Origin: Flagellimonas beolgyonensis
GTDB lineage: Bacteria > Bacteroidota > Bacteroidia > Flavobacteriales > Flavobacteriaceae
Assembly: GCF_003992615.1 (NCBI RefSeq)
Contig: NZ_RZMY01000003.1
Location: forward strand, 2,501 to 66,500
Direction of reading: 5' to 3'
DNA: 64,000 bases
Below, piece by piece: positions 1 to 64,000 of this stretch. The notes beneath the pieces were generated by a model that had not been told where the DNA came from, made no database searches, and saw only the letters and a program-made list of their open reading frames with translations. Within the stretch, counting starts at the first letter, position 1. Each line of letters starts with the position of its first letter. Both the position numbers and the translations under genes were made by a program.

Positions 1-550
<550 letters not shown>

Positions 551-718
551 GCACCTGTACCTAAGTACAAATGCCCTCTCGTAATCCTTATATATTCTAT
601 TCTACTTCGTGTTTCTTCTTTTGACTTCGCCATGATGGTAAAACCATCACGCTCCGTCCCAATATGTCAATGAACTTTCTGGCACACCGCCACACCGATC
701 GGTGGACGGCACTTGCCG

Positions 719-795
719 TGGTGGAGAATAAGGGAGTCGAACCCTTGACCTCCTGCGTGCAAGGCAGGCGCTCTAGCCAGCTGAGCTAATTCCCC
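719..795 (-). tRNA. tRNA-Ala (anticodon TGC)
   Basis: The minus strand folds as a full cloverleaf: a GGGGAAT acceptor arm pairs with ATTCTCC, the D arm reads AGCTCAGCTGG, the anticodon loop is CTTGCAC with TGC, and the T arm holds GGTTCGACTCC. The discriminator A at 722 is followed by CCA (721-719), so the 3' CCA is encoded in the DNA. It sits in the 16S-23S spacer, as is usual for this tRNA. Confidence 0.96.
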
Positions 796-970
796 AGTCT
801 AGTTGATTGTTGTTCGTTGTTCGTTGATCGTAATCTCCATCAACCATCAACCAAGAACCAACAACTGGTGTCTCAACTTCCAGAATTTCCTATTCAATAC
901 TTTTTTAAAGAACTTTTATAAACCTTGAACCCAAAACTCAAAACTTATAACCGCGGCTTCGCCGCTTCCG

Positions 971-1044
971 TAGTCTCAGGCAGACTCGAACTGCCGACCT
1001 CTACATTATCAGTGTAGCGCTCTAACCAGCTGAGCTATGAGACT
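971..1044 (-). tRNA. tRNA-Ile (anticodon GAT)
   Basis: The minus strand shows a 7-bp acceptor stem AGTCTCA/TGAGACT, the D arm TAGCTCAGCTGGTTAGAGC, the anticodon loop CTGATAA with GAT, and the T loop GTTCGAGTC. The bases after the discriminator (A at 971) are CGG, so CCA is not encoded, unlike the neighbouring tRNA-Ala. Standard internal spacer tRNA of a bacterial rRNA operon. Confidence 0.96.
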
Positions 1045-1152
1045 GTCTTGGCCTTTTCTTGCCAGTATATCAACAAACATATCATAAACGACAGCACAAA
1101 GATAAAAGGACCACCTCGTGCGGGACCCCCGTCTCCGGGCGTCTCTTTCTCT

Positions 1153-2680
<1,528 letters not shown>

Positions 2681-2864
2681 ATTTCCTTGAATGTCTGTCC
2701 GACACCCGGAAAACCGAAGTCCCCGCATCAAAATGGTTCTTATTCTCTTTACGCTGTCGTTACAATATGTATATGAACTTCTTCTTCAATTTTTCCGAAA
2801 AAAAATTGGCCAAATGACCAAATCCCCTCTCGAAAACAACCCAGCCTCATCAGCTAAGCGGGTG

Positions 2865-2897
2865 CAAATATAAGCACGTTATTTTTACTCCGCAAAA
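2865..2897 (-). promoter_or_regulatory. rRNA operon promoter
   Basis: On the minus strand a perfect Bacteroidota -7 element TATATTTG (2872-2865) lies 20 bp downstream of a -33 TTTTG (2897-2893). An A/T-rich stretch at 2898-2940 could act as an UP-like element. Transcription would start near 2858, giving a leader of about 180 nt before 16S. The 305-bp region 2681-2985 holds this promoter and leader and no gene. Confidence 0.8.
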
Positions 2898-2985
2898 TGT
2901 TTTGGCATATTTTTTTTCGAAAAAAAATCATAAAATTATAAGTGCTTGTTTTTCAATATCGATTAATGGAACTGCCCTAAAAATT

Positions 2986-5028
2986 TTATGAGAAAAAATT
3001 CCAGACCAACCCAAAACGAATCACAAAATCGCGATAAGGGTAGTTGGGCGCGGAGTAATAATTAGGCTCGGAAAAGATGGAATTCAAGTGTTCCGCCTTC
3101 AAATAAATTCTGGTTTGCCTCACTTTTGCATTTATAAAAAAGTCAATCAACGGATATCCTCCCAATTCTTCGTTATTCTGAATATAAAATTCTCCCAACA
3201 AAGGATTATAGGCATCCATGTGATAAGCCGTAAAGTATTTGAACGTGACCCCTGTCTGAATAAACATGGCTTTCTTGAACACATCACTGGAGAAGTATAG
3301 GGAATTTCTGGTGATCAACTCCGGCAGGTTCAACACTTGCGTCTCTTGGGTAACGTCTTGATACAATACCGTATTCATCAATGCCCATTTACGCCATTTA
3401 AACTCCTTTGTGTATTTTACCCGAAGATGGTTGATGGTACTTGATTCCTGAAACGGACTTACGAATGCCGTTTCCTGTCCTGCATCAATCTGTTCCTGCG
3501 TGGCCGTGGACCTAAAGAAGGTGTAATTGTCCAAGGCAGTATACTCGGCCTCCAACAAACCGTACTTTTTGGAATCTAAGCCAAAACTGATGTTTTTTGT
3601 CCGCATCTTATCGAAACTTCCATCGTTCTGCCAATTGAAATTTCTATAATCACTTTGAAACAACAAATAATTGAAATCGGGCATTCTTGACGACAAATGA
3701 ATCGAACCTATTATCGTATTGTTTTCATTGATCTTATATTTGGTCAAAGCATCAAAATTGTTGCCGGTCAAATCCCCTACCACGGTGTAATTTACATTTC
3801 CCTTCAGCAATAATGGCCCAATAGTATTTACATAGGAGCCACCCACTGAAATCTCTTCGCCCTTCAATTGGTTGGGGATGGTTCCCGCATCCGTTACCAA
3901 AATACTATTGAAATAATAATTGTAATTGTAAAGCCCAACGTTGCCCGTTAACCTACCCAATGTTTTATTGTAAAATTCCAACGATCCTTTATTGAACATG
4001 GTCTTTAACCTTGCCTTATCCTCTATGGGGACCAAAAAAGGATCATTCCCAAATGGTGCTGTCGGGGGGACGGAGGACTGGGTAAATTGGTAAATTTTGG
4101 TCTCATAGCTAAACTCATGGCTTATGGCAAGGGAGGTCTGTTCAACGTTTGTGGAATCTTTTTGGCGCTTGACCAGTTTAAAGCCATGGTCCAAAAAATA
4201 GCGCTTGCCCAAAATTCTGCTATCTGCATTCGTATACAACAGATCTATCTTTGCCCTATCCTGAAAGTCGGGCAAATCATCTTCGAACTGACTTCTATTG
4301 GCCAATCCTCCACTTTCCTCATCTTCTAGATCCTGAGCAGCGATGTGGCCTCTAATAGCATACCTGCCATTTGCACTTGCATAGTTGAAGGAGGTCCTAA
4401 ATTTCGCATCCTGAGCCTGCTCGTAACGATATTTTCCCAGCGACCGAAACCCAGTATAAGCAACTGAGGCATTGAACCTTTTGGAAGTGTTGAAAGTCAA
4501 CAAAGCGTCTAAAAATTGGCCTTGTTCCATGGTGGTCTTGAACATAAGCTCCGTCATGGGAGTAGGTACATTGTAATATCGGATATCTTCTTTCTCAGCA
4601 TAGCCATAGTGTTTGGCCTTGGCGCCCATCCGTGGATAATAGGATGTGGTTGAAAATTGTCTGCCCAGCTCATTATATTGCTGCCCCATATTGGCAAAGG
4701 GCATCAGCTCAAATTCATCCCTTCGAATGTAATTATATAAGTATTCCTTATTAATGGTGAGCGTGGTATCCAAATAAACGGTATCCCTTTGGTACGAGAT
4801 GATTTTATAATCCTGAACTGAAACCGAGTCTTTATTGCCGTACCTAAAACTTTTTGAATCGTCGTCATCTCTTCTGTTTATAACCGCCCCTTTGCCTATT
4901 GAATCATTTTGACGTAACATGACATCTCCTTTGGATGTTACAGGCTGTTTTTTTGGTGGCACCGGATCTTGTTGTGCAACTATGTTATGGCTATAAAACA
5001 GCACTAAGGCAATTAGCAAAAATCTCAT
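2986..5028 (-). CDS. Putative porin, Porin_10-like outer-membrane beta-barrel
   Basis: The 680-residue product starts with a signal peptide (MRFLLIALVLFYSHNIVAQ) and continues with a basic, polar linker and then alternating aromatic/polar strands typical of a beta-barrel. It ends in FGLVWNFFS, with the terminal aromatic pattern of outer-membrane barrels. It resembles the 'putative porin' family (Porin_10) found widely in Flavobacteriia, whose substrate is not known. An in-frame TTG lies 7 codons upstream, but the ATG at 5028 fits the signal peptide and the promoter better. It is transcribed toward the rRNA operon. A terminator separates it from the upstream susD gene, so it has its own promoter. 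Confidence 0.8.
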   Translation of the reverse strand: MRFLLIALVLFYSHNIVAQQDPVPPKKQPVTSKGDVMLRQNDSIGKGAVINRRDDDDSKSFRYGNKDSVSVQDYKIISYQRDTVYLDTTLTINKEYLYNYIRRDEFELMPFANMGQQYNELGRQFSTTSYYPRMGAKAKHYGYAEKEDIRYYNVPTPMTELMFKTTMEQGQFLDALLTFNTSKRFNASVAYTGFRSLGKYRYEQAQDAKFRTSFNYASANGRYAIRGHIAAQDLEDEESGGLANRSQFEDDLPDFQDRAKIDLLYTNADSRILGKRYFLDHGFKLVKRQKDSTNVEQTSLAISHEFSYETKIYQFTQSSVPPTAPFGNDPFLVPIEDKARLKTMFNKGSLEFYNKTLGRLTGNVGLYNYNYYFNSILVTDAGTIPNQLKGEEISVGGSYVNTIGPLLLKGNVNYTVVGDLTGNNFDALTKYKINENNTIIGSIHLSSRMPDFNYLLFQSDYRNFNWQNDGSFDKMRTKNISFGLDSKKYGLLEAEYTALDNYTFFRSTATQEQIDAGQETAFVSPFQESSTINHLRVKYTKEFKWRKWALMNTVLYQDVTQETQVLNLPELITRNSLYFSSDVFKKAMFIQTGVTFKYFTAYHMDAYNPLLGEFYIQNNEELGGYPLIDFFINAKVRQTRIYLKAEHLNSIFSEPNYYSAPNYPYRDFVIRFGLVWNFFS

Positions 5029-5046
5029 TCCATGGTATTGATTAGG

Positions 5047-5075
5047 CAAAGGTAAAAGTTTTGGTTTTAAACAAA
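5047..5075 (-). promoter_or_regulatory. Promoter of the putative porin gene
   Basis: Minus-strand -7 element TACCTTTG (5054-5047) with a TTTG -33 element (5075-5072), spacer 17 bp, within the range reported for Flavobacterium promoters. The predicted start near 5040 leaves a leader of only about 12 nt before the ATG at 5028. Confidence 0.6.
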
Positions 5076-5092
5076 TGTGAAAGTTAGGTCAT

Positions 5093-5122
5093 AAAAAAAG
5101 CCCCCAAATATTGGGGGCTTTT
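5093..5122 (-). terminator. Intrinsic terminator of the susCD pair
   Basis: AAAAGCCCCC-AATATTT-GGGGGCTTTTTTT on the minus strand: a strong GC stem followed by a T run, 35 bp after the susD stop codon. It ends the SusC/SusD transcript before the porin gene. Confidence 0.85.
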
Positions 5123-5157
5123 CAATACTATATTCAAATAATTTGAACGATGCGCTA

Positions 5158-6546
5158 TTAGTAGCCAGCGTTCTGTTCCATATTGGAGTTGGCGTTGATT
5201 TCACCTATCGGAATTGGCCAAGGGAACAAGTCACTTGGGTAATTGATAATGCCCAAACTATTTTGAGCCGTACCCCAATAAGGCATGTCCATACCAGTTC
5301 TCATCATGTCATCAAAGCGGAAACCTTCGAACATCAACTCTTTTCTTCGCTCATTAAGAATGTCATCTTTGGTTACACTGGCATACGCGCTAGCACCACG
5401 ATTACTGGTAATCAAATTGATTTGCGTAAGTGCATCGCCTCCAGTTTCCAACAATGCTTCGGCATAGTTAAGAATAACTTCCTCATATCTAAAAAGCGGA
5501 ATGTTGTCAGCCCCAACTGCGGTATCAGGGTATTTACCAATATTTCTCAATCGAGTACCACCGTCTTGGTATCCCAAAATATCCCTACGTACATCTCCGT
5601 CCTCGAACAAATCGAACACTGAACTTACCACTTCAATATCGCCATACCCTGCAGGGGCATCCGAAGGGAAACGGTAGATATATGACAACGCATTGGAACC
5701 TGCGTTATCCGAGCCACTGAACGCCAATTCGAACAATACGTTCGATCCGCCGTCACCAGCCCAACTGCTTACATAGGAACCTGCACTAACGATAGAATAC
5801 AATCCAGAGTTGATAACAGCCTCAGAAGCGGAAACCGCTCTACCCCAATCACCGAAATAAACGGCAACACGAGCCTCAAGAGCTTTCGCCACATACTTGG
5901 ACACAATGGTCTTTGAAGTATCATAGCTGGAATCCATCATAGCGAATGCTGTTTCCAAATCGCTATAAATGGCTGCTTTAACTTCATCAACTGTATTTCT
6001 GGCCGGATCCAAGTTCTCACCTTTAAATTCGGTAACAACAGGCACGCCCAAATTTCCACTGGTTGAAGCATGTTGTTGTCCATAAACCCTTAGCAAATCG
6101 TAGTGGGCCAAAGCGCGAAGAATCATCGCTGCACCCTGTAAATGCTCACCATACGCCTGATCACCCTCCAATGTGGTTACATCTGTGTTGATAATGATGT
6201 TTGCATTGGCAATTACATAATAGGCCTCTTCCCACATAAATCCGGAATTGGCGTTTTGTTCGTACTCACCTTGAGTAGTGAACCTACCCGAGTTACCATT
6301 TGAGAAACAGTTGTCTGACCGTACCTCCCAGGTAGCAATCATGTCGCGCCCATAATAACCTGAACCTGTTAGGGTATTGTGCGCTCCTTTTAGGATACTG
6401 TAAAGGTTATCCACTTTGGTAACACTCCCTTCAACACTTTTGTTCTGGGTAAGGGTTGGTTCTAAGCTGTCCGCTGTACAAGACCCCAAAATAAGTCCGG
6501 CACTGGCCAACAGCACAATGTTAAATTTATTAATTATTCTTTTCAT
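5158..6546 (-). CDS. SusD/RagB family nutrient-binding lipoprotein
   Basis: A 462-residue lipoprotein: the N-terminus carries a signal with lipobox LGSC near residues 20-23. The body has SusD-like features, including an N-terminal part that ends near EEAYYVIANANIII and a TPR-rich fold. The C-terminal part holds the conserved FRYEEVILNYAEALLETGG and ERRKELMFEGFRFDDMMR segments of RagB/SusD proteins. SusD proteins sit on the cell surface as lids over the SusC channel and bind oligosaccharides or peptides. The gene starts 10 bp after susC, so the two are co-transcribed. No glycosidase or peptidase is adjacent, so the substrate cannot be told. Confidence 0.95.
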   Translation of the reverse strand: MKRIINKFNIVLLASAGLILGSCTADSLEPTLTQNKSVEGSVTKVDNLYSILKGAHNTLTGSGYYGRDMIATWEVRSDNCFSNGNSGRFTTQGEYEQNANSGFMWEEAYYVIANANIIINTDVTTLEGDQAYGEHLQGAAMILRALAHYDLLRVYGQQHASTSGNLGVPVVTEFKGENLDPARNTVDEVKAAIYSDLETAFAMMDSSYDTSKTIVSKYVAKALEARVAVYFGDWGRAVSASEAVINSGLYSIVSAGSYVSSWAGDGGSNVLFELAFSGSDNAGSNALSYIYRFPSDAPAGYGDIEVVSSVFDLFEDGDVRRDILGYQDGGTRLRNIGKYPDTAVGADNIPLFRYEEVILNYAEALLETGGDALTQINLITSNRGASAYASVTKDDILNERRKELMFEGFRFDDMMRTGMDMPYWGTAQNSLGIINYPSDLFPWPIPIGEINANSNMEQNAGY

Positions 6547-6556
6547 CTTCTTTTTC

Positions 6557-9500
6557 TTAGAAATTTATGTTTACACCTAGAGAAATTGAACGGGCCGGAG
6601 GAGTTTCAAGTCCTGTTTCCCCTGGATCCACAGTACCATTCTGGCTAGAGATGTCTACTTCGGGGTCAAACAACAAATTGTCATCTTTCACCCAAGTTGC
6701 CAAGTTGTTACCTCTTAGGAAAAAGCTCAACTTTGTCAAACCAATTTTTTCAAGCGCCTTTGCAGGCACATTGTAACCAACTGTAACGGCACGCAATCTC
6801 ATGAAATCAGCATCGTATAGATACTTGGAATGACGTTGCCATGGTGTTGCAGAAGTGGTGAATGCACCGTTTCTTGCAATATCCCCAGGCTGCTGCCATC
6901 TATCCAACAATGATGTATATCCTTGGAAGGCCAAAATTGGATAAGCATTTGACTCGTTCAAGTACCTATGCCATCCTTCATAGATCTTGTGACCACCGGC
7001 ATAGTAACCAGTTGCGTTCAAGAAGAATCCTTTGTATCTAAAGTTTAAATTAAGTCCAGCTGTTGTTTTGGGAATCGCATTTCCACCTTGGAAAACCGCC
7101 TCAGCTTCGTTGAAGTTGGTAGTTGTGGCACCGTCGACTCCGTTAATATACCATTCTTCTTGACCAGTGTCCGGATTTACACCTGCCCATGTTGGCATGT
7201 ACCATGCATAAGCTGGGTGTCCAGTTTCGATTCTGGTTCTAACAGTTGTAATGGTTCTTTCCTCACCATTAGGATCCACCGGCAATTTGGTAATCTCGTT
7301 TTCAACAAAAGATATATTACCTCCGATAGTCAATCCCACATCTTGGGTATCTACCACATTGTAGCTCAAATCCAATTCAAAACCTTTGTTGTTCAACTCA
7401 CCAATGTTCTGAACTTGACTGGTGAAACCAGTGGTTCTTGAAAGTGGCACATCCAACAAAAGGTCTTTCGAATCCCTATTAAAGTATGCAAAGCTACCGC
7501 TCAACTTGTTGTTGAACAATCCAAAGTCAACACCAACATCCAACGTATGGGATGTTTCCCAAGTCAAATCTTGATTACCGAATGTGTCAACATATTGTGC
7601 ACCTTCACCACCGTAATCAGCAGAGTAACCAAACAATGATTGGTATTGGTTCAAACCAATGTTCGCGTTACCGGTAACACCATAAGAAGCACGCAATTTA
7701 AGGGCATTAATAATTTCAGAGTCCGCCAAGAAAGCTTCTTTGTTTAAGTTCCAAGCTCCACCAACAGACCAGAAGCTACCCCAACGGTTGTTTTTACTGA
7801 AACGAGAGTTACCTTCCCTTCTGAAGGACAAATCCAAAACATAACGGCTATCAAAGGCAGAGTAGTTAACCAACCCCATGTAAGCTCCAACATACCAATC
7901 ACTGAAAGAAGAACTAACAGAAGTTGGCGTTCCCAAGTTATCTAGGAACTGAAGACCTTCATCAGCAAAATTCTGTCCAGCACCACCAACGAAATAACGT
8001 CTGTTGGATTGGTATTCCTGAAGTACTTTAATCTTGAATCTATGATCTTGGCTCAATTCCCAATTGTAATCAAAATAGTTTTGGAAAACATAGAATACAT
8101 TGGTTCTGTCATACTGGCTGGCATCACCACTGGTTGGCTCACCGTAACCATATGTTGGGTTGGAGTACGATCTAAAGTTGTACAACTGAAGGTCAACGTT
8201 AAACGTGGAACCAAAAGTAAGGTTATTGGTCAAATCCCAAGTCACACCATTGTTGGAAACGATACGGGTCAATCTGTTTTCAGCCGTATTGTTTTCTGTC
8301 AGGTACAATGGGTTTGGCAATGAACCTCCAAACTGGTTTATACTTCCATCCTCGTTATATGGCAACACCAATGGAGAAAGGAAGAATTTCACTGTACGTG
8401 GGCTCTCAAAATACGCACTGGTTTCCAAAAATGCATTCTGTAGCATGTGGGAAGCTTGGTTATTTGAAGAGAATGTAATCTTATTGTTCAGTTTCTTTGA
8501 AAAATTCAAAGACCCAGAGATTCGCTCGAAATCAGAACCGATTACAGTAGCCTCCTGTTGCATGTACCCAAGGGAAGCAAAGAAAGTGTGCCCTTCATCA
8601 CCACCTGAGGCAGAGAAGCTATGCTGTTGGATAACAGCATCTTTGTTTCGCACTACCCTATCCCAATGTGCTTCTGGACGACCATTGGCATCCCACTCGG
8701 CGTAAGGACCAGCAAGCAGGGCAGCTTCAGCTTCAGCCTTTGAAGCATAAAAGCCATCATTGAAATAGGCCTCGGATGCAAGCTCCAAACGATTGGCCGC
8801 CGTCAATGGCACTGGACCCGTGATCGCATCGTTCTGGAAACCATAGCTACTATTGATGCTAAATACCGTTTTACCTGCTTTTCCACTTTTGGTAGTAATA
8901 AGAATTACACCATTGGATCCACGAGCACCGTATTGTGCAGTCGCAGATGCATCCTTAAGAACTGTTATGGAAGCGATGTTGTTTTGATCCAAACCAGCCA
9001 ACGCTGACAAAGAAGAATAAGCACCACTTGAACCCACATTGGTATTGCTCACAGGCACACCATCGATTACATACAATGGCTCGTTACCAGCTGTAATGGA
9101 ACTGATACCCCTGATACGGATGTTGGCAACAGAACCGGGTGTACCTGAGGTGGCGGATACCGTTAGACCAGAAACATTACCTTGAAGTGCCTGGTCCACA
9201 GAAGGTGCGATAATCTCACCTAACTTCTCAGAATCAACTTTAACAACCGATCCTGTGATGTCGGAACGTCTTTGAGAGGTATACCCTGTTACAACAACCT
9301 CTTCCAAGGCTTGGGCATCCTCTTCCATCTGGATATTGATGGTGCTGGCCGAACCAACTGTACGTTCCACTGTCTTTTGACCAATGTAGCTGAAACGCAA
9401 TACTTGACCAACGGAAGCGGAAACGGTATAATTACCATCAAAATCCGTTTGTGTTCCGACAGATGTACCTACTACAACCACGGAAACACCTGGCAACGGC

Positions 9501-9610
9501 AGACCGGTTTGGTCCGTAACATTACCTGAAATTGTTTTCTCTTGTGCAAAAGAGAAGGACATGCATAATGCCAAAAACGGCAGAAGCATGTACATTAATC
9601 TAGTTTTCAT
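6557..9610 (-). CDS. SusC/RagA family TonB-linked outer-membrane protein
   Basis: A 1,017-residue TonB-dependent transporter. After a signal peptide (to about residue 22) comes a carboxypeptidase-D-like regulatory domain (about 25-105, GNVTDQTGLPLPGVSVVV). A TonB-dependent plug follows, with the family signatures ALQGNVSGL and IRIRG about 140-170 and YGARGSNGVILITTK about 225-240. A large beta-barrel ends in GVNINF. It forms the outer-membrane channel of a Sus-like complex with the downstream SusD lid and imports a polymer fragment using TonB/ExbBD energy. It is the first gene of the two-gene unit; no anti-sigma/ECF pair is adjacent. Confidence 0.96.
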   Translation of the reverse strand: MKTRLMYMLLPFLALCMSFSFAQEKTISGNVTDQTGLPLPGVSVVVVGTSVGTQTDFDGNYTVSASVGQVLRFSYIGQKTVERTVGSASTINIQMEEDAQALEEVVVTGYTSQRRSDITGSVVKVDSEKLGEIIAPSVDQALQGNVSGLTVSATSGTPGSVANIRIRGISSITAGNEPLYVIDGVPVSNTNVGSSGAYSSLSALAGLDQNNIASITVLKDASATAQYGARGSNGVILITTKSGKAGKTVFSINSSYGFQNDAITGPVPLTAANRLELASEAYFNDGFYASKAEAEAALLAGPYAEWDANGRPEAHWDRVVRNKDAVIQQHSFSASGGDEGHTFFASLGYMQQEATVIGSDFERISGSLNFSKKLNNKITFSSNNQASHMLQNAFLETSAYFESPRTVKFFLSPLVLPYNEDGSINQFGGSLPNPLYLTENNTAENRLTRIVSNNGVTWDLTNNLTFGSTFNVDLQLYNFRSYSNPTYGYGEPTSGDASQYDRTNVFYVFQNYFDYNWELSQDHRFKIKVLQEYQSNRRYFVGGAGQNFADEGLQFLDNLGTPTSVSSSFSDWYVGAYMGLVNYSAFDSRYVLDLSFRREGNSRFSKNNRWGSFWSVGGAWNLNKEAFLADSEIINALKLRASYGVTGNANIGLNQYQSLFGYSADYGGEGAQYVDTFGNQDLTWETSHTLDVGVDFGLFNNKLSGSFAYFNRDSKDLLLDVPLSRTTGFTSQVQNIGELNNKGFELDLSYNVVDTQDVGLTIGGNISFVENEITKLPVDPNGEERTITTVRTRIETGHPAYAWYMPTWAGVNPDTGQEEWYINGVDGATTTNFNEAEAVFQGGNAIPKTTAGLNLNFRYKGFFLNATGYYAGGHKIYEGWHRYLNESNAYPILAFQGYTSLLDRWQQPGDIARNGAFTTSATPWQRHSKYLYDADFMRLRAVTVGYNVPAKALEKIGLTKLSFFLRGNNLATWVKDDNLLFDPEVDISSQNGTVDPGETGLETPPARSISLGVNINF

Positions 9611-9639
9611 GTACTACTTTTTTTGAATTAGCGTTGCCA

Positions 9640-9669
9640 AAAATCTAGATAAAAACTTGAGAAACCAAA
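9640..9669 (-). promoter_or_regulatory. Possible promoter of the susCD pair
   Basis: A -7-like TAGATTTT (9647-9640) with a TTTG -33 element (9669-9666) and an 18-bp spacer, about 30-60 bp upstream of the susC start. The -7 lacks the final G of the consensus, so this is tentative. Confidence 0.35.
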
Positions 9670-9844
9670 AAAATTAACAGGGAGCCATCAACTTGCAAAT
9701 GCCTAACTTTGAATAAATTTTTATAAACTTTAACAACATTAAATATTGTAAATAACTGTATATGAATTATGTAAGAATTTCTTTTCACATTTATTTAACC
9801 TTAATACTTATATTGATCCAAACTGTGTTAAAATTTTAACTATT

Positions 9845-10441
9845 GTGTTAAAGTCTTGTTACCGGACACTTTTTGAAGCAGGAACCGATGAAGCAGGAAG
9901 AGGATGCTTGGCCGGACCCGTTACTGCTGCAGCCATAATACTACCGGAAAAATTTTCAAATTCGGTGCTTAACGACTCCAAACAACTTTCCGAGGCCAAA
10001 AGAGACAGTTTACGCCCGATATTGGAATCCAAGGCCCTATCTTTTGGTGTTTGCCATGTATTTGAAGAAGAAATTGACCAGATGAATATTTTAAATGCCT
10101 CCATCCTTGCCATGCACCGAGCCCTGGATCAACTTCAAAAACAACCAAGTTTTATCATTGTGGATGGCAACCGATTTAAACCCTATGCAGACATCGAACA
10201 TTGCTGCATAATAAAAGGAGATGGCAAGTACCTCAGCATAGCTGCAGCCTCTGTTTTGGCCAAGACCCACAGGGATGCGTATATGGCAAAGATTCATGAA
10301 GAATTTCCCATGTATAATTGGAAAAAGAACAAGGGATACCCCACCAAGGAACACAGGGAGGCCATAAAAAAGTATGGATTGACCAAGTACCATCGAAAAA
10401 GCTTCAAACAGTTGCCGAATCAATTGACACTGGATATCTAA
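9845..10441 (+). CDS. rnhB: Ribonuclease HII
   Basis: A 198-residue enzyme that cuts the RNA strand of RNA-DNA hybrids and removes single ribonucleotides from DNA. The catalytic acidic residues are visible: AGTDEAGRG (Asp15, Glu16), the NDSKQLS motif near 44-49, and IIVDGNR with Asp107. The C-terminus has the family segment [35 protein letters not shown]. Length is normal. The start is GTG at 9845, since the only upstream in-frame codons are not good starts and the conserved core begins 11 residues later. A lipoprotein gene follows after 29 bp with its own promoter inside the rnhB 3' end. Confidence 0.95.
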
Positions 10442-10455
10442 AAATCCTAACTTTG
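10424..10455 (+). promoter_or_regulatory. Promoter inside the 3' end of rnhB
   Basis: -33 TTG (10424-10426), 21-bp spacer, perfect -7 TAACTTTG (10448-10455). The predicted start is about 10 nt before the ATG at 10471, so the lipoprotein gene can be transcribed on its own with a very short leader. Confidence 0.6.
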
Positions 10456-10470
10456 TTCGAAACTTCAGCA

Positions 10471-12927
10471 ATGAAAATAAAGCTACTGTTCGTTTTTGCC
10501 GCCCTTTCCCTACTATCTTGCAAAGAAGAAAAACAGACCCATGACACCCGGTTGGACTATCTGCCCCCTTCCCCTGCCTTGGTCGTTAAGATCGTGAACC
10601 TCACCAATTTTAAGAGCGAGCTTAAAAACAACGCCATCCTCAACAACCTAAAAGGTTTTTCGAGTTTGGAAGGATTGGTCGATAAACTGGACAACCTTGG
10701 TTCTGTAGCCACCGACCAAACCAGTATTCTTGCTTTGTATGAAGTGGGCAAAGACCGGTATGATTTTATTGTTGTGCTTCCCAATGCCTCTGATGCCTTC
10801 AATGTTGAAAGTATTACCAACAAAACAGTGGAGACCTTATTGTACGAAGGAGCAAACATCACCAAATATACCCTGGATGACAACGAAATATTCTCCGTGT
10901 CCATAGGCAAGGAAATGGTACTTTCCTCATCCCAATTGCTGATAGAAAATGTAGCAAGGAACAAAAGAAACAATCCCGTGGACCCCATGCTGAAACGCTT
11001 GTTCGAGGCTTCTTCCGTGGATAAATCAGCCTCGTTGTACCTGAATATGGAGAACAATCCGACGCTATTATCACTTAAAGAAGAAACAACCGACAATAAA
11101 AACCCATTTGCTGAATGGATATCGTTGGATTTCACGGCCAATTCCGATGCGGTGCAACTTAACGGGATTGCCATGGCTTCTGATTCAACCAATAATTTCA
11201 TCAACTTATTCAAAGGTACCTCCCCCCTGGCCAACAGGGTTACTGAGTTTGCCCCTTTAAATTCGCAAGCTGTGCTCTCCTTCACTTTTGATGACTACCA
11301 AACCTTTGCCCAAAACCAAAACACGTATTTGGACCGTGTCAAAAAGATGGATTCCCTGTTCAATACCATTGAGGAAGTCGGCATTATTTATCTGAACAAC
11401 CAAAAAGCGGTGTTACTGAAATCGTATGGTACGGAAGGGCTTTTTGAATTTTTGGAGAACAACCGAACAGGTTCGGAAACCTATCAGGGCAGCGAAATAT
11501 TGGAACTGGGGAACAATAAATTTGTGACAGAGGGGTTCACCCCATTGGTTCATGAGTTTGATTCCAATTTTTGCACGGTCATCGAAAACAGTTTTATCTT
11601 TTCGGAAGACAAGGAAACCCTGCAGACCATTTTAAGCAATTATAAGAGCAGTTCTAACTTCAACAACGCAGGTGTTTTCAAGACCAGCAAGACTTTCTTG
11701 GCCAATGAATCCAGTGTGCTGTTCATAGCCAACAGCTCGGGAATCGATTTCTTTGCTGAACAGGAACTGGAACCATCATTTTGGGAAGACCTCAAAAAAA
11801 CAAAACTGGATGAGTATGCCTTTGCCTCCCAATTGGTCGCAGACCACGATTTTGCCCATTTCAATGTTGTGATTTCCAAAATCGGAGTCACCCAAGAAAG
11901 TGCTACCGTAACGCCCTTGTTTACTTTGGAACTCGATACCGACCTGGCATTGGACCCCCAGTTTGTAAAAAACCACCGAACCAATCAACAGGAAATCGTG
12001 GTCCAGGACCAAAACAATGTGCTGTATCTTATTTCCACGGATGGAAAAGTGTTATGGACAAAGCAATTGGAGGGCCGTATCCAAGGCTCGATACAGCAGG
12101 TGGACATTTATAAAAATGGTCGACTTCAACTCGCGTTCTGCACCAACAACCAATTTTTGATCTTGGATCGCAACGGTGAGGAAGTGGCCCCATTCAACAT
12201 CAAGTTTGAAGGTGGCAACCTGAGCCCGTTGGCGATTTTTGATTACGAAGGCAAAAAAGACTACCGTTTCTTGATAACACAGGGGCGAAAAGTGTACATG
12301 TACAACAACCAAGGGAAAATTGTAACCGGCTTCAAGTTCACCGAAGCTCCAGCAAATATTTTGGGAATCCCCAAGCATTTTAGGGTGGGCAACAAGGACT
12401 ATCTGGTTTTTAAATTGGAGGACAATACGCTAAAAATCCTCCATAGAACCGGCGTGGACCGAATCAAAGTGGCGGAAAAAATCGACTTTTCAAACAACGA
12501 AGTCTTTCTGTACAAGAACAAATTCTCGACTACCAACAAAAAAGGAGTCCTCCATCAAATCGACACCAAAGGAAATCTGTCTGCCACCAATTTTAATTTG
12601 AACAACGACCATGGCATGTATGCCACGAGCAATACACTCGTTTTTATGGACGACAATGTATTGACCATTAAGGGTAGAAAAGTGGAATTGGACCTAGGCG
12701 TTTACACCAAACCGAAGATTTTTTACCTCTATGATAAAATCTATGTAAGTGTAACGGATATCCAAAACCAAAAAATCTACCTGTTCGACAGCCAGGCCAA
12801 ATCCATTCCCAATTTCCCGGTCTTCGGAAGTTCACTAATAGACTTGACCGATATGGACAACGACCGTAAACTGGAATTGGTGGCCAAGGATCAGGACAAT
12901 TCGTTGATTGTATACAAAATGAACTGA
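10471..12927 (+). CDS. Large lipoprotein with C-terminal PQQ-like beta-propeller, function unknown
   Basis: 818 residues starting MKIKLLFVFAALSLLSC, a clear lipoprotein signal; the ATG at 10471 was chosen over an open frame that extends back into rnhB. The N-terminal ~500 residues are mixed alpha/beta with no motif I recognise. The C-terminal ~300 residues contain repeated blades such as QNNVLYLISTDGKVLWTK, NQFLILDRNGEEV and RKVYMYNNQGKIVTGF, typical of PQQ/WD40-like propellers, and end in an FG-GAP-like LIDLTDMDNDRKLELVAKD. Probably exported and membrane-anchored, as a scaffold or binding protein. Similar genes directly after rnhB are, from memory, seen in related flavobacteria. Confidence 0.7.
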   Translation: MKIKLLFVFAALSLLSCKEEKQTHDTRLDYLPPSPALVVKIVNLTNFKSELKNNAILNNLKGFSSLEGLVDKLDNLGSVATDQTSILALYEVGKDRYDFIVVLPNASDAFNVESITNKTVETLLYEGANITKYTLDDNEIFSVSIGKEMVLSSSQLLIENVARNKRNNPVDPMLKRLFEASSVDKSASLYLNMENNPTLLSLKEETTDNKNPFAEWISLDFTANSDAVQLNGIAMASDSTNNFINLFKGTSPLANRVTEFAPLNSQAVLSFTFDDYQTFAQNQNTYLDRVKKMDSLFNTIEEVGIIYLNNQKAVLLKSYGTEGLFEFLENNRTGSETYQGSEILELGNNKFVTEGFTPLVHEFDSNFCTVIENSFIFSEDKETLQTILSNYKSSSNFNNAGVFKTSKTFLANESSVLFIANSSGIDFFAEQELEPSFWEDLKKTKLDEYAFASQLVADHDFAHFNVVISKIGVTQESATVTPLFTLELDTDLALDPQFVKNHRTNQQEIVVQDQNNVLYLISTDGKVLWTKQLEGRIQGSIQQVDIYKNGRLQLAFCTNNQFLILDRNGEEVAPFNIKFEGGNLSPLAIFDYEGKKDYRFLITQGRKVYMYNNQGKIVTGFKFTEAPANILGIPKHFRVGNKDYLVFKLEDNTLKILHRTGVDRIKVAEKIDFSNNEVFLYKNKFSTTNKKGVLHQIDTKGNLSATNFNLNNDHGMYATSNTLVFMDDNVLTIKGRKVELDLGVYTKPKIFYLYDKIYVSVTDIQNQKIYLFDSQAKSIPNFPVFGSSLIDLTDMDNDRKLELVAKDQDNSLIVYKMN

Positions 12928-12997
12928 TTATCATCTTATTGCGATATATACAGTAGTACGCACGAGACATACAATTTAGGTGGCGACAACATCATCA

Positions 12998-13040
12998 TTT
13001 TAGTAGTTTGATGTGATTTTTTAAATCAACACTACTAAAA
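12998..13040 (+). promoter_or_regulatory. Hairpin or palindromic operator directly upstream of the OmpA-family gene
   Basis: TTTTAGTAGT (12998-13007) is the exact inverse of ACTACTAAAA (13031-13040). An inner 5-bp match TTGAT/ATCAA extends it to 15 bp with one bulged base. It ends 6 nt before the start codon and has no T run, so it is not a terminator; it could mask ribosome entry or be a protein-binding site. Confidence 0.6.
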
Positions 13041-13046
13041 CACTAT

Positions 13047-14366
13047 ATGATGAAAACCTCCAACAAACTACTGTATTGTTTCACTGTTTTTCTACTTGTA
13101 GGTGCTAGTGCTCAAGGTCAATTTTTGAAGAAATTGAGCAAAAAGGCGCAAAAAGCCGCCGAGCGCACTGTAGAAAGAAGGGTGGAAAAAGAAACCACAA
13201 AAAAGACCGACCAAGCCTTGGATAGTATTCTGGAACCCGGTTCCGGAAATGGGCAAGCACCAAATACCCAAGATAACCCGGCCGGCACTCCGAATGGCAC
13301 CAATGACAATACTACGAACGAAGGGCCCATTGCCACAGGACCGAAAACGCTTGCCGTTTACAGCAAATTTGATTTTGTACCCGGAGACAAGCCCCTTTAC
13401 CATGACGATTTCAGCCAAGATTTTATTGGGGATTTCCCCTCCAAATGGAACACGAACGGGTCAGGGGAGGTAGTAAACCTTGAAGGCTCTGCGGACAAAT
13501 GGTATGCCATTACCAATCGCAGCTTAACGGTGCCCAATATGTTGGGCAAACTTCCCGAAGACTTTACAATGGAATTTGACCTGAAGGTGACCAACCTCAG
13601 TAGGAATACCAGTTCGGGCGCCAAACTGGGCATCTACCTGTCCGAAACACCTAACCTGACCACCAGTGAGAACAATGTATTGGCCAACCTGAACTTTTGC
13701 CAGTACATTGCCGTTGGGGTTAAAGTGGACAACAATTTTAGGGGTGACCCAGCGCCTATAACGAACACCTTGCAACGCGACCTTCGCCAAGTGTACCAAG
13801 ATGTGGTGCATGTATCCATCGCAGTAAACAAGAACCGCTATCGCCTTTGGCTCAACGAAACCAAGATTGTAGATCTGCCCCAGTTTATTGTAAAACCTGA
13901 ATTGATCAATTATGCCAAGTTTAACGTCATTGGCATTGATGAAGAAAAAAATGGGGAACATGTACTGATCAGCAACCTTAAGATCAACGAAGGCGGTGTG
14001 GATCTAAGGCGTAAACTATTGGCGGAAGGAAAAATTTCCACCAACGGCATCCTGTTCAATTCGGGGTCGGCGGATATTTTGCCACAATCCATGGGGATTA
14101 TTCGACAAATTTCGCAGGTGTTGACCCAAGATGGCGGCATAAAGCTCAAAATTGTGGGACACACCGATGCCGATGGGTCCGAGGAAAACAACCTTAAACT
14201 ATCGCAAGCCAGGGCCGAGTCTGTAAAAAAAGCCTTGACCACCGTTTATGGTATTGCTCCCGATCGATTGATGGCCGAAGGGAAGGGCGAGAGCGCACCT
14301 GTGGGCGACAATACTACGGCCGAGGGAAAAGCCCAAAACAGACGCGTGGAATTTATTAAACTTTAA
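13047..14366 (+). CDS. OmpA family protein with N-terminal LamG/concanavalin-like region
   Basis: 439 residues with a signal peptide (cleavage after about GASAQGQ) and a charged Lys/Arg-rich stretch near 25-50. A low-complexity Gly/Asn/Thr linker follows (about 60-95), then a beta-rich middle (WNTNGSGEVVNLEG... FTMEFDLKVTNL) like a LamG-type fold. The C-terminal OmpA peptidoglycan-binding domain starts about residue 330 (GILFNSGSADILPQS). The peptidoglycan contact residues are visible in VGHTDADGSEENNLKLSQARA and QNRRVEF. It should anchor the outer membrane to the cell wall. Two ATGs overlap (13047 and 13050). It is followed after 15 bp by a secreted protein, probably one operon. Confidence 0.88.
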   Translation: MMKTSNKLLYCFTVFLLVGASAQGQFLKKLSKKAQKAAERTVERRVEKETTKKTDQALDSILEPGSGNGQAPNTQDNPAGTPNGTNDNTTNEGPIATGPKTLAVYSKFDFVPGDKPLYHDDFSQDFIGDFPSKWNTNGSGEVVNLEGSADKWYAITNRSLTVPNMLGKLPEDFTMEFDLKVTNLSRNTSSGAKLGIYLSETPNLTTSENNVLANLNFCQYIAVGVKVDNNFRGDPAPITNTLQRDLRQVYQDVVHVSIAVNKNRYRLWLNETKIVDLPQFIVKPELINYAKFNVIGIDEEKNGEHVLISNLKINEGGVDLRRKLLAEGKISTNGILFNSGSADILPQSMGIIRQISQVLTQDGGIKLKIVGHTDADGSEENNLKLSQARAESVKKALTTVYGIAPDRLMAEGKGESAPVGDNTTAEGKAQNRRVEFIKL

Positions 14367-14381
14367 TCAGCACACTATACC

Positions 14382-15074
14382 ATGAAAAAATATGTTCTTT
14401 TAGTATTAATCGCCTTTTTTGCCTTGAACCTTTCTGTTGCCCAATCTTCCTGCAGCGAATATTATCCGCTGGTGGATGGTGCCACTTTCCAATACACCTC
14501 TTACGACAAAAAGGGTAAGGAAGAAGGCCAGATCAATTATATGGTCACCAATGTATCTTCCTCTGGCGACCAAGTGTCGGCCACCATGGCCATGGAAATT
14601 GCCGACCAAAAAGGCAATACCTACAACTCCAGTTATGACATCCATTGCGATGGCAATGTGGTAAAGATTGATTTTAAATCGTTGATGAACGAGCAGATGA
14701 TGAGCCAGTTCCAGGATATGGAAGTCGATGTTTCGGGCACCGATGTGGAACTACCCAATAACCTATCCGTTGGCCAGGAACTACCCGATGGCAATGTGAG
14801 CATAAAAATGAAAATGGGTGGGGCCATCAACATGAACATGAACGTGGAAACCATCAACCGGAAAGTGGAAAAAAAGGAACAGGTGACCACCCCTGCCGGC
14901 ACATTCGATTGTGTGGTTATCTATAGCGAGACCAAGAGCAAAATGATGATGACCAACCAAACCATGCCTTCACGTGTTTGGCTGGCCGCCGGCGTTGGTA
15001 TGATAAAACAGGAATCATACAACAAAAGCGGTAAATTGATGGGCAGCTCGGTTTTGACGCAGTTCAGCAAATAA
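14382..15074 (+). CDS. Secreted DUF3108/TapB-like protein
   Basis: 230 residues with a signal peptide (to about residue 20, SVAQ). The mature part begins CSEYYPLVDGATFQYTSYDKKGK and continues with long beta-strands. A central Met-rich stretch reads KMKMGGAINMNMNVETINRKVEKKEQVTTPAGTF. The layout, with 'TPAGTFDCVVIYSETKSKM' and 'RVWLAAGVGMIKQE', matches the DUF3108-like family called TapB in some annotations. Its molecular role is not known. It lies 15 bp after the OmpA-family gene and is closed by a strong terminator, so the two are likely co-expressed envelope proteins. Confidence 0.65.
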   Translation: MKKYVLLVLIAFFALNLSVAQSSCSEYYPLVDGATFQYTSYDKKGKEEGQINYMVTNVSSSGDQVSATMAMEIADQKGNTYNSSYDIHCDGNVVKIDFKSLMNEQMMSQFQDMEVDVSGTDVELPNNLSVGQELPDGNVSIKMKMGGAINMNMNVETINRKVEKKEQVTTPAGTFDCVVIYSETKSKMMMTNQTMPSRVWLAAGVGMIKQESYNKSGKLMGSSVLTQFSK

Positions 15075-15098
15075 ACTGATTACTTTGTAAAAAACAGA

Positions 15099-15126
15099 AA
15101 ACCGAGGGTGTCCCTCGGTTTTTTTA
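15099..15126 (+). terminator. Bidirectional intrinsic terminator
   Basis: AACCGAGGG-TGT-CCCTCGGTTTTTTT at 15099-15126; the opposite strand also has a T-rich tail (TTTTCTGTTTTTT). It lies between converging genes and overlaps the stop codon of the minus-strand gene by a few bases. Confidence 0.9.
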
Positions 15127-15810
15127 TTCGTTCTTGTTGTCGTGCAAAGGTGAGATCATTATATGCGCCCTGTGTGTTCCCGGATTCATGATCCATGGGT
15201 GGTTCGGCCCAATAGGATTTTCAGGAAGTCCCGTAGAGGCCGCCGTTGCGAATGGCAAATAGACCACATAGCGGTAATTTGCGCCCTCCACTTCACTTGT
15301 TTCGGGGTTGTATCGTTCACTTTCCCCATAATAAATGTGCAGGGTGGCACCTGGTTTTCCCATATCCAGCTTACCTGATTTCGCCTCTTCTTCCCTGATG
15401 TCAAAGATTTCCGGCCCTGTTTTACCTTCTGCACGCAGCTCCCTACCTCTCGCCATAAAGGGTTCCAGACTTTTGTGATAGCAAGCTGCATTAAATCCTG
15501 ATCTTTTCGGGTCATCCACAAGAACTATGAACTCGTTGCTGCCTTCCCTAAAGGTCACAAATTCTCCGGCCATATTAAACCCTATCACTTTACATCCGTC
15601 CCGGCTTGCTTTTGGAGCGGCCATCAAAGCCGTTGCGACCAAGGCCTCGTCCGTATCGATGGGAACGTAGTTGATTTTGACCTCATCAGAAGTGCTCTCC
15701 CCTACGGTGGATGCAACTGTTGATTCGTTTGAATCATTTTTGTCTTCACTGGTATTCTTGCAGGAAATCAAAACCCCTACAAAGGCAATTGTTAAGAGAA
15801 ATCGTTTCAT
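15124..15810 (-). CDS. Hypothetical lipoprotein
   Basis: 228 residues beginning MKRFLLTIAFVGVLISCKNT, a lipoprotein signal with Cys17. An acidic Ser/Asp linker follows, then a compact domain with GCKVIGFNMAGEFVTFREGSNEFIVLVDDP, two further cysteines (one in AACYHKSL), and a C-terminal part rich in Gly, Pro and His (GPNHPWIMNPGTHRAHIMISP). I do not recognise the family. The clustered His and Asn-Pro residues at the C-terminus could bind a ligand or metal, but that is only a guess. It stands alone between two opposing or distant genes. Confidence 0.7.
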   Translation of the reverse strand: MKRFLLTIAFVGVLISCKNTSEDKNDSNESTVASTVGESTSDEVKINYVPIDTDEALVATALMAAPKASRDGCKVIGFNMAGEFVTFREGSNEFIVLVDDPKRSGFNAACYHKSLEPFMARGRELRAEGKTGPEIFDIREEEAKSGKLDMGKPGATLHIYYGESERYNPETSEVEGANYRYVVYLPFATAASTGLPENPIGPNHPWIMNPGTHRAHIMISPLHDNKNE

Positions 15811-15949
15811 GGCGTAATGAATTTAGTTGTCGACACTTTGATGGGGACCGACCAAACATAACTCCATTTCCCCATAATGCCTATTTATACCCAATTTGTG
15901 CATGTAGTAAGTTAAGGATTTTTGGGAGAAGCTTTTACAGATTGGAATT

Positions 15950-17551
15950 TTATTCTGCCTTTGCTCCAATCAAAGATATTAAGCCATCTGATAGGGTTCC
16001 ACGCCAATTTACATAGTTGTGCCCGCCTTTGAACTCTTGATAATCGACTTCATATCCCTTCAATTTTAAAATATCCCTAAACTGCCGATTCATGCCCAGC
16101 ATAGATGCTCCTGCATCATATAGTCCAACATCCATGTAAAATTTAATCGGTAGGCGTTCGCTGTTCATATACTCATTTATGAGTTTACCATTATCTTCCG
16201 GATATATCCAATGGTTTTCATCTGCGGTTCCTTTAATCCAATATGAGCCAGATTGCGAAAGCACATTTCCTATGACATCCGAATGATTCAATGCTATAAA
16301 ACTTGCAGCAAAACCACCTCTACTGGAACCTGCCAAAATAACTTTATCAGATTCGGGATGAATATTGTATTCTGAACGCATCCAGGGAATAAGTTCGGTC
16401 GCTATAAAATCTCCAAAATTTTCACTGATCAAATCCTTGCCACGTTTTCCCATGGACCAAACCAAAACTGTAATAGTTCTCGGGATTTTTTTATCCGCCA
16501 TAAGATTGTCCATAATGGTAGGCGTTGGTATTCTTGTCCTACGATTTGCACCATATGCTTCTCCGTCAAAAATCACCAATAAGTCGTGTGCTTCCTTTAA
16601 ATTGTAATTGGCCGGTGTATGTATGGTGATCTTTCTTTCTTCGTTTAAAATCTTACTTTGGAACGATGTCGACAACAATGTTCCTTTGGCTACATTTTCC
16701 CGTTCTTTGATATAAATTTGCTTTGGAGCATTGGGCATCTCTACAGTTCCGTCGTAAGCATGCAGGACATTTCTGGTTTCAATTTCACCATTAGGTCCTA
16801 CTTTATCCAAATTAAAATAATTGAACCCATAATTGAACCTAGCATCTTTAGGAACTTTTTGGGTTACAAAATGAAGTTTTGTATTTGGTAATTGCTGAAA
16901 ACGCAATCCCAAAAAATCAGGACCACCACTAAGCATGACATATTCGGTATTTCCATGAGGCACACAGAAATAAGTGACCAACATATTTTTATCATCTCCT
17001 TCTATTGGTTCTATGATATGTTTTTCAGGATGATTGGCCATAAAGGTGTCAATAACTTGCGGATTGGTGAGTGAAGATTCCCATAAATTATACAACGTTT
17101 CTGTCGGAAGCTCCCTTTTGGTAAAACGCTTTGTATTCTCGGACAAGCTTAAAATCTGTTCTACATCTAAAGTATAAACACCTTTTTTGGAATCCTTTTC
17201 TAGAGAATGTATCACAAACTTGTATTTGCCAGATTGGTTTACGGTAATATCAAAGGGTTCATCACCTTCTGTTCCATTGGAACTATCAATTTGTTTTAAA
17301 AGTTGACCATTGGGCTTATAAATATCAATTACAACGTCAATCCCTTGTTGAACAACTTTTCCCATTAATGCCATTCCATTTTTCAATTCAGCAGCATATA
17401 CATGTTGCTCGTCGGCAGCGATGGTCTTGTTGATTACTTCACCAGATATTAATTCACTTTCACTAGCTGTTTGCCCGGAAACCGAATTGCTAAAAATGAA
17501 TGTAAACAATATCAGGATGGGTATAGGGAGTTTAGTATAATTGATCATCAA
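15950..17551 (-). CDS. Secreted alpha/beta-hydrolase of the enterochelin-esterase (esterase D) type
   Basis: 533 residues: a signal peptide (to about 27), a PPC-like beta-sandwich (about 45-135, VYAAELKNGMALMGKV...SGKYKFVIHSLEKDSKKGVYTL), a linker domain, and an esterase D fold from about 300. The nucleophile elbow is AGSSRGG with Ser410, and the catalytic His is in GGHNYVNWRG near the C-terminus. Such proteins hydrolyse acyl or siderophore esters outside the cytoplasm. The PPC plus esterase order resembles iron-siderophore esterases, but no siderophore genes are nearby. The gene stands alone; base use is slightly more AT-rich than the neighbours. Confidence 0.85.
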   Translation of the reverse strand: MMINYTKLPIPILILFTFIFSNSVSGQTASESELISGEVINKTIAADEQHVYAAELKNGMALMGKVVQQGIDVVIDIYKPNGQLLKQIDSSNGTEGDEPFDITVNQSGKYKFVIHSLEKDSKKGVYTLDVEQILSLSENTKRFTKRELPTETLYNLWESSLTNPQVIDTFMANHPEKHIIEPIEGDDKNMLVTYFCVPHGNTEYVMLSGGPDFLGLRFQQLPNTKLHFVTQKVPKDARFNYGFNYFNLDKVGPNGEIETRNVLHAYDGTVEMPNAPKQIYIKERENVAKGTLLSTSFQSKILNEERKITIHTPANYNLKEAHDLLVIFDGEAYGANRRTRIPTPTIMDNLMADKKIPRTITVLVWSMGKRGKDLISENFGDFIATELIPWMRSEYNIHPESDKVILAGSSRGGFAASFIALNHSDVIGNVLSQSGSYWIKGTADENHWIYPEDNGKLINEYMNSERLPIKFYMDVGLYDAGASMLGMNRQFRDILKLKGYEVDYQEFKGGHNYVNWRGTLSDGLISLIGAKAE

Positions 17552-17809
17552 CTGTTATTTCTTTTTTGGTTGTTTTGTTTATTCGAATTAATAAGAAATA
17601 CCAATATTTCATGCTCTGAATCAAGTATCTCAAAATTGAAACTGCACCTTTTCCAATTACTATTGCCCCACCATCCAATCCATAGGAAATTTGGCCCAGT
17701 AAGGCCTTTAATTGACTACAAGAAAACACCTCATTGTAATCGCTTGGTTATTGTATCAACTTCATCCTTACCATGTCCGTAAAGTTGTGTCGCATACAAT
17801 TTGCTAAAG

Positions 17810-18526
17810 TTAAACCCCAGCCTCTTCTTTGACCAGCTCAGCTTCAAACAAGTCCGTGAAATGCTTCAGGAGTTTTTGTTTTACCTCTTCCATGTTCACT
17901 TCCTTTTTACCCAATTCCACATTTAAAGAAGTAACTGCCTTGTCCTTGATGCCGCAAGGGATCATCAAATCAAAAAAGCCCAAATCGGCGTTCACATTAA
18001 GGGCAAACCCGTGCATGGTCACCCAACGGCTGGCCCTCACGCCCATGGCGCATATTTTTCGGGCAAACGGGGTGCCCACATCCAACCAAACGCCGGTTTC
18101 TCCCTCGGAACGTTCGGCCTTTAACCCATATTCGGCCAAGGTTCGGATGACCATCTCTTCCAAAAAGCGAAGGTATTTGTGGATGTCGGTAAAAAAGTTG
18201 TCCAAATCCAAAATCGGATAGCCCACAATTTGTCCCGGACCATGATAGGTAATATCCCCACCTCGATTGATCTTATAAAAAGTGGCGCCTTTGGCGGCCA
18301 GCACCTTGTCGTCTACCAACAAATTACCGATGTCACCACTTTTGCCCAAGGTGTACACATGGGGGTGCTCCACAAACAAAAAATGATTGGGTGTTTCAAG
18401 GTTTATGCCTTCCCTGCGGTTTTTAACTTTGGCATCTACAATGGCCTTAAAGAGCTGTTCCTGGTAATCCCAGGTTTCCTTATAATCCTTACGACCTAAA
18501 TCCTGAAGGGCAACTTTCTTGTTCAT
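17810..18526 (-). CDS. lipB: Octanoyltransferase LipB
   Basis: Transfers octanoyl groups from acyl carrier protein to lipoyl domains of 2-oxoacid dehydrogenases and the glycine cleavage system. Visible family motifs are NRGGDITYHGPGQIVGYPI (about 87-106), the active-site Lys157 in ARKICAMGVR and the nucleophile Cys191 in IPCGIKDK. Numbering is from the ATG at 18526, which starts MNKKVALQDLG; an alternative ATG lies 5 codons upstream inside the promoter. The 238-residue length is normal. lipA is not in the window. Confidence 0.96.
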   Translation of the reverse strand: MNKKVALQDLGRKDYKETWDYQEQLFKAIVDAKVKNRREGINLETPNHFLFVEHPHVYTLGKSGDIGNLLVDDKVLAAKGATFYKINRGGDITYHGPGQIVGYPILDLDNFFTDIHKYLRFLEEMVIRTLAEYGLKAERSEGETGVWLDVGTPFARKICAMGVRASRWVTMHGFALNVNADLGFFDLMIPCGIKDKAVTSLNVELGKKEVNMEEVKQKLLKHFTDLFEAELVKEEAGV

Positions 18527-18530
18527 GCCA

Positions 18531-18538
18531 CAAAGGTA
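18531..18538 (-). promoter_or_regulatory. -7 element directly before lipB
   Basis: TACCTTTG on the minus strand (18538-18531) ends 4 nt before the lipB ATG at 18526. Transcription from it would start at or next to the ATG, giving a leaderless or nearly leaderless message. No clear -33 TTG is present at the expected distance. Confidence 0.4.
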
Positions 18539-18558
18539 CAAAGACCTGTACTGTCCAC

Positions 18559-19296
18559 CTACTTTTCCAGTTCCACTTCCAAGTCAAGAATGGAAGGGTT
18601 CTTCATCAAATCCATAAAGCTTACCTCATAGATCAAGGTCTTGCCATCGGCACTGAAGGTGGCACCCTCGGCCGTGGTTGATTTTACCCTTCTTGGAAAA
18701 TGGTATTTCAAGGTATAGGTAGAACCCGAAAGGAACATCTCGGCTCCTTGCATACTGTCCAGTTGTTGTTGGAAAAGTGCTGGGTCAACAATTTTGGCCG
18801 AACGGCTGAACTTATTTTTGGAAAATGAATAGCTTACCTGTGTGGCCTGCTCTTCCACTGGTGCCGGATTGGCCTGTTGTTTGGCCCCGGGTCCCATGGC
18901 GCTGGCATCTTGGAACGTATTAAAGGCATCGTTCATTTCGCTGACATTCTTGAACTCACCGAATAAATCGAACATCATCTCTTTTTTCTCGGGATTCATC
19001 ATCATTCGAAGACTGAAGGGTTCCAATTTTTTCAATTTGGCCTGCTCTTGGGGAGAAAGTTGGGCAATACTGTCCTTTTTCTCTTCCAAAAAGTCCTTGA
19101 AAGAAATTATGGAGTCAACAGCTTTTTCATCCGTTTTGGCCAACTCTTCGCCGCCCATCTCCATCATTTCCGAACCATCAAATTGAATGGATAATTTGCC
19201 TGAACCATTTTCATTCAGATGGATTTCTTCCGTAAAATTGCACGAACTGATCAGGGCAATGACCATTGCCCCCAATAGAACCTTTACTTTCCTCAT
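18559..19296 (-). CDS. Hypothetical lipoprotein
   Basis: 245 residues starting MRKVKVLLGAMVIALISSC, a lipoprotein signal with Cys19; a second ATG lies one codon upstream. The mature protein begins FTEEIHLNENGSGKLSIQFDGSEMM, a pattern seen in a family of flavobacterial lipoproteins of unknown role. A long Lys/Glu-rich helix follows (about 60-110), then a Gln/Pro-rich linker near 145-155 and a C-terminal beta domain that ends SILDLEVELEK. It lies just upstream of lipB on the same strand, with 32 bp between. No enzymatic motif is visible. Confidence 0.7.
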   Translation of the reverse strand: MRKVKVLLGAMVIALISSCNFTEEIHLNENGSGKLSIQFDGSEMMEMGGEELAKTDEKAVDSIISFKDFLEEKKDSIAQLSPQEQAKLKKLEPFSLRMMMNPEKKEMMFDLFGEFKNVSEMNDAFNTFQDASAMGPGAKQQANPAPVEEQATQVSYSFSKNKFSRSAKIVDPALFQQQLDSMQGAEMFLSGSTYTLKYHFPRRVKSTTAEGATFSADGKTLIYEVSFMDLMKNPSILDLEVELEK

Positions 19297-19310
19297 CAAA
19301 ATACTTTTAG

Positions 19311-19463
19311 TTAGTGTTTATTTAAAATCACCAAGGCTCCGATAACACCGGGAACCCATCCGCAAAGGGTTAAAAGTAACACAATAAGGAAAGAACCACA
19401 ACCTTTTCCGATAACCGACAAGGGTGGAAAAAAAATGGCCAATAATACCCGCCAGAAACTCAT
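19311..19463 (-). CDS. YqaE/Pmp3 family small membrane protein
   Basis: A 50-residue protein made almost entirely of two transmembrane helices: MSFWRVLLAIFFPPLSVIGK, then GCGSFLIVLLLTLCGWVPGV, then IGALVILNKH. The FFPPLSV and CG-WVPGVIGAL segments are the hallmark of the YqaE/Pmp3 (UPF0057) family, small stress-responsive proteins thought to protect membrane potential. Start ATG at 19463, stop TAA at 19311. It lies 14 bp before the lipoprotein gene on the same strand, probably the first gene of a short operon with it. It is easily missed by gene finders because of its size. Confidence 0.92.
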   Translation of the reverse strand: MSFWRVLLAIFFPPLSVIGKGCGSFLIVLLLTLCGWVPGVIGALVILNKH

Positions 19464-19554
19464 GATTTTTGATTTTGATTGATGCTATCTATAGGTAGCC
19501 CAATATTCAGTTTTGTTACATAAATCCATTACATTAGTGTTCCATACAAGTACG

Positions 19555-20604
19555 ATGCGGTATTTTATACTCTACATTTTGCTCTTGAAAGCAACCATAA
19601 ATTGGGGACAGTACCACTTTTCAGGTGAAGTTTCCCCAGAAAATGCAGGTAGCGCCATCTATCTGTCCTTGGTGGAGGATTACCGAAAATCGTCGCGGGT
19701 CTATTTGGACCAGATCGTAAAAAAGAAAGTGGTCGATTCCTTGGGGCATTTCAGTTTCCAAGGTGATAATCTTACTTCGGACAACCGCATATACCGTATT
19801 CATCTGGATGGTTGTTCCAGCGAAGATTCAGGCAATCACTTTTTGGGCCAGTGCAACAATAGCAAAAGTGTACTTTTTATTGCCAACAATAACGATACTT
19901 TGGTGTTTCCCACTTCGTTCGAGGACCAATCGCTTTGCTCCATCAATTCCACCAATCCCAATTCGGGCTTACTTCTTGAAATCGCATCGCTAAAGGAGCA
20001 GATGGCCTTCGATTTTATGGAATATCCCAGCGAAGCCAACAAGAAATTGAACTTAAAAAAATGGTTCGCCACCCTACAACAAGTAGGTTTGGACAGCAAC
20101 GAGCCTTTGGCCGAACTGTTCGTTTACGATTTCCTTTCCGATAAAAGAAATGAAACCTATGGCTACTATTTGAAGGATTTGGCCATGAATCCCTATTACG
20201 ATGCCTTGGCGGACCGGCTTTCCGCCACCTATCCCAATGCTCTCTTCACCCAAGAATACATCGCCGAAATCAACACGGACAAAAACTTGGCAGGTTTTGA
20301 CCCTTCCTCCCTCCGACTTTGGGATTGGGCCATCCTCTCCTTAATGACCTTGTCCCTTTTGGTAAACTTTTATTTGATTGCCAATCGGAGACAAAGCATA
20401 CGTTCCCGACGCAAAGCCCTTTTCGCCAAACTTTCCCCTCAAGAGCAGAAAATCGTGGAATGTATCTTCCAAAACAAGAGCAACAAGGAAATTGCCTCGG
20501 AACTTTTTGTCAGCCTCAGCACCATAAAGACCCACATCAACAACCTCTACAAAAAACTGGATGTATCGTCGCGGGACGAAATGGTGGAACTCTTCAAAAA
20601 ATAA
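19555..20604 (+). CDS. Membrane-bound LuxR-type transcription regulator with extracytoplasmic N-terminal domain
   Basis: 349 residues: a signal sequence (MRYFILYILLLKATINWGQ), a ~230-residue beta-rich exported region, one transmembrane helix (about 255-280, WAILSLMTLSLLVNFYLIAN) and a cytoplasmic LuxR helix-turn-helix. The HTH segment is LSPQEQKIVECIFQNKSNKEIASELFVSLSTIKTHINNLYKKLDV, with the classic TIKTHI recognition helix. The layout suggests a one-component sensor that carries an outside signal through the membrane to DNA. The start at 19555 is preferred over a frame opening 14 codons earlier. Targets are unknown; the next gene is an exported thioredoxin-like protein 100 bp away. Confidence 0.8.
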   Translation: MRYFILYILLLKATINWGQYHFSGEVSPENAGSAIYLSLVEDYRKSSRVYLDQIVKKKVVDSLGHFSFQGDNLTSDNRIYRIHLDGCSSEDSGNHFLGQCNNSKSVLFIANNNDTLVFPTSFEDQSLCSINSTNPNSGLLLEIASLKEQMAFDFMEYPSEANKKLNLKKWFATLQQVGLDSNEPLAELFVYDFLSDKRNETYGYYLKDLAMNPYYDALADRLSATYPNALFTQEYIAEINTDKNLAGFDPSSLRLWDWAILSLMTLSLLVNFYLIANRRQSIRSRRKALFAKLSPQEQKIVECIFQNKSNKEIASELFVSLSTIKTHINNLYKKLDVSSRDEMVELFKK

Positions 20605-20703
20605 ATTTCAACCGGGGGTCTAGTCCCGAAATCCATCCCCGAAATTGCCCCAAAAGCCTTGTTTTTAGTGAATTTTCGCTTCGAACCTAAATTCACAAAA
20701 ATC

Positions 20704-21246
20704 ATGAAACACATTTTTACGTTGGCATGCACCCTCCTGGTTTTTTGGGGCAATGCCCAAGAATTAAACCAAGAAATTACCCTGGAAAACGGCTATGCCT
20801 TTATGGTAGGTAAGATCAATTTGGAGGGATTGAACACGGCTCCTTATCAGCAATGGTTCCAAAGTGGCAAGGAAAACTATGAGGTGGACAGGACCATGGT
20901 CAATCTTTTTAAAAAGGAATTGAAAGCATACACCATCAAACTATTTTTGGGCACGTGGTGCGGCGATAGCAAACGGGAAACCCCCAGAATCATCAAAATC
21001 CTGGAAGCAGCCGACTTTCCCATGGAACAATTGGAGATCATTGCATTAGATCGAAGAAAGGGATTGTACAAGACCAGCCCGACCGGGGAAGAGAAAGGTT
21101 TCAATATCATCAAGGTGCCCACCATTATCTTCTTTAAAAATGGCAAAGAAGTGAATCGGATCGTGGAAAGTCCGATGGAATCCCTCGAGGAAGATATGGC
21201 CCAAATCCTGCTACAGGGATCGTACACCCCCAATTATGCACATTAA
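20704..21246 (+). CDS. Exported thioredoxin-fold protein with single active-site cysteine
   Basis: 180 residues starting MKHIFTLACTLLVFWGNAQ, a signal peptide. The middle reads FLGTWCGDSKRETPRI, matching the thioredoxin position of CxxC but with Ser in place of the second Cys. The cis-proline side is seen in IKVPTIIFFKNGKEVNRIVESP. The family is a flavobacterial 'thioredoxin family protein' with a WCGDS motif. With one cysteine it cannot form the usual intramolecular disulfide, so it may act as a monothiol reductase or a binding protein. The ATG at 20704 fits the signal peptide. It is closed by a terminator 22 bp after the stop. Confidence 0.8.
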   Translation: MKHIFTLACTLLVFWGNAQELNQEITLENGYAFMVGKINLEGLNTAPYQQWFQSGKENYEVDRTMVNLFKKELKAYTIKLFLGTWCGDSKRETPRIIKILEAADFPMEQLEIIALDRRKGLYKTSPTGEEKGFNIIKVPTIIFFKNGKEVNRIVESPMESLEEDMAQILLQGSYTPNYAH

Positions 21247-21267
21247 ACCTTCACAAGGCAGGGAATT

Positions 21268-21303
21268 AAAGCGCAAAAGTGTAATTTTGCGCTTTAATTT
21301 TTT
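21268..21303 (+). terminator. Intrinsic terminator before lysS
   Basis: AAAGCGCAAAA (21268-21278) pairs with TTTTGCGCTTT (21285-21295), followed by AATTTTTT. It ends the thioredoxin-like gene transcript only 9 bp before the lysS start codon. Confidence 0.85.
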
Positions 21304-21311
21304 ATACAGCT

Positions 21312-23003
21312 ATGCAACTATCGGAACAAGAAATCGTTCGAAGGGAAAAATTGACCAAACTCAGGGAGATGGGAATCAACCCCTACCCCGCAGCATTGTA
21401 TCCTGTTGATGCCACTTCCAAGAGCATCAAGAATGATTTTAAGGAGGGCAAAAAGGTGGTGATTTCCGGTAGATTGATGTCGCGTCGTATCCAAGGTAAG
21501 GCTTCCTTTGCCGAATTGCAGGACAGCGAAGGCCGTATTCAGGTATATTTTAACCGGGACGAAATCTGTACCGGGGACGACAAGACCTTGTACAATGACG
21601 TGTATAAAAAATTGTTGGACATCGGGGACATTATCGGTGTGGAAGGTGAACTGTTCACCACCCAGGTCGGTGAAAAAACCGTAATGGTAAAAAACTTTAC
21701 TTTGTTGAGCAAAGCATTGCGCCCCCTTCCCCTACCAAAGGTAGACGACGAAGGCAACGTATATGATGCATTCAACGATCCCGAATTACGCTACCGTCAG
21801 CGGTATGTGGATCTCATCGTGAACCCACAGGTGAAGGACACCTTTATCAAACGTACCAAGATCACCAACAGCATCCGTGAATTTTACAATGCCAAAGGGT
21901 ATTTGGAGGTAGAAACCCCCATTTTGCAACCCATTCCCGGGGGTGCAGCGGCACGTCCGTTTCTCACCCACCACAATGCATTGAATATTCCCTTGTACCT
22001 CAGGATAGCCAACGAACTCTACCTCAAACGATTGATCGTAGGTGGCTTTGATGGTGTGTATGAATTTGCCAAGGATTTCCGTAACGAAGGTATGGACCGT
22101 ACCCACAATCCGGAGTTTACCGTAATGGAACTCTATGTGGCCTACAAGGATTACAATTGGATGATGGACACCACCGAAAAACTATTGGAAAAAGTGGCAA
22201 CTGATGCTACAGGAAGCACCAAAGTGAAAGTGGGCCAACACGAAATCGAGTTCAAGGCACCTTACCCAAGGGTCCCCATTTTGGAGGCCATCAAAATACA
22301 TACAGGTTACGATGTGGCCGGTATGGGCGAGGACGAACTTCGTGAAGTGGCCAAAAAATTGGACATTGAAGTGGACGATACCATGGGTGTGGGCAAATTG
22401 ATCGATGAGATCTTTGGGGAAAAATGTGAGCACCATTACATTCAACCCACCTTCATCATCGATTACCCCAAAGAGATGAGCCCGTTGACCAAGGAGCACA
22501 GGGAAAATCCACGTTTGACCGAACGTTTTGAGTTGATGGTGAACGGCAAGGAATTGGCCAATGCCTATTCGGAGTTGAACGACCCCATTGATCAACGCGA
22601 GCGTTTTGAAGATCAATTGAAACTCTCCGAAAAAGGGGATGACGAGGCCATGTTCATCGACCAGGATTTCTTGAGAGCCTTGGAATATGGGATGCCCCCA
22701 ACTTCCGGTATTGGTATCGGAATCGATCGCTTGGTGATGTTGATGACCAACAACTCCTCCATTCAAGAAGTGTTGTTCTTCCCCCAGATGCGTCCTGAGA
22801 AAAAACAGGTGGAGCTCACGGAAGAGGAAAAAACCATTATGGATATTTTAAAGCCTGTGGGTGAAATGCCACTGGCCGAGCTCAAAGACAAAGCCGGATT
22901 GAGCGGCAAGAAATGGGACAAGAGTACTAAAAACTTGGCAAAACTTGGAGTTTTAGAGGTTACCAAAACGGATGATGGGCTTTTTGCAATCGATAAAAGA
23001 TAA
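21312..23003 (+). CDS. lysS: Lysyl-tRNA synthetase (class II)
   Basis: Charges tRNA-Lys. The 563-residue protein has the N-terminal OB-fold anticodon domain (about 55-140, [21 protein letters not shown]). The class II catalytic core follows, with motif 2 [14 protein letters not shown] (about 257-270) and motif 3 [12 protein letters not shown] (about 475-486). Beyond the usual ~500 residues it has a C-terminal extension ([28 protein letters not shown]...[14 protein letters not shown]) that looks like a winged-helix domain; this extension is common in Bacteroidota LysS. The ATG at 21312 fits the start [14 protein letters not shown]. Monocistronic, after a terminator. Confidence 0.97.
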
Positions 23004-23034
23004 ACCTTTGCTCGAATATCGGTTTATGTAAAAA

Positions 23035-23883
23035 TCATTTATCAAAATAAGCCGCAAAAACAGGGTGGGTCTTGATTATTTTTTCTATGGCCTGATTATT
23101 TTTTGTGCCATTAATGGAAACAAGTTCTATTTCGTCTTCACCATAAAATTGATAGGTATATACTGGGATTTTCACTCCCAATAATTGGAATGTTCCGTAG
23201 TCTTTGTCTTTAGCCTTGAAATTCTGGATACCATCTTGTACAAACTGTTTTACTTCATCATTGGAGTAAAGTTGTGGTAAATATTGGCTTAAAAGTTCCA
23301 TTACCTCATTATTACTGGCCAATCCATTGTAAAAAAGATGTGGTAGCAACTTCTTTATGGCTTTATCCAATTTACCCAAACCGTGATAGGTTTTGGCGTA
23401 CATGACATCTGTATAAATGGCATCGGCCTCCAATTCATTTCCACAAAAATGTTTGTAGGGATAAATGTTGTCAAAGATCTTGATATATTTTAAGGCCGCT
23501 ATGAAGTTTTCTTCATTTAAATAAATTTCAGCAAGGTGCTTGGCACTCCTATTCTTAAATAATGTATACTGTTCCATTATTCCACCATAATTCTCATATT
23601 CGTTAAACTCTTCCTCCATTATTCTCTCGAAAATCTCCTTGGCCTCTTGTTCCCTACAAAGCTCCCTTAAAAGAAAACCCTGATTAAATAGGGCTCTTGG
23701 CGCCAACTCTGAATCCGGAAATTTCTCAAGGAATTTTCCAAAACCCAAATAAGCGGTCATAAAATCTCCTTGATAGGTGGTTTCAGATAGTTCTTCAAAC
23801 CATTCCAATTCCGCATCACTTTTATTGTTTTGTGCAAATGTCATCAAATTAAAACCTAGAAAAAACAGTGCTAACTTTTTCAT
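23035..23883 (-). CDS. Exported TPR-like protein
   Basis: 282 residues with a signal peptide (MKKLALFFLGFNLMTFAQ). The rest is mostly helical with TPR-like pairs: DFMTAYLGFGKFLEKFPDSELAPRALFNQGFLLREL, ENFIAALKYIKIFDNIYPYK and GLGKLDKAIKKLLPHLFYNG. The pattern resembles BamD/YbgF-type tetratricopeptide proteins of the periplasm, although the gene context gives no partner. It converges with lysS; the 31-bp gap holds a weak inverted repeat (ATAAACC/GGTTTAT) that may stop both transcripts. Codon use is more AT-rich than lysS. Confidence 0.7.
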   Translation of the reverse strand: MKKLALFFLGFNLMTFAQNNKSDAELEWFEELSETTYQGDFMTAYLGFGKFLEKFPDSELAPRALFNQGFLLRELCREQEAKEIFERIMEEEFNEYENYGGIMEQYTLFKNRSAKHLAEIYLNEENFIAALKYIKIFDNIYPYKHFCGNELEADAIYTDVMYAKTYHGLGKLDKAIKKLLPHLFYNGLASNNEVMELLSQYLPQLYSNDEVKQFVQDGIQNFKAKDKDYGTFQLLGVKIPVYTYQFYGEDEIELVSINGTKNNQAIEKIIKTHPVFAAYFDK

Positions 23884-24084
23884 AATTAATTAGTTTATAT
23901 GCTCAATTTCTAAATTGGAAGGATACCATGCCAATGGTTTTTAGGAAATTATTTGTTTGAATGAGTAATCAAAGCTTTATGATGAGTAAACTGGAAATTT
24001 GAATTAAATTTTAAGCAAAAAACAACAAGGGTACAGCTAGATGATTTTCAATATTTAACAAAAAAGCATAGCTTAGGATCCCAT

Positions 24085-25515
24085 ATGGAGTTAAGCAAAA
24101 AAATAGGGCTGTTTCTTGGGCCCATCGCCTTTTTCATTTTGAACAATTTGCCCTTTGAGCTGGTTTCGGCCAAAGGAGATCCTGTAATCGCCGTAGCAGC
24201 CTGGATGTTGATCTGGTGGATCACCGAGGCGGTATCCATATCTGTAACGGCGTTGTTACCCCTTTTGTTACTGCCTATGTTGAACATCCTTCCCATTGCA
24301 GAGGTGGGTGCCAATTATGGCAGCCCGATCGTATTCCTGTTCTTTGGTGGATTTGTCATGGCGCTGGCCCTGGAAAAAGTAAACCTGCACCGGCGCATTG
24401 CACTCAACATCATCCGATTGACGGGAACGACCCCGAATAAAGTGATACTCGGCTTTATGATTGCCACAGCTTCCTTGAGCATGTGGATCAGCAATACGGC
24501 AAGCACCGTAGTGATGCTGCCCATAGCCCTCTCGGTGATCAATCTGTTGATCGACGATGAGGATGGCTTCACCAAAGATGATCAAAATTTTGCCTTGAGC
24601 GTGATGCTCGGTATTGCATTTTCAGCCAATGCAGGTGGCATTGCCACGGTGATAGGGACCCCGCCCAATTCCGTTTTGATCGGACTTTTGGAAAACGAAT
24701 ACAATACCGAAATCTCCTTTTTAAAATGGATGACCATCGGTTTGCCCTTTTCCATCATCATGATAGCCATTTGTTTTCTGGTTCTGGTGAAATGGATGTT
24801 CCCCAACCGAAACCTAAAATTCAGCGCCTCCAAGGAAGTCATTCAAACCGAATTGGAAAAATTGGGGCCCACCTCGGGCAAGGAAAAAATGGTCTTGGTC
24901 ATATTTGCGGTAACCGTGTTCCTCTGGATTTTCAGGACCCTGATCAATGCCCTATTCCCCAAATTGGGGCTAACCGATACGATGATCAGCATTTTTGCGG
25001 CCATTTCACTTTTTGCCATACCGTACAACTTGAAAAAGGGTGATTTTATCATCGTTTGGAAGGACACCTCCAAATTGGCCTGGGGCATATTGATCCTTTT
25101 TGGTGGGGGACTTGCACTGGCCCAAGGAATGTCCAGTAGCGGTATCGTTGATATGGTGGCCAATGCCATTGCACAAAGTGAGATCAGCATTTTACTCACC
25201 GCGGCCCTACTCATTTTTTTGATGCTCTTTATGACAGAACTGATGAGCAATGTGGCTTTGGTGGCCGTTTTGGCCCCCGTTGTGGCGGGTATTGCCATTG
25301 GTTTGGAGATACCGATCCTTTATCTGCTCATTCCAGTGACCATTGCCAGTAGCTGTGCCTTTATGCTGCCCATGGCCACGCCGCCCAATGCCATTGTATT
25401 TGCGAGTGGGTATGTAAAGATTCCACAAATGGCCCGGGTAGGGTTTATCTTGAACCTCATAGCCGTGGTACTGCTCATTTTGGTCTTCCAGTTTGTGATT
25501 CCCCTATTGTTCTAA
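24085..25515 (+). CDS. SLC13 (DASS) family sodium-coupled anion/dicarboxylate transporter
   Basis: 476 residues with about 11 transmembrane helices. Two copies of the SNT/SN signature of DASS transporters are visible: SMWISNTASTVVMLP (about 132-146) and ELMSNVALVAVLAP near 387-400. The paired hairpin segments AGGIATVIGTPPNS and PMATPPNAIVFASGYV also match the family. Such proteins import succinate, malate, citrate or sulfate with Na+. The start at 24085 follows the region's first good ATG, 200 bp from the divergent TPR gene. It ends 4 bp before a strong hairpin. Confidence 0.93.
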   Translation: MELSKKIGLFLGPIAFFILNNLPFELVSAKGDPVIAVAAWMLIWWITEAVSISVTALLPLLLLPMLNILPIAEVGANYGSPIVFLFFGGFVMALALEKVNLHRRIALNIIRLTGTTPNKVILGFMIATASLSMWISNTASTVVMLPIALSVINLLIDDEDGFTKDDQNFALSVMLGIAFSANAGGIATVIGTPPNSVLIGLLENEYNTEISFLKWMTIGLPFSIIMIAICFLVLVKWMFPNRNLKFSASKEVIQTELEKLGPTSGKEKMVLVIFAVTVFLWIFRTLINALFPKLGLTDTMISIFAAISLFAIPYNLKKGDFIIVWKDTSKLAWGILILFGGGLALAQGMSSSGIVDMVANAIAQSEISILLTAALLIFLMLFMTELMSNVALVAVLAPVVAGIAIGLEIPILYLLIPVTIASSCAFMLPMATPPNAIVFASGYVKIPQMARVGFILNLIAVVLLILVFQFVIPLLF

Positions 25516-25622
25516 AATAAATGCCCCCTCCGGGTGGAGGGGGCATTTACAAACTAACTAACTCAAAAAAATGTAAGAAACTAACTCAACCTTATGCGTT
25601 TCTTTGGACTTTCGTCCTTTGC
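25510..25622 (-). ncRNA. Candidate small RNA with GAGTTAGTTAGT box and terminator (copy A)
   Basis: On the minus strand a -7 element TATCTTTG (25636-25629) is followed by about 110 nt without a protein frame of note. In order: a GGAC-GAAA-GTCC hairpin, a half copy GAGTTAGTT, the full box GAGTTAGTTAGT (25564-25553), and a 13-bp GC-rich terminator stem (25519-25548) with a T-rich tail. The same order occurs at 35232-35353. No -33 TTG is seen. The 25549-25936 interval has no convincing gene. The hairpin also lies 4 bp after the SLC13 stop codon and may end that transcript. Confidence 0.5.
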
Positions 25623-25865
25623 ACGCTTCAAAGATATAACTAGTTAAAGTGAAGATTATTATAATTAGTCTTTTGTTAACGTTGGGAGTTTCAGGCTTTT
25701 GTGGGATAAAAGAACCTTTCTTGGCCAATTCATTGAAAAAGATGCAGCCCAATCTAAAATGCATTGCGTTTTCTGCAGCGATTTATCTATTTTCTTGCTC
25801 TTTCATCCACAATTACCCCCAGTGTTATTTTTTTGTTAACCAAGAGGTTGTATAGAATACCTTAA

Positions 25866-25904
25866 CAAAAAAGCCCTCAAACGAGGGCTTTAACTAACTA
25901 ACTC
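25866..25904 (-). terminator. GAGTTAGTTAGT box plus intrinsic terminator (copy B)
   Basis: Reading the minus strand: GAGTTAGTTAGT (25904-25893), then AAAGCCCTC-GTTT-GAGGGCTTT and TTTTGTT. It ends the tandem-repeat protein gene whose stop is at 25937. The box has the same spacing to the hairpin as in the two candidate small RNAs. Confidence 0.8.
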
Positions 25905-25936
25905 AAAAATTTGTAAAATGAAAACAAAACATCCTA

Positions 25937-26665
25937 CTAGTTTGTCCCAATATATGGGTCAAAATTTTCTGGGAGATACTTTCCGGTATCGAAGCCCAAT
26001 TCTATTTCATCGTCTTCCATGTAGTTGATGGAACCGATTGCGATCACATTGGTGTACGGATCAAAATTGGCAGGCAACAAATACTTGCTGTTGATACCCA
26101 ATTCCAACTCCACGTCGTCTTCAACATATGGAATGGCATTCAAATCCACATACACTTCATAGGGTGAAAACCCTTCTGGCAAATAATCCCTTGTATTGAA
26201 TCCTAGATCAAAGTCCTCCACTTCTATATAATTGATGGAATGTACATCCACCACGTCGGTATAGGCATTAAAATCGGCAGGTAAATACTTTTGGGTATCA
26301 AAACCTAACTCGGGTTCAACTTCGTTTTCGACATATATGATGGAATTCAAATCAAAATAGGTTTCATAGGGATTAAAATCCGAAGGAAGGTAGTCTGCGG
26401 TATCAAAACCAAGATCAAACTCGGGTTCTTCCTCTATATACTCTATTTCATTCAAATTCAACTCATACATCGCATAACCTTCATAGCGGGCCATGTCCCA
26501 AGTTGATTCGCTCCACTCAGCATTGATGTGCAATGCTGTATAACTGTTCTCTAAACTGCTAGGGGTCTCAGATTTGGTCTGGACAACCGTTGCATTCTGC
26601 TGATCGTTTGCTATGGCGGTACTACTTATAAGAACACATCCATAGACCATTAATAACTTGTTCAT
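25937..26665 (-). CDS. Exported acidic protein with five ~35-residue tandem repeats
   Basis: 242 residues starting MNKLLMVYGCVLISSTAIAN, a signal peptide. From about residue 80 it holds five tandem repeats of 34-35 residues with consensus LGFDTxxYLPxxFxPY, followed by a hydrophobic acidic strand such as DLNSIxYVE. The last repeat is cut short at YIGTN. The protein is strongly acidic (many Glu/Asp) and rich in aromatic residues, and has no enzymatic motif. Similar LPxxFxPY repeats occur, from memory, in other marine flavobacterial proteins of unknown function. The start at 26665 was chosen because the longer frame (from 26740) lacks a signal. It is transcribed away from the metalloprotease gene. 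Confidence 0.75.
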   Translation of the reverse strand: MNKLLMVYGCVLISSTAIANDQQNATVVQTKSETPSSLENSYTALHINAEWSESTWDMARYEGYAMYELNLNEIEYIEEEPEFDLGFDTADYLPSDFNPYETYFDLNSIIYVENEVEPELGFDTQKYLPADFNAYTDVVDVHSINYIEVEDFDLGFNTRDYLPEGFSPYEVYVDLNAIPYVEDDVELELGINSKYLLPANFDPYTNVIAIGSINYMEDDEIELGFDTGKYLPENFDPYIGTN

Positions 26666-26930
26666 TTTTTGATTGAATTTTTTGATTGATGTTATGCTTA
26701 TAAGACTATACTCATTCGCAAATGTTACAGCATTTAGCATTTTTTTACGAAAAACCGATATCCCTTCAGCCCAGCTATACTGGGCGTTTCGGCCCGGACC
26801 ATCAGTAAAACGCAGGACTGCGAAAGGTTGGGGTATTTTGCTAAAAAAATGAGTGTTAATATTTATTTAACAGTAAATTTTGATGTTTTTTAGGTTCTTT
26901 GGTTGTTTTAGTTATCCAAACCGACTTAGA

Positions 26931-29429
26931 ATGATCAAAAAATTATTACCTCGACTACTCGTACTATTTATCTTATTGGGATCCTTTCAAACTGCTGAGG
27001 CCCAACTTTTCAAAAAGAAGAAGAAAGAAACCGAACAAAAAAAGGAAGCCAAACCAAAACCTGGCGACATTCAACCTTATGATAAGGTAATCACCAAGGA
27101 TGCCAAGACCGACGACGGTCTGTTCAGTGTCCATACGGTGGACGACAAGCATTTTTACGAAATTCCCGACTCCCTATTCAACCGAGAGATGTTGATGGTG
27201 AGCCGTATCTCCAAAACAGCCACAGGCATCGGTTTTGGGGGCGGTAAGATCAACACCCAAGTAATGCGTTGGGAAAAAAGACCCAAACAGGTATTGCTCC
27301 GCGTGGTGTCTTACGAAAATGTGGCCGCCGATTCCCTGCCAATCCACGAAGCGGTGCAAAACTCCAATTTTGAGCCCGTGCTCTATGCCTTCGACATTAA
27401 GGCATTCAATAAAAAGGATTCCTTGAACCCAGCTACAGTTATTGAAGTAGATCCCATGTTCACCAAGGATGTAAATGCCCTTGGACTGCCCGATGGCTAC
27501 CGCAAAAGATACAAAGTGACCCGCTTGGATGGCGATCGCAGTTACATCGAATCCATCAAAAGTTATCCTTTGAATATCGAAGCCCGTCACGTAAAAACCT
27601 ATCTATCCAACGATCCACCAAGCAACGAAAGCCTGGGTTCCATTTCCATAGAGATCAACAACTCCATGATCCTATTGCCCAAAGAACCCATGAAGCGCCG
27701 TTATTTTGATGAGCGTGTGGGCTGGTTCGCCCGTGGTCAGGTCGATTATGGTCTAGACGCGCAAGAAAGCAAAACTGTGACCTATCTCGACAGATGGCGC
27801 TTGGAGGTGAAGGATGAGGACATTGAAAAATTTAAGGCAGGTGAGCTTGTTGAGCCTAAAAAACAGATTGTATATTATATAGACCGTGCCACCCCTAAGG
27901 AATGGGTACCGTTCATAAAACAAGGTATCGAGGATTGGCAAGTAGCCTTTGAGGCCGCTGGTTTCAAAAATGCGATCATTGCCAAAGACCCACCTTCTCC
28001 TGAGGAAGACCCCGAATGGTCCCCTGAAGATGTGCGTTATTCCGTGGTGCGCTACCTGGCTTCCCCAATCCCGAACGCCAACGGACCACACGTAAGCGAC
28101 CCACGAAGCGGTGAGATCTTGGAATCGGACATCAACTGGTACCATAACGTAATGTCCTTATTGCGCAACTGGTACTTTGTACAAACGGCCGCCATTAACC
28201 CTGCTGCGCAACGAGTGGAATTCGAAAAAGACATCATGGGTAGGTTGATTCGTTTTGTGTCTTCTCACGAAGTGGGACACACCTTGGGATTACCGCACAA
28301 CATGGGAAGTAGCCCTGCTTATCCGGTAGATTCGTTGCGATCTGCAAGCTTTACCCAAAAATACGGTACCGCACCTTCCATTATGGACTATGCCCGATTC
28401 AATTATGTGGCACAGCCCGGTGACGAAGGCGTTGCTTTGATGCCCAATATTGGGGTGTACGACAAATACGCCATCAAATGGGGCTACCGTCCTATTTTGG
28501 ATAAAACGGCCAAGGAGGAAAAACCGATCTTGAACAGCTGGATCATGGAGCATGCGGGCGATCCAATGTACCGTTTCGGACACCAACAAGTGGGCGACAT
28601 CCACGACCCGAGCTCCCAGACGGAAGATTTGGGTGACGATGCCATCAAAGCCAGTTTGTACGGGATTGCCAACCTAAAGCGTATCGTTCCGAAATTGATG
28701 GAATGGACCACCGAGGACGGCGAGAACTACGACAATTTGGAAACATTGTACGGTCAGGTCATCGGCCAGTTCCAACGATATATGGGCCACGTGTCCAACA
28801 ACATCGGAGGTGTGTACGAGTACCACAAAACCGCCGATCAGGAAGGACCCGTGTACACCCACGTGCCCAAACAACACCAAAAGAACGCCATGGCTTTTAT
28901 GCAAGAGCAATTGTTTGCCACTCCGGAATGGATGATCGATCAAAACATCATCAACAAGATCCAATATTCCGGTTCCGTAGATCGTATCCGTGGTATGCAG
29001 GAACGTTATTTGAACACTATGTTGCAATTGGGCAAATTGGCACGAATCATCGAAAATGAAACCATCAACGGCGATGAGGCCTACGGTTTGTTGGAGATGA
29101 TGCGCGACCTGCGCAGGGGCATCTGGTCTGAGACCCGCAGTGGTAGATCTATCGATACCTACAGAAGAAACCTTCAAAAGGCGCATATTGACCGATTGGC
29201 GTATTTGATGACAGCTGAAAACCAAGGGAAACTGCCCGATTTTGGAGGCTACCGCAAATCCACTCCGGTAAACACAAGCCAGTCTGACATCCGTTCGGTG
29301 GCCCGTGCTGAATTGAACAACCTAAAAAGCGACATTCGTGGCGGACTTTCACGTATTTCCGACACCATGAGCCGCTATCATTTACAGGATACTTTGGAGC
29401 GAATTGACATGATTTTGGATCCAAAATAA
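26931..29429 (+). CDS. Zinc-dependent metalloprotease with DUF5117/DUF4953-type architecture
   Basis: 832 residues with a signal peptide (to about residue 27) and a Lys/Glu-rich linker (LFKKKKKETEQKKEAKPK). A DUF5118/DUF5117-like region follows (FYEIPDSLFNREMLMVSRISKTATGIGFGGG), then the catalytic part. The zinc motif is HEVGHTLGLPHN with His446, Glu447, His450 and the third ligand His456, an HExxHxxGxxH metzincin pattern; APSIMDYARFNY supplies the Met-turn. Extracytoplasmic peptidase, possibly outer-membrane associated; the substrate is unknown. The start at 26931 is preferred over 26880 because the signal peptide begins there. Confidence 0.9.
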   Translation: MIKKLLPRLLVLFILLGSFQTAEAQLFKKKKKETEQKKEAKPKPGDIQPYDKVITKDAKTDDGLFSVHTVDDKHFYEIPDSLFNREMLMVSRISKTATGIGFGGGKINTQVMRWEKRPKQVLLRVVSYENVAADSLPIHEAVQNSNFEPVLYAFDIKAFNKKDSLNPATVIEVDPMFTKDVNALGLPDGYRKRYKVTRLDGDRSYIESIKSYPLNIEARHVKTYLSNDPPSNESLGSISIEINNSMILLPKEPMKRRYFDERVGWFARGQVDYGLDAQESKTVTYLDRWRLEVKDEDIEKFKAGELVEPKKQIVYYIDRATPKEWVPFIKQGIEDWQVAFEAAGFKNAIIAKDPPSPEEDPEWSPEDVRYSVVRYLASPIPNANGPHVSDPRSGEILESDINWYHNVMSLLRNWYFVQTAAINPAAQRVEFEKDIMGRLIRFVSSHEVGHTLGLPHNMGSSPAYPVDSLRSASFTQKYGTAPSIMDYARFNYVAQPGDEGVALMPNIGVYDKYAIKWGYRPILDKTAKEEKPILNSWIMEHAGDPMYRFGHQQVGDIHDPSSQTEDLGDDAIKASLYGIANLKRIVPKLMEWTTEDGENYDNLETLYGQVIGQFQRYMGHVSNNIGGVYEYHKTADQEGPVYTHVPKQHQKNAMAFMQEQLFATPEWMIDQNIINKIQYSGSVDRIRGMQERYLNTMLQLGKLARIIENETINGDEAYGLLEMMRDLRRGIWSETRSGRSIDTYRRNLQKAHIDRLAYLMTAENQGKLPDFGGYRKSTPVNTSQSDIRSVARAELNNLKSDIRGGLSRISDTMSRYHLQDTLERIDMILDPK

Positions 29430-29451
29430 ACCTGGAGTCACAAATAGGAAG

Positions 29452-29490
29452 GGTGTAACCGTGCCATTGGTCGGTTACACCTTTTTTTTT
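29452..29490 (+). terminator. Intrinsic terminator
   Basis: GGTGTAACCG (29452-29461) pairs exactly with CGGTTACACC (29472-29481), followed by nine T. It lies 22 bp after the metalloprotease stop codon. Confidence 0.93.
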
Positions 29491-29582
29491 GTCTGTTTCA
29501 CATCACTTAGCAACCGTTTCACAACATCTGCCATATATACAATGATGTATTGATTAACTTAGTAATCCCAAATCTCAACATC

Positions 29583-29771
29583 ATGACTTACAAATTAAAA
29601 AGCCTCATTTACTTTTCCTGTTTCGTACTGGCTTCCCTGGGATATTATCTGGTGGAGCAACATGATGAATTTCAAAAGCAGCTACAGAGCAAATCCTACG
29701 TTGAAGCCGATTTGCACAGCGCTGATGAAATCGACCAACCCCAAGACGAGCTGGAAGAAGAAAACCCCTAA
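29583..29771 (+). CDS. Small membrane-anchored acidic protein
   Basis: 62 residues: MTYKLKS followed by one transmembrane helix (LIYFSCFVLASLGYYLVE, about 8-25) and a hydrophilic acidic tail ending DQPQDELEEENP. A single-span anchor with an acidic tail is all that can be said; the family is not recognised. The start ATG at 29583 follows an in-frame ATG 11 codons earlier that would place a polar stretch before the helix. The next gene, also small and exported, starts 111 bp downstream. Confidence 0.55.
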   Translation: MTYKLKSLIYFSCFVLASLGYYLVEQHDEFQKQLQSKSYVEADLHSADEIDQPQDELEEENP

Positions 29772-29882
29772 TTTCCCGCGTTTATTCCGCTACTGTTAAA
29801 ATCCTCACAAACCGTCCAACGGTGATTAAACCTATGGCTTTATGCCATGTCCAAGGAACGAATCATTAAAATTTTAGGACAT

Positions 29883-30329
29883 ATGAAACGATTTGCAGTA
29901 GTACTGGCGTTGCTCACCTCCCTTGGTGTTGCGGCCCAAAGAAACGATGGTCCCTGCATGCCCCGTGGTCAAAAAATGGACATGACCGCCGAGGAAATGG
30001 CTACCATGCAAACCAAACACATGACCTTGGTCCTTGATTTGACCGAGGCGCAACAAAAAAAAGTCATGCAATTGCATTTGGAAGAAGCAAAGCTTCGCAA
30101 GGCACGATGGGAAGAGATGGATAAGCTCAGAGCCAGTGGGGATTGGAAAAGGCCCACCGATGAAGAGCGTTTGGCACGGCAAAATGCCCGATTGGACGAA
30201 CAGATTGCCTTTCAGGCCAAAATGAAGGAGGTACTCAACGATGAGCAGTACCAATCTTGGAAAGACATGAGAAGACAAAATGCCAAGTTTGGCAGAAAGA
30301 AAATGCAGGAGAGAGGGAGAAGAGGATAG
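29883..30329 (+). CDS. Spy/CpxP-like exported protein
   Basis: 148 residues starting MKRFAVVLALLTSLGVAAQ, a signal peptide. The mature protein is highly charged and helical, with two LTxxQ-like segments (LDLTEAQQKKVMQLH and LNDEQYQSWKDM) and many Met, Lys and Arg residues. This matches the Spy/CpxP type of periplasmic chaperone or metal-sensing regulator in composition and motif placement, though it is shorter and more basic at the end (FGRKKMQERGRRG). Function in flavobacteria is untested. It is followed by a strong terminator, so it is the last gene of its unit. Confidence 0.7.
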   Translation: MKRFAVVLALLTSLGVAAQRNDGPCMPRGQKMDMTAEEMATMQTKHMTLVLDLTEAQQKKVMQLHLEEAKLRKARWEEMDKLRASGDWKRPTDEERLARQNARLDEQIAFQAKMKEVLNDEQYQSWKDMRRQNAKFGRKKMQERGRRG

Positions 30330-30346
30330 TGTTTTTTGTTGATTTA

Positions 30347-30387
30347 AAGAAGCCGCGCCTGCCATGGTCGCGGCTTCTTCGTTTTTT
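30347..30387 (+). terminator. Intrinsic terminator, probably bidirectional
   Basis: AAGAAGCCGCG (30347-30357) pairs with CGCGGCTTCTT (30369-30379), followed by CGTTTTTT. It sits between the converging Spy-like and GH3 genes and can serve both. Confidence 0.88.
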
Positions 30388-30395
30388 ATAAAGCC

Positions 30396-32699
30396 TTATT
30401 TGTACTTCTGCACCCTATCATCATTGATCACCCCGGCCCAATTGAGCCCAAAGGCAAAATCATAGGAATGGCCCTCGGTATCTACATAGGGCTGCATATC
30501 CCTGGGCACATCTTCAAACTGCAATTCCACGGTTTTCATGTTCGCTGGCATTTGAAAGGGCAATAAAGCCGAGGGCTCCCTGGCACCGGAAACCAAATCC
30601 ATCAAGGCTTGGTCCTGTACACCCATCTGTACCAAAATGGCATCCGCATAGGGCTCGATTTCAGCAAAAACCATGGGTTTGGCAACCCTTACAATCACTA
30701 CAACAGGTTTGTCGCCCATTTTTGCCTTGGTCTCCTTCACCAAGTCCATATCCGTGGTATTCGAAGCCACAATAGTCTTGTTTTTGTACGAACGGTTGGT
30801 AAAATCTTCCATCGGACTGCCACCGGCCAAACTGGTCTCCCGGGCATCTTCCGCTTTGTACATCCCGTATTGCAAGCTGATGGGCACATAGCCGTTGCCT
30901 CCTGCTTCAGCGTCCTTGACCTCGTAGCCAACGCCTCCGTTCGGGTTTTCGATGCCCACGAGGGCAAAATCGGCTTCGTTCGGATCTTCAACTACATCAA
31001 AAAACTTGGACACCACCTCCATATTGAAAGGGTAATCCAGCTTTTCCGGGGTTTCAAAACCAAACCAGTTCCTACTTGGGGCCACATACCGTTTGGGTAC
31101 ATAAACTTTTTGTTTTGTGGTCCTGGGCAGGGTATTGGCCGTATTCTTTAGCATTACTACAGAGCGCAATTGTGCTTCGTAACCTGCTGCCATAAACTCG
31201 GGCTTGCCTACTGTTTTTTCGGTTTCGTCCACATCCAGATACGGGTTTTCAAAAAGTCCGGTCCTAAAAATGTTTTTCAACAAACGAACCGCAGATACCT
31301 CAAAACGGTTACGCATGTATTCCTCCCCATGTTCCTTCACCCCCATTTGGTAGGCTTCGATCACGGGATCCATATCGTTGTTGCCCCCAAATTGGTCACA
31401 ACCGGCTTCAATAATTTTGTAATGGCGTTCGGCCACACTCAAATTTTCAACCCCCCAGGGTTTACCTTCGAACACATACACATTGCTCACGTCGCGGGTA
31501 ATGCCCCAATCGGTGCACACCACACCATCATACCCATATGTACCACGGAGCAGGTCGGTAATCAGGTATTTGTTGTAGGAGTTGCCCACTTCCTCCCCGT
31601 TTACGGTATCCCGCTCAAAGGAAATGGTATAATACGGCATCACGGCCGAAGCTATTTGGGTATCTCCTTCCAGTTTAAAGGCCCCTTCGGTAAACGGTTT
31701 TAGGTGGTCTTTTAGGTTGTTCCCCGGGTACACGGCATACGAACCGTAGCCAAAGTGCGCATCGCGACCGCCTTCCTCAGGTCCGCCCCCGGGCCAATGC
31801 TTTACCATGGCGTTCACACTTTGGTAACCCCATCCGCCATCATTCGACGACTGGAATCCATCCACATAAGCACGGGCCAGATCGGTCGCCAGATCGGGGT
31901 CTTCACCCATGGTACCATCAAAACGGGACCAACGGGGTTCTGTGGCCAAATCGATTTGGGGCGACAAGGCGGTAGCAATACCCAAAGCCCGGTATTCTTG
32001 GGAGGCAATCTCCCCGAACTGACGCATCAAACTGGGATCAAAACTGGCCGCAATGCCCAAGCTACTGGGCCACATGGAAATCTTGCCCCCTGCCCCGGCG
32101 TTGAATTCTGCATAGGAGTCACTTCCATGCCGGGGATCAGAACTGGTATTAACTGGAATGCCCATCCCGATACCTTCCACAAAAGCCTGGGCATGGTTGT
32201 TCCATTGGGCCGCCACAGCTGGGGACTCCACACTGGTGATCAGCACATGGCGCAGATTGTCATCCTTCAAAAATATCTTTTGTGCATCGGAAAGGTCACT
32301 GGCCTTGGCGCCACTTTCTTCAAAGGGTTTGCCATTGTAAGTAACCGGACCAAAAAATCGGTTGCCGCCACCGGGTATGGATTGGTGGGCGGAATACAGC
32401 ATCAGTCCCGCGATTTGTTCAATGCTCATTTTGGAGGCAAGGTCCTTGGCGCGTTCATCCACCGGTAATCGCCAATCTTCATAGGGATCCAAAATGCCAT
32501 TTCTATTGTGGTCCTTAAAGGCCAATCGATCTACAGTGAGTAGGGTAATGGCCGATTGGGGCGTATAGCCCAAGGTGGCTCCATCTGGATTGGAAATTAC
32601 ACGGTACCCTTCTTTTTCGGTTTCGGTCCATTGGGGTCCACAACTAATGAGAAGCAGTGGTGCAGCGAGCACGCACATGCGTTGTATGGTTTTTTTCAT
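30396..32699 (-). CDS. Glycoside hydrolase family 3 lipoprotein (beta-glucosidase type)
   Basis: 767 residues starting MKKTIQRMCVLAAPLLLISC, a lipoprotein signal. An EF-hand-like calcium loop DHNRNGILDPYEDW lies near residues 60-75, as in many Bacteroidota GH3 enzymes. The (beta/alpha)8 domain contains DPRHGSDSYAEFNAG and the catalytic nucleophile Asp397 in VVCTDWGIT. The second alpha/beta sandwich has LLKNIFRTGLFENPY and ALLPFQMP. Such enzymes release terminal beta-glucose or related sugars from oligosaccharides, here tethered in the envelope. No susCD or other CAZyme gene is adjacent, so it is not in a local polysaccharide locus. The ATG at 32699 is chosen to fit the lipoprotein signal. Confidence 0.93.
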   Translation of the reverse strand: MKKTIQRMCVLAAPLLLISCGPQWTETEKEGYRVISNPDGATLGYTPQSAITLLTVDRLAFKDHNRNGILDPYEDWRLPVDERAKDLASKMSIEQIAGLMLYSAHQSIPGGGNRFFGPVTYNGKPFEESGAKASDLSDAQKIFLKDDNLRHVLITSVESPAVAAQWNNHAQAFVEGIGMGIPVNTSSDPRHGSDSYAEFNAGAGGKISMWPSSLGIAASFDPSLMRQFGEIASQEYRALGIATALSPQIDLATEPRWSRFDGTMGEDPDLATDLARAYVDGFQSSNDGGWGYQSVNAMVKHWPGGGPEEGGRDAHFGYGSYAVYPGNNLKDHLKPFTEGAFKLEGDTQIASAVMPYYTISFERDTVNGEEVGNSYNKYLITDLLRGTYGYDGVVCTDWGITRDVSNVYVFEGKPWGVENLSVAERHYKIIEAGCDQFGGNNDMDPVIEAYQMGVKEHGEEYMRNRFEVSAVRLLKNIFRTGLFENPYLDVDETEKTVGKPEFMAAGYEAQLRSVVMLKNTANTLPRTTKQKVYVPKRYVAPSRNWFGFETPEKLDYPFNMEVVSKFFDVVEDPNEADFALVGIENPNGGVGYEVKDAEAGGNGYVPISLQYGMYKAEDARETSLAGGSPMEDFTNRSYKNKTIVASNTTDMDLVKETKAKMGDKPVVVIVRVAKPMVFAEIEPYADAILVQMGVQDQALMDLVSGAREPSALLPFQMPANMKTVELQFEDVPRDMQPYVDTEGHSYDFAFGLNWAGVINDDRVQKYK

Positions 32700-32850
32700 T
32701 TTTGAGGTTTGTTTAGTAGTATTCAGTAATCGAATACATGAAATTACGCATTGTGGACGGGGAAAGAAAATCCTTTTGCACCATTTGTGCCGTATATAAC
32801 ATAACCTCCCTAAGAACTGCCTTAATCGTAACATTTAAAATTCAGTACAG

Positions 32851-33663
32851 ATGAAAGCACGTTTCTTACCCTCCGTTTTAGTATCCCTATTTCTTTTTTC
32901 CTTCACTTTTGCGCAAAACAAACTGCATTGTCCGTCAGCCGATTGCGATTTCCAACCCGGTGAACAGGTGTATGCCTTTGGCCATAAAATCAAGCTGCGG
33001 GCCGAACCCGATATCCGTTCCAAGGTGTTGGACGAACTCGTGATCGGGGAATGGGTCAAAATTGTGGAAAAGACCCCGTTCTCCTGGCCCTACAACGGAT
33101 TCGATTCCCCTTTTTACAAAGTAACCTACAATGGTATGACGGGCTACTTGCTTGGCGGACTGTTGTCGCTCGATAAAAAGACGGTGAATGACCGGCCCTA
33201 TTTTTTTGCCTATGCCAAACAGGGGTCGGATACCTTTTTGAAGGTGCGTACCATTCTGCACGGCTCCTATTTGGAAAAGCAGATTCCCCTCAAAAATTCG
33301 AGGTTTGCCATTGCAACCATGGACAATCGGGGCATTCCCAATTTGGATGGTATCCTTTATATCGACTACAAGGCCGGACCGGATTCGGTGGAAGATGGGG
33401 GCGTTTACCTCTTTTTGAACCATTTCAATCTGGGGGATGCCGTGGAACTTTCCGAAAGAAAACAGGCAGGTTCCTACTACCATTCCGAACAATTCATTTT
33501 TCCGGATGATGAAGGAGGACTGGCCGATAAGGTATTGTACAAAAAGGTGTGGGGCCGCAACCTCGATATTAACACCCAATGGCAGCAAAGTGCGCGTGAA
33601 ACCCGCATCCTTTCTTGGACGGATGGGCAACTGCGCCCCAATCCCCATGAAAAAGGGCAATAA
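32851..33663 (+). CDS. Exported SH3-domain protein
   Basis: 270 residues with a signal peptide (to FTFAQ, about 23). A bacterial SH3-like segment covers about 35-110: AFGHKIKLRAEPDIRSKVLDELVIGEWVKIVEK and FYKVTYNGMTGYLLGGLLSL. The second half is beta-rich with a conserved-looking FLKVRTILHGSYLEKQIPLKNSRFAIATMDNRG. SH3-like domains of this kind usually bind cell-wall peptide stems. No enzymatic motif was found. It is divergent from the GH3 gene, with 151 bp between the two starts, and followed by the repeat-rich operator of satD. Confidence 0.75.
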   Translation: MKARFLPSVLVSLFLFSFTFAQNKLHCPSADCDFQPGEQVYAFGHKIKLRAEPDIRSKVLDELVIGEWVKIVEKTPFSWPYNGFDSPFYKVTYNGMTGYLLGGLLSLDKKTVNDRPYFFAYAKQGSDTFLKVRTILHGSYLEKQIPLKNSRFAIATMDNRGIPNLDGILYIDYKAGPDSVEDGGVYLFLNHFNLGDAVELSERKQAGSYYHSEQFIFPDDEGGLADKVLYKKVWGRNLDINTQWQQSARETRILSWTDGQLRPNPHEKGQ

Positions 33664-33674
33664 TTTAACTATTT

Positions 33675-33750
33675 TATCGTTTATTTAACCGATATTTTGT
33701 TTTATCGTCTATTTTAACGATATTTGAAGTATTCGTCTAATTAAACGATA
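33675..33750 (+). promoter_or_regulatory. Three 28-bp direct repeats with palindromic core, operator of the satD gene
   Basis: The 20-bp cores TATCGTTTATTTAACCGATA (33675), TATCGTCTATTTTAACGATA (33703) and ATTCGTCTAATTAAACGATA (33731) are spaced exactly 28 bp apart. Each has inverted ends (TATCGT/ACGATA). The last one finishes 4 bp before the satD start codon, so a bound protein would block transcription and ribosome entry. A -7-like GATATTTG lies inside the second repeat. The likely binder is SatD itself, which has a C-terminal helix-turn-helix; this is inference. Confidence 0.7.
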
Positions 33751-33754
33751 TTTT

Positions 33755-34354
33755 ATGATTGCCGTACTCACTGGGGACATCATCAACTCCAAGGACCATA
33801 AAGCCAACAAATGGCTTCCCATCCTTAAACAGGCACTTTCCCGATATGGGGAGGTGCCTTCGGATTGGGAAATCTACCGGGGCGATAGCTTTCAACTGCG
33901 CACCACCCCCGAACAGGCCCTGGAAGCTGCCATTTATCTCAAGGCCAGCATCAAGCAGGTACGCCATTTGGATGTGCGCATCGCCATCGGGCTGGGCGAA
34001 CAGGATTACCAAGCCGAGAAGATCACCGAATCGAACGGCACCGCTTTTGTGCGCTCCGGCACCTGTTTCGAAAACTTGAAAAAACAGACCTTGGCCCTGC
34101 AATCGGACAACGAGGCGTTCGACACCCCCCTGAACCTGATGTTGCAACTGGCCTGCCTTACCATGGACAATTGGTTGCCGGCCGCTTCCCAGATCGTAAA
34201 AGTGAGCTTGGAACACCCGGAGGCCAACCAAAAGGAACTGGCCGCCCTATTGGACAAATCGCAGAGTACCATCAGCGAGGCATTGCTCCGCGCCGGATTT
34301 GACGAAGTGCAAAAAATGATGCATTTTTATACGACCCAACTCACCCTAGTATGA
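33755..34354 (+). CDS. SatD family protein with C-terminal helix-turn-helix
   Basis: 199 residues. The N-terminus MIAVLTGDIINSKDHK and the following WEIYRGDSFQLRT and VRIAIGLGEQDY are typical of the SatD family, first named in a streptococcal acid-tolerance operon. The C-terminal ~55 residues (ANQKELAALLDKSQSTISEALLRAGFDEVQ) form a clear helix-turn-helix, which points to DNA binding. The start ATG at 33755 is fixed by the operator repeats just upstream. The stop overlaps the start of the DUF3307 gene by 4 bp, so the two are translationally coupled. Molecular function is not established; an autoregulated stress or membrane unit is likely. Confidence 0.85.
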   Translation: MIAVLTGDIINSKDHKANKWLPILKQALSRYGEVPSDWEIYRGDSFQLRTTPEQALEAAIYLKASIKQVRHLDVRIAIGLGEQDYQAEKITESNGTAFVRSGTCFENLKKQTLALQSDNEAFDTPLNLMLQLACLTMDNWLPAASQIVKVSLEHPEANQKELAALLDKSQSTISEALLRAGFDEVQKMMHFYTTQLTLV

Positions 34355-35076
34355 CACTGTTAGCGCTTAAACTGATCCTGGCCCATTTTCTTGGGGATTT
34401 TGCATTGCAGCCTGCCCGTTGGGTAGCCGACAAGCTCCAAAAGAAATGGCGGTCCAAGTACCTCTACTATCACATTGGGGTGCATTTGGCACTGCTGTTG
34501 GCCCTGTTGCAGTTTCAGCATTTGGGGATCGTGGCCCTTATTGTGGTGACGCATTTCGGTATCGATGTGGGCAAACTTGCCCTTACCAATCCGAAAAACT
34601 ACCGCTGGCTGTTTGTGGTGGACCAAGTGTTGCACTTGCTGGTGCTGGCCGGAGCACTGTACCTCATGGAACCCTTTACCTTGGATTTGGCGGGGTGGTT
34701 CTCGGAAAAGACCCTGTTGTTGATTACCTTTTTGGTGTTCGTCACCTTTGTTTCGGGTATTGTAATGCGGATGTTCCTCGCGCCCTATATCGATGAAATT
34801 GCCAAGGACGATGCCTCGGGCGAGGGTGGTTCCCTAAAAAATGCCGGTACCTATATCGGGATGTTGGAGCGGTTGTTCGTGTTCGGGTTTATTTTGATGC
34901 AGCAATGGGCGGCCATTGGGCTGTTGATCGCGGCCAAATCCGTGTTCCGGTTTGGGGACCTCAACAAGGGTAAAAACCGAAAACTGACGGAATATGTGCT
35001 GATCGGCACCCTGCTCAGTTTTGGGCTCGCCATTTTATCCGGTATGCTGTACCTGCACCTGTCGGAAACGCTGTAA
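34351..35076 (+). CDS. DUF3307 membrane protein
   Basis: 241 residues with about five transmembrane helices. The start MTLLALKLILAHFLGDFALQPARWVADK has the conserved HFLGDF-Q motif of DUF3307 proteins. Further family features are YYHIGVHLALLLALL and HFGIDVGKL, with conserved His and Asp in membrane-facing positions. It overlaps satD by 4 bp, a pairing also seen, from memory, in other Bacteroidota, which suggests a joint role. Function unknown. A hairpin without a T run (CCGTCCC-TTT-GGGACGG, 35086-35102) follows and may end the transcript weakly. Confidence 0.88.
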   Translation: MTLLALKLILAHFLGDFALQPARWVADKLQKKWRSKYLYYHIGVHLALLLALLQFQHLGIVALIVVTHFGIDVGKLALTNPKNYRWLFVVDQVLHLLVLAGALYLMEPFTLDLAGWFSEKTLLLITFLVFVTFVSGIVMRMFLAPYIDEIAKDDASGEGGSLKNAGTYIGMLERLFVFGFILMQQWAAIGLLIAAKSVFRFGDLNKGKNRKLTEYVLIGTLLSFGLAILSGMLYLHLSETL

Positions 35077-35231
35077 ACGAAAAAACCGTCCCTTTGGGAC
35101 GGCATTTCCGAATAAAAGAATCTACTTTTTAAACACTTTGCGATTTTAAACATTGCGCATCCAAGCGCTCCTTCAAATATAACATAATTTTATTATTTAG
35201 AATCGTTTTAAATTGATTATTTTTGTAAACG

Positions 35232-35353
35232 CCTGCGACCAAATCACTGGTTTGGCCGTAAGTAAAATAGGGTCCCTGCCAAGAGGCCCGTTCTTAGTAC
35301 AGCATTTATTTGAGTTAGTTAGTCAAGAAAAACGGGGCGCGGCCCCGTTTTTT
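35232..35353 (+). ncRNA. Candidate small RNA with GAGTTAGTTAGT box and terminator (copy C)
   Basis: A -7 element TATTTTTG (35218-35225) is followed by ~120 nt with no protein frame. In order: a CCAAA-TCACTGG-TTTGG hairpin (about 35240-35256), a linker, the box GAGTTAGTTAGT (35312-35323), then AACGGGGC-GCG-GCCCCGTT and seven T (35331-35354). The order matches the element at 25510-25622 on the other strand. No -33 TTG is seen. This is the content of the 372-bp gap between the DUF3307 and M48 genes, apart from a minus-strand TATATTTG (35182-35175) with no gene behind it. Confidence 0.5.
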
Positions 35354-35448
35354 TATGGCACACTTTTACTATCAGAAAATTCCTTACTGCCCTACAATAT
35401 TTTTTTAAAAAATGTTAGATTGTACCAACAAAACCTAACTAAACCATA

Positions 35449-37497
35449 ATGATCGATCAGATTGTGCCTACTGTGGCTTTCAAGACGCAAACCCGTAAAG
35501 CTATTTTTTCCATTTTTTTGTTCACCCTTGTCTATTCGCTGTTGTTGTTATTGGCCGTTGCTTTGACGGCCCTCTGTATTTACGGAGGAGTAATGTTGGT
35601 AATAACGGTGCCTCGTATCGTAACTATTGCCCTGGGAGCCGGACTGGCCAGTTTGGGCATCTTGATTTTAGTGTTTCTTTTAAAATTCATTTTCAAATCG
35701 CACAAAGTAGATCGCTCCCATCTACTTGAAATCACTGCCAAGGATGAGCCGGAGCTATTTGCTATGATCGAGGATATTGTGAAGGAAGTGGGCACGCAGT
35801 TTCCTAAAAAGGTATACCTCTCATCCGAAGTGAACGCATCCGTTTTTTACAACAGTAGTTTTTGGAGCATGTTCTTTCCGGTTCGCAAAAACCTGCATAT
35901 TGGTCTTGGCCTCGTAAACTCGGTGACTCAGGAAGAATTGAAAGCCGTATTGGCGCACGAGTTTGGGCATTTTTCACAAAAAACCATGAAAGTGGGCAGC
36001 TTTGTGTACAGTGTCAATCACGTAATCTTCAATCTGCTATACGATAATGACGGCTACGACGAAGTGGTCCGTAAATGGAGCAGCATCAGTAACTATATTG
36101 CCCTCTTTGCCGTGTTGGCCGTTCGCATCATGGATGGTATCAAATGGGTCTTGGGCAAAATGTATGGCGTGGTCAACAAAAGTTATATGGCCCTTTCCAG
36201 GGAAATGGAATTCCATGCCGATGAGATTGCCGCGCATGTAACGGGGTATCCCCCTTTGGCCACGGCATTACTCCGTTTCCAACTGGCAGACAATTCCATG
36301 GGCAATGTGCTATCTTTTTACGAGGAGCGCATAAACTCCAACCAAAAGAGCGAGAACATCTTTAAGGAACAGCACTACGTAATGCATTTCATTGCCTCGG
36401 ACAATCAGATTCCCATCCAAAACGATTTTCCTGCAGTAAGTGTGGATGAGCTCAACCGCTTCAATAAGTCCAAATTGGTGATCAAAGACCAATGGGCCTC
36501 GCACCCTAGTACAGAGGAACGCATCCAACGATTGGAGCAGACCCAGATCATAATGGAAAATGGTCCAAAGCAATCGGCCAACCAATTGTTTCGGGATATT
36601 GAGAAGACCCAGAAACAAATTACTGAGCAGATGTTCAACCGTGTACCTTTTGCCGAAATCCCCAGCACCGTTTCCTTGCCCATTTTTCAACAGGAATACC
36701 AGAATAGTTTTACCCAGAACACCTTTTCTAAGGTATACAATGCCTACTACGACAACAAAAACCCGATCAAATTCGATACGTCAATGATTGCCTTGGCACC
36801 GGCCCACTTAAAGGTGTCCGAGTTGTACTCGGATGATAAAGTACAATTGGTGTACTCCCATCTGGCCCTAATCAATGATATGGATTCCTTGAACATGATT
36901 ACCGATAAGACCTATGGCATTAAAACCTTCGATTATGATGGAAAAAAACACAACCGAAAGGATGCGCCGGAATTGGTCGCTGCCCTCCATCAAGAATTAA
37001 TGGCACTGGAGCAGCAAATCGCTGATAACGACCGTAACATTTATACCTATTTCAAACAGTTGGAAAACACCAAAGGTGGGGCGCCAAAACTGGAACAACT
37101 TTACAGCGATTTATTTGGTCTCGATGCCACTTTCGAAACCAAATTTGAACTCTATACCAAGATGCAGCAAAAGCTCCAGTTTTTGAGTGTGGTGACCCCG
37201 CACGAGGAAATCCAAAGCAACTTTAGGCATTTGACCTCATTGGAAAGGGAATTGAAAAAAGAGCTCCAAGCCTTTTTGGAAGATCCCAAATTGGCTAGCG
37301 AAATCACGGAACCGATTCGGGAAAACATTGAAAAGTACCTATCCAAAGAATGGGCTTATTTTGGCAAACAAAGTTATTTTGATGATAACCTGGCCGTACT
37401 CATGCAGGCCCTATCCAATTATTCCTTTCTGCTAGGTCGATCGTATTTTGTGGTGAAGAAGGCACTGTTGGACTACCAAGTCAGTTTACTGCAGTAG
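35449..37497 (+). CDS. M48 family zinc metalloprotease (HtpX/Ste24-like)
   Basis: 682 residues. Two N-terminal transmembrane helices (about 20-55 and 60-85) precede the peptidase core, whose zinc motif is AVLAHEFGHFSQ with His170, Glu171 and His174; SREMEFHADEIAAHVTG supplies the third ligand Glu further on. A long C-terminal region of ~400 residues is helical and of unknown role (KQITEQMFNRVPF ... LEDPKLASEITEPIRENIEKYL). M48 enzymes degrade damaged membrane proteins. The extended C-terminus is much longer than E. coli HtpX (about 290 residues). Monocistronic; it follows a small-RNA candidate. Confidence 0.88.
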   Translation: MIDQIVPTVAFKTQTRKAIFSIFLFTLVYSLLLLLAVALTALCIYGGVMLVITVPRIVTIALGAGLASLGILILVFLLKFIFKSHKVDRSHLLEITAKDEPELFAMIEDIVKEVGTQFPKKVYLSSEVNASVFYNSSFWSMFFPVRKNLHIGLGLVNSVTQEELKAVLAHEFGHFSQKTMKVGSFVYSVNHVIFNLLYDNDGYDEVVRKWSSISNYIALFAVLAVRIMDGIKWVLGKMYGVVNKSYMALSREMEFHADEIAAHVTGYPPLATALLRFQLADNSMGNVLSFYEERINSNQKSENIFKEQHYVMHFIASDNQIPIQNDFPAVSVDELNRFNKSKLVIKDQWASHPSTEERIQRLEQTQIIMENGPKQSANQLFRDIEKTQKQITEQMFNRVPFAEIPSTVSLPIFQQEYQNSFTQNTFSKVYNAYYDNKNPIKFDTSMIALAPAHLKVSELYSDDKVQLVYSHLALINDMDSLNMITDKTYGIKTFDYDGKKHNRKDAPELVAALHQELMALEQQIADNDRNIYTYFKQLENTKGGAPKLEQLYSDLFGLDATFETKFELYTKMQQKLQFLSVVTPHEEIQSNFRHLTSLERELKKELQAFLEDPKLASEITEPIRENIEKYLSKEWAYFGKQSYFDDNLAVLMQALSNYSFLLGRSYFVVKKALLDYQVSLLQ

Positions 37498-37595
37498 CCT
37501 TCACTCGGTACGCGTTACTCTTTTGCGCTACGAAAAAAATGGATTGCGTTAACCCCTCCATTTAAAAAAAGAGAACTTGCTAGTAAAACACTAAA

Positions 37596-37991
37596 ATGCA
37601 GCAAGAAATGGGAGTCATAGCCACCAACAAACGCGAACTGAACCTCTATTACAACCCCAATAGCAGTGTGGGCATGCAAACCTTGGCCTTTGTGGAGGCC
37701 TCAAAGTTCAAAGTGCTGGCCGTGGACCTTACCCAAACCAAGGTAACCGGCACCCAATGGGCCGAACTGGCCGAACGATTGGGCAAACCCATCAAAGCCT
37801 TGATCAACACCGATCACCCGGACTTTATCCACGCCTACGGCAAAAACCACGATTTGGAAAGCGACGACGACTGGCTCAAAGTCTTGGAAAACAACCCTAA
37901 AGTGGTGACCCAACCTATTTTGGTACACGGCGACCAGGCCCTACAGGTCAGCAACCCCGCCATGGTACTCGAATTCCTTGAGAAACAATGA
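37596..37991 (+). CDS. ArsC/Spx-fold protein without the active cysteine
   Basis: 131 residues of the arsenate reductase (ArsC/Spx/YffB) fold: ELNLYYNPNSSVGMQTLAFVEASKFKVLAVDL is the first beta-alpha-beta unit, and LAERLGKPIKALINTDHPDF and VVTQPILVHGDQALQVSNPAMVLEFLEKQ are the usual later parts, with the cis-Pro motif QPILV. The position where ArsC and Spx have a catalytic Cys (start of helix 1) reads NPNSSVG, and the whole protein has no cysteine. It cannot therefore reduce arsenate by the known chemistry. ATG at 37596 or 37608 are both possible starts; the second fits related proteins starting MGVIAT better. Confidence 0.8.
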   Translation: MQQEMGVIATNKRELNLYYNPNSSVGMQTLAFVEASKFKVLAVDLTQTKVTGTQWAELAERLGKPIKALINTDHPDFIHAYGKNHDLESDDDWLKVLENNPKVVTQPILVHGDQALQVSNPAMVLEFLEKQ

Positions 37992-38139
37992 ACAATTAGT
38001 GGTTAGTAGTCAGTAGTTAGTAATTTTACGTTATTCATTTTCAATTGGCACACCTGTACTCCCATTGCACATTGTTTATTGTTTACTATTAATTGAAAAA
38101 TTCCCTTCACCTTTTACCTTTCACCCTTTACCCTTAACC

Positions 38140-38202
38140 CATTGTACCTTGTTTATTGCTCATTGTACATTGTATAAAATCCCCAGTTTTTTTAAGGTTT
38201 TT
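38140..38202 (+). repeat. Left copy of a direct repeat flanking the fulvocin-like pair
   Basis: The segment from CATTGTACCTTGTTTATTGC to the run CCCCAGTTTTTTT recurs at 40001-40063, with about 90% identity over 63 bp. The gap 37992-38459 (468 bp) otherwise holds low-complexity sequence (AGTGGTTAGTAGTCAGTAG) and a weak 71-codon frame that I do not call. The two copies lie 1.86 kb apart and enclose two genes. Confidence 0.75.
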
Positions 38203-38459
38203 GCATAATGGCATTTGAACTGGATTTTATATTTTGGCTGCTCAACCTCCCTAGAATTTATCAACACAGATTTCAAACCGATGACGCTACGTCATGGGAT
38301 TAACCCCTTTGTCTGTCTGTTAAAACCCATAAAAAGGTTACAAACGGACTGGCCATCCAAAGTCAAACATGTGAAAGCCAATACAGACATTAAAATAGAT
38401 TGGACGAGAATCCGAAAATCGAAAGAGTAGGATAATTCTAACATTTTAAAAATCAACAA

Positions 38460-39086
38460 ATGTCCAATTATCATAAAACACTTAACCTTATCATTACGCT
38501 AGTTCTTTCCATTTGTTTCTCTTGTTCTAACGAGAACGATAATGCAACACATACGGAGACGCAATTACGGTCCGCCTTTTTAAAGGATAAAGATTACCAA
38601 ACCGTTAAAAGTGAGTATTCCATTTTGGAAAGTTCCATCAAAACCGAGTTGTGGCTTGAAAAGTTGACCCAACTACGCAATCTCAATCTTTCAGAGAGCC
38701 ACAACAACCTGATTAAAGATCTAATCAATCAGTTACAAGACGAGAAAACTGATGAGGATAAGATCTCTTCAATAGCTGTATCGTTGGCTAAAATTACACC
38801 AGAACAGGACTTCTTAATGATGTTTGGAAGTTTGGACGACTATAAGCTTGGTGAGGACGGGTCATTTCATGACAACATTATTTCATTGGACTTACAACAC
38901 AGTCTAAAAAATTTAGAATCGTACTCCAAAACATTTAAAACCACAAGTTTCAACAAAGCATTGCCCGATTGCAATTGCAGTTGGACGTGTGACTGGTACA
39001 ACAATGGCTATTCAAACACTAATTGTAATGAAACCACAACCGGCTGTGGGTTTTTGTGGTTACAAAGCTGTGTAGAAAAAGTATAA
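38460..39086 (+). CDS. Fulvocin C-related bacteriocin precursor-like lipoprotein
   Basis: 208 residues. The N-terminus is a lipoprotein signal (LSICFSC, Cys22). A helical, charged middle part (about 35-165) leads to a Cys-rich tail with six cysteines (171, 173, 177, 189, 196, 204) in the order CNCSWTC-x11-C-x6-CG-x6-C. The DCNCS start and TTGCGFLW turn are like fulvocin C, the small disulfide-rich bacteriocin of Myxococcus fulvus, and the annotated 'fulvocin C-related' family of Bacteroidota. Inference: the tail is a disulfide-folded toxin or surface domain and the rest a leader or tether. It is followed after 46 bp by a thiol oxidoreductase, and both lie between direct repeats. Confidence 0.75.
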   Translation: MSNYHKTLNLIITLVLSICFSCSNENDNATHTETQLRSAFLKDKDYQTVKSEYSILESSIKTELWLEKLTQLRNLNLSESHNNLIKDLINQLQDEKTDEDKISSIAVSLAKITPEQDFLMMFGSLDDYKLGEDGSFHDNIISLDLQHSLKNLESYSKTFKTTSFNKALPDCNCSWTCDWYNNGYSNTNCNETTTGCGFLWLQSCVEKV

Positions 39087-39132
39087 ACCAAAAACTGCCC
39101 TCTATTCATTGGGGGCAGTAAAATATTTTATC

Positions 39133-39984
39133 ATGAAAAAAATATTTCTCAAGGTTAAATACCTCCTTGTCCCCCTCACCTACCTATTGGCCGGGGTTCT
39201 GTTTTACGGTGATCATTTGTATATGCTGCCCACCACCCTGATCGTTTGTTTTTTGACCGCCTATTATTTGATGGACACCTCAAAAAAATGGCAGTGGTTT
39301 TGGGCCTTTGTCCCGCTGTGGTTGTTGATCTTGGTTCCCTCTCTCCTTACTCTGGACTTTAAACGTTCCATCCTCTATTTGTTGGGCATTCCTTTGAGTA
39401 TGCTTTTTGGTCTTTGGGCCAAAAAGGGATGGTTTGTACCCAAATTGATGGTCATGGTGGTATTGGCGCTTTTTTTGGGAAAATTTGGATATCCGAGTGT
39501 GCTGTTGGCCTTAACCGACGATTCCACTTTTCACGACACCAAACCTTTTCCTACCCAATTGGTTTTTGTAGACAAGACCAAAGACACCATTGCATTGGAT
39601 AAAAAGATTACGGTTTTGGATTTCTGGAACACCGCCTGCAAGCCTTGCTTTGAAAAATTCCCCTACTTTGAAAAGGTGAGTGAGAAATACAACCATCCCG
39701 ATATTGCCTTTTACTCCGTTAACGTTCCCTTGGAAGACCAAGAATTTGAAGCTCGTACCCAAGTGGAAACCCGGTTGGGTTACTCGTATACCACCCTTTA
39801 CGCAGAAGACCTAAAAAAAGTGCAGGAGGCGTTGGATTTCAATGCCTACCCCCACCTCATCATTGTACAAGACAGCACCATTATTTACAGCGGTACACTG
39901 GTAACCGGAGAAAGCATTTATATCGATAATTTGGACAAGCAACTGGCCAAAATCACCCAAAAATTGGGCCTACACCCCCATTAA
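39133..39984 (+). CDS. Membrane-bound TlpA-like thiol-disulfide oxidoreductase
   Basis: 283 residues: four to five transmembrane helices in the first ~120, then a thioredoxin-like domain with the active site FWNTACKPCFEKF (Cys169, Cys172) and the cis-Pro loop FNAYPHLIIV. Proteins of this type reduce or form disulfides in the periplasm. Because it follows the Cys-rich fulvocin-like gene directly, it probably makes or shuffles that protein's disulfides. The chosen start MKKIFLKVKYLL (39133) begins 8 codons inside the open frame and gives the right membrane topology. The right-hand direct repeat begins 17 bp after the stop. Confidence 0.85.
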   Translation: MKKIFLKVKYLLVPLTYLLAGVLFYGDHLYMLPTTLIVCFLTAYYLMDTSKKWQWFWAFVPLWLLILVPSLLTLDFKRSILYLLGIPLSMLFGLWAKKGWFVPKLMVMVVLALFLGKFGYPSVLLALTDDSTFHDTKPFPTQLVFVDKTKDTIALDKKITVLDFWNTACKPCFEKFPYFEKVSEKYNHPDIAFYSVNVPLEDQEFEARTQVETRLGYSYTTLYAEDLKKVQEALDFNAYPHLIIVQDSTIIYSGTLVTGESIYIDNLDKQLAKITQKLGLHPH

Positions 39985-40000
39985 CCCTTCACCCTTCACC

Positions 40001-40063
40001 CATTGCAAATTGTTTATTGCTCATTGTACATTGTACAAAACCCCCAGTTTTTTTACGGTTTTC
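40001..40063 (+). repeat. Right copy of the direct repeat flanking the fulvocin-like pair
   Basis: CATTGCAAATTGTTTATTGC to CCCCCAGTTTTTTTAC matches the left copy at 38140-38202. Region 40064-40211 up to the next cassette is AT-rich with no gene. Confidence 0.75.
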
Positions 40064-40229
40064 CGTAAGGCCAATTGTTTGGGAATTAGTAATTTGTAAG
40101 CACTTCCCCAATCATTGACAAAACCAATTTAGAAAAATAAAGAATGATCAAATACATCGATAATGTGCCATTATGGGTGTATAGGGATGTATTTATGATC
40201 CATATAAACTAGTTGCCATTAATTAGAAA

Positions 40230-40454
40230 ATGATAAACTTCGACAACTTATGGGTAGATATTGAATGTCCAAAATGTGGATATCAAGATGAAATACAGTT
40301 GATTGATGCTAAAACGGAAAAAACTATCTACTGCCATAATTGTAAAATTCAAATAAGACTTTCCGATAGTGAAGCTTCTGTACACACAGGAATTGACAGT
40401 ATGACTGACGCTTTGAAAGAACTTGAAAACACATTAAAAAATTTCGGAAAATGA
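40230..40454 (+). CDS. Small zinc-ribbon protein
   Basis: 74 residues with two CxxC knuckles, CPKCG (about 13-17) and CHNC (about 35-38), separated by ~20 residues with a QLIDAKTEKTIY strand: a classic zinc ribbon. A helical tail (SMTDALKELENTLKNFGK) follows. The stop codon overlaps the start of the PD-(D/E)XK gene (ATGA), so the two are translationally coupled and very likely work together. It may guide the nuclease to nucleic acid or hold the complex together; the function is not known. It is the first gene of cassette 1 and AT-rich like its partner. Confidence 0.75.
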   Translation: MINFDNLWVDIECPKCGYQDEIQLIDAKTEKTIYCHNCKIQIRLSDSEASVHTGIDSMTDALKELENTLKNFGK

Positions 40455-41410
40455 ACTACTCAAACCATAATCTAAGAACTGATTTACAAGAATGGAAAAA
40501 TAGATTATATCGAGCACCATATGGTCAATTCGGTAATCAGCTAAAATATTTACTCAACAATCTTGATACGAACTTACAGATAAAGGGACTTATTCAAGAA
40601 ACCATAAATAAACATACTTATACTAAAGAAGAATTTGACAAACAGACTGAACGAGAAAGAAGAGGTGTCGATATGGAATTTGAATCCGAAATACATCAAA
40701 CGGCTTATTGCTACCAATTTCTGAAATACATAATTAAGGAAGCTGGAAATTATAACCTACATAATCTTATCATTTTTTCTCGAAGAGACTTCAACGATAC
40801 CAAAACAAAAATTGTTGAAGATTATATTTCACCAATAATTTATTATTTACACGATAAGCTTGATAAATCAAACTCAATAATTTACTTGTTAGAAAAGTAT
40901 AAAAGGCGGACAGAATGGTTTACAAAAAAAGAACTTTTCGACAAGTACCAGACAGCAGACAAAAGCTACGAGCAAATATTAGAAGATGATTTGAGATTAT
41001 TCCTTTTTGACCAAGGGATAGACTATCCATTTTCCACACCAACTTCTGCTTCTGGAAGAGCTGATATTATAGGAGAAATAGAAACAGATGACCCTTTAGT
41101 AGTTGAGATAAAAATTTTCGACAGAGAAAAAGGATACGGAAAAGAAAGAATAAAAGATGGATTTAACCAAATCGTAAAATATGCGAATGACTACAATAAG
41201 GACGTTGGTTATTTAGTGATTTTTAATATGGACAAAGCTGAATTGAATTTTAATTTAGCTGATAACAGCAATATTTTTCCCCCATCCATTCAATTTAACA
41301 ACAAGGTTTTTTACTTCGTAGTTATAAATTCTGCAAACAATCTGACAGCAAGCAAGTCAGGCACAATTCAGGAAATAGAAATTACAGAAAAAGAATTAAC
41401 AAAAAAATAA
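40451..41410 (+). CDS. PD-(D/E)XK superfamily nuclease, cassette 1
   Basis: 319 residues. The C-terminal half shows the restriction-endonuclease fold: GRADIIG (Asp205), VVEIKIF (Glu219 and Lys221) and the helix NQIVKYANDYNKDVGYLVIFN with Gln240 and Tyr244. Together these form the PD-(D/E)XK active site with the QxxxY motif. The N-terminal ~160 residues are helical and charged, without a recognised domain. Overlap of 4 bp with the zinc-ribbon gene and the AT-rich base use suggest a transferred defence or mobile nuclease module. Whether it cuts DNA or RNA cannot be told from sequence alone. Confidence 0.75.
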   Translation: MNYSNHNLRTDLQEWKNRLYRAPYGQFGNQLKYLLNNLDTNLQIKGLIQETINKHTYTKEEFDKQTERERRGVDMEFESEIHQTAYCYQFLKYIIKEAGNYNLHNLIIFSRRDFNDTKTKIVEDYISPIIYYLHDKLDKSNSIIYLLEKYKRRTEWFTKKELFDKYQTADKSYEQILEDDLRLFLFDQGIDYPFSTPTSASGRADIIGEIETDDPLVVEIKIFDREKGYGKERIKDGFNQIVKYANDYNKDVGYLVIFNMDKAELNFNLADNSNIFPPSIQFNNKVFYFVVINSANNLTASKSGTIQEIEITEKELTKK

Positions 41411-41589
41411 CTAATGGCAACAATGGCTATAAGTAATTGCTTGTTCTCGCCTACCCTTCGACAACGCTCAGGACAGGCTTCTGAAAATCCTCGCAGATTT
41501 TCAGTTTGGTGTGTACTTGCAAAGTTATGTGTTAACCCACGCAACTACTCAAAGCCGAGACCGTTGTGTAGCATTAAAATAAACGTAAT

Positions 41590-42450
41590 ATGAAACCAAT
41601 ATTTGACTCAACATTACACGAAATTCTAAATAAAAGATTAGAACAACTTGAAAATCATTTCGCTGCGGATTTTTTATTTTATTACGGCCCAATTACTGAT
41701 TCTCTTGACAAACCCTTTAGAGATTTAGTAGAAGAATTAAAAGCCGAACCCGACACAAAGGATACTTTGTTTATAGTGCTTAACACACCTGGAGGAAGTG
41801 CCGAAACTGTGGAAAGATTAGTTAAAATTACACGGCATCATTATCAGACTGTTAACTTCATAGTCCCAGATGCAGCATATTCAGCTGGAACAATATTTTG
41901 CTTGTCTGGAGATGCAATTTTTATGGACTACTCATCTTCTCTTGGACCAATTGACCCACAAGTTTATAATGGAAAAAATTGGGTGCCAGCTTTAGGTTAT
42001 CTTGACAAAGTAGAAGAACTAATAAATAAGTCAATTGCAGGAACAATTTCGCAAGCAGAGTTAATAATGTTAAGAGAACAAGATTTAGCTATGTTGCGAA
42101 GACACGAACAAGCAAGAGATTTAACAATTGCACTTTTAAAAGAATGGTTGGTAAAGTATAAGTTCAAAAATTGGAATACTCACAGTTCGACAGGAAATCC
42201 TGTAACATCGCAAGAAAAAGAGGACAGAGCTACAGAAATTGCAAGAGATTTAGGAGACAACAAAATATGGCACTCTCACGGTCGTTCAATAGGTGTTTCA
42301 GCACTAACACACATACTAAAGCTCAAAATAGAAGATTATTCAGGAGATGCTGCTTTAACTAAAATAATCAGAGAATATAATGACCTAATTTGCCAATACA
42401 TTGGACGAAACAACGGAGAAATGTTCTTTCACACTCGAAAATTTATATAA
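41590..42450 (+). CDS. SDH family Clp-fold serine protease, cassette 2
   Basis: 286 residues with the Clp/crotonase-like fold of the serine dehydrogenase proteinase (SDH) family. The oxyanion stretch FIVLNTPGGSAETVERL lies about 61-77 and the nucleophile Ser98 is in DAAYSAGTIF. The GDAIFMDYSSSLGPIDPQ segment (108-124) is the family's next signature. Known SDH proteins are cytoplasmic or membrane-linked peptidases with poorly known substrates. Here the gene is AT-rich and inside an inverted-repeat cassette, and a 65-residue partner starts 10 bp after its stop, so a toxin- or defence-like role is possible. Start ATG at 41590. Confidence 0.88.
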   Translation: MKPIFDSTLHEILNKRLEQLENHFAADFLFYYGPITDSLDKPFRDLVEELKAEPDTKDTLFIVLNTPGGSAETVERLVKITRHHYQTVNFIVPDAAYSAGTIFCLSGDAIFMDYSSSLGPIDPQVYNGKNWVPALGYLDKVEELINKSIAGTISQAELIMLREQDLAMLRRHEQARDLTIALLKEWLVKYKFKNWNTHSSTGNPVTSQEKEDRATEIARDLGDNKIWHSHGRSIGVSALTHILKLKIEDYSGDAALTKIIREYNDLICQYIGRNNGEMFFHTRKFI

Positions 42451-42460
42451 ATTTGTAACT

Positions 42461-42658
42461 ATGGAAAATATAGCAAAACTTGTAGAACAAATAGTCGATG
42501 AGACTAAAGAGGAAAAAAATAAGTTGGAGCAGATTTCCAAATTTGATGAAACTATTAAAATGTTAGGTGATGTGGAAAAGTCTGAAAAACCTACCTATAG
42601 TTTTCCTTTGACAGACACATTGGGTAGACAAACTTATTCTAATTTGAATAGGAAATAA
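42461..42658 (+). CDS. Small coiled-coil partner of the SDH protease
   Basis: 65 residues starting MENIAKLVEQIVDETKEEKN, a charged amphipathic helix (about 3-45), then a short strand-like end (TYSFPLTDTLGRQTYSNL). No known domain. It starts 10 bp after the protease stop codon, within the same cassette, and ends at the right inverted repeat. The SDH protease has no other neighbour in the cassette, so this may be its adaptor, substrate or inhibitor; that is inference from position alone. The ATG at 42461 is preferred over a longer frame that overlaps the protease gene. Confidence 0.65.
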   Translation: MENIAKLVEQIVDETKEEKNKLEQISKFDETIKMLGDVEKSEKPTYSFPLTDTLGRQTYSNLNRK

Positions 42659-42672
42659 CGCTACACAACAAC

Positions 42673-42780
42673 GTATAAACGCAATAGCGGTTTAGGTGCA
42701 AACTTGAACCGCTATTTTATTTTAAATAATTATATAAATAATTGAAAATAAACGCTTTCAATCTGCCACTGCGTTTATAC
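42673..42780. repeat. Imperfect palindrome after cassette 2, with terminator
   Basis: GTATAAACGCA (42673-42683) pairs exactly with TGCGTTTATAC (42770-42780) around a ~86-nt loop. Inside the loop lies the terminator AATAGCGGTT (42683-42692)/AACCGCTATT (42707-42716) followed by TTATTTT. This resembles the size and fold of an integron attC site but lacks the canonical RYYYAAC/GTTRRRY core. Confidence 0.6.
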
Positions 42781-42810
42781 AAACCGTTCCTAAAACACCT
42801 CCCCACCAAT

Positions 42811-43104
42811 TCAATCGTCTTTACCACCTAACAGCCTAAGATAACATGCCTCAGCTACAGGTAAAAGTTCTTCTCCCAAATGTGTAACCGGGTATACTGT
42901 GACCTTATCTAAATATTGCCCATAAATTTTGGCAAACTGGTCCATTTGGGTAGGTGGCACTTCCAAAAGTTCGGCCACTAGCGTCATCAAATCCAAAGTG
43001 TATAACCCGCCATCATCCCAACCCATGCGTCGCAATTGTTCCGTAAGCTGGCTGTGTTTTAAATCTTGTTGGATAAGCCGTATCACCACCATTTTGTTGT
43101 GCAT
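42811..43104 (-). CDS. Hypothetical 97-residue protein
   Basis: 97 residues starting MHNKMVVIRLIQQDLKHSQL. It is mostly helical and has no recognised motif; TQLRRMGWDDGGLYTLDL and LPVAEACYLRLLGG are its most marked segments. A longer frame would use a TTG two codons upstream; the ATG at 43104 is preferred. It is divergent from the XRE regulator gene, with which it shares a 159-bp region carrying palindromic operators, so it is probably controlled by that regulator. Function unknown. Confidence 0.6.
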   Translation of the reverse strand: MHNKMVVIRLIQQDLKHSQLTEQLRRMGWDDGGLYTLDLMTLVAELLEVPPTQMDQFAKIYGQYLDKVTVYPVTHLGEELLPVAEACYLRLLGGKDD

Positions 43105-43119
43105 CCCCAATAAAAGTTA

Positions 43120-43243
43120 TTGTATTACAATATAAAAGTATATCATTTTATATTATTTCACAACATTTTTATGTATTGTATTTTGCTATAGAATTAATGC
43201 ATCAATTGTAATACGTTACAAATTCCTATTACAAAGTAATAGG
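43120..43243. promoter_or_regulatory. Palindromic operators between the divergent genes
   Basis: Three inverted repeats in the 159-bp divergent region: TTGTA-T-TACAA (43120-43130), TTGTAA-TACG-TTACAA (43206-43221) and CCTATTAC-AAA-GTAATAGG (43225-43243). The TTGTA half-site repeats, as expected for an HTH repressor binding at both promoters. Binding by the XRE protein is inferred. Confidence 0.55.
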
Positions 43244-43263
43244 TTGGTGTATCATTTTCCGTT

Positions 43264-43458
43264 ATGAACCGTATCAAGGAAGTTTTAAAACAACAGGGCA
43301 GGACCCAAACTTGGCTGGCAGAGCAAATCGGCAAAAGCTATGTGGTGGTCACCAATTACTGCAACAACAATACCCAGCCCAGCATTCCCGTACTTCGCGA
43401 CATTGCTAAAGTACTGGACGTAGATGTTCGCGAACTTTTGGTGCCTACGAAACCCTAA
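43264..43458 (+). CDS. XRE-family (Cro/CI) transcription regulator
   Basis: 64 residues, all one HTH_3 domain: MNRIKEVLKQQGRTQTWLAEQIGKSYVVVTNYCNNNTQPSIPVLRDIAKVLDVDVRELLVPTKP. The helix-turn-helix is at QTWLAEQIGKSYVVVTNYC (about 15-33). Small XRE proteins of this type act as autoregulators or control divergent genes. It starts 21 bp after palindromic operators and is divergent from the 97-residue hypothetical gene, which it probably controls. Start ATG at 43264. A repeat block follows the stop. Confidence 0.93.
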   Translation: MNRIKEVLKQQGRTQTWLAEQIGKSYVVVTNYCNNNTQPSIPVLRDIAKVLDVDVRELLVPTKP

Positions 43459-43462
43459 AATT

Positions 43463-43648
43463 TTGTCCTGTCGAGCGCAGTCGAGACATCGGTGAGAAAT
43501 CCCAACCTCTAACAGATTTCTCAATCGTCACTGTGTTCCTCATTTCGAAATGACCAACGGAATGTCATTTCGAACCGACTAGAGGGAGTGTGAGAAATCT
43601 CAACTGCAATTAGATTTCTCAGTCGTTGCACTCCTTCGAAATGACAAC
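43463..43648. repeat. 98-bp palindromic repeat, block 1
   Basis: A two-unit, partly decayed copy of the repeat with arms GTCATTTCGAACCGAC...GTGAGAAATC and AGATTTCTCA...TCGAAATGAC. A CGAGCGCAGTCGAGAC start variant replaces the first arm. It fills the space between the XRE gene and the next CDS at 43711. Confidence 0.8.
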
Positions 43649-43710
43649 CCAACACCACTTGCAAGAGTAATTGCAAAACTGTATTTTCAACCCAACGCAT
43701 AACCGCAACT

Positions 43711-44208
43711 ATGAAAAATACCCTTTTGTTGGGCCTTCTTGTTTTTATGGCCCTAAGTACGCTACAAGCGCAACAAACTCCTACCTCTCCAAAACCCATC
43801 GACATGAAGATAAACCTACTGGGCTACCGTTTTTTCCAAGATGGAGAACGCCTCAACTGGCGCGAACTGGAAGCGGCCACCGTGGCCGTGGAGGAAGCCA
43901 ACCAATTGATTAAAAGAGCAAAATCACAACGCACCTTTTCCAATGTTTTGGCCTTTGTGGGCGGTGGTTTTATCGGCGTGCCCTTGGGTCAGCAATCGGC
44001 GAACCGTGACCCCAATTGGGAACTGGCCTATATTGGCGGCGCCATTGCTGTTGTTAGTTTCCATTTGTCTTTTAGGGCCTTTAACAACGTCAACAAAGGC
44101 GTGGACACCTACAATATGGCCATTGCACCCTCCACCAGTTACCGCTTTCAACCCGAAGTGTTTGTGATCAACAACCAAAACGGGTTTGGGCTTTCGGTGC
44201 GGTTTTAG
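43711..44208 (+). CDS. Hypothetical exported protein
   Basis: 165 residues with a signal peptide (MKNTLLLGLLVFMALSTLQAQ). A short N-terminal region (INLLGYRFFQDGERLNWRELE) is followed by a helix (AVEEANQLIKRAKSQRT), a glycine-rich membrane hairpin (FVGGGFIGVPLG and YIGGAIAVVSFHLSF) and a tail ending GFGLSVRF. The pattern recalls flavobacterial outer-membrane or membrane-associated proteins of unknown function. It is surrounded by repeat blocks 1 and 2 and has no operon partner. Confidence 0.6.
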   Translation: MKNTLLLGLLVFMALSTLQAQQTPTSPKPIDMKINLLGYRFFQDGERLNWRELEAATVAVEEANQLIKRAKSQRTFSNVLAFVGGGFIGVPLGQQSANRDPNWELAYIGGAIAVVSFHLSFRAFNNVNKGVDTYNMAIAPSTSYRFQPEVFVINNQNGFGLSVRF

Positions 44209-44225
44209 AATGGCACTTTCATTCC

Positions 44226-44610
44226 CTGTCCTGTCTAGCGCAGTCGAGACATCGGTAAAAAATCCAAACCTCTAACAGATTTCTCAATCGTCACTTGGTG
44301 CCTCATATTGAAATGACCAACGGAACGTCATTTCGAACCGACCAGAGGGAGCGTGAGAAATCCCAACCTCAAACAGATTTCTCAATCGTCATTTGGTGCC
44401 TCATATCGAAATGACCAACGGAACGTCATTTCGAACCGACTAAAGGGAGCGTGAGAAATCCCAATCTCAAACAGATTTCTCAATCGTCACTGCGTTCCTC
44501 ATGTCGAAATGACCAATCGAACGTCATTTCGAACCGACCATGAGGAGCGTGAGAAATCTCAAATATAAAGAATCAGATTTCTCGGTCGCTACGCTCCCTT
44601 GAAATGACAA
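44226..44610. repeat. 98-bp palindromic repeat, block 2
   Basis: Four units, with the GTCATTTCGAACC arm at 44327, 44425 and 44523, exactly 98 bp apart. Each unit is an imperfect hairpin (GTCATTTCGA.../...TCGAAATGAC and GAGAAATC/GATTTCTC). This is the content of the gap 44209-44697 apart from ~90 bp of leader before the next small gene. Confidence 0.9.
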
Positions 44611-44697
44611 ACTCGGAACATTCCTAAAATAATTGCTTTTTTCTGTATCCTTTTGGTGGCTATTGGGTCTCCCTTACAAACCTTAAATAATATACCT

Positions 44698-44814
44698 ATG
44701 AATACCTGTGTTTGTACCGATTGTAAATGCACCCAATGTGATTGCGGCGATTGCAAGGCTGCCCAATGCAGCTGCACCCAATGCGACTGCCCCGATTGTG
44801 CGTGCTGCAACTAA
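44698..44814 (+). CDS. Metallothionein-like 38-residue Cys-rich protein
   Basis: A 38-residue frame with 14 cysteines (37%), nearly all in CxC and CxxC spacing, and two similar halves: CTDCKCTQCDCGDCK and CSCTQCDCPDCACC. There is no aromatic residue and no histidine. This composition is that of a metallothionein or similar soft-metal chelator, but it does not match the classical bacterial SmtA. Start ATG at 44698, stop TAA at 44814. A terminator follows, then a sigma-factor gene whose product also has extra CC and CxxC pairs; a shared role in metal or thiol stress is inferred. Confidence 0.72.
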   Translation: MNTCVCTDCKCTQCDCGDCKAAQCSCTQCDCPDCACCN

Positions 44815-44819
44815 ACCCT

Positions 44820-44848
44820 AAAAGGCCGGCCCAAAGGTTGGCCTTTTT
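44820..44848 (+). terminator. Intrinsic terminator between the Cys-rich gene and the sigma factor
   Basis: AAAAGGCC (44820-44827) pairs with GGCCTTTT (44840-44847), followed by T. It lies 6 bp after the stop of the metallothionein-like gene and 14 bp before the sigma-factor start, so the sigma gene either reads through or has its own promoter. Confidence 0.75.
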
Positions 44849-44861
44849 GTACCTTAGTAAC

Positions 44862-45383
44862 ATGAACACCCAAGAAATCCATCAAAAATATGGCGACCCA
44901 TTGTATTTCTTTATCCTGAAACGGGTTCGGGATGAAGCGGTGGCCCATGATGTGTTTCAAAACACTTTTGTAAAGATCCACAACAACCTGGATCAACTTA
45001 AAGATCCGCAGAAAGTACGCTCATGGGTCTTTCAAATAGCCCGCAATGAAATTATTGATCTGGTGGCCTCGGAAAGTAAGTTCGTGCCCCAAAAAAGGGA
45101 ACTTAAGGACAAATCCGATACCCAGGGGATGAGCCCTTGTTGTTTTAATCGGTTTATGGAAGAGCTGCCGCAGAACTACAAACAAACCCTGCAACTGGTT
45201 TATGTTCAGGGCAAAAAACAACAAGAGGCCGCCGATGTGCTTGGCTTAAGTTTGGCCAATGTAAAGGCCCATATTCGAAGGGCAAAGGAACTTTTAAAGA
45301 CCCGTTTTGTTACGTGTTGCCAATACCAATTGGATGCCTCGGGCAAGTTGGTGGGCGAACCGGACTGCGCACATTGTGGGTGA
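44862..45383 (+). CDS. SigZ-type ECF sigma factor with cysteine-rich C-terminus
   Basis: 173 residues. Region 2 is DPLYFFILKRVRDEAVAHDVFQNTFVKIHNNL...KVRSWVFQIARNEIIDL (about 12-67), region 4 is LPQNYKQTLQLVYVQGKKQQEAADVLGLSLANVKAHIRRAKELLK (about 102-146). Between them is SPCCFNRF (Cys93, Cys94), and the tail TCCQYQLDASGKLVGEPDCAHCG adds Cys152, 153, 169 and 172. This CC...CC-CxxC set is typical of SigZ-like ECF factors, which carry no anti-sigma gene; the cysteines could bind metal and switch activity (inference). The true start is the ATG at 44862. The nearest gene is metallothionein-like. Confidence 0.85.
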   Translation: MNTQEIHQKYGDPLYFFILKRVRDEAVAHDVFQNTFVKIHNNLDQLKDPQKVRSWVFQIARNEIIDLVASESKFVPQKRELKDKSDTQGMSPCCFNRFMEELPQNYKQTLQLVYVQGKKQQEAADVLGLSLANVKAHIRRAKELLKTRFVTCCQYQLDASGKLVGEPDCAHCG

Positions 45384-45400
45384 ACTTCTTCTCCCTGTTT

Positions 45401-45469
45401 TTAAAACACTTTCTTTACTGCTTCAATCGTCCGGTCCAAATCAGCATAGCTGAGGGCATCGTTTAATAA
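45401..45469 (-). pseudogene. Detached, diverged copy of the hemL 3' end
   Basis: The minus strand reads ...[23 protein letters not shown] and then a stop at 45403-45401. It matches the last residues of intact HemL ([24 protein letters not shown]) in about 17 of 23 positions and ~77% of nucleotides. Beyond this the frame runs into a repeat unit. No start or upstream gene part is present, so it is a relic. It lies 720 bp downstream of the intact hemL stop, beyond the GIY-YIG gene and its repeats. Confidence 0.85.
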
Positions 45470-45747
45470 AGAGATTTTTCATTCGTTGCACTCCTTCGAA
45501 ATGACCAAAACAACGTCATTTCGAACCGACCATAGGGAGCGTGAGAAATCCCAACCTCAAACAGATTTCTCAATCGTCACTGCGTTCCTCATGTCGAAAT
45601 GACCAATCGAACGTCATTTCGAACCGACCAAAGGGAGGGTGAGAAATCTCAACCACAAATAGATTTCTCAATCGTCACTGCGTTCCTCATGTCGAAATGA
45701 CCAATCGAACGTCATTTCGAACCGACCGAAGGGAGCGTGAGAAATCT
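45470..45747. repeat. 98-bp palindromic repeat, block 3
   Basis: Three units, with the GTCATTTCGAACC arm at 45515, 45613 and 45711, exactly 98 bp apart. The block starts at the edge of the hemL relic and ends in the stop codon of the GIY-YIG gene; the TAG stop is made partly from the repeat's AGATTTC arm. Confidence 0.9.
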
Positions 45748-46045
45748 ACACCATCTCATTGTTCAAAAATTCCCAGTTAGGGTTAAAGTTGGAAATCAAC
45801 CTATCTTTCTTTTCCCTTCTCCATTTCTTGAGTTCCTTTTCTCGGGCTATGGCCATTTCAATGGAATCAAACCGTTCATAGTACACCAGATGAATACAAT
45901 TGTACCGCCCAGCAAATGATTTCTTGGCGTTTTGACTATCGAATTGGTGTTGGGAAAGTCTGTCTTGAATATTATTGGTCACCCCAATGTACAGCACACT
46001 TTTATTTTGGTTGGTTGTGATGTAAACAAAATAAGGCGATAACAT
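45746..46045 (-). CDS. GIY-YIG nuclease family protein
   Basis: 99 residues starting MLSPYFVYITTNQ, with the catalytic GIY-YIG signature in FVYIT...SVLYIGVTNN (Tyr8, Tyr19, Ile20, Gly21), Arg29 in QDRL, and Glu in REKELKKWRREKK. The fold and length match the small single-domain GIY-YIG family (YhbQ/UPF0213-like), DNA nucleases of uncertain role. The gene sits exactly between two blocks of the 98-bp palindromic repeat, with its stop inside one block and its start 10-15 bp from the other, next to a split hemL. This recalls the pairing of REP repeats and RAYT transposases, but with a different nuclease. Confidence 0.9.
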   Translation of the reverse strand: MLSPYFVYITTNQNKSVLYIGVTNNIQDRLSQHQFDSQNAKKSFAGRYNCIHLVYYERFDSIEMAIAREKELKKWRREKKDRLISNFNPNWEFLNNEMV

Positions 46046-46055
46046 AATTTGAAAG

Positions 46056-46186
46056 TGTTAGATTTCTCAGTCGCTACGCTTCTTCGAAATGACCAAAACA
46101 ACGTCATTTCGAACCGACCAGAGGGAGTATGAGAAATCTCAACCACAAATAGATTTCTCAGTCGCTACGCTCCTTCGAAATGACAT
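46056..46186. repeat. 98-bp palindromic repeat, block 4
   Basis: One full unit plus a half unit, starting GTTAGATTTCTCAGTCGCTACGC about 10 bp upstream of the GIY-YIG start and ending TCGAAATGACATC 7 bp before the hemL stop codon. It lies between the GIY-YIG gene and intact hemL. Confidence 0.88.
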
Positions 46187-46192
46187 CGACCA

Positions 46193-47470
46193 TTAGAAAA
46201 CTTTCCCCACGGCCTCAATGGTCTTATCCAAATCGGCATAGCTGAGAGCATCGCTTAAAAAGTAGCTTTCAAAGGCCGAAGGGGGCAAATACACCCCATT
46301 GTCCAACATCCCGTGGAAGTATTTCTTAAACATATCGTTGTTGCCCTTGGCCGCACTGGAAAAATCCACCACGGGCTCGTCCGTAAAGTGCACGGAAATC
46401 ATACTGCCAAAACGGTTGATCTGGTGGGTCACCCCTTTTTCCGTCAATACTTCGGCAATCCCCTTGTGCAAGTATTCGGTTTTTTCCGCCAAGCTGGTAA
46501 ACACTTCGGGGCGGTTGTACAGTTCAGTGAGCATAGCCAGTCCGGCACTCATGGCCAAGGGGTTACCACTCAAGGTACCCGCTTGGTACACGGGGCCTTC
46601 CGGTGCCAAATGCGCCATGATCTCGGCTCGGGCCGCAAATGCCCCCACGGGCAGTCCGCCCCCGATCACTTTTCCGAACATCACAATATCGGCGTTCACG
46701 CCCAAGGCTTCCTGTGCGCCTCCTCTGCCCAAACGGAAGCCGGTCATCACCTCATCGAACAACAACAAAATGCCCTCGCGGGTGCAGATGTCGCGTAGCC
46801 CTTCCACAAAACCGTCTTGGGGCACAATGCAGCCCATGTTGCCCGCTACGGGCTCCAAAATAATCGCCGCGATCTCGCCTTGGTTGGCGTCCACCAAGGC
46901 CTGTACACTGCCCAGGTCGTTGTAAGTGGCCAATAAGGTGTCCTTGGCCGTGCCTTGGGTGACCCCGGGACTGTTGGGACTGCCAAAGGTAACGGCCCCG
47001 CTCCCCGCCTGTATCAAAAACGAGTCGGAGTGGCCGTGGTAGCAGCCCGCAAATTTGATGATCTTGTCCTTGCCCGTGTACCCGCGCGCGAGGCGCACCG
47101 CACTCATACAGGCTTCGGTACCACTGTTCACAAAGCGGATCTTGTCGATGTTCGGCACCATGGAAACCGCCAATTGGGCCAGTTCGGTCTCAATTTCGGT
47201 GGGCATCCCGAAGGAAGTGCCCTTTTTGGCCTTTTCCACCACGGCGTTGATCACGGGTTCGTAGGCATGACCCAAGATCAGCGGCCCCCACGAGGCAATG
47301 TAATCGATGAGTTGGTTGCCATCCACATCGTAGAGGTAGGCACCCTTGGCCTCCTTTACAAAAATGGGGTCGCCCCCTACCGCTTTAAACGCCCGAACGG
47401 GTGAGTTTACGCCTCCTGGAATGTATTTTTTGGCCTCTGCGAACAAGGCACTGCTGCGTTGGTAGATCAT
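46193..47470 (-). CDS. hemL: Glutamate-1-semialdehyde 2,1-aminomutase
   Basis: Converts glutamate-1-semialdehyde to 5-aminolevulinate in heme synthesis. 425 residues. The fold-type I PLP enzyme shows [16 protein letters not shown] (about 114-129), the [11 protein letters not shown] active-site Asp segment and the PLP-binding lysine in [16 protein letters not shown] near 265. The C-terminus [20 protein letters not shown] closes the gene. The start ATG at 47470 fits the conserved [26 protein letters not shown]. Its 3' end was evidently involved in a rearrangement: a diverged copy of its last codons lies 720 bp downstream beyond a repeat-GIY-YIG unit. Confidence 0.97.
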
Positions 47471-47812
47471 AGTACGTATTGTATCCTGTCATTCCCGCGA
47501 AGGCGGGAATCTATTTTTTGTTATGGATTCCGCATCGTGCTTCGACTACGCTCAGCAGCCGTGCGGAATGACAATTGAGCCGCAAAGGTACGTATCCTGC
47601 TAATTCCTTGGAAGTGGTTTTTTGTCACTTCGAGTGGGTTCCTGAGCGGGTTCCTGAGCGGAGTCGAAGGAAAAGCGAGAAGGGCTGATGGTGAAAACCA
47701 GTTCTCGATACACCTTGATCCCTAGATCAAGCCACTCGAACTGACCACTTTTTTTGAAAATATTCGCAATGAATTTAGACCCCTCGACTGCGCTCAGAAT
47801 GATAAAAAGAAA
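47471..47812. repeat. Intergenic repeat cluster upstream of hemL
   Basis: The 342-bp gap contains GTCATTCCCGCGAAGGCGGGAATC (47488-47511), CTTCGACTACGCTCAGCAGCCGTGCGG (about 47539-47565), GAGCGG-type tandem pieces (TTCCTGAGCGG twice near 47640-47660) and a further CTCGACTGCGCTCAGAATGA. These are short REP-like palindromes of several families, not genes. A TACCTTTG on the minus strand (47590-47583) could be a -7 element of hemL. Confidence 0.7.
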
Positions 47813-48655
47813 CTACTGTGCCCTTCGGATGTTAAGTACCTGCCCAATGGAAATGATATTGTCTTCCAAGTTGTTGAGGCGCTTGATCTCGTCCACCGAA
47901 ACATCGTACTTACGGGAAATGGCATAAAGGGTCTCCCCCTGCTCCACGGTATGCGTGGTGACTTCGTAGGTCTTGGGTTCCCGAACCATGGAAAGGCCAC
48001 TGTCCACGACGGCCTCATCGTATTGGTGCAGGTTGTAGCGCTCAATCAGGGCAATCAACTTTTGGGGGTACTTTTTATCGGTGGCATAGCCCGCCTCCCG
48101 AAGTCCGTGCGCCCATTTTTTATAATCGTCCCGACGGTAATTGAACAAAAAGGCATAGCGCGACCGAGTGGATAAAAAGATACTGTGGTCGCGAAAGCTG
48201 TACATGGGGTGGTTGTATTTTCGGAAACATTCGCCCTTGGCGTCGTCGTCATGAAAATCGAATTCGCCCTCCCAACCCGTATGACATTTGATCCCGAAAT
48301 GGTTGTTGGTTTTCAGGGTGAGTTCCCCGCGCCCGGAACCGCTTTCCAAAATACCCTGCGCCAAGGTAATACTGGCCGGAATGCCAAAGGCACGCATTTC
48401 GTACTGGGCAATCTCGGCAAAGGTTTTGATGTATTCTTCGGTATCGGTTATGGGGAAACGTTCAAAACGGCCCGTATCCTCGGGCATGGGAAACAGATCA
48501 GGGTTCTCGCTATCGGTGTTGGTCGACACAGTGGGTCGATTTTCCGATCGGGAGATTTCGGGACCCCCATTCCGTTGGGTACTTCTTCGTTTTTTGGCAC
48601 CACAGCCGGTGAGCAAAAGGGCCACCAAAATTGCATATCCTACTCGTTTGATCAT
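47813..48655 (-). CDS. Glucosaminidase (peptidoglycan hydrolase) lipoprotein with LysM
   Basis: 280 residues starting MIKRVGYAILVALLLTGCG, a lipoprotein signal. The Ser/Asn-rich linker leads to the glucosaminidase domain (about 70-215): IPASITLAQGILESGSGRGELTLKTNNHFGIKCH has the catalytic Glu and the NNHFGIK motif; FDFHDDDAKGECFRKYNHPMYSFRDHSIFL follows. The C-terminal LysM (HTVEQGETLYAISRKYDVSVDEIKRLNNLEDNIISIGQVLNIRR) binds glycan strands. Cell-wall hydrolase anchored in the outer membrane. Its start overlaps by 4 bp the stop of the upstream ACC deaminase-like gene, so the two are co-transcribed. Confidence 0.93.
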   Translation of the reverse strand: MIKRVGYAILVALLLTGCGAKKRRSTQRNGGPEISRSENRPTVSTNTDSENPDLFPMPEDTGRFERFPITDTEEYIKTFAEIAQYEMRAFGIPASITLAQGILESGSGRGELTLKTNNHFGIKCHTGWEGEFDFHDDDAKGECFRKYNHPMYSFRDHSIFLSTRSRYAFLFNYRRDDYKKWAHGLREAGYATDKKYPQKLIALIERYNLHQYDEAVVDSGLSMVREPKTYEVTTHTVEQGETLYAISRKYDVSVDEIKRLNNLEDNIISIGQVLNIRRAQ

Positions 48656-49557
48656 ACGTCCAAAAGCGGTAAATTTTTCTTTTTCAGTACCAGATTCATC
48701 CCCTGAATGCCCTGTAATCCGCCGGTATGGATGGCCAAGATTTTGGTATTTTGGGGGAAAACGTCCTGATTTACAAGGTCAAAAATACCAAAAAGGAGCT
48801 TTCCTGTGTAAATTGGATCCAAAGGAATTTTAGTTTGCGCTTTAAAATGGTTGATGAAGTCCACCAATTCGCGGTCCACTTTGGCATAGCCGCCAAAATG
48901 ATAATCGGTGACCAACCGCCAATTCTCTCGCGTGGTCCATCGGCTGATTTCTTCCGTTAAAAAATCCCCTTTCAGTGCTGGAAATCCCCACACCTGCTGA
49001 TGGGGTTGGGCCGAATTGATGAGTCCAGCCACCGTGCCGCCCGTGCCTACTGTACAGCAAATATTATCGAATTGGGCGTCGGCGTCGGTCACAATTTCTT
49101 CGCAACCTTGCACGGCCAAGGCATTGGTGCCGCCTTCTGGGACCAGATAAAAATTGCCAAATCGGTCCTTCAAGTGATGCAGGAAATCCAGTTCATTTTT
49201 CAATCGGTAATCGCTTCGGGACACAAAATGGAACTGCATCCCATGTTCGTGGGCCAGTTTTAGGGTAGGATTGTCTTGCCAGGTATTTGCCAATTCGTCC
49301 CCGCGGATTACCCCAATAGTGTTGAAGCCTTGTTCGTGACCCACACAAGCCATGACCGCAATATGGTTGGAAAAGGCCCCACCAAAGGTGAGCAGTGTTC
49401 GCTGCCCCAATTTTTGGGCTTCCAGCAGGTTGTATTTCAGCTTGCGGTATTTGTTGCCCGAGATCAACGGATGGATGGTATCTTCCCGTTTGATATGGAG
49501 CGTTACGCCCTTTTCTCGTAGTAAGGGCACATCAATATGCTGATTGGGGGTGTTCAA
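48652..49557 (-). CDS. ACC deaminase/D-cysteine desulfhydrase-like PLP enzyme
   Basis: 301 residues of the tryptophan-synthase-beta fold. The PLP-Lys is in ISGNKYRKLKYNLLEAQ (about 34-48), the Ser/Asn nucleophile stretch in LLTFGGAFSNHIAVMACVGHEQGF, and the phosphate-binding glycine loop in VGTGGTVAGLI. The family degrades 1-aminocyclopropane-1-carboxylate or D-cysteine; the exact substrate cannot be fixed from sequence. It overlaps the next gene (a glucosaminidase lipoprotein) by 4 bp, and the BlaR1-like gene upstream is only 9 bp away. Confidence 0.9.
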   Translation of the reverse strand: MNTPNQHIDVPLLREKGVTLHIKREDTIHPLISGNKYRKLKYNLLEAQKLGQRTLLTFGGAFSNHIAVMACVGHEQGFNTIGVIRGDELANTWQDNPTLKLAHEHGMQFHFVSRSDYRLKNELDFLHHLKDRFGNFYLVPEGGTNALAVQGCEEIVTDADAQFDNICCTVGTGGTVAGLINSAQPHQQVWGFPALKGDFLTEEISRWTTRENWRLVTDYHFGGYAKVDRELVDFINHFKAQTKIPLDPIYTGKLLFGIFDLVNQDVFPQNTKILAIHTGGLQGIQGMNLVLKKKNLPLLDV

Positions 49558-49566
49558 AGTGAATGC

Positions 49567-49896
49567 TTATCGCGTCAGGTACTGCAAAAAACCAAACCGT
49601 TTCCGTTTGGAAAGATACTGCATATCCCGCTCATTGGCATAGGCCTCGCGTTCAAAACTGATGTTCTGATAGGCTCGGTAGCTGTCCAGATACATGGCGG
49701 TACGCAACAGCCATTCCGAAAAATAAAGGATGTAGAAAGGAACAAGTAACAGTTCCCGCTGCTGCCGAAGATGGATGCGCTCGTGGTTGATGAGCACGTC
49801 ATCGGTGCGCAGGGCACCTTCCTTCAGGATGATGAAGGGCCAAAGGGAAAGGCCCACATAATTTTTATAAAAGAAATGTTTAAAAATGAGTATCAC
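49567..49896 (-). CDS. Small membrane protein with HExxH motif
   Basis: 109 residues. A hydrophobic stretch (about 10-30, YVGLSLWPFIILKEGAL) and a second (about 50-65, LLLVPFYILYFSEWLL) flank the motif INHERIHLRQQREL with His38, Glu39, His42, an HExxH zinc signature. The rest (FEREAYANERDMQYL) has the acid-rich end seen in M56/BlaR1-type peptidase fragments. It may be a stand-alone metallopeptidase-like protein. The first ATG (49896) follows a TATATTTG -7 element (49928-49921) by about 25 bp. It lies 9 bp before the ACC deaminase-like gene and may be in the same operon. Confidence 0.7.
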   Translation of the reverse strand: MILIFKHFFYKNYVGLSLWPFIILKEGALRTDDVLINHERIHLRQQRELLLVPFYILYFSEWLLRTAMYLDSYRAYQNISFEREAYANERDMQYLSKRKRFGFLQYLTR

Positions 49897-49920
49897 TTAA
49901 AAACTATCATCGGTTTCCTA

Positions 49921-49928
49921 CAAATATA
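49921..49928 (-). promoter_or_regulatory. -7 element upstream of the HExxH-protein operon
   Basis: TATATTTG on the minus strand (49928-49921), 25 bp upstream of the gene start at 49896. No clear -33 TTG lies at the right distance, so the element is only partly supported. Confidence 0.5.
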
Positions 49929-50069
49929 ACCGCCCAAAGTATTCCATACGGCATTGCCCCGATAATTCGATCAACAATTTCGGTGAATAACCCAATGTTG
50001 CCAAAATCTTAAAACGCTGGCAACATGTTCGGGAAAGCCGTAACTTTAGGTTGCGAAACGGGTGAATAG

Positions 50070-50231
50070 ATGAAAGAACGCATTCCCTTGGAAGAGGGGG
50101 ATTATTACTTTTCGGAAGAGGGATATCGGGTATTTACGGAGCAATACCTCCTAAAACGGGGGTACTGCTGCGAAAGCGGTTGCCGCCATTGTCCGTACGG
50201 ATACAACGCAAAGACCAATTCGCGGAGCTGA
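50070..50231 (+). CDS. DUF5522 family protein
   Basis: A 53-residue protein starting MKERIPLEEGDYYFSEEGY and then RVFTEQYLLKRGYCCESGCRHCPYG: the CCxxGCRHCPYG cluster is the signature of the DUF5522 family, conserved in Bacteroidota and probably a metal-binding (zinc or iron) protein. Start ATG at 50070, stop TGA at 50231. It is small and would be missed by a 60-residue cutoff. Its downstream neighbour is a DUF4136 lipoprotein 65 bp away. Function unknown. Confidence 0.9.
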   Translation: MKERIPLEEGDYYFSEEGYRVFTEQYLLKRGYCCESGCRHCPYGYNAKTNSRS

Positions 50232-50296
50232 ACACCCTATTCGGCACAATATTTGTGCATTTTTTAGTGAAATCTCAAGAATTTAAAAAAAGTACT

Positions 50297-50866
50297 ATGA
50301 AAAGTTTAAAACGTTTTGCACTCGCCGCCTTCTCACTTGGCCTGTTGGTGTCCTGCAGCACCGTATCGGTCGTTTCCGACTACGACAAACAAGCCGACTT
50401 CAACGAATATAAAAGCTATGCTTTTTACAAAACAGGCATCGATAAGGCCCAAATTTCGGATCTGGACAAAAAACGGATCTTGCGTGCCATCGAAACCGAA
50501 TTGACTGCACGGGGTTTTGTAAAATCGGACAACCCCGATGTATTGATCAGCATTTTCACCAAAGAACGCGAGCGTGTGGATGTCTACAACAACTCCGGTT
50601 GGGGTTGGGGCGGCTTCTATAACCCTTGGGTCTGGGGTCCCGGTTGGGGCTGGGGCTGGGGTGGCAACAATGTGAGCACCCGTACCGAAGGATCGCTGTA
50701 CATTGACGTGATCGATGCCAGCCGAAAAGAATTGGTTTGGCAAGGTCGTGGTGTGGGTACCTTGAGCAACACCAAGAACATTGAAAAAAAAGAGGAACGT
50801 ATCAAGGAATTTGTTTCCCAAATCCTGAAGGAATATCCCCCACAAACGGCAGTGGCAGTCAACTAA
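50297..50866 (+). CDS. DUF4136 domain lipoprotein
   Basis: 189 residues starting MKSLKRFALAAFSLGLLVSC, a lipoprotein signal. DUF4136 features follow: SVVSDYDKQADFNEYKSYAF, LDKKRILRAIETELTARGFVKSDNPDVLISIF and SLYIDVIDASRKELVWQGRGVGTL. A Gly/Trp-rich loop (WGWGGFYNPWVWGPGWGWGWGG, about 100-121) is inserted between strands. The start is the ATG at 50297 rather than a longer frame opening at 50180. Function unknown; probably periplasmic or outer-membrane. Confidence 0.85.
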   Translation: MKSLKRFALAAFSLGLLVSCSTVSVVSDYDKQADFNEYKSYAFYKTGIDKAQISDLDKKRILRAIETELTARGFVKSDNPDVLISIFTKERERVDVYNNSGWGWGGFYNPWVWGPGWGWGWGGNNVSTRTEGSLYIDVIDASRKELVWQGRGVGTLSNTKNIEKKEERIKEFVSQILKEYPPQTAVAVN

Positions 50867-50874
50867 AAAATAAG

Positions 50875-50896
50875 CCGCCCAATAGGGCGGTTTTTT
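50875..50896 (+). terminator. Intrinsic terminator
   Basis: CCGCCC-AATA-GGGCGG followed by six T (50875-50896), 8 bp after the stop of the DUF4136 gene. Confidence 0.9.
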
Positions 50897-50968
50897 ATTG
50901 CGCTTTGGCCAATTCTTCGTATTTACGATATCGATTTCGTATCTTTATGTGCCTAAAAAATTGCATTC

Positions 50969-52720
50969 ATGAGTTACGAATCCAATCCTATTCTGGATAA
51001 ACTGCCCAAGCATTTAAAACAGTTCATCAAACCGCAAAACTATGAGGAATATACCGCCATCAACCAAGCGGTATGGCGTTATGTGATGCGTAAAAACGTG
51101 GACTACCTCAGCCAAGTGGCACACAGCTCCTATGTGGAAGGATTGCAAAAAACGGGTATCTCCATCGACCATATCCCCAACATGTACGGTATGAACCGTA
51201 TTTTGAAGGAAATCGGTTGGGCAGCCGTGGCCGTGGATGGTTTTATTCCCCCATCGGCCTTTATGGAATTTCAGGCGTACAACGTACTGGTGATCGCATC
51301 CGATATCCGCCAGTTGGAAAATATTGAGTACACCCCTGCGCCGGACATCATTCATGAAGGGGCCGGGCATGCACCCATCATCGCCAATCCGGAATATGCC
51401 GAATACCTGCGAAGGTTCGGGGAAATCGGCTGCAAGGCCATTTCCAGCGCCAAGGATTACGAGCTGTACGATGCGGTGCGTCACCTCTCCATCATCAAGG
51501 AAGCCAACGGCACGCCCCAAGAAGAAATCGAAAAAGCGGAAAAACATATCGAATACCTACAAGAAAACATGGGGGAACCCAGTGAAATGGCCCTGATTCG
51601 AAACCTGCACTGGTGGACCGTGGAATATGGGTTGATCGGCACCGTGGACCACCCCAAAATTTATGGGGCCGGATTGCTTTCCTCCATAGGGGAAAGTGCC
51701 TGGTGCATGACGGACCAAGTAAAAAAACTGCCCTATTCCATTGAAGCGGCCCACACTGAGTTCGACATCACCAAACCACAACCACAGCTCTTCGTGACCC
51801 CGGACTTTGCCTTTTTGAGCCAGGTGTTGGAGGATTTTGCCAATACCATGGCATTGCGTACCGGTGGACTTTCCAGCGTTAAAAAATTGATTGCCTCCCA
51901 GGCCTTGGGCACCTTGGAATTGAGCACGGGACTCCAGATTTCTGGGCACTTCCACAACGTGATCGAACATGAGGGGAAACCCATCTATATCCAGACCAAA
52001 GGACCAACCGCATTGGCCTACCGCGACAAGGAATTGGTAGGACACAGCACGGCCTACCATGCCGAAGGTTTTGGTTCGCCCATTGGCAAATTGAAGGGTA
52101 TCAACATCGCCATTGAGGACATGTATCCCCGCGACCTGAAGGCCTATAACATTTACGAAGGGGAACAGGTTTCTCTCGAATTTGAAGGTGGCGTGAAAGT
52201 GGAAGGAACCATCATCACCGGAACCCGCAACCTGATGGGAAAGATCATCCTGATCACCTTCAAGGATTGTACGGTAACGCATAATGGCGAAGTCCTATTC
52301 CAACCGGAATGGGGCCTCTATGATATGGCCGTGGGACAAAAGGTGGTATCGGGCTACAACGGTCCTGCAGACCTGAACAGTTTTAACCTGATCACGCACC
52401 AACTGACCGAGACCACCATTAAACCCAAAGAGGACCCCAGAAGGACCCAATTGGAGCAATATTATCAACAAATCCGTGAGTATCGGGAAGGGACCAATAC
52501 CACCATTTCCCGCAACAAGGTGTTCCAAGCCATAAAACAGGAATACCCCGAAGATTGGTTGTTATCGGTGGAACTGTACGAATTGGCCAAAAAAAGCAAT
52601 GACCACGATTTTCAAGCGGAAATTTTGGCGCATTTGGAGCAGGTTAAACGTAACAACCCGAAGGTCGGTCATTTGATAGATGATGGCATAGCCTTGGTGG
52701 ATGCCCCTTTGGTAAGCTAA
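50969..52720 (+). CDS. Aromatic amino acid hydroxylase (phenylalanine 4-monooxygenase-like)
   Basis: 583 residues. The catalytic domain has the iron-binding HEGAGHAPIIANPEYAEYLRRFGE motif with His129 and His134 and a Glu further on, and HLSIIKE and EYGLIGTVDHPKIYGAGLLSSIGE. These match the tetrahydropterin-dependent hydroxylase family. The C-terminal ~240 residues (from about 340) are extra to the ~290-residue bacterial PhhA and contain KGINIAIEDMYPRDLKAYNIYEGE and a helical end. Long forms like this are typical of Bacteroidota. Likely converts Phe to Tyr. A short palindrome (TACGA...TCGTA, 50924-50941) precedes it. The stop overlaps the converging M61-like gene by 4 bp. Confidence 0.9.
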   Translation: MSYESNPILDKLPKHLKQFIKPQNYEEYTAINQAVWRYVMRKNVDYLSQVAHSSYVEGLQKTGISIDHIPNMYGMNRILKEIGWAAVAVDGFIPPSAFMEFQAYNVLVIASDIRQLENIEYTPAPDIIHEGAGHAPIIANPEYAEYLRRFGEIGCKAISSAKDYELYDAVRHLSIIKEANGTPQEEIEKAEKHIEYLQENMGEPSEMALIRNLHWWTVEYGLIGTVDHPKIYGAGLLSSIGESAWCMTDQVKKLPYSIEAAHTEFDITKPQPQLFVTPDFAFLSQVLEDFANTMALRTGGLSSVKKLIASQALGTLELSTGLQISGHFHNVIEHEGKPIYIQTKGPTALAYRDKELVGHSTAYHAEGFGSPIGKLKGINIAIEDMYPRDLKAYNIYEGEQVSLEFEGGVKVEGTIITGTRNLMGKIILITFKDCTVTHNGEVLFQPEWGLYDMAVGQKVVSGYNGPADLNSFNLITHQLTETTIKPKEDPRRTQLEQYYQQIREYREGTNTTISRNKVFQAIKQEYPEDWLLSVELYELAKKSNDHDFQAEILAHLEQVKRNNPKVGHLIDDGIALVDAPLVS

Positions 52721-54396
52721 AAACCCAGCTCCGCACCATTGGTGGGTGTAGGCTTGATCTGTGGCACCTCAGCCTTCGTGACAGGATAATAGGCGAATTC
52801 CATTTTCTCTCCATTGCGGAGGACACCCAATTCCACTTGATGGTCGATGCTGCCTTGCCATATACTACGGGAAAACACCGAATCGCCCACCTTAAGGCCT
52901 GCTTCCCAAGCGGCACTGCCCTCCACCACATTTTTAATGGCTTTGCGGTCTTCGGTAAATTCAAAGCCCAGTTGATAGATATCGTTCATGGGGCTATACT
53001 CCCATCCCAATTCGTCAAACAATCCATACAGGTCGAGGGGCACTCCATCCACAATGTGTTTTTGGAAAAACGCTTCAAAATCACCTTTCCAAAAAGGTTC
53101 CATAACTTGGATGAAATAGGCATGATCTACTTTCTGGCCTTTGGTGGCATCCGCATAGATTTGGTGCATCACATCGTCCAAGCTTTGCTTCCCCTTGGAA
53201 TTTTTTTGCAAGGTCTGATCTAGATAAAAGGCAAAAAGCGCTCCGCGCCAATAGGGCAATTTCGAATAATCGGGATTGGTCCAGAAATTATCGTAGTTGA
53301 TCTCTGCATTCGGTGCCGTCATCACCGGCGAACCATACAGGTCGCGTATGGTACGGTTAATCTCGTTGATGAAAAAATCCGACCCTAATCCGTTGATGTG
53401 GTTCTTGGCGATATTTTTAAAAGTGTAATATTCCGTAAATCCCTCGCTGAACCAGTACTGTTCCTCTTCGTTGGCCGTGGTGATGGTATGTCCGATCCAA
53501 TTGTGCATCAGCTCGTGGTTGAAAAGGTACACCATCTGTTCAATATCGGTCATATCGTTGTTGGAAACTGTTGTGGCAAATGAATTGGTAAGCCCGGTAC
53601 CCTGAAAACTACTGCCCATTTCTTGCGGGAACGGCTGCATGGTCACGGTAAAATAGGTTTGGGAATGGTCGTCCCAAAAATTGCGTTGGTAGGTGAGTGT
53701 TTGCTCCAACACCTTAAACACATCCTCTTCTTTGAAGGGAACCCAATCCCCACGGGTGGCCAGACTGATCTTGTTCCCGTTGATCTCTCCTTCCAACACC
53801 CGAAAATCGCCCCCTACGAAAATGGCGCTGCCAAATTTTTCCTTGTCCATGTCCTTCAACAGCTGTTTTCGTTCGCCACTGCCAAAACTGTTGTGAATGG
53901 TATACGTTTCTGGAAACTCGGACCAATCCATACCTATGGAAATGTGATCCTCCGAATGCTCGGGCAACATGAACATATTATGGGAAAACACATGGAAATA
54001 CGTGTTGTTGATCACAGGGCGGTATACGTTGCGTGTGGAAATATCCCCTTCAATATCCTGTTTCAAATAATATTGAAACTCCAGTTCCTTAGTGTCTTTG
54101 GGGTACACTAAAATAATACGGCTACTGTCCGTATCTTTTTCCACAACGCCTTCCACATTCAACAACTGCATCTCGCCCAAGGTGTGGTATAGATCGGTTT
54201 CGCCCCAAGCTTCGTTCGGAAACGATAGACTTGTGGTTCCACTCGGGTCTGCCTTCAGGCGCATGGTAATCTGTAATTGGGGAATGCTGTCCACCATGGC
54301 AGGTGCTATGGTATAGCAAACATCGGCATTTCGTTTGGGGGCACAGGAAAATAGAAAAGTGCCTAAAAGGACGATTAGTAGTGCTCTTTTAAACAT
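52717..54396 (-). CDS. M61-like glycyl aminopeptidase lipoprotein with PDZ domain
   Basis: 559 residues starting MFKRALLIVLLGTFLFSC, a lipoprotein signal. The middle has the zinc motif HELMHNWIGHTI with His294, Glu295 and His298, and the third ligand in YWFSEGFTEYYTF. The C-terminal ~100 residues form a PDZ-like domain (LGFEFTEDRKAIKNVVEGSAAWEAGLKVGDSV). This order is that of M61 peptidases, acting on extracellular peptides. The start at 54396 is preferred over a frame opening 11 codons earlier. It converges with the hydroxylase, overlapping by 4 bp. Confidence 0.9.
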   Translation of the reverse strand: MFKRALLIVLLGTFLFSCAPKRNADVCYTIAPAMVDSIPQLQITMRLKADPSGTTSLSFPNEAWGETDLYHTLGEMQLLNVEGVVEKDTDSSRIILVYPKDTKELEFQYYLKQDIEGDISTRNVYRPVINNTYFHVFSHNMFMLPEHSEDHISIGMDWSEFPETYTIHNSFGSGERKQLLKDMDKEKFGSAIFVGGDFRVLEGEINGNKISLATRGDWVPFKEEDVFKVLEQTLTYQRNFWDDHSQTYFTVTMQPFPQEMGSSFQGTGLTNSFATTVSNNDMTDIEQMVYLFNHELMHNWIGHTITTANEEEQYWFSEGFTEYYTFKNIAKNHINGLGSDFFINEINRTIRDLYGSPVMTAPNAEINYDNFWTNPDYSKLPYWRGALFAFYLDQTLQKNSKGKQSLDDVMHQIYADATKGQKVDHAYFIQVMEPFWKGDFEAFFQKHIVDGVPLDLYGLFDELGWEYSPMNDIYQLGFEFTEDRKAIKNVVEGSAAWEAGLKVGDSVFSRSIWQGSIDHQVELGVLRNGEKMEFAYYPVTKAEVPQIKPTPTNGAELGF

Positions 54397-54450
54397 TGGT
54401 TCGTTGATTGATGTACTATAAAGACGCACAAAAACGAAAAATGTGACAAC

Positions 54451-55065
54451 TTAATCCAAAAATATATCCAATTCTTCCATATTTTGGACCACGGTGCCGT
54501 CAAAAACCAAGGTCCATCCCATCGTATGGGTTAGCACCAAAATGCGTGAAAGTTCGCTTACCAAGCGGTTTTCGGCATTGGAACGCAAGGAGGAGGTCTC
54601 TACTTTTTTGAGCAAGGAGGCTTTTACATTTTTTTTGATGTTGTTATAATCCTGTGCACTGAAGGGATTGAAATAATCAGCGGTCACATCGTAGTATTCA
54701 AAATCGGGGTTAATCTTGATTTCCGGTTCCGGGACATTCGTAATGGTGATGGTTTTGGTGGCTTCATCCACCTGATATTGAATTTGGGAAAGGTCGTAGG
54801 CAACGGTCGCTTCGGCATTCACGACCACCAAAGCCTTTTTGTCGGCCGTGAGCATGGTCCCGAAAAGTTCCCGTGAATCCTTATAATTGTACACTTCTAC
54901 AAAATGGCCTTCGGTAACAATCAATTTGGAGACATTTTTCAGTTCTTGCTGAATGAGCATGGAGTTTTCTTCCAGAATGGATTGCTTTTCCCGTTCATCT
55001 GCACAGGACCGAAAGATCAAAACTGTGGACAGGGCAATGACGGCCCCGAAGAGTACTTTCTTCAT
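54451..55065 (-). CDS. DUF4230 protein
   Basis: 204 residues. A short N-terminal hydrophobic segment (MKKVLFGAVIALSTVLIFRSC) with a Cys is followed by DUF4230 features: SILEENSMLIQQELKNVSKLIVTEGHFVEVYNYKD, AEATVAYDLSQIQYQVDE and PEIKINPDFEYYDVTADYFNPFSAQDYNNIKKNVKASL. The family is of unknown function and probably envelope-associated. Start at 55065. The upstream GSCFA gene ends at 55066, so the genes abut without a gap and are translationally close. Confidence 0.9.
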   Translation of the reverse strand: MKKVLFGAVIALSTVLIFRSCADEREKQSILEENSMLIQQELKNVSKLIVTEGHFVEVYNYKDSRELFGTMLTADKKALVVVNAEATVAYDLSQIQYQVDEATKTITITNVPEPEIKINPDFEYYDVTADYFNPFSAQDYNNIKKNVKASLLKKVETSSLRSNAENRLVSELSRILVLTHTMGWTLVFDGTVVQNMEELDIFLD

Positions 55066-56046
55066 TTATTCGAATTTCATGAACGGATACCTTTCTTGAA
55101 GATACGTAATTTTTGACCGAAGCGATGTTTTGAATTTTTCATGGGCCTCCGAACCCGGATTGAATGGCCGATGCATCAGCCCTTTTTGAACCGCTTCCAC
55201 CTCATCCATTATGGGGTAACTGTCGGACGAAATCCACACGTTTTTGAACCTTTCCCAGATATACTCCACTGCCAATGCATTGGGGTGCACCATGTCCCTT
55301 TCGTAAAAACGATAATCACGGAGTTCGTCCATTAAGATTTCATAGGATGGAAAATAGTGAAGATCTTCCTCCAGCCTGCCCGTCCGGCTGGCGGGCGCTC
55401 GAGAAGACAACATTTGGTGAATTGCAGCAATCAAATGGGCCTTACTTTGTTGGTTTTCCACAAATCCATCTTTAAGGTGCCTTACCGGCGAAACCGTAAA
55501 AATAATTTGAGCCTTTGGATTTGCCTTTTGCACCATGTCCACCATGTTGTTCAAACTGGTGGTCACTGTTTCAACGGACAACAGTTTTTTATGAAATTCT
55601 TTTTGGGGCACCTTATGGCAGTTGGCCACCATTTTTTTTGTAGCAACATGCTCGTATACCCATGCTGTACCGAACGTAAAAATGATGTGGGAAGCATTCT
55701 CCAAACCTTGGCGCGCTAACCGTAACCTTTGGTTAAGAAGCTCCACTTCCAGTTTTTGGTCGTCGGAGCGCACATCGGAATGGGCATCAAAACAACGCCA
55801 AATGCCTTCTTGCTCAAAAACTTCGTCCGGCTGGAACCGTTGGTTTTGTAGGGAGCGTTGTACCAAGTTTTCCAGCGCCAACGGATGGAACAGGATACCA
55901 AACGGGTTTTGGATAGTTCTGAATTTGAAATAATCCAACTTGTTCCCGATGTTCTCCGAAAAGCAGGATCCCAACAACAACACCTCACTTTCATAATCGA
56001 TGGGATGATTGGCTGCGTTCAGTGGAAGTTGGGTCTGTAGTTCCAT
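55066..56046 (-). CDS. GSCFA domain protein
   Basis: 326 residues. The start [37 protein letters not shown] contains the family signature GSCF(A/S), the SGNH-hydrolase-like nucleophile block. HIIFTFGTAWVYEH and TVSPVRHLKDGF are further SGNH-type blocks. A palindromic repeat element lies inside the frame near 55374-55403 (see the repeat entry). It starts 1 bp before the alaS stop and abuts the DUF4230 gene, so alaS-GSCFA-DUF4230 probably form one operon. Substrate unknown. Confidence 0.9.
   Translation of the reverse strand: MELQTQLPLNAANHPIDYESEVLLLGSCFSENIGNKLDYFKFRTIQNPFGILFHPLALENLVQRSLQNQRFQPDEVFEQEGIWRCFDAHSDVRSDDQKLEVELLNQRLRLARQGLENASHIIFTFGTAWVYEHVATKKMVANCHKVPQKEFHKKLLSVETVTTSLNNMVDMVQKANPKAQIIFTVSPVRHLKDGFVENQQSKAHLIAAIHQMLSSRAPASRTGRLEEDLHYFPSYEILMDELRDYRFYERDMVHPNALAVEYIWERFKNVWISSDSYPIMDEVEAVQKGLMHRPFNPGSEAHEKFKTSLRSKITYLQERYPFMKFE
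55374..55403. repeat. REP-like palindrome inside the GSCFA reading frame
   Basis: GCCTGCCCGTCCGGCTGGCG followed by GGCGCTCG is a GC-rich palindrome of the GCCTGCCCG...CGGGC type that is normally intergenic. In the GSCFA frame it encodes roughly SSRAPASRTGRLEED, a stretch that breaks the surrounding AIHQMLS...LHYFPSYEI pattern. The insertion keeps the frame. Confidence 0.7.
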
Positions 56047-58658
56047 TACGCAATGTATTCCTTCACCTTGGAGAGCGCCTCGGGAATACCTGCTGGATTT
56101 TTACCCCCTGCGGTTGCAAAGAAGGGTTGACCCCCTCCACCCCCTTGGATGTATTTGCCCAATTCACGGACAATGGTACCGGCATTCAAACCTTTGGAAG
56201 CCACCAACTCCTTGGAAATGTAACAAGAAAGCAAGGCCTTGCCTTCATTTTCCGAGCCCAAAAGCAAGAAGAGATTGTCGACTTGACCCCCCATTTCAAA
56301 GGAAAGATCTTTGATTCCGGCAGCATCCAAATCGACCTGCTTGGCCAAAAATTGCACCCCATTGATTTCCTCCAGTTCGGCGATCAATTCGTTTTTAAGG
56401 TCTTTGGCCTTATCCTTGAGCAACTGCTCTACCTGCTTTTTCAGGGCGTTGTTCTCCTCCTGCAAACCGGCAACCGCTTTTACAGGGTCTTGGGCGTTGT
56501 GCAACAGGTCCTTGATCTCGAACAACATGCGGTTGTTGTTGAAATAGAAATCTTTTACCGCATCGGAAGTGATGGCTTCGATCCTACGAACACCAGCAGC
56601 TACGGCGCCTTCCGAAACGATCTTGAAATGCCAGATGTCGGCTGTATTTTTTACGTGGGTTCCCCCACACAATTCGATGGAGTGACCAAAGCGAATTGTA
56701 CGAACGGTATCTCCGTATTTTTCCCCAAACAGGGCCATAGCTCCTTGTTCCATAGCTTCCTTGATGGGCACATTTCGGTTTTCCTGCAAGGGCAATTGTC
56801 CATCAATACGGGCGTTCACAAAGTTTTCCACCTTGCGTAGTTCCTCCACCGAAAGTTTGGCAAAATGTGAAAAGTCGAAACGCAGGTATTTGGAATGTAC
56901 GGCAGACCCTTTTTGCTCCACATGGGGACCGAGCACCTCGCGAAGTGCTTGGTGCAACAAGTGGGTCGCAGTATGGTTGCACGCGGTTCTCCACCGTTGT
57001 TTTTTATCGACCACGGCCTTAAAGGTCTCGTTTACATTGGCCGGCAACGAGTCTGCAAAGTGTACAATTTCGTTGTTCTCCCTTTTGGTATCGACAATAT
57101 AAGTGACATCGCCATTGGGTGCTTCCAAGTAACCTTTATCGCCCACTTGTCCACCTCCCTCGGCATAAAATGGAGTCAGGTTAAAAACCATCTGGTACTG
57201 GTCTCCTTCTTTCTTGCTGGTCACTTTTCGGTATTTCACCAATTTTACTTGCGTTTCCAGGTTATCATACCCAATAAATTCCTGTTCGGAATCTTTCTGC
57301 AAAATGGTCCAATCATCTTTGGAAACCTCAGAAGCAGCCCTAGATCGGTCTTTTTGTGCTTTCAGGGCCTTATCAAACCCTTCCACATCCAGTTGATAGC
57401 CTTTCTCCTCCAAAATAAGGGCGGTCAAATCAATGGGAAAACCGAAAGTATCATACAGTTCAAAAGCTTTTTCGCCTTCCACGGTTTTGTTCTTGGCAGA
57501 TTTGATCACCGAATCCAACAACACCAATCCTTGTTCCAACGTACTGAGGAATGAGCTTTCCTCCTCCTTGATCACGTTCTCGATCAATTGGCGTTGGTCC
57601 TTCAATTCAGGGAACGCCTTACCCATTTGCTCGCCCAACACCTTCACCAAACGGTAAATAAAGGGTTGGTTGGTGCCCAAAAAGGTAAACCCGTACCGAA
57701 TGGCACGTCGTAAAATCCTTCGAATCACATAACCGGCCCCTGTGTTGCTTGGCAATTGTCCATCTGCAATGGAAAAGGCCACCGCTCGAATATGGTCGGC
57801 CACCACACGAATGGCAATATCAATTTTTTCATCCTTGCCATATTTTTTTCCGGTGATCACCTCGATCTCTCTGATCAACGGGGTGAAGACATCGGTATCG
57901 TAGTTGGACTGCACACCTTGGAGCACCATGCAGAGACGTTCAAAACCCATTCCGGTGTCGATATGCTTTTCGGGCAGGGGTTCCAAACTACCGTTTGCCT
58001 TTCGGTTGAACTGCATAAAGACCAGGTTCCATATTTCCACTACCTGCGGATGGTCCTGGTTCACCAAGGAGGCACCGGGCACCTTTGCCTTTTCTTCTTT
58101 GGAACGTATATCCACATGGATTTCGGAACAGGGCCCACAAGGTCCCTGATCGCCCATCTCCCAAAAATTGTCCTTTTTATTGCCCAGAATGATGCGTTCT
58201 TCGGGCACGATGGCCTTCCAAAGATCGAAGGCTTCCTGATCCATGGCGAGTCCATCATCATCGCTGCCCTCGAACACCGAAACGTACAAACTTTCCTTGT
58301 CGATTTTATAGACTTCGGTAAGCAATTCCCAGGCCCAGGCAATGGCTTCCTTTTTAAAATAATCGCCAATACTCCAGTTGCCCAACATTTCGAACATGGT
58401 ATGGTGGTAGGTATCCTTGCCCACTTCTTCCAAGTCGTTGTGCTTGCCGCTTACACGGAGACATTTTTGGGTATCGGCCAACCGCTTGTGTTTGGCCACG
58501 GTATTTCCCAAGAAATATTCCTTGAACTGGTTCATACCGGCGTTGGTGAACATCAAGGTGGGATCGTCCTTGATCACCATGGGTGCCGAGGGAACGATCT
58601 TATGGTCCTTTGCTTTGAAAAAGTTTAAAAACTGTGCTCTAACTTCTTGGGATGTCAT
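56046..58658 (-). CDS. alaS: Alanyl-tRNA synthetase
   Basis: 870 residues, normal length. The class II core begins with [27 protein letters not shown] and has [12 protein letters not shown]. The editing domain carries [18 protein letters not shown] and the zinc-binding [15 protein letters not shown] (Cys-His metal site). The C-terminal oligomerisation/DHHA1 part ends [37 protein letters not shown]. Charges tRNA-Ala and edits mischarged Ser/Gly. It starts divergently from an M23 endopeptidase gene with ~100 bp between. The stop codon overlaps the start of the GSCFA gene by 1 bp. Confidence 0.97.
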
Positions 58659-58707
58659 TGAATTCCTAGGGTTTTCTTAAATTTAACACTTTAAGCAAAA
58701 CAATTTT

Positions 58708-58715
58708 TATATTTG
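58708..58715 (+). promoter_or_regulatory. -7 element of the M23 endopeptidase gene
   Basis: TATATTTG at 58708-58715, perfect to the Bacteroidota -7 consensus, 46 bp before the start at 58762. No clear TTG lies 17-23 bp upstream; the surrounding region is AT-rich. Confidence 0.5.
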
Positions 58716-58761
58716 CTTGTTTTGATAAAAAGAGTGAGCAAAAATAGGATAAAATCCATTC

Positions 58762-59739
58762 ATGTCTAAAGTTAAGTACTATTACGACCCGGATACGCTT
58801 TCCTATCGAAAGATCGAGCCGAAGAAATCCAAAAGATACCGAAACATCGTCCTTTTTGTTTTGGCTTCCGCCCTGTTCGGTTTCTTGGGTCTCATCATTC
58901 TTTTGAACACCCGATGGGTAAATACCCCCAAGGAACTTTCCTTGGAACGCGAAGTGCGCAATTACGAACTTCAGTTCGACATCCTGAACCGGAAGATGGA
59001 TCAAATGGAGCAGGTATTGACGAACATTGAAGATCGTGACAACAATATCTACCGCTTATATTTTGAAGCCAATCCCATTCCCGAAGAACAACGAAGGGCA
59101 GGTTTTGGGGGTATCAACCGATACAAATCCCTGGAAGGCTTCAACAATTCCGAAATTATCATCGACGCCACCAAGCGTTTGGACATTATTCAAAAACAAA
59201 TGGTGATCCAGTCCAAATCGTTGGATGAAATCGCAAAGTTGGCAGAGGAAAAAGAAAAATTATTGGCGGCCATTCCTGCCATTCAACCGGTAAGCAACGA
59301 AGACCTCACCCGCATGGCCTCCGGTTATGGCTGGCGTTCCGACCCCTTTACCAAAGCACGAAAAATGCACTGGGGGATGGACTTTACCGCACCAAGGGGC
59401 ACACCGATCTACGCATCGGGCGACGGCCAAATCGTGCGTGCGGACAATAGATCCTCAGGTTATGGAAAACACATTCGGATCGATCATGGTTATGGGTACA
59501 TTTCGTTATATGCACACTTGAGCAAGTACAACGTTACCGTGGGCCAAAAAGTAAAGCGTGGCGATTTGATCGGTTTTGTGGGCAACACCGGACGATCGGA
59601 AGCACCCCACGTGCACTACGAGATCTTTAAGGATGGGGAGCGGATCAACCCCATTAACTTCTACTACGGAAGTTTGACGGCAGAGGAGTTTGAAAACATG
59701 CTCAAACATGCCAATCAAGAAAACCAATCCTTGGATTAA
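58762..59739 (+). CDS. M23 family peptidoglycan endopeptidase with membrane anchor
   Basis: 325 residues: an N-terminal transmembrane helix (about 33-54), a coiled-coil region (about 60-170, KELSLEREVRNYELQFDILNRKMDQMEQVL) and a LytM/M23 domain (about 190-310). The zinc and active-site residues are in HWGMDFTAPRGTPIYASGDG, HIRIDHGYGYISLYAHL and APHVHYEIF. Such enzymes (MepM-like) cut peptide cross-links during wall growth. It overlaps the MerR gene by 1 bp, so both are co-transcribed. Confidence 0.93.
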   Translation: MSKVKYYYDPDTLSYRKIEPKKSKRYRNIVLFVLASALFGFLGLIILLNTRWVNTPKELSLEREVRNYELQFDILNRKMDQMEQVLTNIEDRDNNIYRLYFEANPIPEEQRRAGFGGINRYKSLEGFNNSEIIIDATKRLDIIQKQMVIQSKSLDEIAKLAEEKEKLLAAIPAIQPVSNEDLTRMASGYGWRSDPFTKARKMHWGMDFTAPRGTPIYASGDGQIVRADNRSSGYGKHIRIDHGYGYISLYAHLSKYNVTVGQKVKRGDLIGFVGNTGRSEAPHVHYEIFKDGERINPINFYYGSLTAEEFENMLKHANQENQSLD

Positions 59740-60068
59740 TGCACATCGACCTTCCCGAAAAACGGTATTATGGCATTGGCGAAGTGGCCAAAGCTTTTGG
59801 GGTAAACACCTCCCTGATTCGTTTTTGGGAAAAAGAATTTGACGTGCTTCAACCCAAAAAAAATGCCAAGGGCAACCGCAAATTCACCCCAGAGGACATT
59901 AAGAACCTCCAATTGATCTATCACTTGGTGAAGGAAAGGGGATTTACCTTGGATGGCGCCAAAACCCATCTCAAGGAAGAAAAACAGAAAGCATTATCCA
60001 ACTTTGAGGTGATTGAAAAACTGCAAAAAGTAAGAGCAGAACTCTTGAAAATCAAAGAACAACTATAA
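59739..60068 (+). CDS. MerR family transcription regulator
   Basis: 109 residues. The N-terminal winged helix-turn-helix is RYYGIGEVAKAFGVNTSLIRFWEKEFDVLQPKKNAKGNRKFTPEDI (about 8-53), followed by a dimerising helix and a C-terminal Lys/Glu-rich coiled coil. This is the short MerR form without an effector domain, found next to M23 endopeptidase genes in many flavobacteria (from memory). It overlaps the M23 stop codon by 1 bp, so it is translated in the same operon. A LemA gene follows 19 bp later. Confidence 0.93.
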   Translation: MHIDLPEKRYYGIGEVAKAFGVNTSLIRFWEKEFDVLQPKKNAKGNRKFTPEDIKNLQLIYHLVKERGFTLDGAKTHLKEEKQKALSNFEVIEKLQKVRAELLKIKEQL

Positions 60069-60087
60069 ACACTAAAACCATACGAAA

Positions 60088-60687
60088 ATGAAAAAAGGCA
60101 TCATCGCCATCGTGGTAATACTGGGGTTGGCCGCTTTGCTTGTCGGCTGGTACATCAGCACCAATAATAAATTGGTTGATATGAAGGGACAGGCTACCAA
60201 ACAATGGGCCAATGTGGAAAGCTCTTACCAACGTCGGAGTGATCTTATCGGCAATTTGGTAAAAACGGTACAAGGAGCCGCCGATTTTGAGAGACAGACC
60301 CTATCGGAAGTCATTGAGGCCAGGGCCAAAGCCACCTCGACCACCATTGACGCCAACAACATTACACCGGAACAATTGGCCGAATTCCAACAGGCACAAA
60401 ACGGACTTTCCTCCGCCTTGTCCAGATTGTTGGTCACTGTGGAGCGATATCCCGATTTAAAGGCGAATCAAAACTTTTTGGAATTGCAATCCCAATTGGA
60501 AGGTACCGAAAACCGCATCAATGTGGAACGAAATCGGTTCAATGACCTGGCTGGGGAATACAACATCAAGATCAAACAGATACCTACGAACTTCGTAGCG
60601 AACTTTGCCAACTTTGAGCCCATGGCTTTGTTCAGTTCCAATCCAGGAGCAGAAAACGCGCCAGAGGTAGATTTCGAATTCAACTAA
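60088..60687 (+). CDS. LemA family protein
   Basis: 199 residues. One N-terminal transmembrane helix (MKKGIIAIVVILGLAALLVGWYI), then the LemA fold of antiparallel helices: NNKLVDMKGQATKQWANVESSYQRRSDLIGNLVKTVQGAADFERQTL (about 25-70), SRLLVTVERYPDLKANQNFLELQSQLEGTENRINVERNRFNDLAGEYN, and the end FATPLALF-like PMALFSSNPGAENAPEVDFEFN. A membrane scaffold of unclear function; it is usually next to TPM-domain genes, as here (two TPM genes follow directly). Confidence 0.95.
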   Translation: MKKGIIAIVVILGLAALLVGWYISTNNKLVDMKGQATKQWANVESSYQRRSDLIGNLVKTVQGAADFERQTLSEVIEARAKATSTTIDANNITPEQLAEFQQAQNGLSSALSRLLVTVERYPDLKANQNFLELQSQLEGTENRINVERNRFNDLAGEYNIKIKQIPTNFVANFANFEPMALFSSNPGAENAPEVDFEFN

Positions 60688-60690
60688 GCC

Positions 60691-61128
60691 ATGTCGCACG
60701 TAGAGGACTTTTTGACCGCTGAAGAGGAACAGGAGATCATCGACGCCATTGTGGAAGCCGAGAAGAATACCAGTGGTGAAATCCGTGTGCACATTGAGGC
60801 CACCACCAAAATTGACCATTTTTCCCGAGCACAGCAGTTGTTCCACTTTTTAAAGATGGACAACACCAAAGAAGGCAATGGGGTGCTGATCTATGTGGCC
60901 GTGGACGACAAAAAGTTTGTGATCTATGGTGATACCGGTATCGACAAAGTAGTGCCCAAGGGATTCTGGGAATCTACCAAAAATGTGATGGCCTCCCATT
61001 TTCAAAAAGGAAATTTTAAACAAGGTGTTGTGGAAGGAGTATTGCTTGCTGGCAAGGAACTCGAAGCCCATTTTCCATGGAACCATAACGACACCAATGA
61101 GTTGACCGATGCCATATCCAAAGGGTAG
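60691..61128 (+). CDS. TPM domain protein (cytoplasmic type)
   Basis: 145 residues. The TPM fold is seen in LTAEEEQEIIDAIVEAEKNTSGEIRVHIEATTKIDHFSRAQQLFHFLKM and GVLIYVAVDDKKFVIYGDTGIDKVVPKGFWESTKNVM. No signal peptide or membrane segment was found, unlike the next gene. It follows lemA by 3 bp and overlaps the second TPM gene by 20 bp, so the three form a tight operon. Role: probably assists with the LemA/TPM membrane complex; not proven. Confidence 0.93.
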   Translation: MSHVEDFLTAEEEQEIIDAIVEAEKNTSGEIRVHIEATTKIDHFSRAQQLFHFLKMDNTKEGNGVLIYVAVDDKKFVIYGDTGIDKVVPKGFWESTKNVMASHFQKGNFKQGVVEGVLLAGKELEAHFPWNHNDTNELTDAISKG

Positions 61129-61894
61129 TTTCATACTCGCTTTTTTATGTGTATCCCTAGCATGGGGTCAATTCACCATACCCAAAAAACCCAGTGTTGA
61201 AACAAGTGTCTACGACTATGTGGACCTACTTTCCAATACCCAAAAACGAAATCTGGAACAAAAACTGATCCGGTATTCCGACAGCACCTCTACCCAAATT
61301 GTGGTGGCCATAATCAGCTCCACCAAAGGTGAAGACATTACTTATCTGGGTGCCCAATGGGGTCAGGCCTGGGGTATCGGGCAAGCGGACAAGGACAATG
61401 GCATTCTGATTTTGCTGGCCACTGACGACAGGCGTATTGCCATCAACAACGGCTATGGTGTTGAAGGTTCCCTTACCGATCTTATGTCCAAGCGCATTAT
61501 TGAACGGGTCATTATCCCCGAATTTAAAAAAGGGGATTACTATGCCGGACTCGATAAGGGTTCCGATGCCATTTTTCAGGTGTTGAACGGAGAGTTTACC
61601 GAAGACCGGAGTTTTGGCAATGGCACGCGTTTTCCTTTTGAAGGCTTATTCCCGTTGATCATCTTTATTGTTATCCTGATCATTTTACTGAACAGAAAAA
61701 ATAAAGGAAACGGTGGGCGTGGTGGTCGAAGAGGAAAAGGCCTGGACATTTGGGACATGATCATCTTGAGCAATATGGGCCGCAGTTCCGGTTCCTCGGG
61801 CGGTTTTGGCAGCGGTGGTTTTGGTGGAGGCGGATTCAGTGGTGGCTTCGGCGGTGGCGGATTTGGTGGCGGCGGTGCCTCGGGTGGTTGGTAG
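61109..61894 (+). CDS. TPM domain membrane protein with Gly-rich tail
   Basis: 261 residues. A signal peptide (SFILAFLCVSLAWGQ) precedes the exported TPM domain (about 25-160): VYDYVDLLSNTQKRNLEQKLIRYSDSTSTQIVVAIISSTKGEDI and NGILILLATDDRRIAINNGYGVEGSLTD. A transmembrane helix (about 180-195, LFPLIIFIVILIILLNR) is followed by a basic stretch and a Gly/Ser/Phe-rich tail (FGGGGFSGGFGGGGFGGGGASGGW). This matches the YgcG-type TPM family. Start ATG at 61109 inside the previous gene's last codons. Confidence 0.93.
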   Translation: MPYPKGSFILAFLCVSLAWGQFTIPKKPSVETSVYDYVDLLSNTQKRNLEQKLIRYSDSTSTQIVVAIISSTKGEDITYLGAQWGQAWGIGQADKDNGILILLATDDRRIAINNGYGVEGSLTDLMSKRIIERVIIPEFKKGDYYAGLDKGSDAIFQVLNGEFTEDRSFGNGTRFPFEGLFPLIIFIVILIILLNRKNKGNGGRGGRRGKGLDIWDMIILSNMGRSSGSSGGFGSGGFGGGGFSGGFGGGGFGGGGASGGW

Positions 61895-61954
61895 CTTTCA
61901 AGCCAACAAAGCAACCCATTTTAGCTATTCCCATCTATATCAAAAAGATACGCT

Positions 61955-62434
61955 ATGCTAAAAAAATGGTCGCTCCTTTTATGTGCGCTTGTTCTTGTGG
62001 CTTGTACCGATTCCAAACATGATCCTGAAGATTGTGCTGCTGTTTTATGTATGGCTGCCTCCGACACCCTCATTTTGTACTTTTATGATACCACTGAAAG
62101 TAGTAACCGTTTGGATGACGAGACCATCGATGCAACCACTATCGAAATTCGGGATGGAAACAATGCCATCGTGGATTATACCGTTGAAGGACCTACCAAT
62201 TTGGGCAAGTATATTGCAGTTGCCGTACCTGCCAAACCCTATGGCCCCAAACAATTGAACATCACTTTTGAAGGCGGTGAACCGTTCACCATCAGTTTTA
62301 CCACGTCCTTATCCGATGATTCTGAATGCTGCGGGCCCTATACCGCGCTGGATGACATTGAAGCCACCGTTTATACCTTAAAACCTACGGTTGCGAACTT
62401 GCTTCCCTTAAACCTGACCTTATTAATCGATTAA
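61955..62434 (+). CDS. Hypothetical lipoprotein
   Basis: 159 residues starting MLKKWSLLLCALVLVACTDSK, a lipoprotein signal with Cys17. The mature part begins HDPEDCAAVLCMAASDTLILYFYDTTESSNRLDDE and is a small beta-sandwich-like domain (IEIRDGNNAIVDYTVEGPTNLGKYIAVAV...QLNITFEGGEPFTISFTTSL), with a Cys pair near residue 30-35 and a CC pair near 127 (DSECCGPYTAL). No known function. It follows the TPM operon by 60 bp and converges with the outer-membrane gene at 62443. Confidence 0.7.
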   Translation: MLKKWSLLLCALVLVACTDSKHDPEDCAAVLCMAASDTLILYFYDTTESSNRLDDETIDATTIEIRDGNNAIVDYTVEGPTNLGKYIAVAVPAKPYGPKQLNITFEGGEPFTISFTTSLSDDSECCGPYTALDDIEATVYTLKPTVANLLPLNLTLLID

Positions 62435-62442
62435 GTGCGGGT

Positions 62443-64000
62443 TTAAAATCGCATAAAGCGGGGTCCACCCCCTCTTTGGTTGGGAGCACCCTTTCCTCCG
62501 AAGGAATCAAATTTGATGGTCAGGCTGCCCATAAAATAGCGCCGTAATACCGTTCCTTGGAAATCTTGGATAAAATCCTGACCTGTGGTTCGTCTTGTGT
62601 TGATGTTCTGGTTGAGCAAATCGTAGGCCAAAACTTTAAGCGTGGCCTTTTTCTTGAACATTTGCACGCCCAAGCTCATGTTCCAAAAAATCGCATCCTT
62701 ATCGAACCCAGCCCCCAAATTACCATTGTAGCTATAGGTAATATCGTTGCCCCATACCACATTTTCGGGCCAGAAAGAGGTCAGTTTCAACGATAGGTTA
62801 TGGGTGATAAAATTGATGTCGTTCACATTGTCCAGATTATACCTTGTAGCATTTACCCCCAATCGATACTCGGGCTCGAACTCTATCTTTTCCTTATAAT
62901 TGTACAACAACCCGACCCGAGGATTCAGATTAATAGTCTTGGCCTCCAAACGGCTACCATTGGTAAATCCGATCTGCCTGGTGAAATTGGCATAGGGGTT
63001 AAAGGTAAACTTAAAAGTATACAGGCTATCCTTTTTAATTTGCTTGGAATAACTTAATCCGGCCCATCCGTTGTAGTTGCCTTTTACATTTTGAAAGGTG
63101 GTGGTCCGGATGAAATTTGCATCCGTAGTGGTATTGGAAACGATCTTATCCTGCTCGATCCGCATCCCGGAATAGAGGAAAACCCCGGTACGCTCTTTCC
63201 AGTTGTAATTGTTGTAGTTTAAAAATAGGCTATGGTTGATTTCGGGATCCAGATTCTGGTTACCGACGATGATGTTCAGTGGATTGCTAACATTGGGTAC
63301 CGGTTGCAATTGGTTCACGGAGGGCACGTTCAAATTGGAATTGTAGTTCACACTGATCCGTTTGCTATTTCCAATGTTATAATTGGCGTAGGAATTCAAC
63401 AAAAACTTGTTATAATCCTTTGAAAACGAAGTGGATTGGATAAAATCCTGATTCTCCAATTGAATCTGCTCCAACCGGGCCCTTAAATTGAAGCGGAACT
63501 TTTTACCGTTGGAACCTACTCCGATTTCTGGGATGTGCTTGCCTACCTTGAAATCAAAATCCGAACTCAACGTCTCATTGTAATTGTAAATGCCCAAAAC
63601 TTCATCAAAATCGGAAACCAAACGTTGGTTGTTCTGTTGGTTGTTCTCATAGCCATACCGCACATCCAAATACAAATCCTTGTTCAACATTTGTCGAAAA
63701 GAGCCTCCCAACTCGTAGGTATCATTGGCATTGTCGACAATGGTTTGTTGGTCCTGTAGCTGTTCACTTGGGTTGTCGCCAAAAATTGATCGTTGTGCGT
63801 TCAAAAAGGACTCCGAATCGTTCACCCGGTTGTTATTCTCGAAATAAACCCGAACGTAACTTCCTGCGGTATCAATCTTTTTCATAATCTCCAATCGGTT
63901 CCTGAAATTTCGTTGGAAGCCATCCGAAGTTTGCCGGCTTGTATTGCTGTTTATCAAATTTCCATCAGCATCCGTGGAAACCGTATTATCCACATTGGTA
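62443..64000 (-). CDS. Outer-membrane beta-barrel family protein, 5' part beyond the window
   Basis: At least 519 residues, open at the 5' end: the frame continues through the window edge, so the start is not seen. The visible part is beta-strand rich, with Asn/Tyr turns (RFNLRARLEQIQLENQDF, GNQNLDPEINHSLFLNYNNYN, SISKQIKKDSLYTFKF type). It ends in the low-complexity GGKGAPNQRGGGPRFMRF. This order of a TonB-receptor-like barrel (family 'outer membrane beta-barrel') with a Gly-Pro-Arg tail is seen in flavobacterial receptors related to TonB-dependent proteins. It probably binds or transports an unknown substrate. Confidence 0.85.
   Translation of the reverse strand, partial: TNVDNTVSTDADGNLINSNTSRQTSDGFQRNFRNRLEIMKKIDTAGSYVRVYFENNNRVNDSESFLNAQRSIFGDNPSEQLQDQQTIVDNANDTYELGGSFRQMLNKDLYLDVRYGYENNQQNNQRLVSDFDEVLGIYNYNETLSSDFDFKVGKHIPEIGVGSNGKKFRFNLRARLEQIQLENQDFIQSTSFSKDYNKFLLNSYANYNIGNSKRISVNYNSNLNVPSVNQLQPVPNVSNPLNIIVGNQNLDPEINHSLFLNYNNYNWKERTGVFLYSGMRIEQDKIVSNTTTDANFIRTTTFQNVKGNYNGWAGLSYSKQIKKDSLYTFKFTFNPYANFTRQIGFTNGSRLEAKTINLNPRVGLLYNYKEKIEFEPEYRLGVNATRYNLDNVNDINFITHNLSLKLTSFWPENVVWGNDITYSYNGNLGAGFDKDAIFWNMSLGVQMFKKKATLKVLAYDLLNQNINTRRTTGQDFIQDFQGTVLRRYFMGSLTIKFDSFGGKGAPNQRGGGPRFMRF

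Follow-up and report, generated by a model that had tools for sequence, protein, structure and literature searches.

Genomic context of the nuclease gene and its repeats

The 64,000-nt stretch of Flagellimonas beolgyonensis DNA analyzed here (the window) contains a small gene encoding a GIY-YIG nuclease, both flanks of which carry arrays of REPs (Table 1), inverted hairpins of the form GTC-ATTTC...GAAAT-C whose half-unit reads GTCATTTCGA...GAGAAATC. The original prediction had recognized the enclosure of the gene by blocks of a palindromic repeat with a 98-bp period, and both points were confirmed: each period comprises a 36-bp and a 40-bp REP hairpin that are oppositely oriented, with the 98-bp spacing present among copies of the stop-side array and of the neighbouring block, and a further copy at position 46060 on the start side. 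The stop codon, predicted to be made of repeat sequence, is indeed the TAG of TAGATTTCTC, and the distance from the ATG to the first repeat, given earlier as about 10 bp, is in fact 14 bp. A REP-derived TAG stop is not constant among these genes: of the 47 homologues of the L071-L122 subset that could be scored, with one mismatch allowed, just 12 have it.

Sixteen exact copies of the pattern GTCATTTCGA(N4-28)GAGAAATC occur at positions 43515-46184, with no match to the reversed control pattern, and the 3.77-Mb genome harbors 45 exact window-type REPs, 29 of them outside the window locus. When three repeat stretches were folded as DNA, each was more stable than all of its 200 shuffles (z -3.3 to -4.0). 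REPs were also located within a few hundred bases of the starts of contigs C11, C13 and C16 of genome G000, which suggests assembly breaks, so that the genome copy numbers given below may be lower bounds.

Table 1. Features of the GIY-YIG locus and the adjacent REP blocks (positions in the window).
Feature	Coordinates	Strand	Remarks
GIY-YIG nuclease gene, 99 aa	45746-46045	minus	Pfam PF01541, E 9.8e-18; small, single-domain, related to UPF0213/COG2827
Stop-side REP array	45472-45749		on the stop-codon side of the GIY-YIG gene
Stop-side array, degenerate REP	45472-45505	minus	
Stop-side array, exact-pattern REP	45515-45550	plus	
Stop-side array, exact-pattern REP	45564-45603	minus	
Stop-side array, exact-pattern REP	45613-45648	plus	
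Stop-side array, exact-pattern REP	45662-45701	minus	
Stop-side array, exact-pattern REP	45711-45746	plus	provides the TAG stop of the GIY-YIG gene
Start-side REP array	46060-46184		between the GIY-YIG gene and hemL
Start-side array, REP	46061-46093	minus	
Start-side array, REP	46103-46138	plus	
Start-side array, REP	46152-46184	minus	GTC tag facing outward to hemL
Second REP block, window family	44277-44608		five exact-pattern REPs at 44327-44558, plus degenerate copies
Third REP block, window family	43515-43645		three exact-pattern REPs
hemL, intact	46193-47470	minus	Pfam match Aminotran_3 (class-III aminotransferase); the name hemL fits
Diverged hemL 3' end, in-frame remnant with stop	45401-45466	minus	fused directly to the stop-side REP array

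The two hemL-derived sequences described earlier are likewise real, an intact gene on one side of the cassette and a diverged copy of its 3' end, an in-frame tail of 21 residues followed by a stop codon, on the other. This remnant is identical at 52 of 66 positions to the end of the window hemL and at 59 of 66 to the hemL end of the relatives L042/L073; with its greater similarity to the latter, it did not arise by recent duplication of the adjacent gene. In the set of loci L001-L150 the remnant was seen only in those of the window genome, which leaves unsupported the idea of an element that generally carries the 3' end of a host gene. A hemL gene was located near the GIY-YIG gene in 10 of 80 homologue loci (eight from Muricauda/Allomuricauda/Flagellimonas and two from Bacteroidia MAGs), and this position is not general for the GIY-YIG gene.

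The GIY-YIG protein

The deduced protein matched PF01541 with a score of 64.7 bits against a cut-off of 22.6, which places it in the GIY-YIG superfamily, and profile searches returned only GIY-YIG-type models for the gene, with no HUH/Y1 tyrosine transposase. Sixteen columns are invariant across 35 diverse homologues, including Y8, Y19, G21, R29, H33, E69 and N88; the invariant tyrosines, arginine, glutamate and asparagine presumably represent the GIY-YIG catalytic set, the roles of which are known from I-TevI and UvrC. With a single domain of ~100 aa and its nearest structures in UPF0213, the protein is UPF0213/COG2827-like: 1ZG2 was the closest match both by profile (E 1.5e-9) and by Foldseek (rank 1, E 1.5e-3, TM 0.55), followed by Slx1 and the UvrC nuclease domain (Foldseek E 0.025 and weaker), and the AlphaFold model was confident (pLDDT 93.2, pTM 0.85). 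As no extra DNA-binding domain is present, specificity would come from the shape of the DNA and a few bases at the foot of the hairpin.

Fold, size and invariant residues are shared with UPF0213/COG2827 (1ZG2, 1YWL) and with the Slx1 family, for which, in contrast to the genes considered here, the open-access literature found describes no link to repeats. More generally, among the open-access papers and preprints in PMC none was found whose title or abstract connects GIY-YIG proteins with palindromic repeats. Many relatives of the window protein bear no more specific label than 'GIY-YIG nuclease family protein' or 'excinuclease ABC subunit C'. Slx1 itself processes branched DNA. E. coli YhbQ and B. 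subtilis YazA are counted in the Slx1 family in the part of a review drawn on here (PMC7017083).

REPs flank the nuclease gene in Bacteroidota and beyond

Homologues were chosen by protein similarity alone (the best 80 of 328, with 53-99% identity). In a first count, based on two 9-mers of the window and requiring at least two motif matches within 250 bp on each side, repeats were present on both sides of 66 of 78 scorable homologues (L086 and L123 being omitted for short flank), versus 9 of 470 control ORFs from the same loci and none of 251 control ORFs located more than 1.5 kb away. Several of the apparent exceptions carry stem variants in which the two halves show matching changes, namely GTCATCCCGA...GAGGGATC, GTCATCTCGA...GAGAGATC and GTCATGTCGA...GAGACATC. 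A generic REP detector, constrained solely by the tag and the initial AT of the stem, was also applied, with expectations derived from dinucleotide shuffles. By this measure 64 of 74 Bacteroidota loci have REPs on both sides (0.25 expected) and 72 on at least one (12.15 expected), with L138 and L139 having them on neither side; L082, L086, L108, L116, L120 (no intact frame) and L123 (short flank) were omitted from the 80. REPs are common in these neighbourhoods: at distances above 1 kb, 72 of 304 control ORFs had a REP no further than 300 bp off on one side or both, and eight had them on both. The 66 long-flank loci represent 33 gene neighbourhoods. In 32 of these, one or more members have REPs on both sides, and in 30 every member does, so the pairing does not reflect a single inherited location.

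In 99 Bacteroidota genomes drawn separately, 60 of which had a match, both-sided REPs were present in 18 of 24 best matches (a further five of the 29 were omitted at contig ends) and in 14 of 20 further high scorers, that is, 32 of 44, with at least one side occupied in 41 and no detectable REPs at L379, L384 and L388. Low-scoring GIY-YIG genes from the same draw had REPs on both sides in 1 of 20 cases and on at least one side in 2 of 20 (2.15 expected); the 40 further loci were selected by score, non-randomly, among the matches listed. The presence of REPs beside high but not low scorers indicates that the association is confined to one GIY-YIG subfamily. Chance placement of REPs beside the gene is ruled out by the shuffles and the control ORFs. 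The original prediction had asked whether close homologues lack repeats, or whether repeats are equally common beside other genes, and on both counts the association was clearly upheld.

Outside this sampling, tblastn against a plasmid collection, several records of which are chromosome-sized despite their label, matched 31 records, and 14 were examined, chosen for taxonomic spread. REPs were found on both sides in ten of these loci (0.00 expected), on one side in two (L155 and L162) and on neither side in L158 and L163. The both-sided loci belong to alpha-, beta- and gammaproteobacteria, the cyanobacterium Planktothrix and Spirosoma, and the proteobacterial flanking repeats are classical CGTC REPs, e.g. 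CGTCATCCTCGGGCTTGACCCGAGGATCCA; canonical CGTC REPs flank both sides of the gene in Shinella, Sinorhizobium K101, Neorhizobium, Rhizobium CIAT894, Azospirillum, Neisseria gonorrhoeae and Aeromonas. Loci on IMG/VR viral contigs had REPs on both sides in 15 of 46 cases (0.05 expected), on one side in seven and on none in 24, after omission of five of 51 for short flank. The association of the nuclease with REPs is near-certain, and it is well supported across several phyla. In Planktothrix the cassette (L153, 4001-4249) has as its neighbours drmA of a DISARM system and a gene whose annotation is that of an MmeI-type restriction enzyme.

REP sequence and nuclease clade

Stem covariation was assessed with pairing not presupposed: 469 of 605 GTCAT(NN)C half-units found their own complementary partner, versus a permuted mean of 249, and after removal of the commonest type the figures were 119 of 214 versus 31. 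As judged from this covariation, the hairpin stem is shown to be kept by compensating changes.

The REP sequences were compared with a tree of 155 proteins, which has few columns and many weak forks. Clade A is accompanied by GTCATTTCGA, clade B by GTCATTCTGA, clade C by GTCATTCCTG/GTCATTCCGC and clade D by GTCATGCTGA/GTCATTCCGA, with variation within the clades. Nine genus genomes were represented in the sample by a pair of REP-flanked genes from different clades among A-D (G000, G006, G008, G011, G019, G020, G027, G033 and G035). In all nine, each gene has beside it the REP of its own clade and not that of its genome-mate, some of the genes being flanked on one side only and one G006 gene being broken. 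At the level of these comparisons, REP sequence is shown to track the nuclease clade and not the genome.

A tree group of 24 proteins, delimited after inspection of the tree, is REP-less apart from three one-sided matches. In the genus set, from which L044, L048, L066 and L171 were omitted out of 77 loci, REPs were not detectable at L056-L058, L060-L062, L064, L168-L170, L173, L175, L176 and L181. Two members of the otherwise REP-less clade, L003 and L187, have a one-sided hairpin of similar type, GTCATGTCGAGCGC.GTCGAGACAT, which is perhaps not due to chance. An identical longer hairpin, GTCATTTCGTTTCTATTTCCACGCAGGTGGAAATCTT, lies beside the near-identical GIY-YIG genes of L063 and L065, in a clade otherwise without CGTC REPs, and may be another, diverged repeat type. 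Broken nuclease genes still located between REPs of their own type were observed at L391 (~1560-1811, clade B) and L066 (~175-441, clade-A-like).

Cassette boundaries and occupied and empty sites

The most informative filled and empty sites were those of F. olearia L077 and genome G031 (L205), which are 94-98% identical by segment. An insert of ~640 bp in L077, composed of three REPs, the nuclease gene and three further REPs, is absent from L205, where the empty site reads straight through (...AACTTTTG|GGATTACTC). The insert starts with TCATTTCG, completing a GTC tag, and finishes with ...CGAAATGACT, its ends being uncertain by a base or two; conversely, a three-REP block after hemL in L205 is missing from L077. 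In this one precise pair, the alignment shows the cassette to be bounded by outward GTC tags. Tags face outward at both array ends in 44 of 82 loci and in 12 of 16 minimal cassettes, where a quarter would be expected and the loci are partly related; one of the array ends of the window cassette has its tail, and not its tag, facing outward.

Azospirillum lipoferum carries a REP-nuclease-REP cassette between sufB and sufC, and five other Azospirillum records (89-97% identical) have ~30-130 bp between these genes and no nuclease gene. The sufB-sufC site is perhaps a recurrent landing site for cassettes. In Shinella L226 the same site is occupied by a nuclease and a REP that both differ from those of Azospirillum L160; the Shinella comparison, at 87% identity, is too diverged to fix exact ends. 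Sinorhizobium K101 has one two-tagged palindrome at the site where S. meliloti carries a cassette, an 'empty' site that is explained equally well by deletion through recombination between REPs. The REP pair of L228 recurs in two relatives of ~90% identity and is missing in L251, and in several relatives that are more distant other REPs stand in its place, with inexact boundaries.

Dispersed REPs and presence of the cognate gene

Window-type REPs are present in 36 of the 40 genus genomes. When all copies were counted across these 40 genomes, those with a cognate gene had more REPs of the corresponding type for clades A, B and C (p 0.0027, 0.0004 and 0.010, respectively), with p 0.32 for clade D; gene presence showed no association with the REP types of other clades (all p above 0.1). 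This test left out broken genes, among them the broken type-B gene that accompanies a type-C gene in G006 and the broken type-A-like gene of G024, and their inclusion gave p 0.0057 for A and 0.0006 for B. After removal of copies beside the gene (within 1.5 kb), the difference remained for clade B (p 0.005, median 12.5 vs 1) and was marginal for clade C (p 0.048), not significant for clade A (p 0.069) and absent for clade D (p 0.65) in the same 40 genomes; part of the copy-number link is the cassette itself. Many REPs were found in genomes where no cognate gene was found, namely 57 of type A in G031, 49 of type A in G030, 21 of type C in G001 and 15 of type D in G005. A greater abundance of dispersed REPs in the presence of the cognate nuclease is thus weakly shown, being clear for one clade of four and marginal for two, and the dispersed REPs are not strictly dependent on the gene.

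Relation to known repeats and mobile elements

REPs have been split into the GTAG and CGTC superfamilies, the latter occurring in Neisseria (dRS3), Rickettsia, alpha-proteobacteria, Bacteroidetes and others (Di Nocera et al. 2013, PMC3733652). In the part of that survey drawn on here, RAYT-REP systems are established for GTAG REPs, and CGTC REPs are described as unassociated with transposase genes and apparently without a dedicated transposase, none having been found beside tyrosine transposases. That negative finding concerned transposase genes; the association reported here is with a nuclease gene, whose mobilizing role is putative. The main text of RepRanger 2025 (PMC12306157) makes no mention of GIY-YIG or nucleases, and in the passages of the REPIN model paper drawn on here (PMC8049555) dRS3 and Neisseria go unmentioned.

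The REPs of the window share with the CGTC superfamily, including Neisseria dRS3 and Rickettsia RPE-4/6, a C/TGTC tag, a stem starting with AT, inverted dimers and dispersed copies, and they agree with its definition as regards the CGTC/TGTC/CCTC tag followed by AT. They differ from it in their longer, variable loops and in variable tails in place of CCA, and their core stem comprises 5 bp. A stem of 8-9 bp, a loop of 4-5 nt and a CCA tail were found in the other-clade REPs of the genus (GTCATTCCTGCGAAAGCAGGAATCCA) and in the proteobacterial REPs, which, beside GIY-YIG genes, have exactly the CGTC form. Lacking these stem, loop and tail features, the window REP is CGTC-like and not a formal member of the superfamily.

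Resemblance to the REPIN-RAYT system, or REPtron, is close in that the enzyme gene is flanked on both sides by matched REPs, gene-less REPs are dispersed and a short tag lies at the foot of the hairpin. The enzyme here is a GIY-YIG protein instead of an HUH/Y1 transposase, and the tag is GTC instead of GTAG; without an HUH/Y1 transposase the element falls outside the REPtrons, even if its mode of action may be similar. With I-TevI-type homing endonucleases the window protein shares the nuclease domain, and the element their mobility; unlike them, the protein has only 99 aa, with no separate DNA-binding domain and no intron or intein seen, and REP hairpins lie on both sides of the gene in many neighbourhoods, which speaks against a single homing site. 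Comparison with known RNA families (Rfam) gave two matches far below threshold, and that with anti-phage systems (PADLOC) weak partial matches only, and both assignments were rejected.

Proposed mechanism and alternative explanations

We conclude that the REPs and the nuclease probably form a partnership analogous to that of REPIN-RAYT but of unrelated chemistry, for which we infer cutting of the hairpins and their spreading. The analogy with RAYTs drawn in the original prediction is strengthened by the matched repeats on both sides, the dispersed copies, the presence and absence of cassettes and the finding of no Y1 transposase in 34 of 40 genomes, with the link between gene presence and copy number standing only in part. 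The interpretation given there, in which the nuclease would cut palindromic DNA and spread it, is partly supported.

The element, a widespread one, would have two components, the small GIY-YIG nuclease and a set of related CGTC-type REP hairpins. The hairpin, either in the form of a cruciform or where the lagging-strand template is single-stranded, may be recognized by the nuclease, which would cut close to or at the GTC tag of the hairpin foot; repair of the break would then copy REPs, or on occasion the entire REP-nuclease-REP cassette, to further intergenic positions, and selection acting on the pair would keep stem and tag matched to the enzyme. A hydrolytic structure-specific nuclease would thereby take the place of the HUH transposase in an otherwise REPIN-RAYT-like system. 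GIY-YIG enzymes hydrolyse DNA without the covalent strand transfer used by HUH transposases, so the route of spreading is probably unlike that of HUH elements and copying would need host repair. We consider this sequence of recognition, cutting at the GTC foot and copying by repair reasonably probable. Its extension to the whole CGTC superfamily is put forward with barely better than even confidence: small GIY-YIG nucleases would be the dedicated mobilizing enzymes of these REPs, including Neisseria dRS3 and probably the rickettsial RPE, and would represent a second, independently evolved kind of REP element, based on hydrolytic cut-and-repair and a cassette bounded by GTC tags. For the CGTC REPs, which make up one of two large superfamilies, no dedicated transposase was apparent in the 2013 survey (PMC3733652), and the nuclease is a candidate for an enzyme that would spread them. 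A function would also be given to many proteins annotated merely as GIY-YIG family or excinuclease ABC subunit C and, if true, the scheme would provide a second, chemically unrelated model for the persistence of tiny palindromes in bacterial genomes.

Among the alternatives, the most probable, and still an unlikely one, is that the protein acts as an Slx1-like structure-specific resolvase that removes REP cruciforms, the REPs spreading by other means and the gene being kept where it is needed. The confident model, with Slx1 and the UvrC nuclease domain as the nearest folds after UPF0213, and the many dispersed REPs without a cognate gene are in line with such a guardian role. A resolvase acting in trans need not sit between REPs, yet the gene does so in at least one member of 32 of the 33 neighbourhoods, and REPs matched to the clade, together with a tag-bounded cassette that is present or absent as a whole, better fit a mobile unit.

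A selfish gene of the homing kind, cutting REP-free or REP-bearing alleles and copied by gene conversion, with the REPs as homology or recognition site, appears improbable. It would account for the GIY-YIG domain, this being the I-TevI-type fold (weak PDB match 1MK0, and TIGR01453 below cut-off), and for the replaced or duplicated hemL 3' end beside the window cassette. That remnant is confined to the window genome among the loci L001-L150, cassettes occupy 33 neighbourhoods among 66 loci with no single site in common, and REPs disperse without the gene.

Even less probable is an ordinary DNA-repair nuclease, a backup of UvrC, around whose small gene REPs accumulated as terminators or mRNA stabilizers. 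Repair roles have been proposed for three C. crescentus COG2827 genes, one of them with an SOS box, in the part of the source drawn on here (PMC1839093); low-scoring GIY-YIG genes, for their part, have REPs at chance level, and a duty as terminators leaves the clade-matched sequence on both sides unexplained.

Mobilization of the REPs in trans by RAYTs or other Y1 transposases, with the nuclease as a passenger, is very improbable despite the precedent of the GTAG REPs, since Y1 genes were found in 6 of 40 genus genomes (the window genome being included by one weak match), compared with the near-ubiquitous window-type REP, the 12 Y1 loci are without a REP array (nine with no REP-detector match and three with one isolated match) and the CGTC REPs surveyed in PMC3733652 were not beside tyrosine transposases. 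Help from RAYTs in REP spreading is therefore unlikely.

Other features of the window

A small Cys-rich ORF of 38 aa (MNTCVCTDCKCTQCDCGDCK...), metallothionein-like and with no Pfam match, is located at 44698-44814, just upstream of a sigma-70 family gene (ORF 44742-45383, PF04542/PF08281). Outside the REP family, the window contains an 85-bp direct repeat with 88% identity between its copies at 38117-38201 and 39978-40062.
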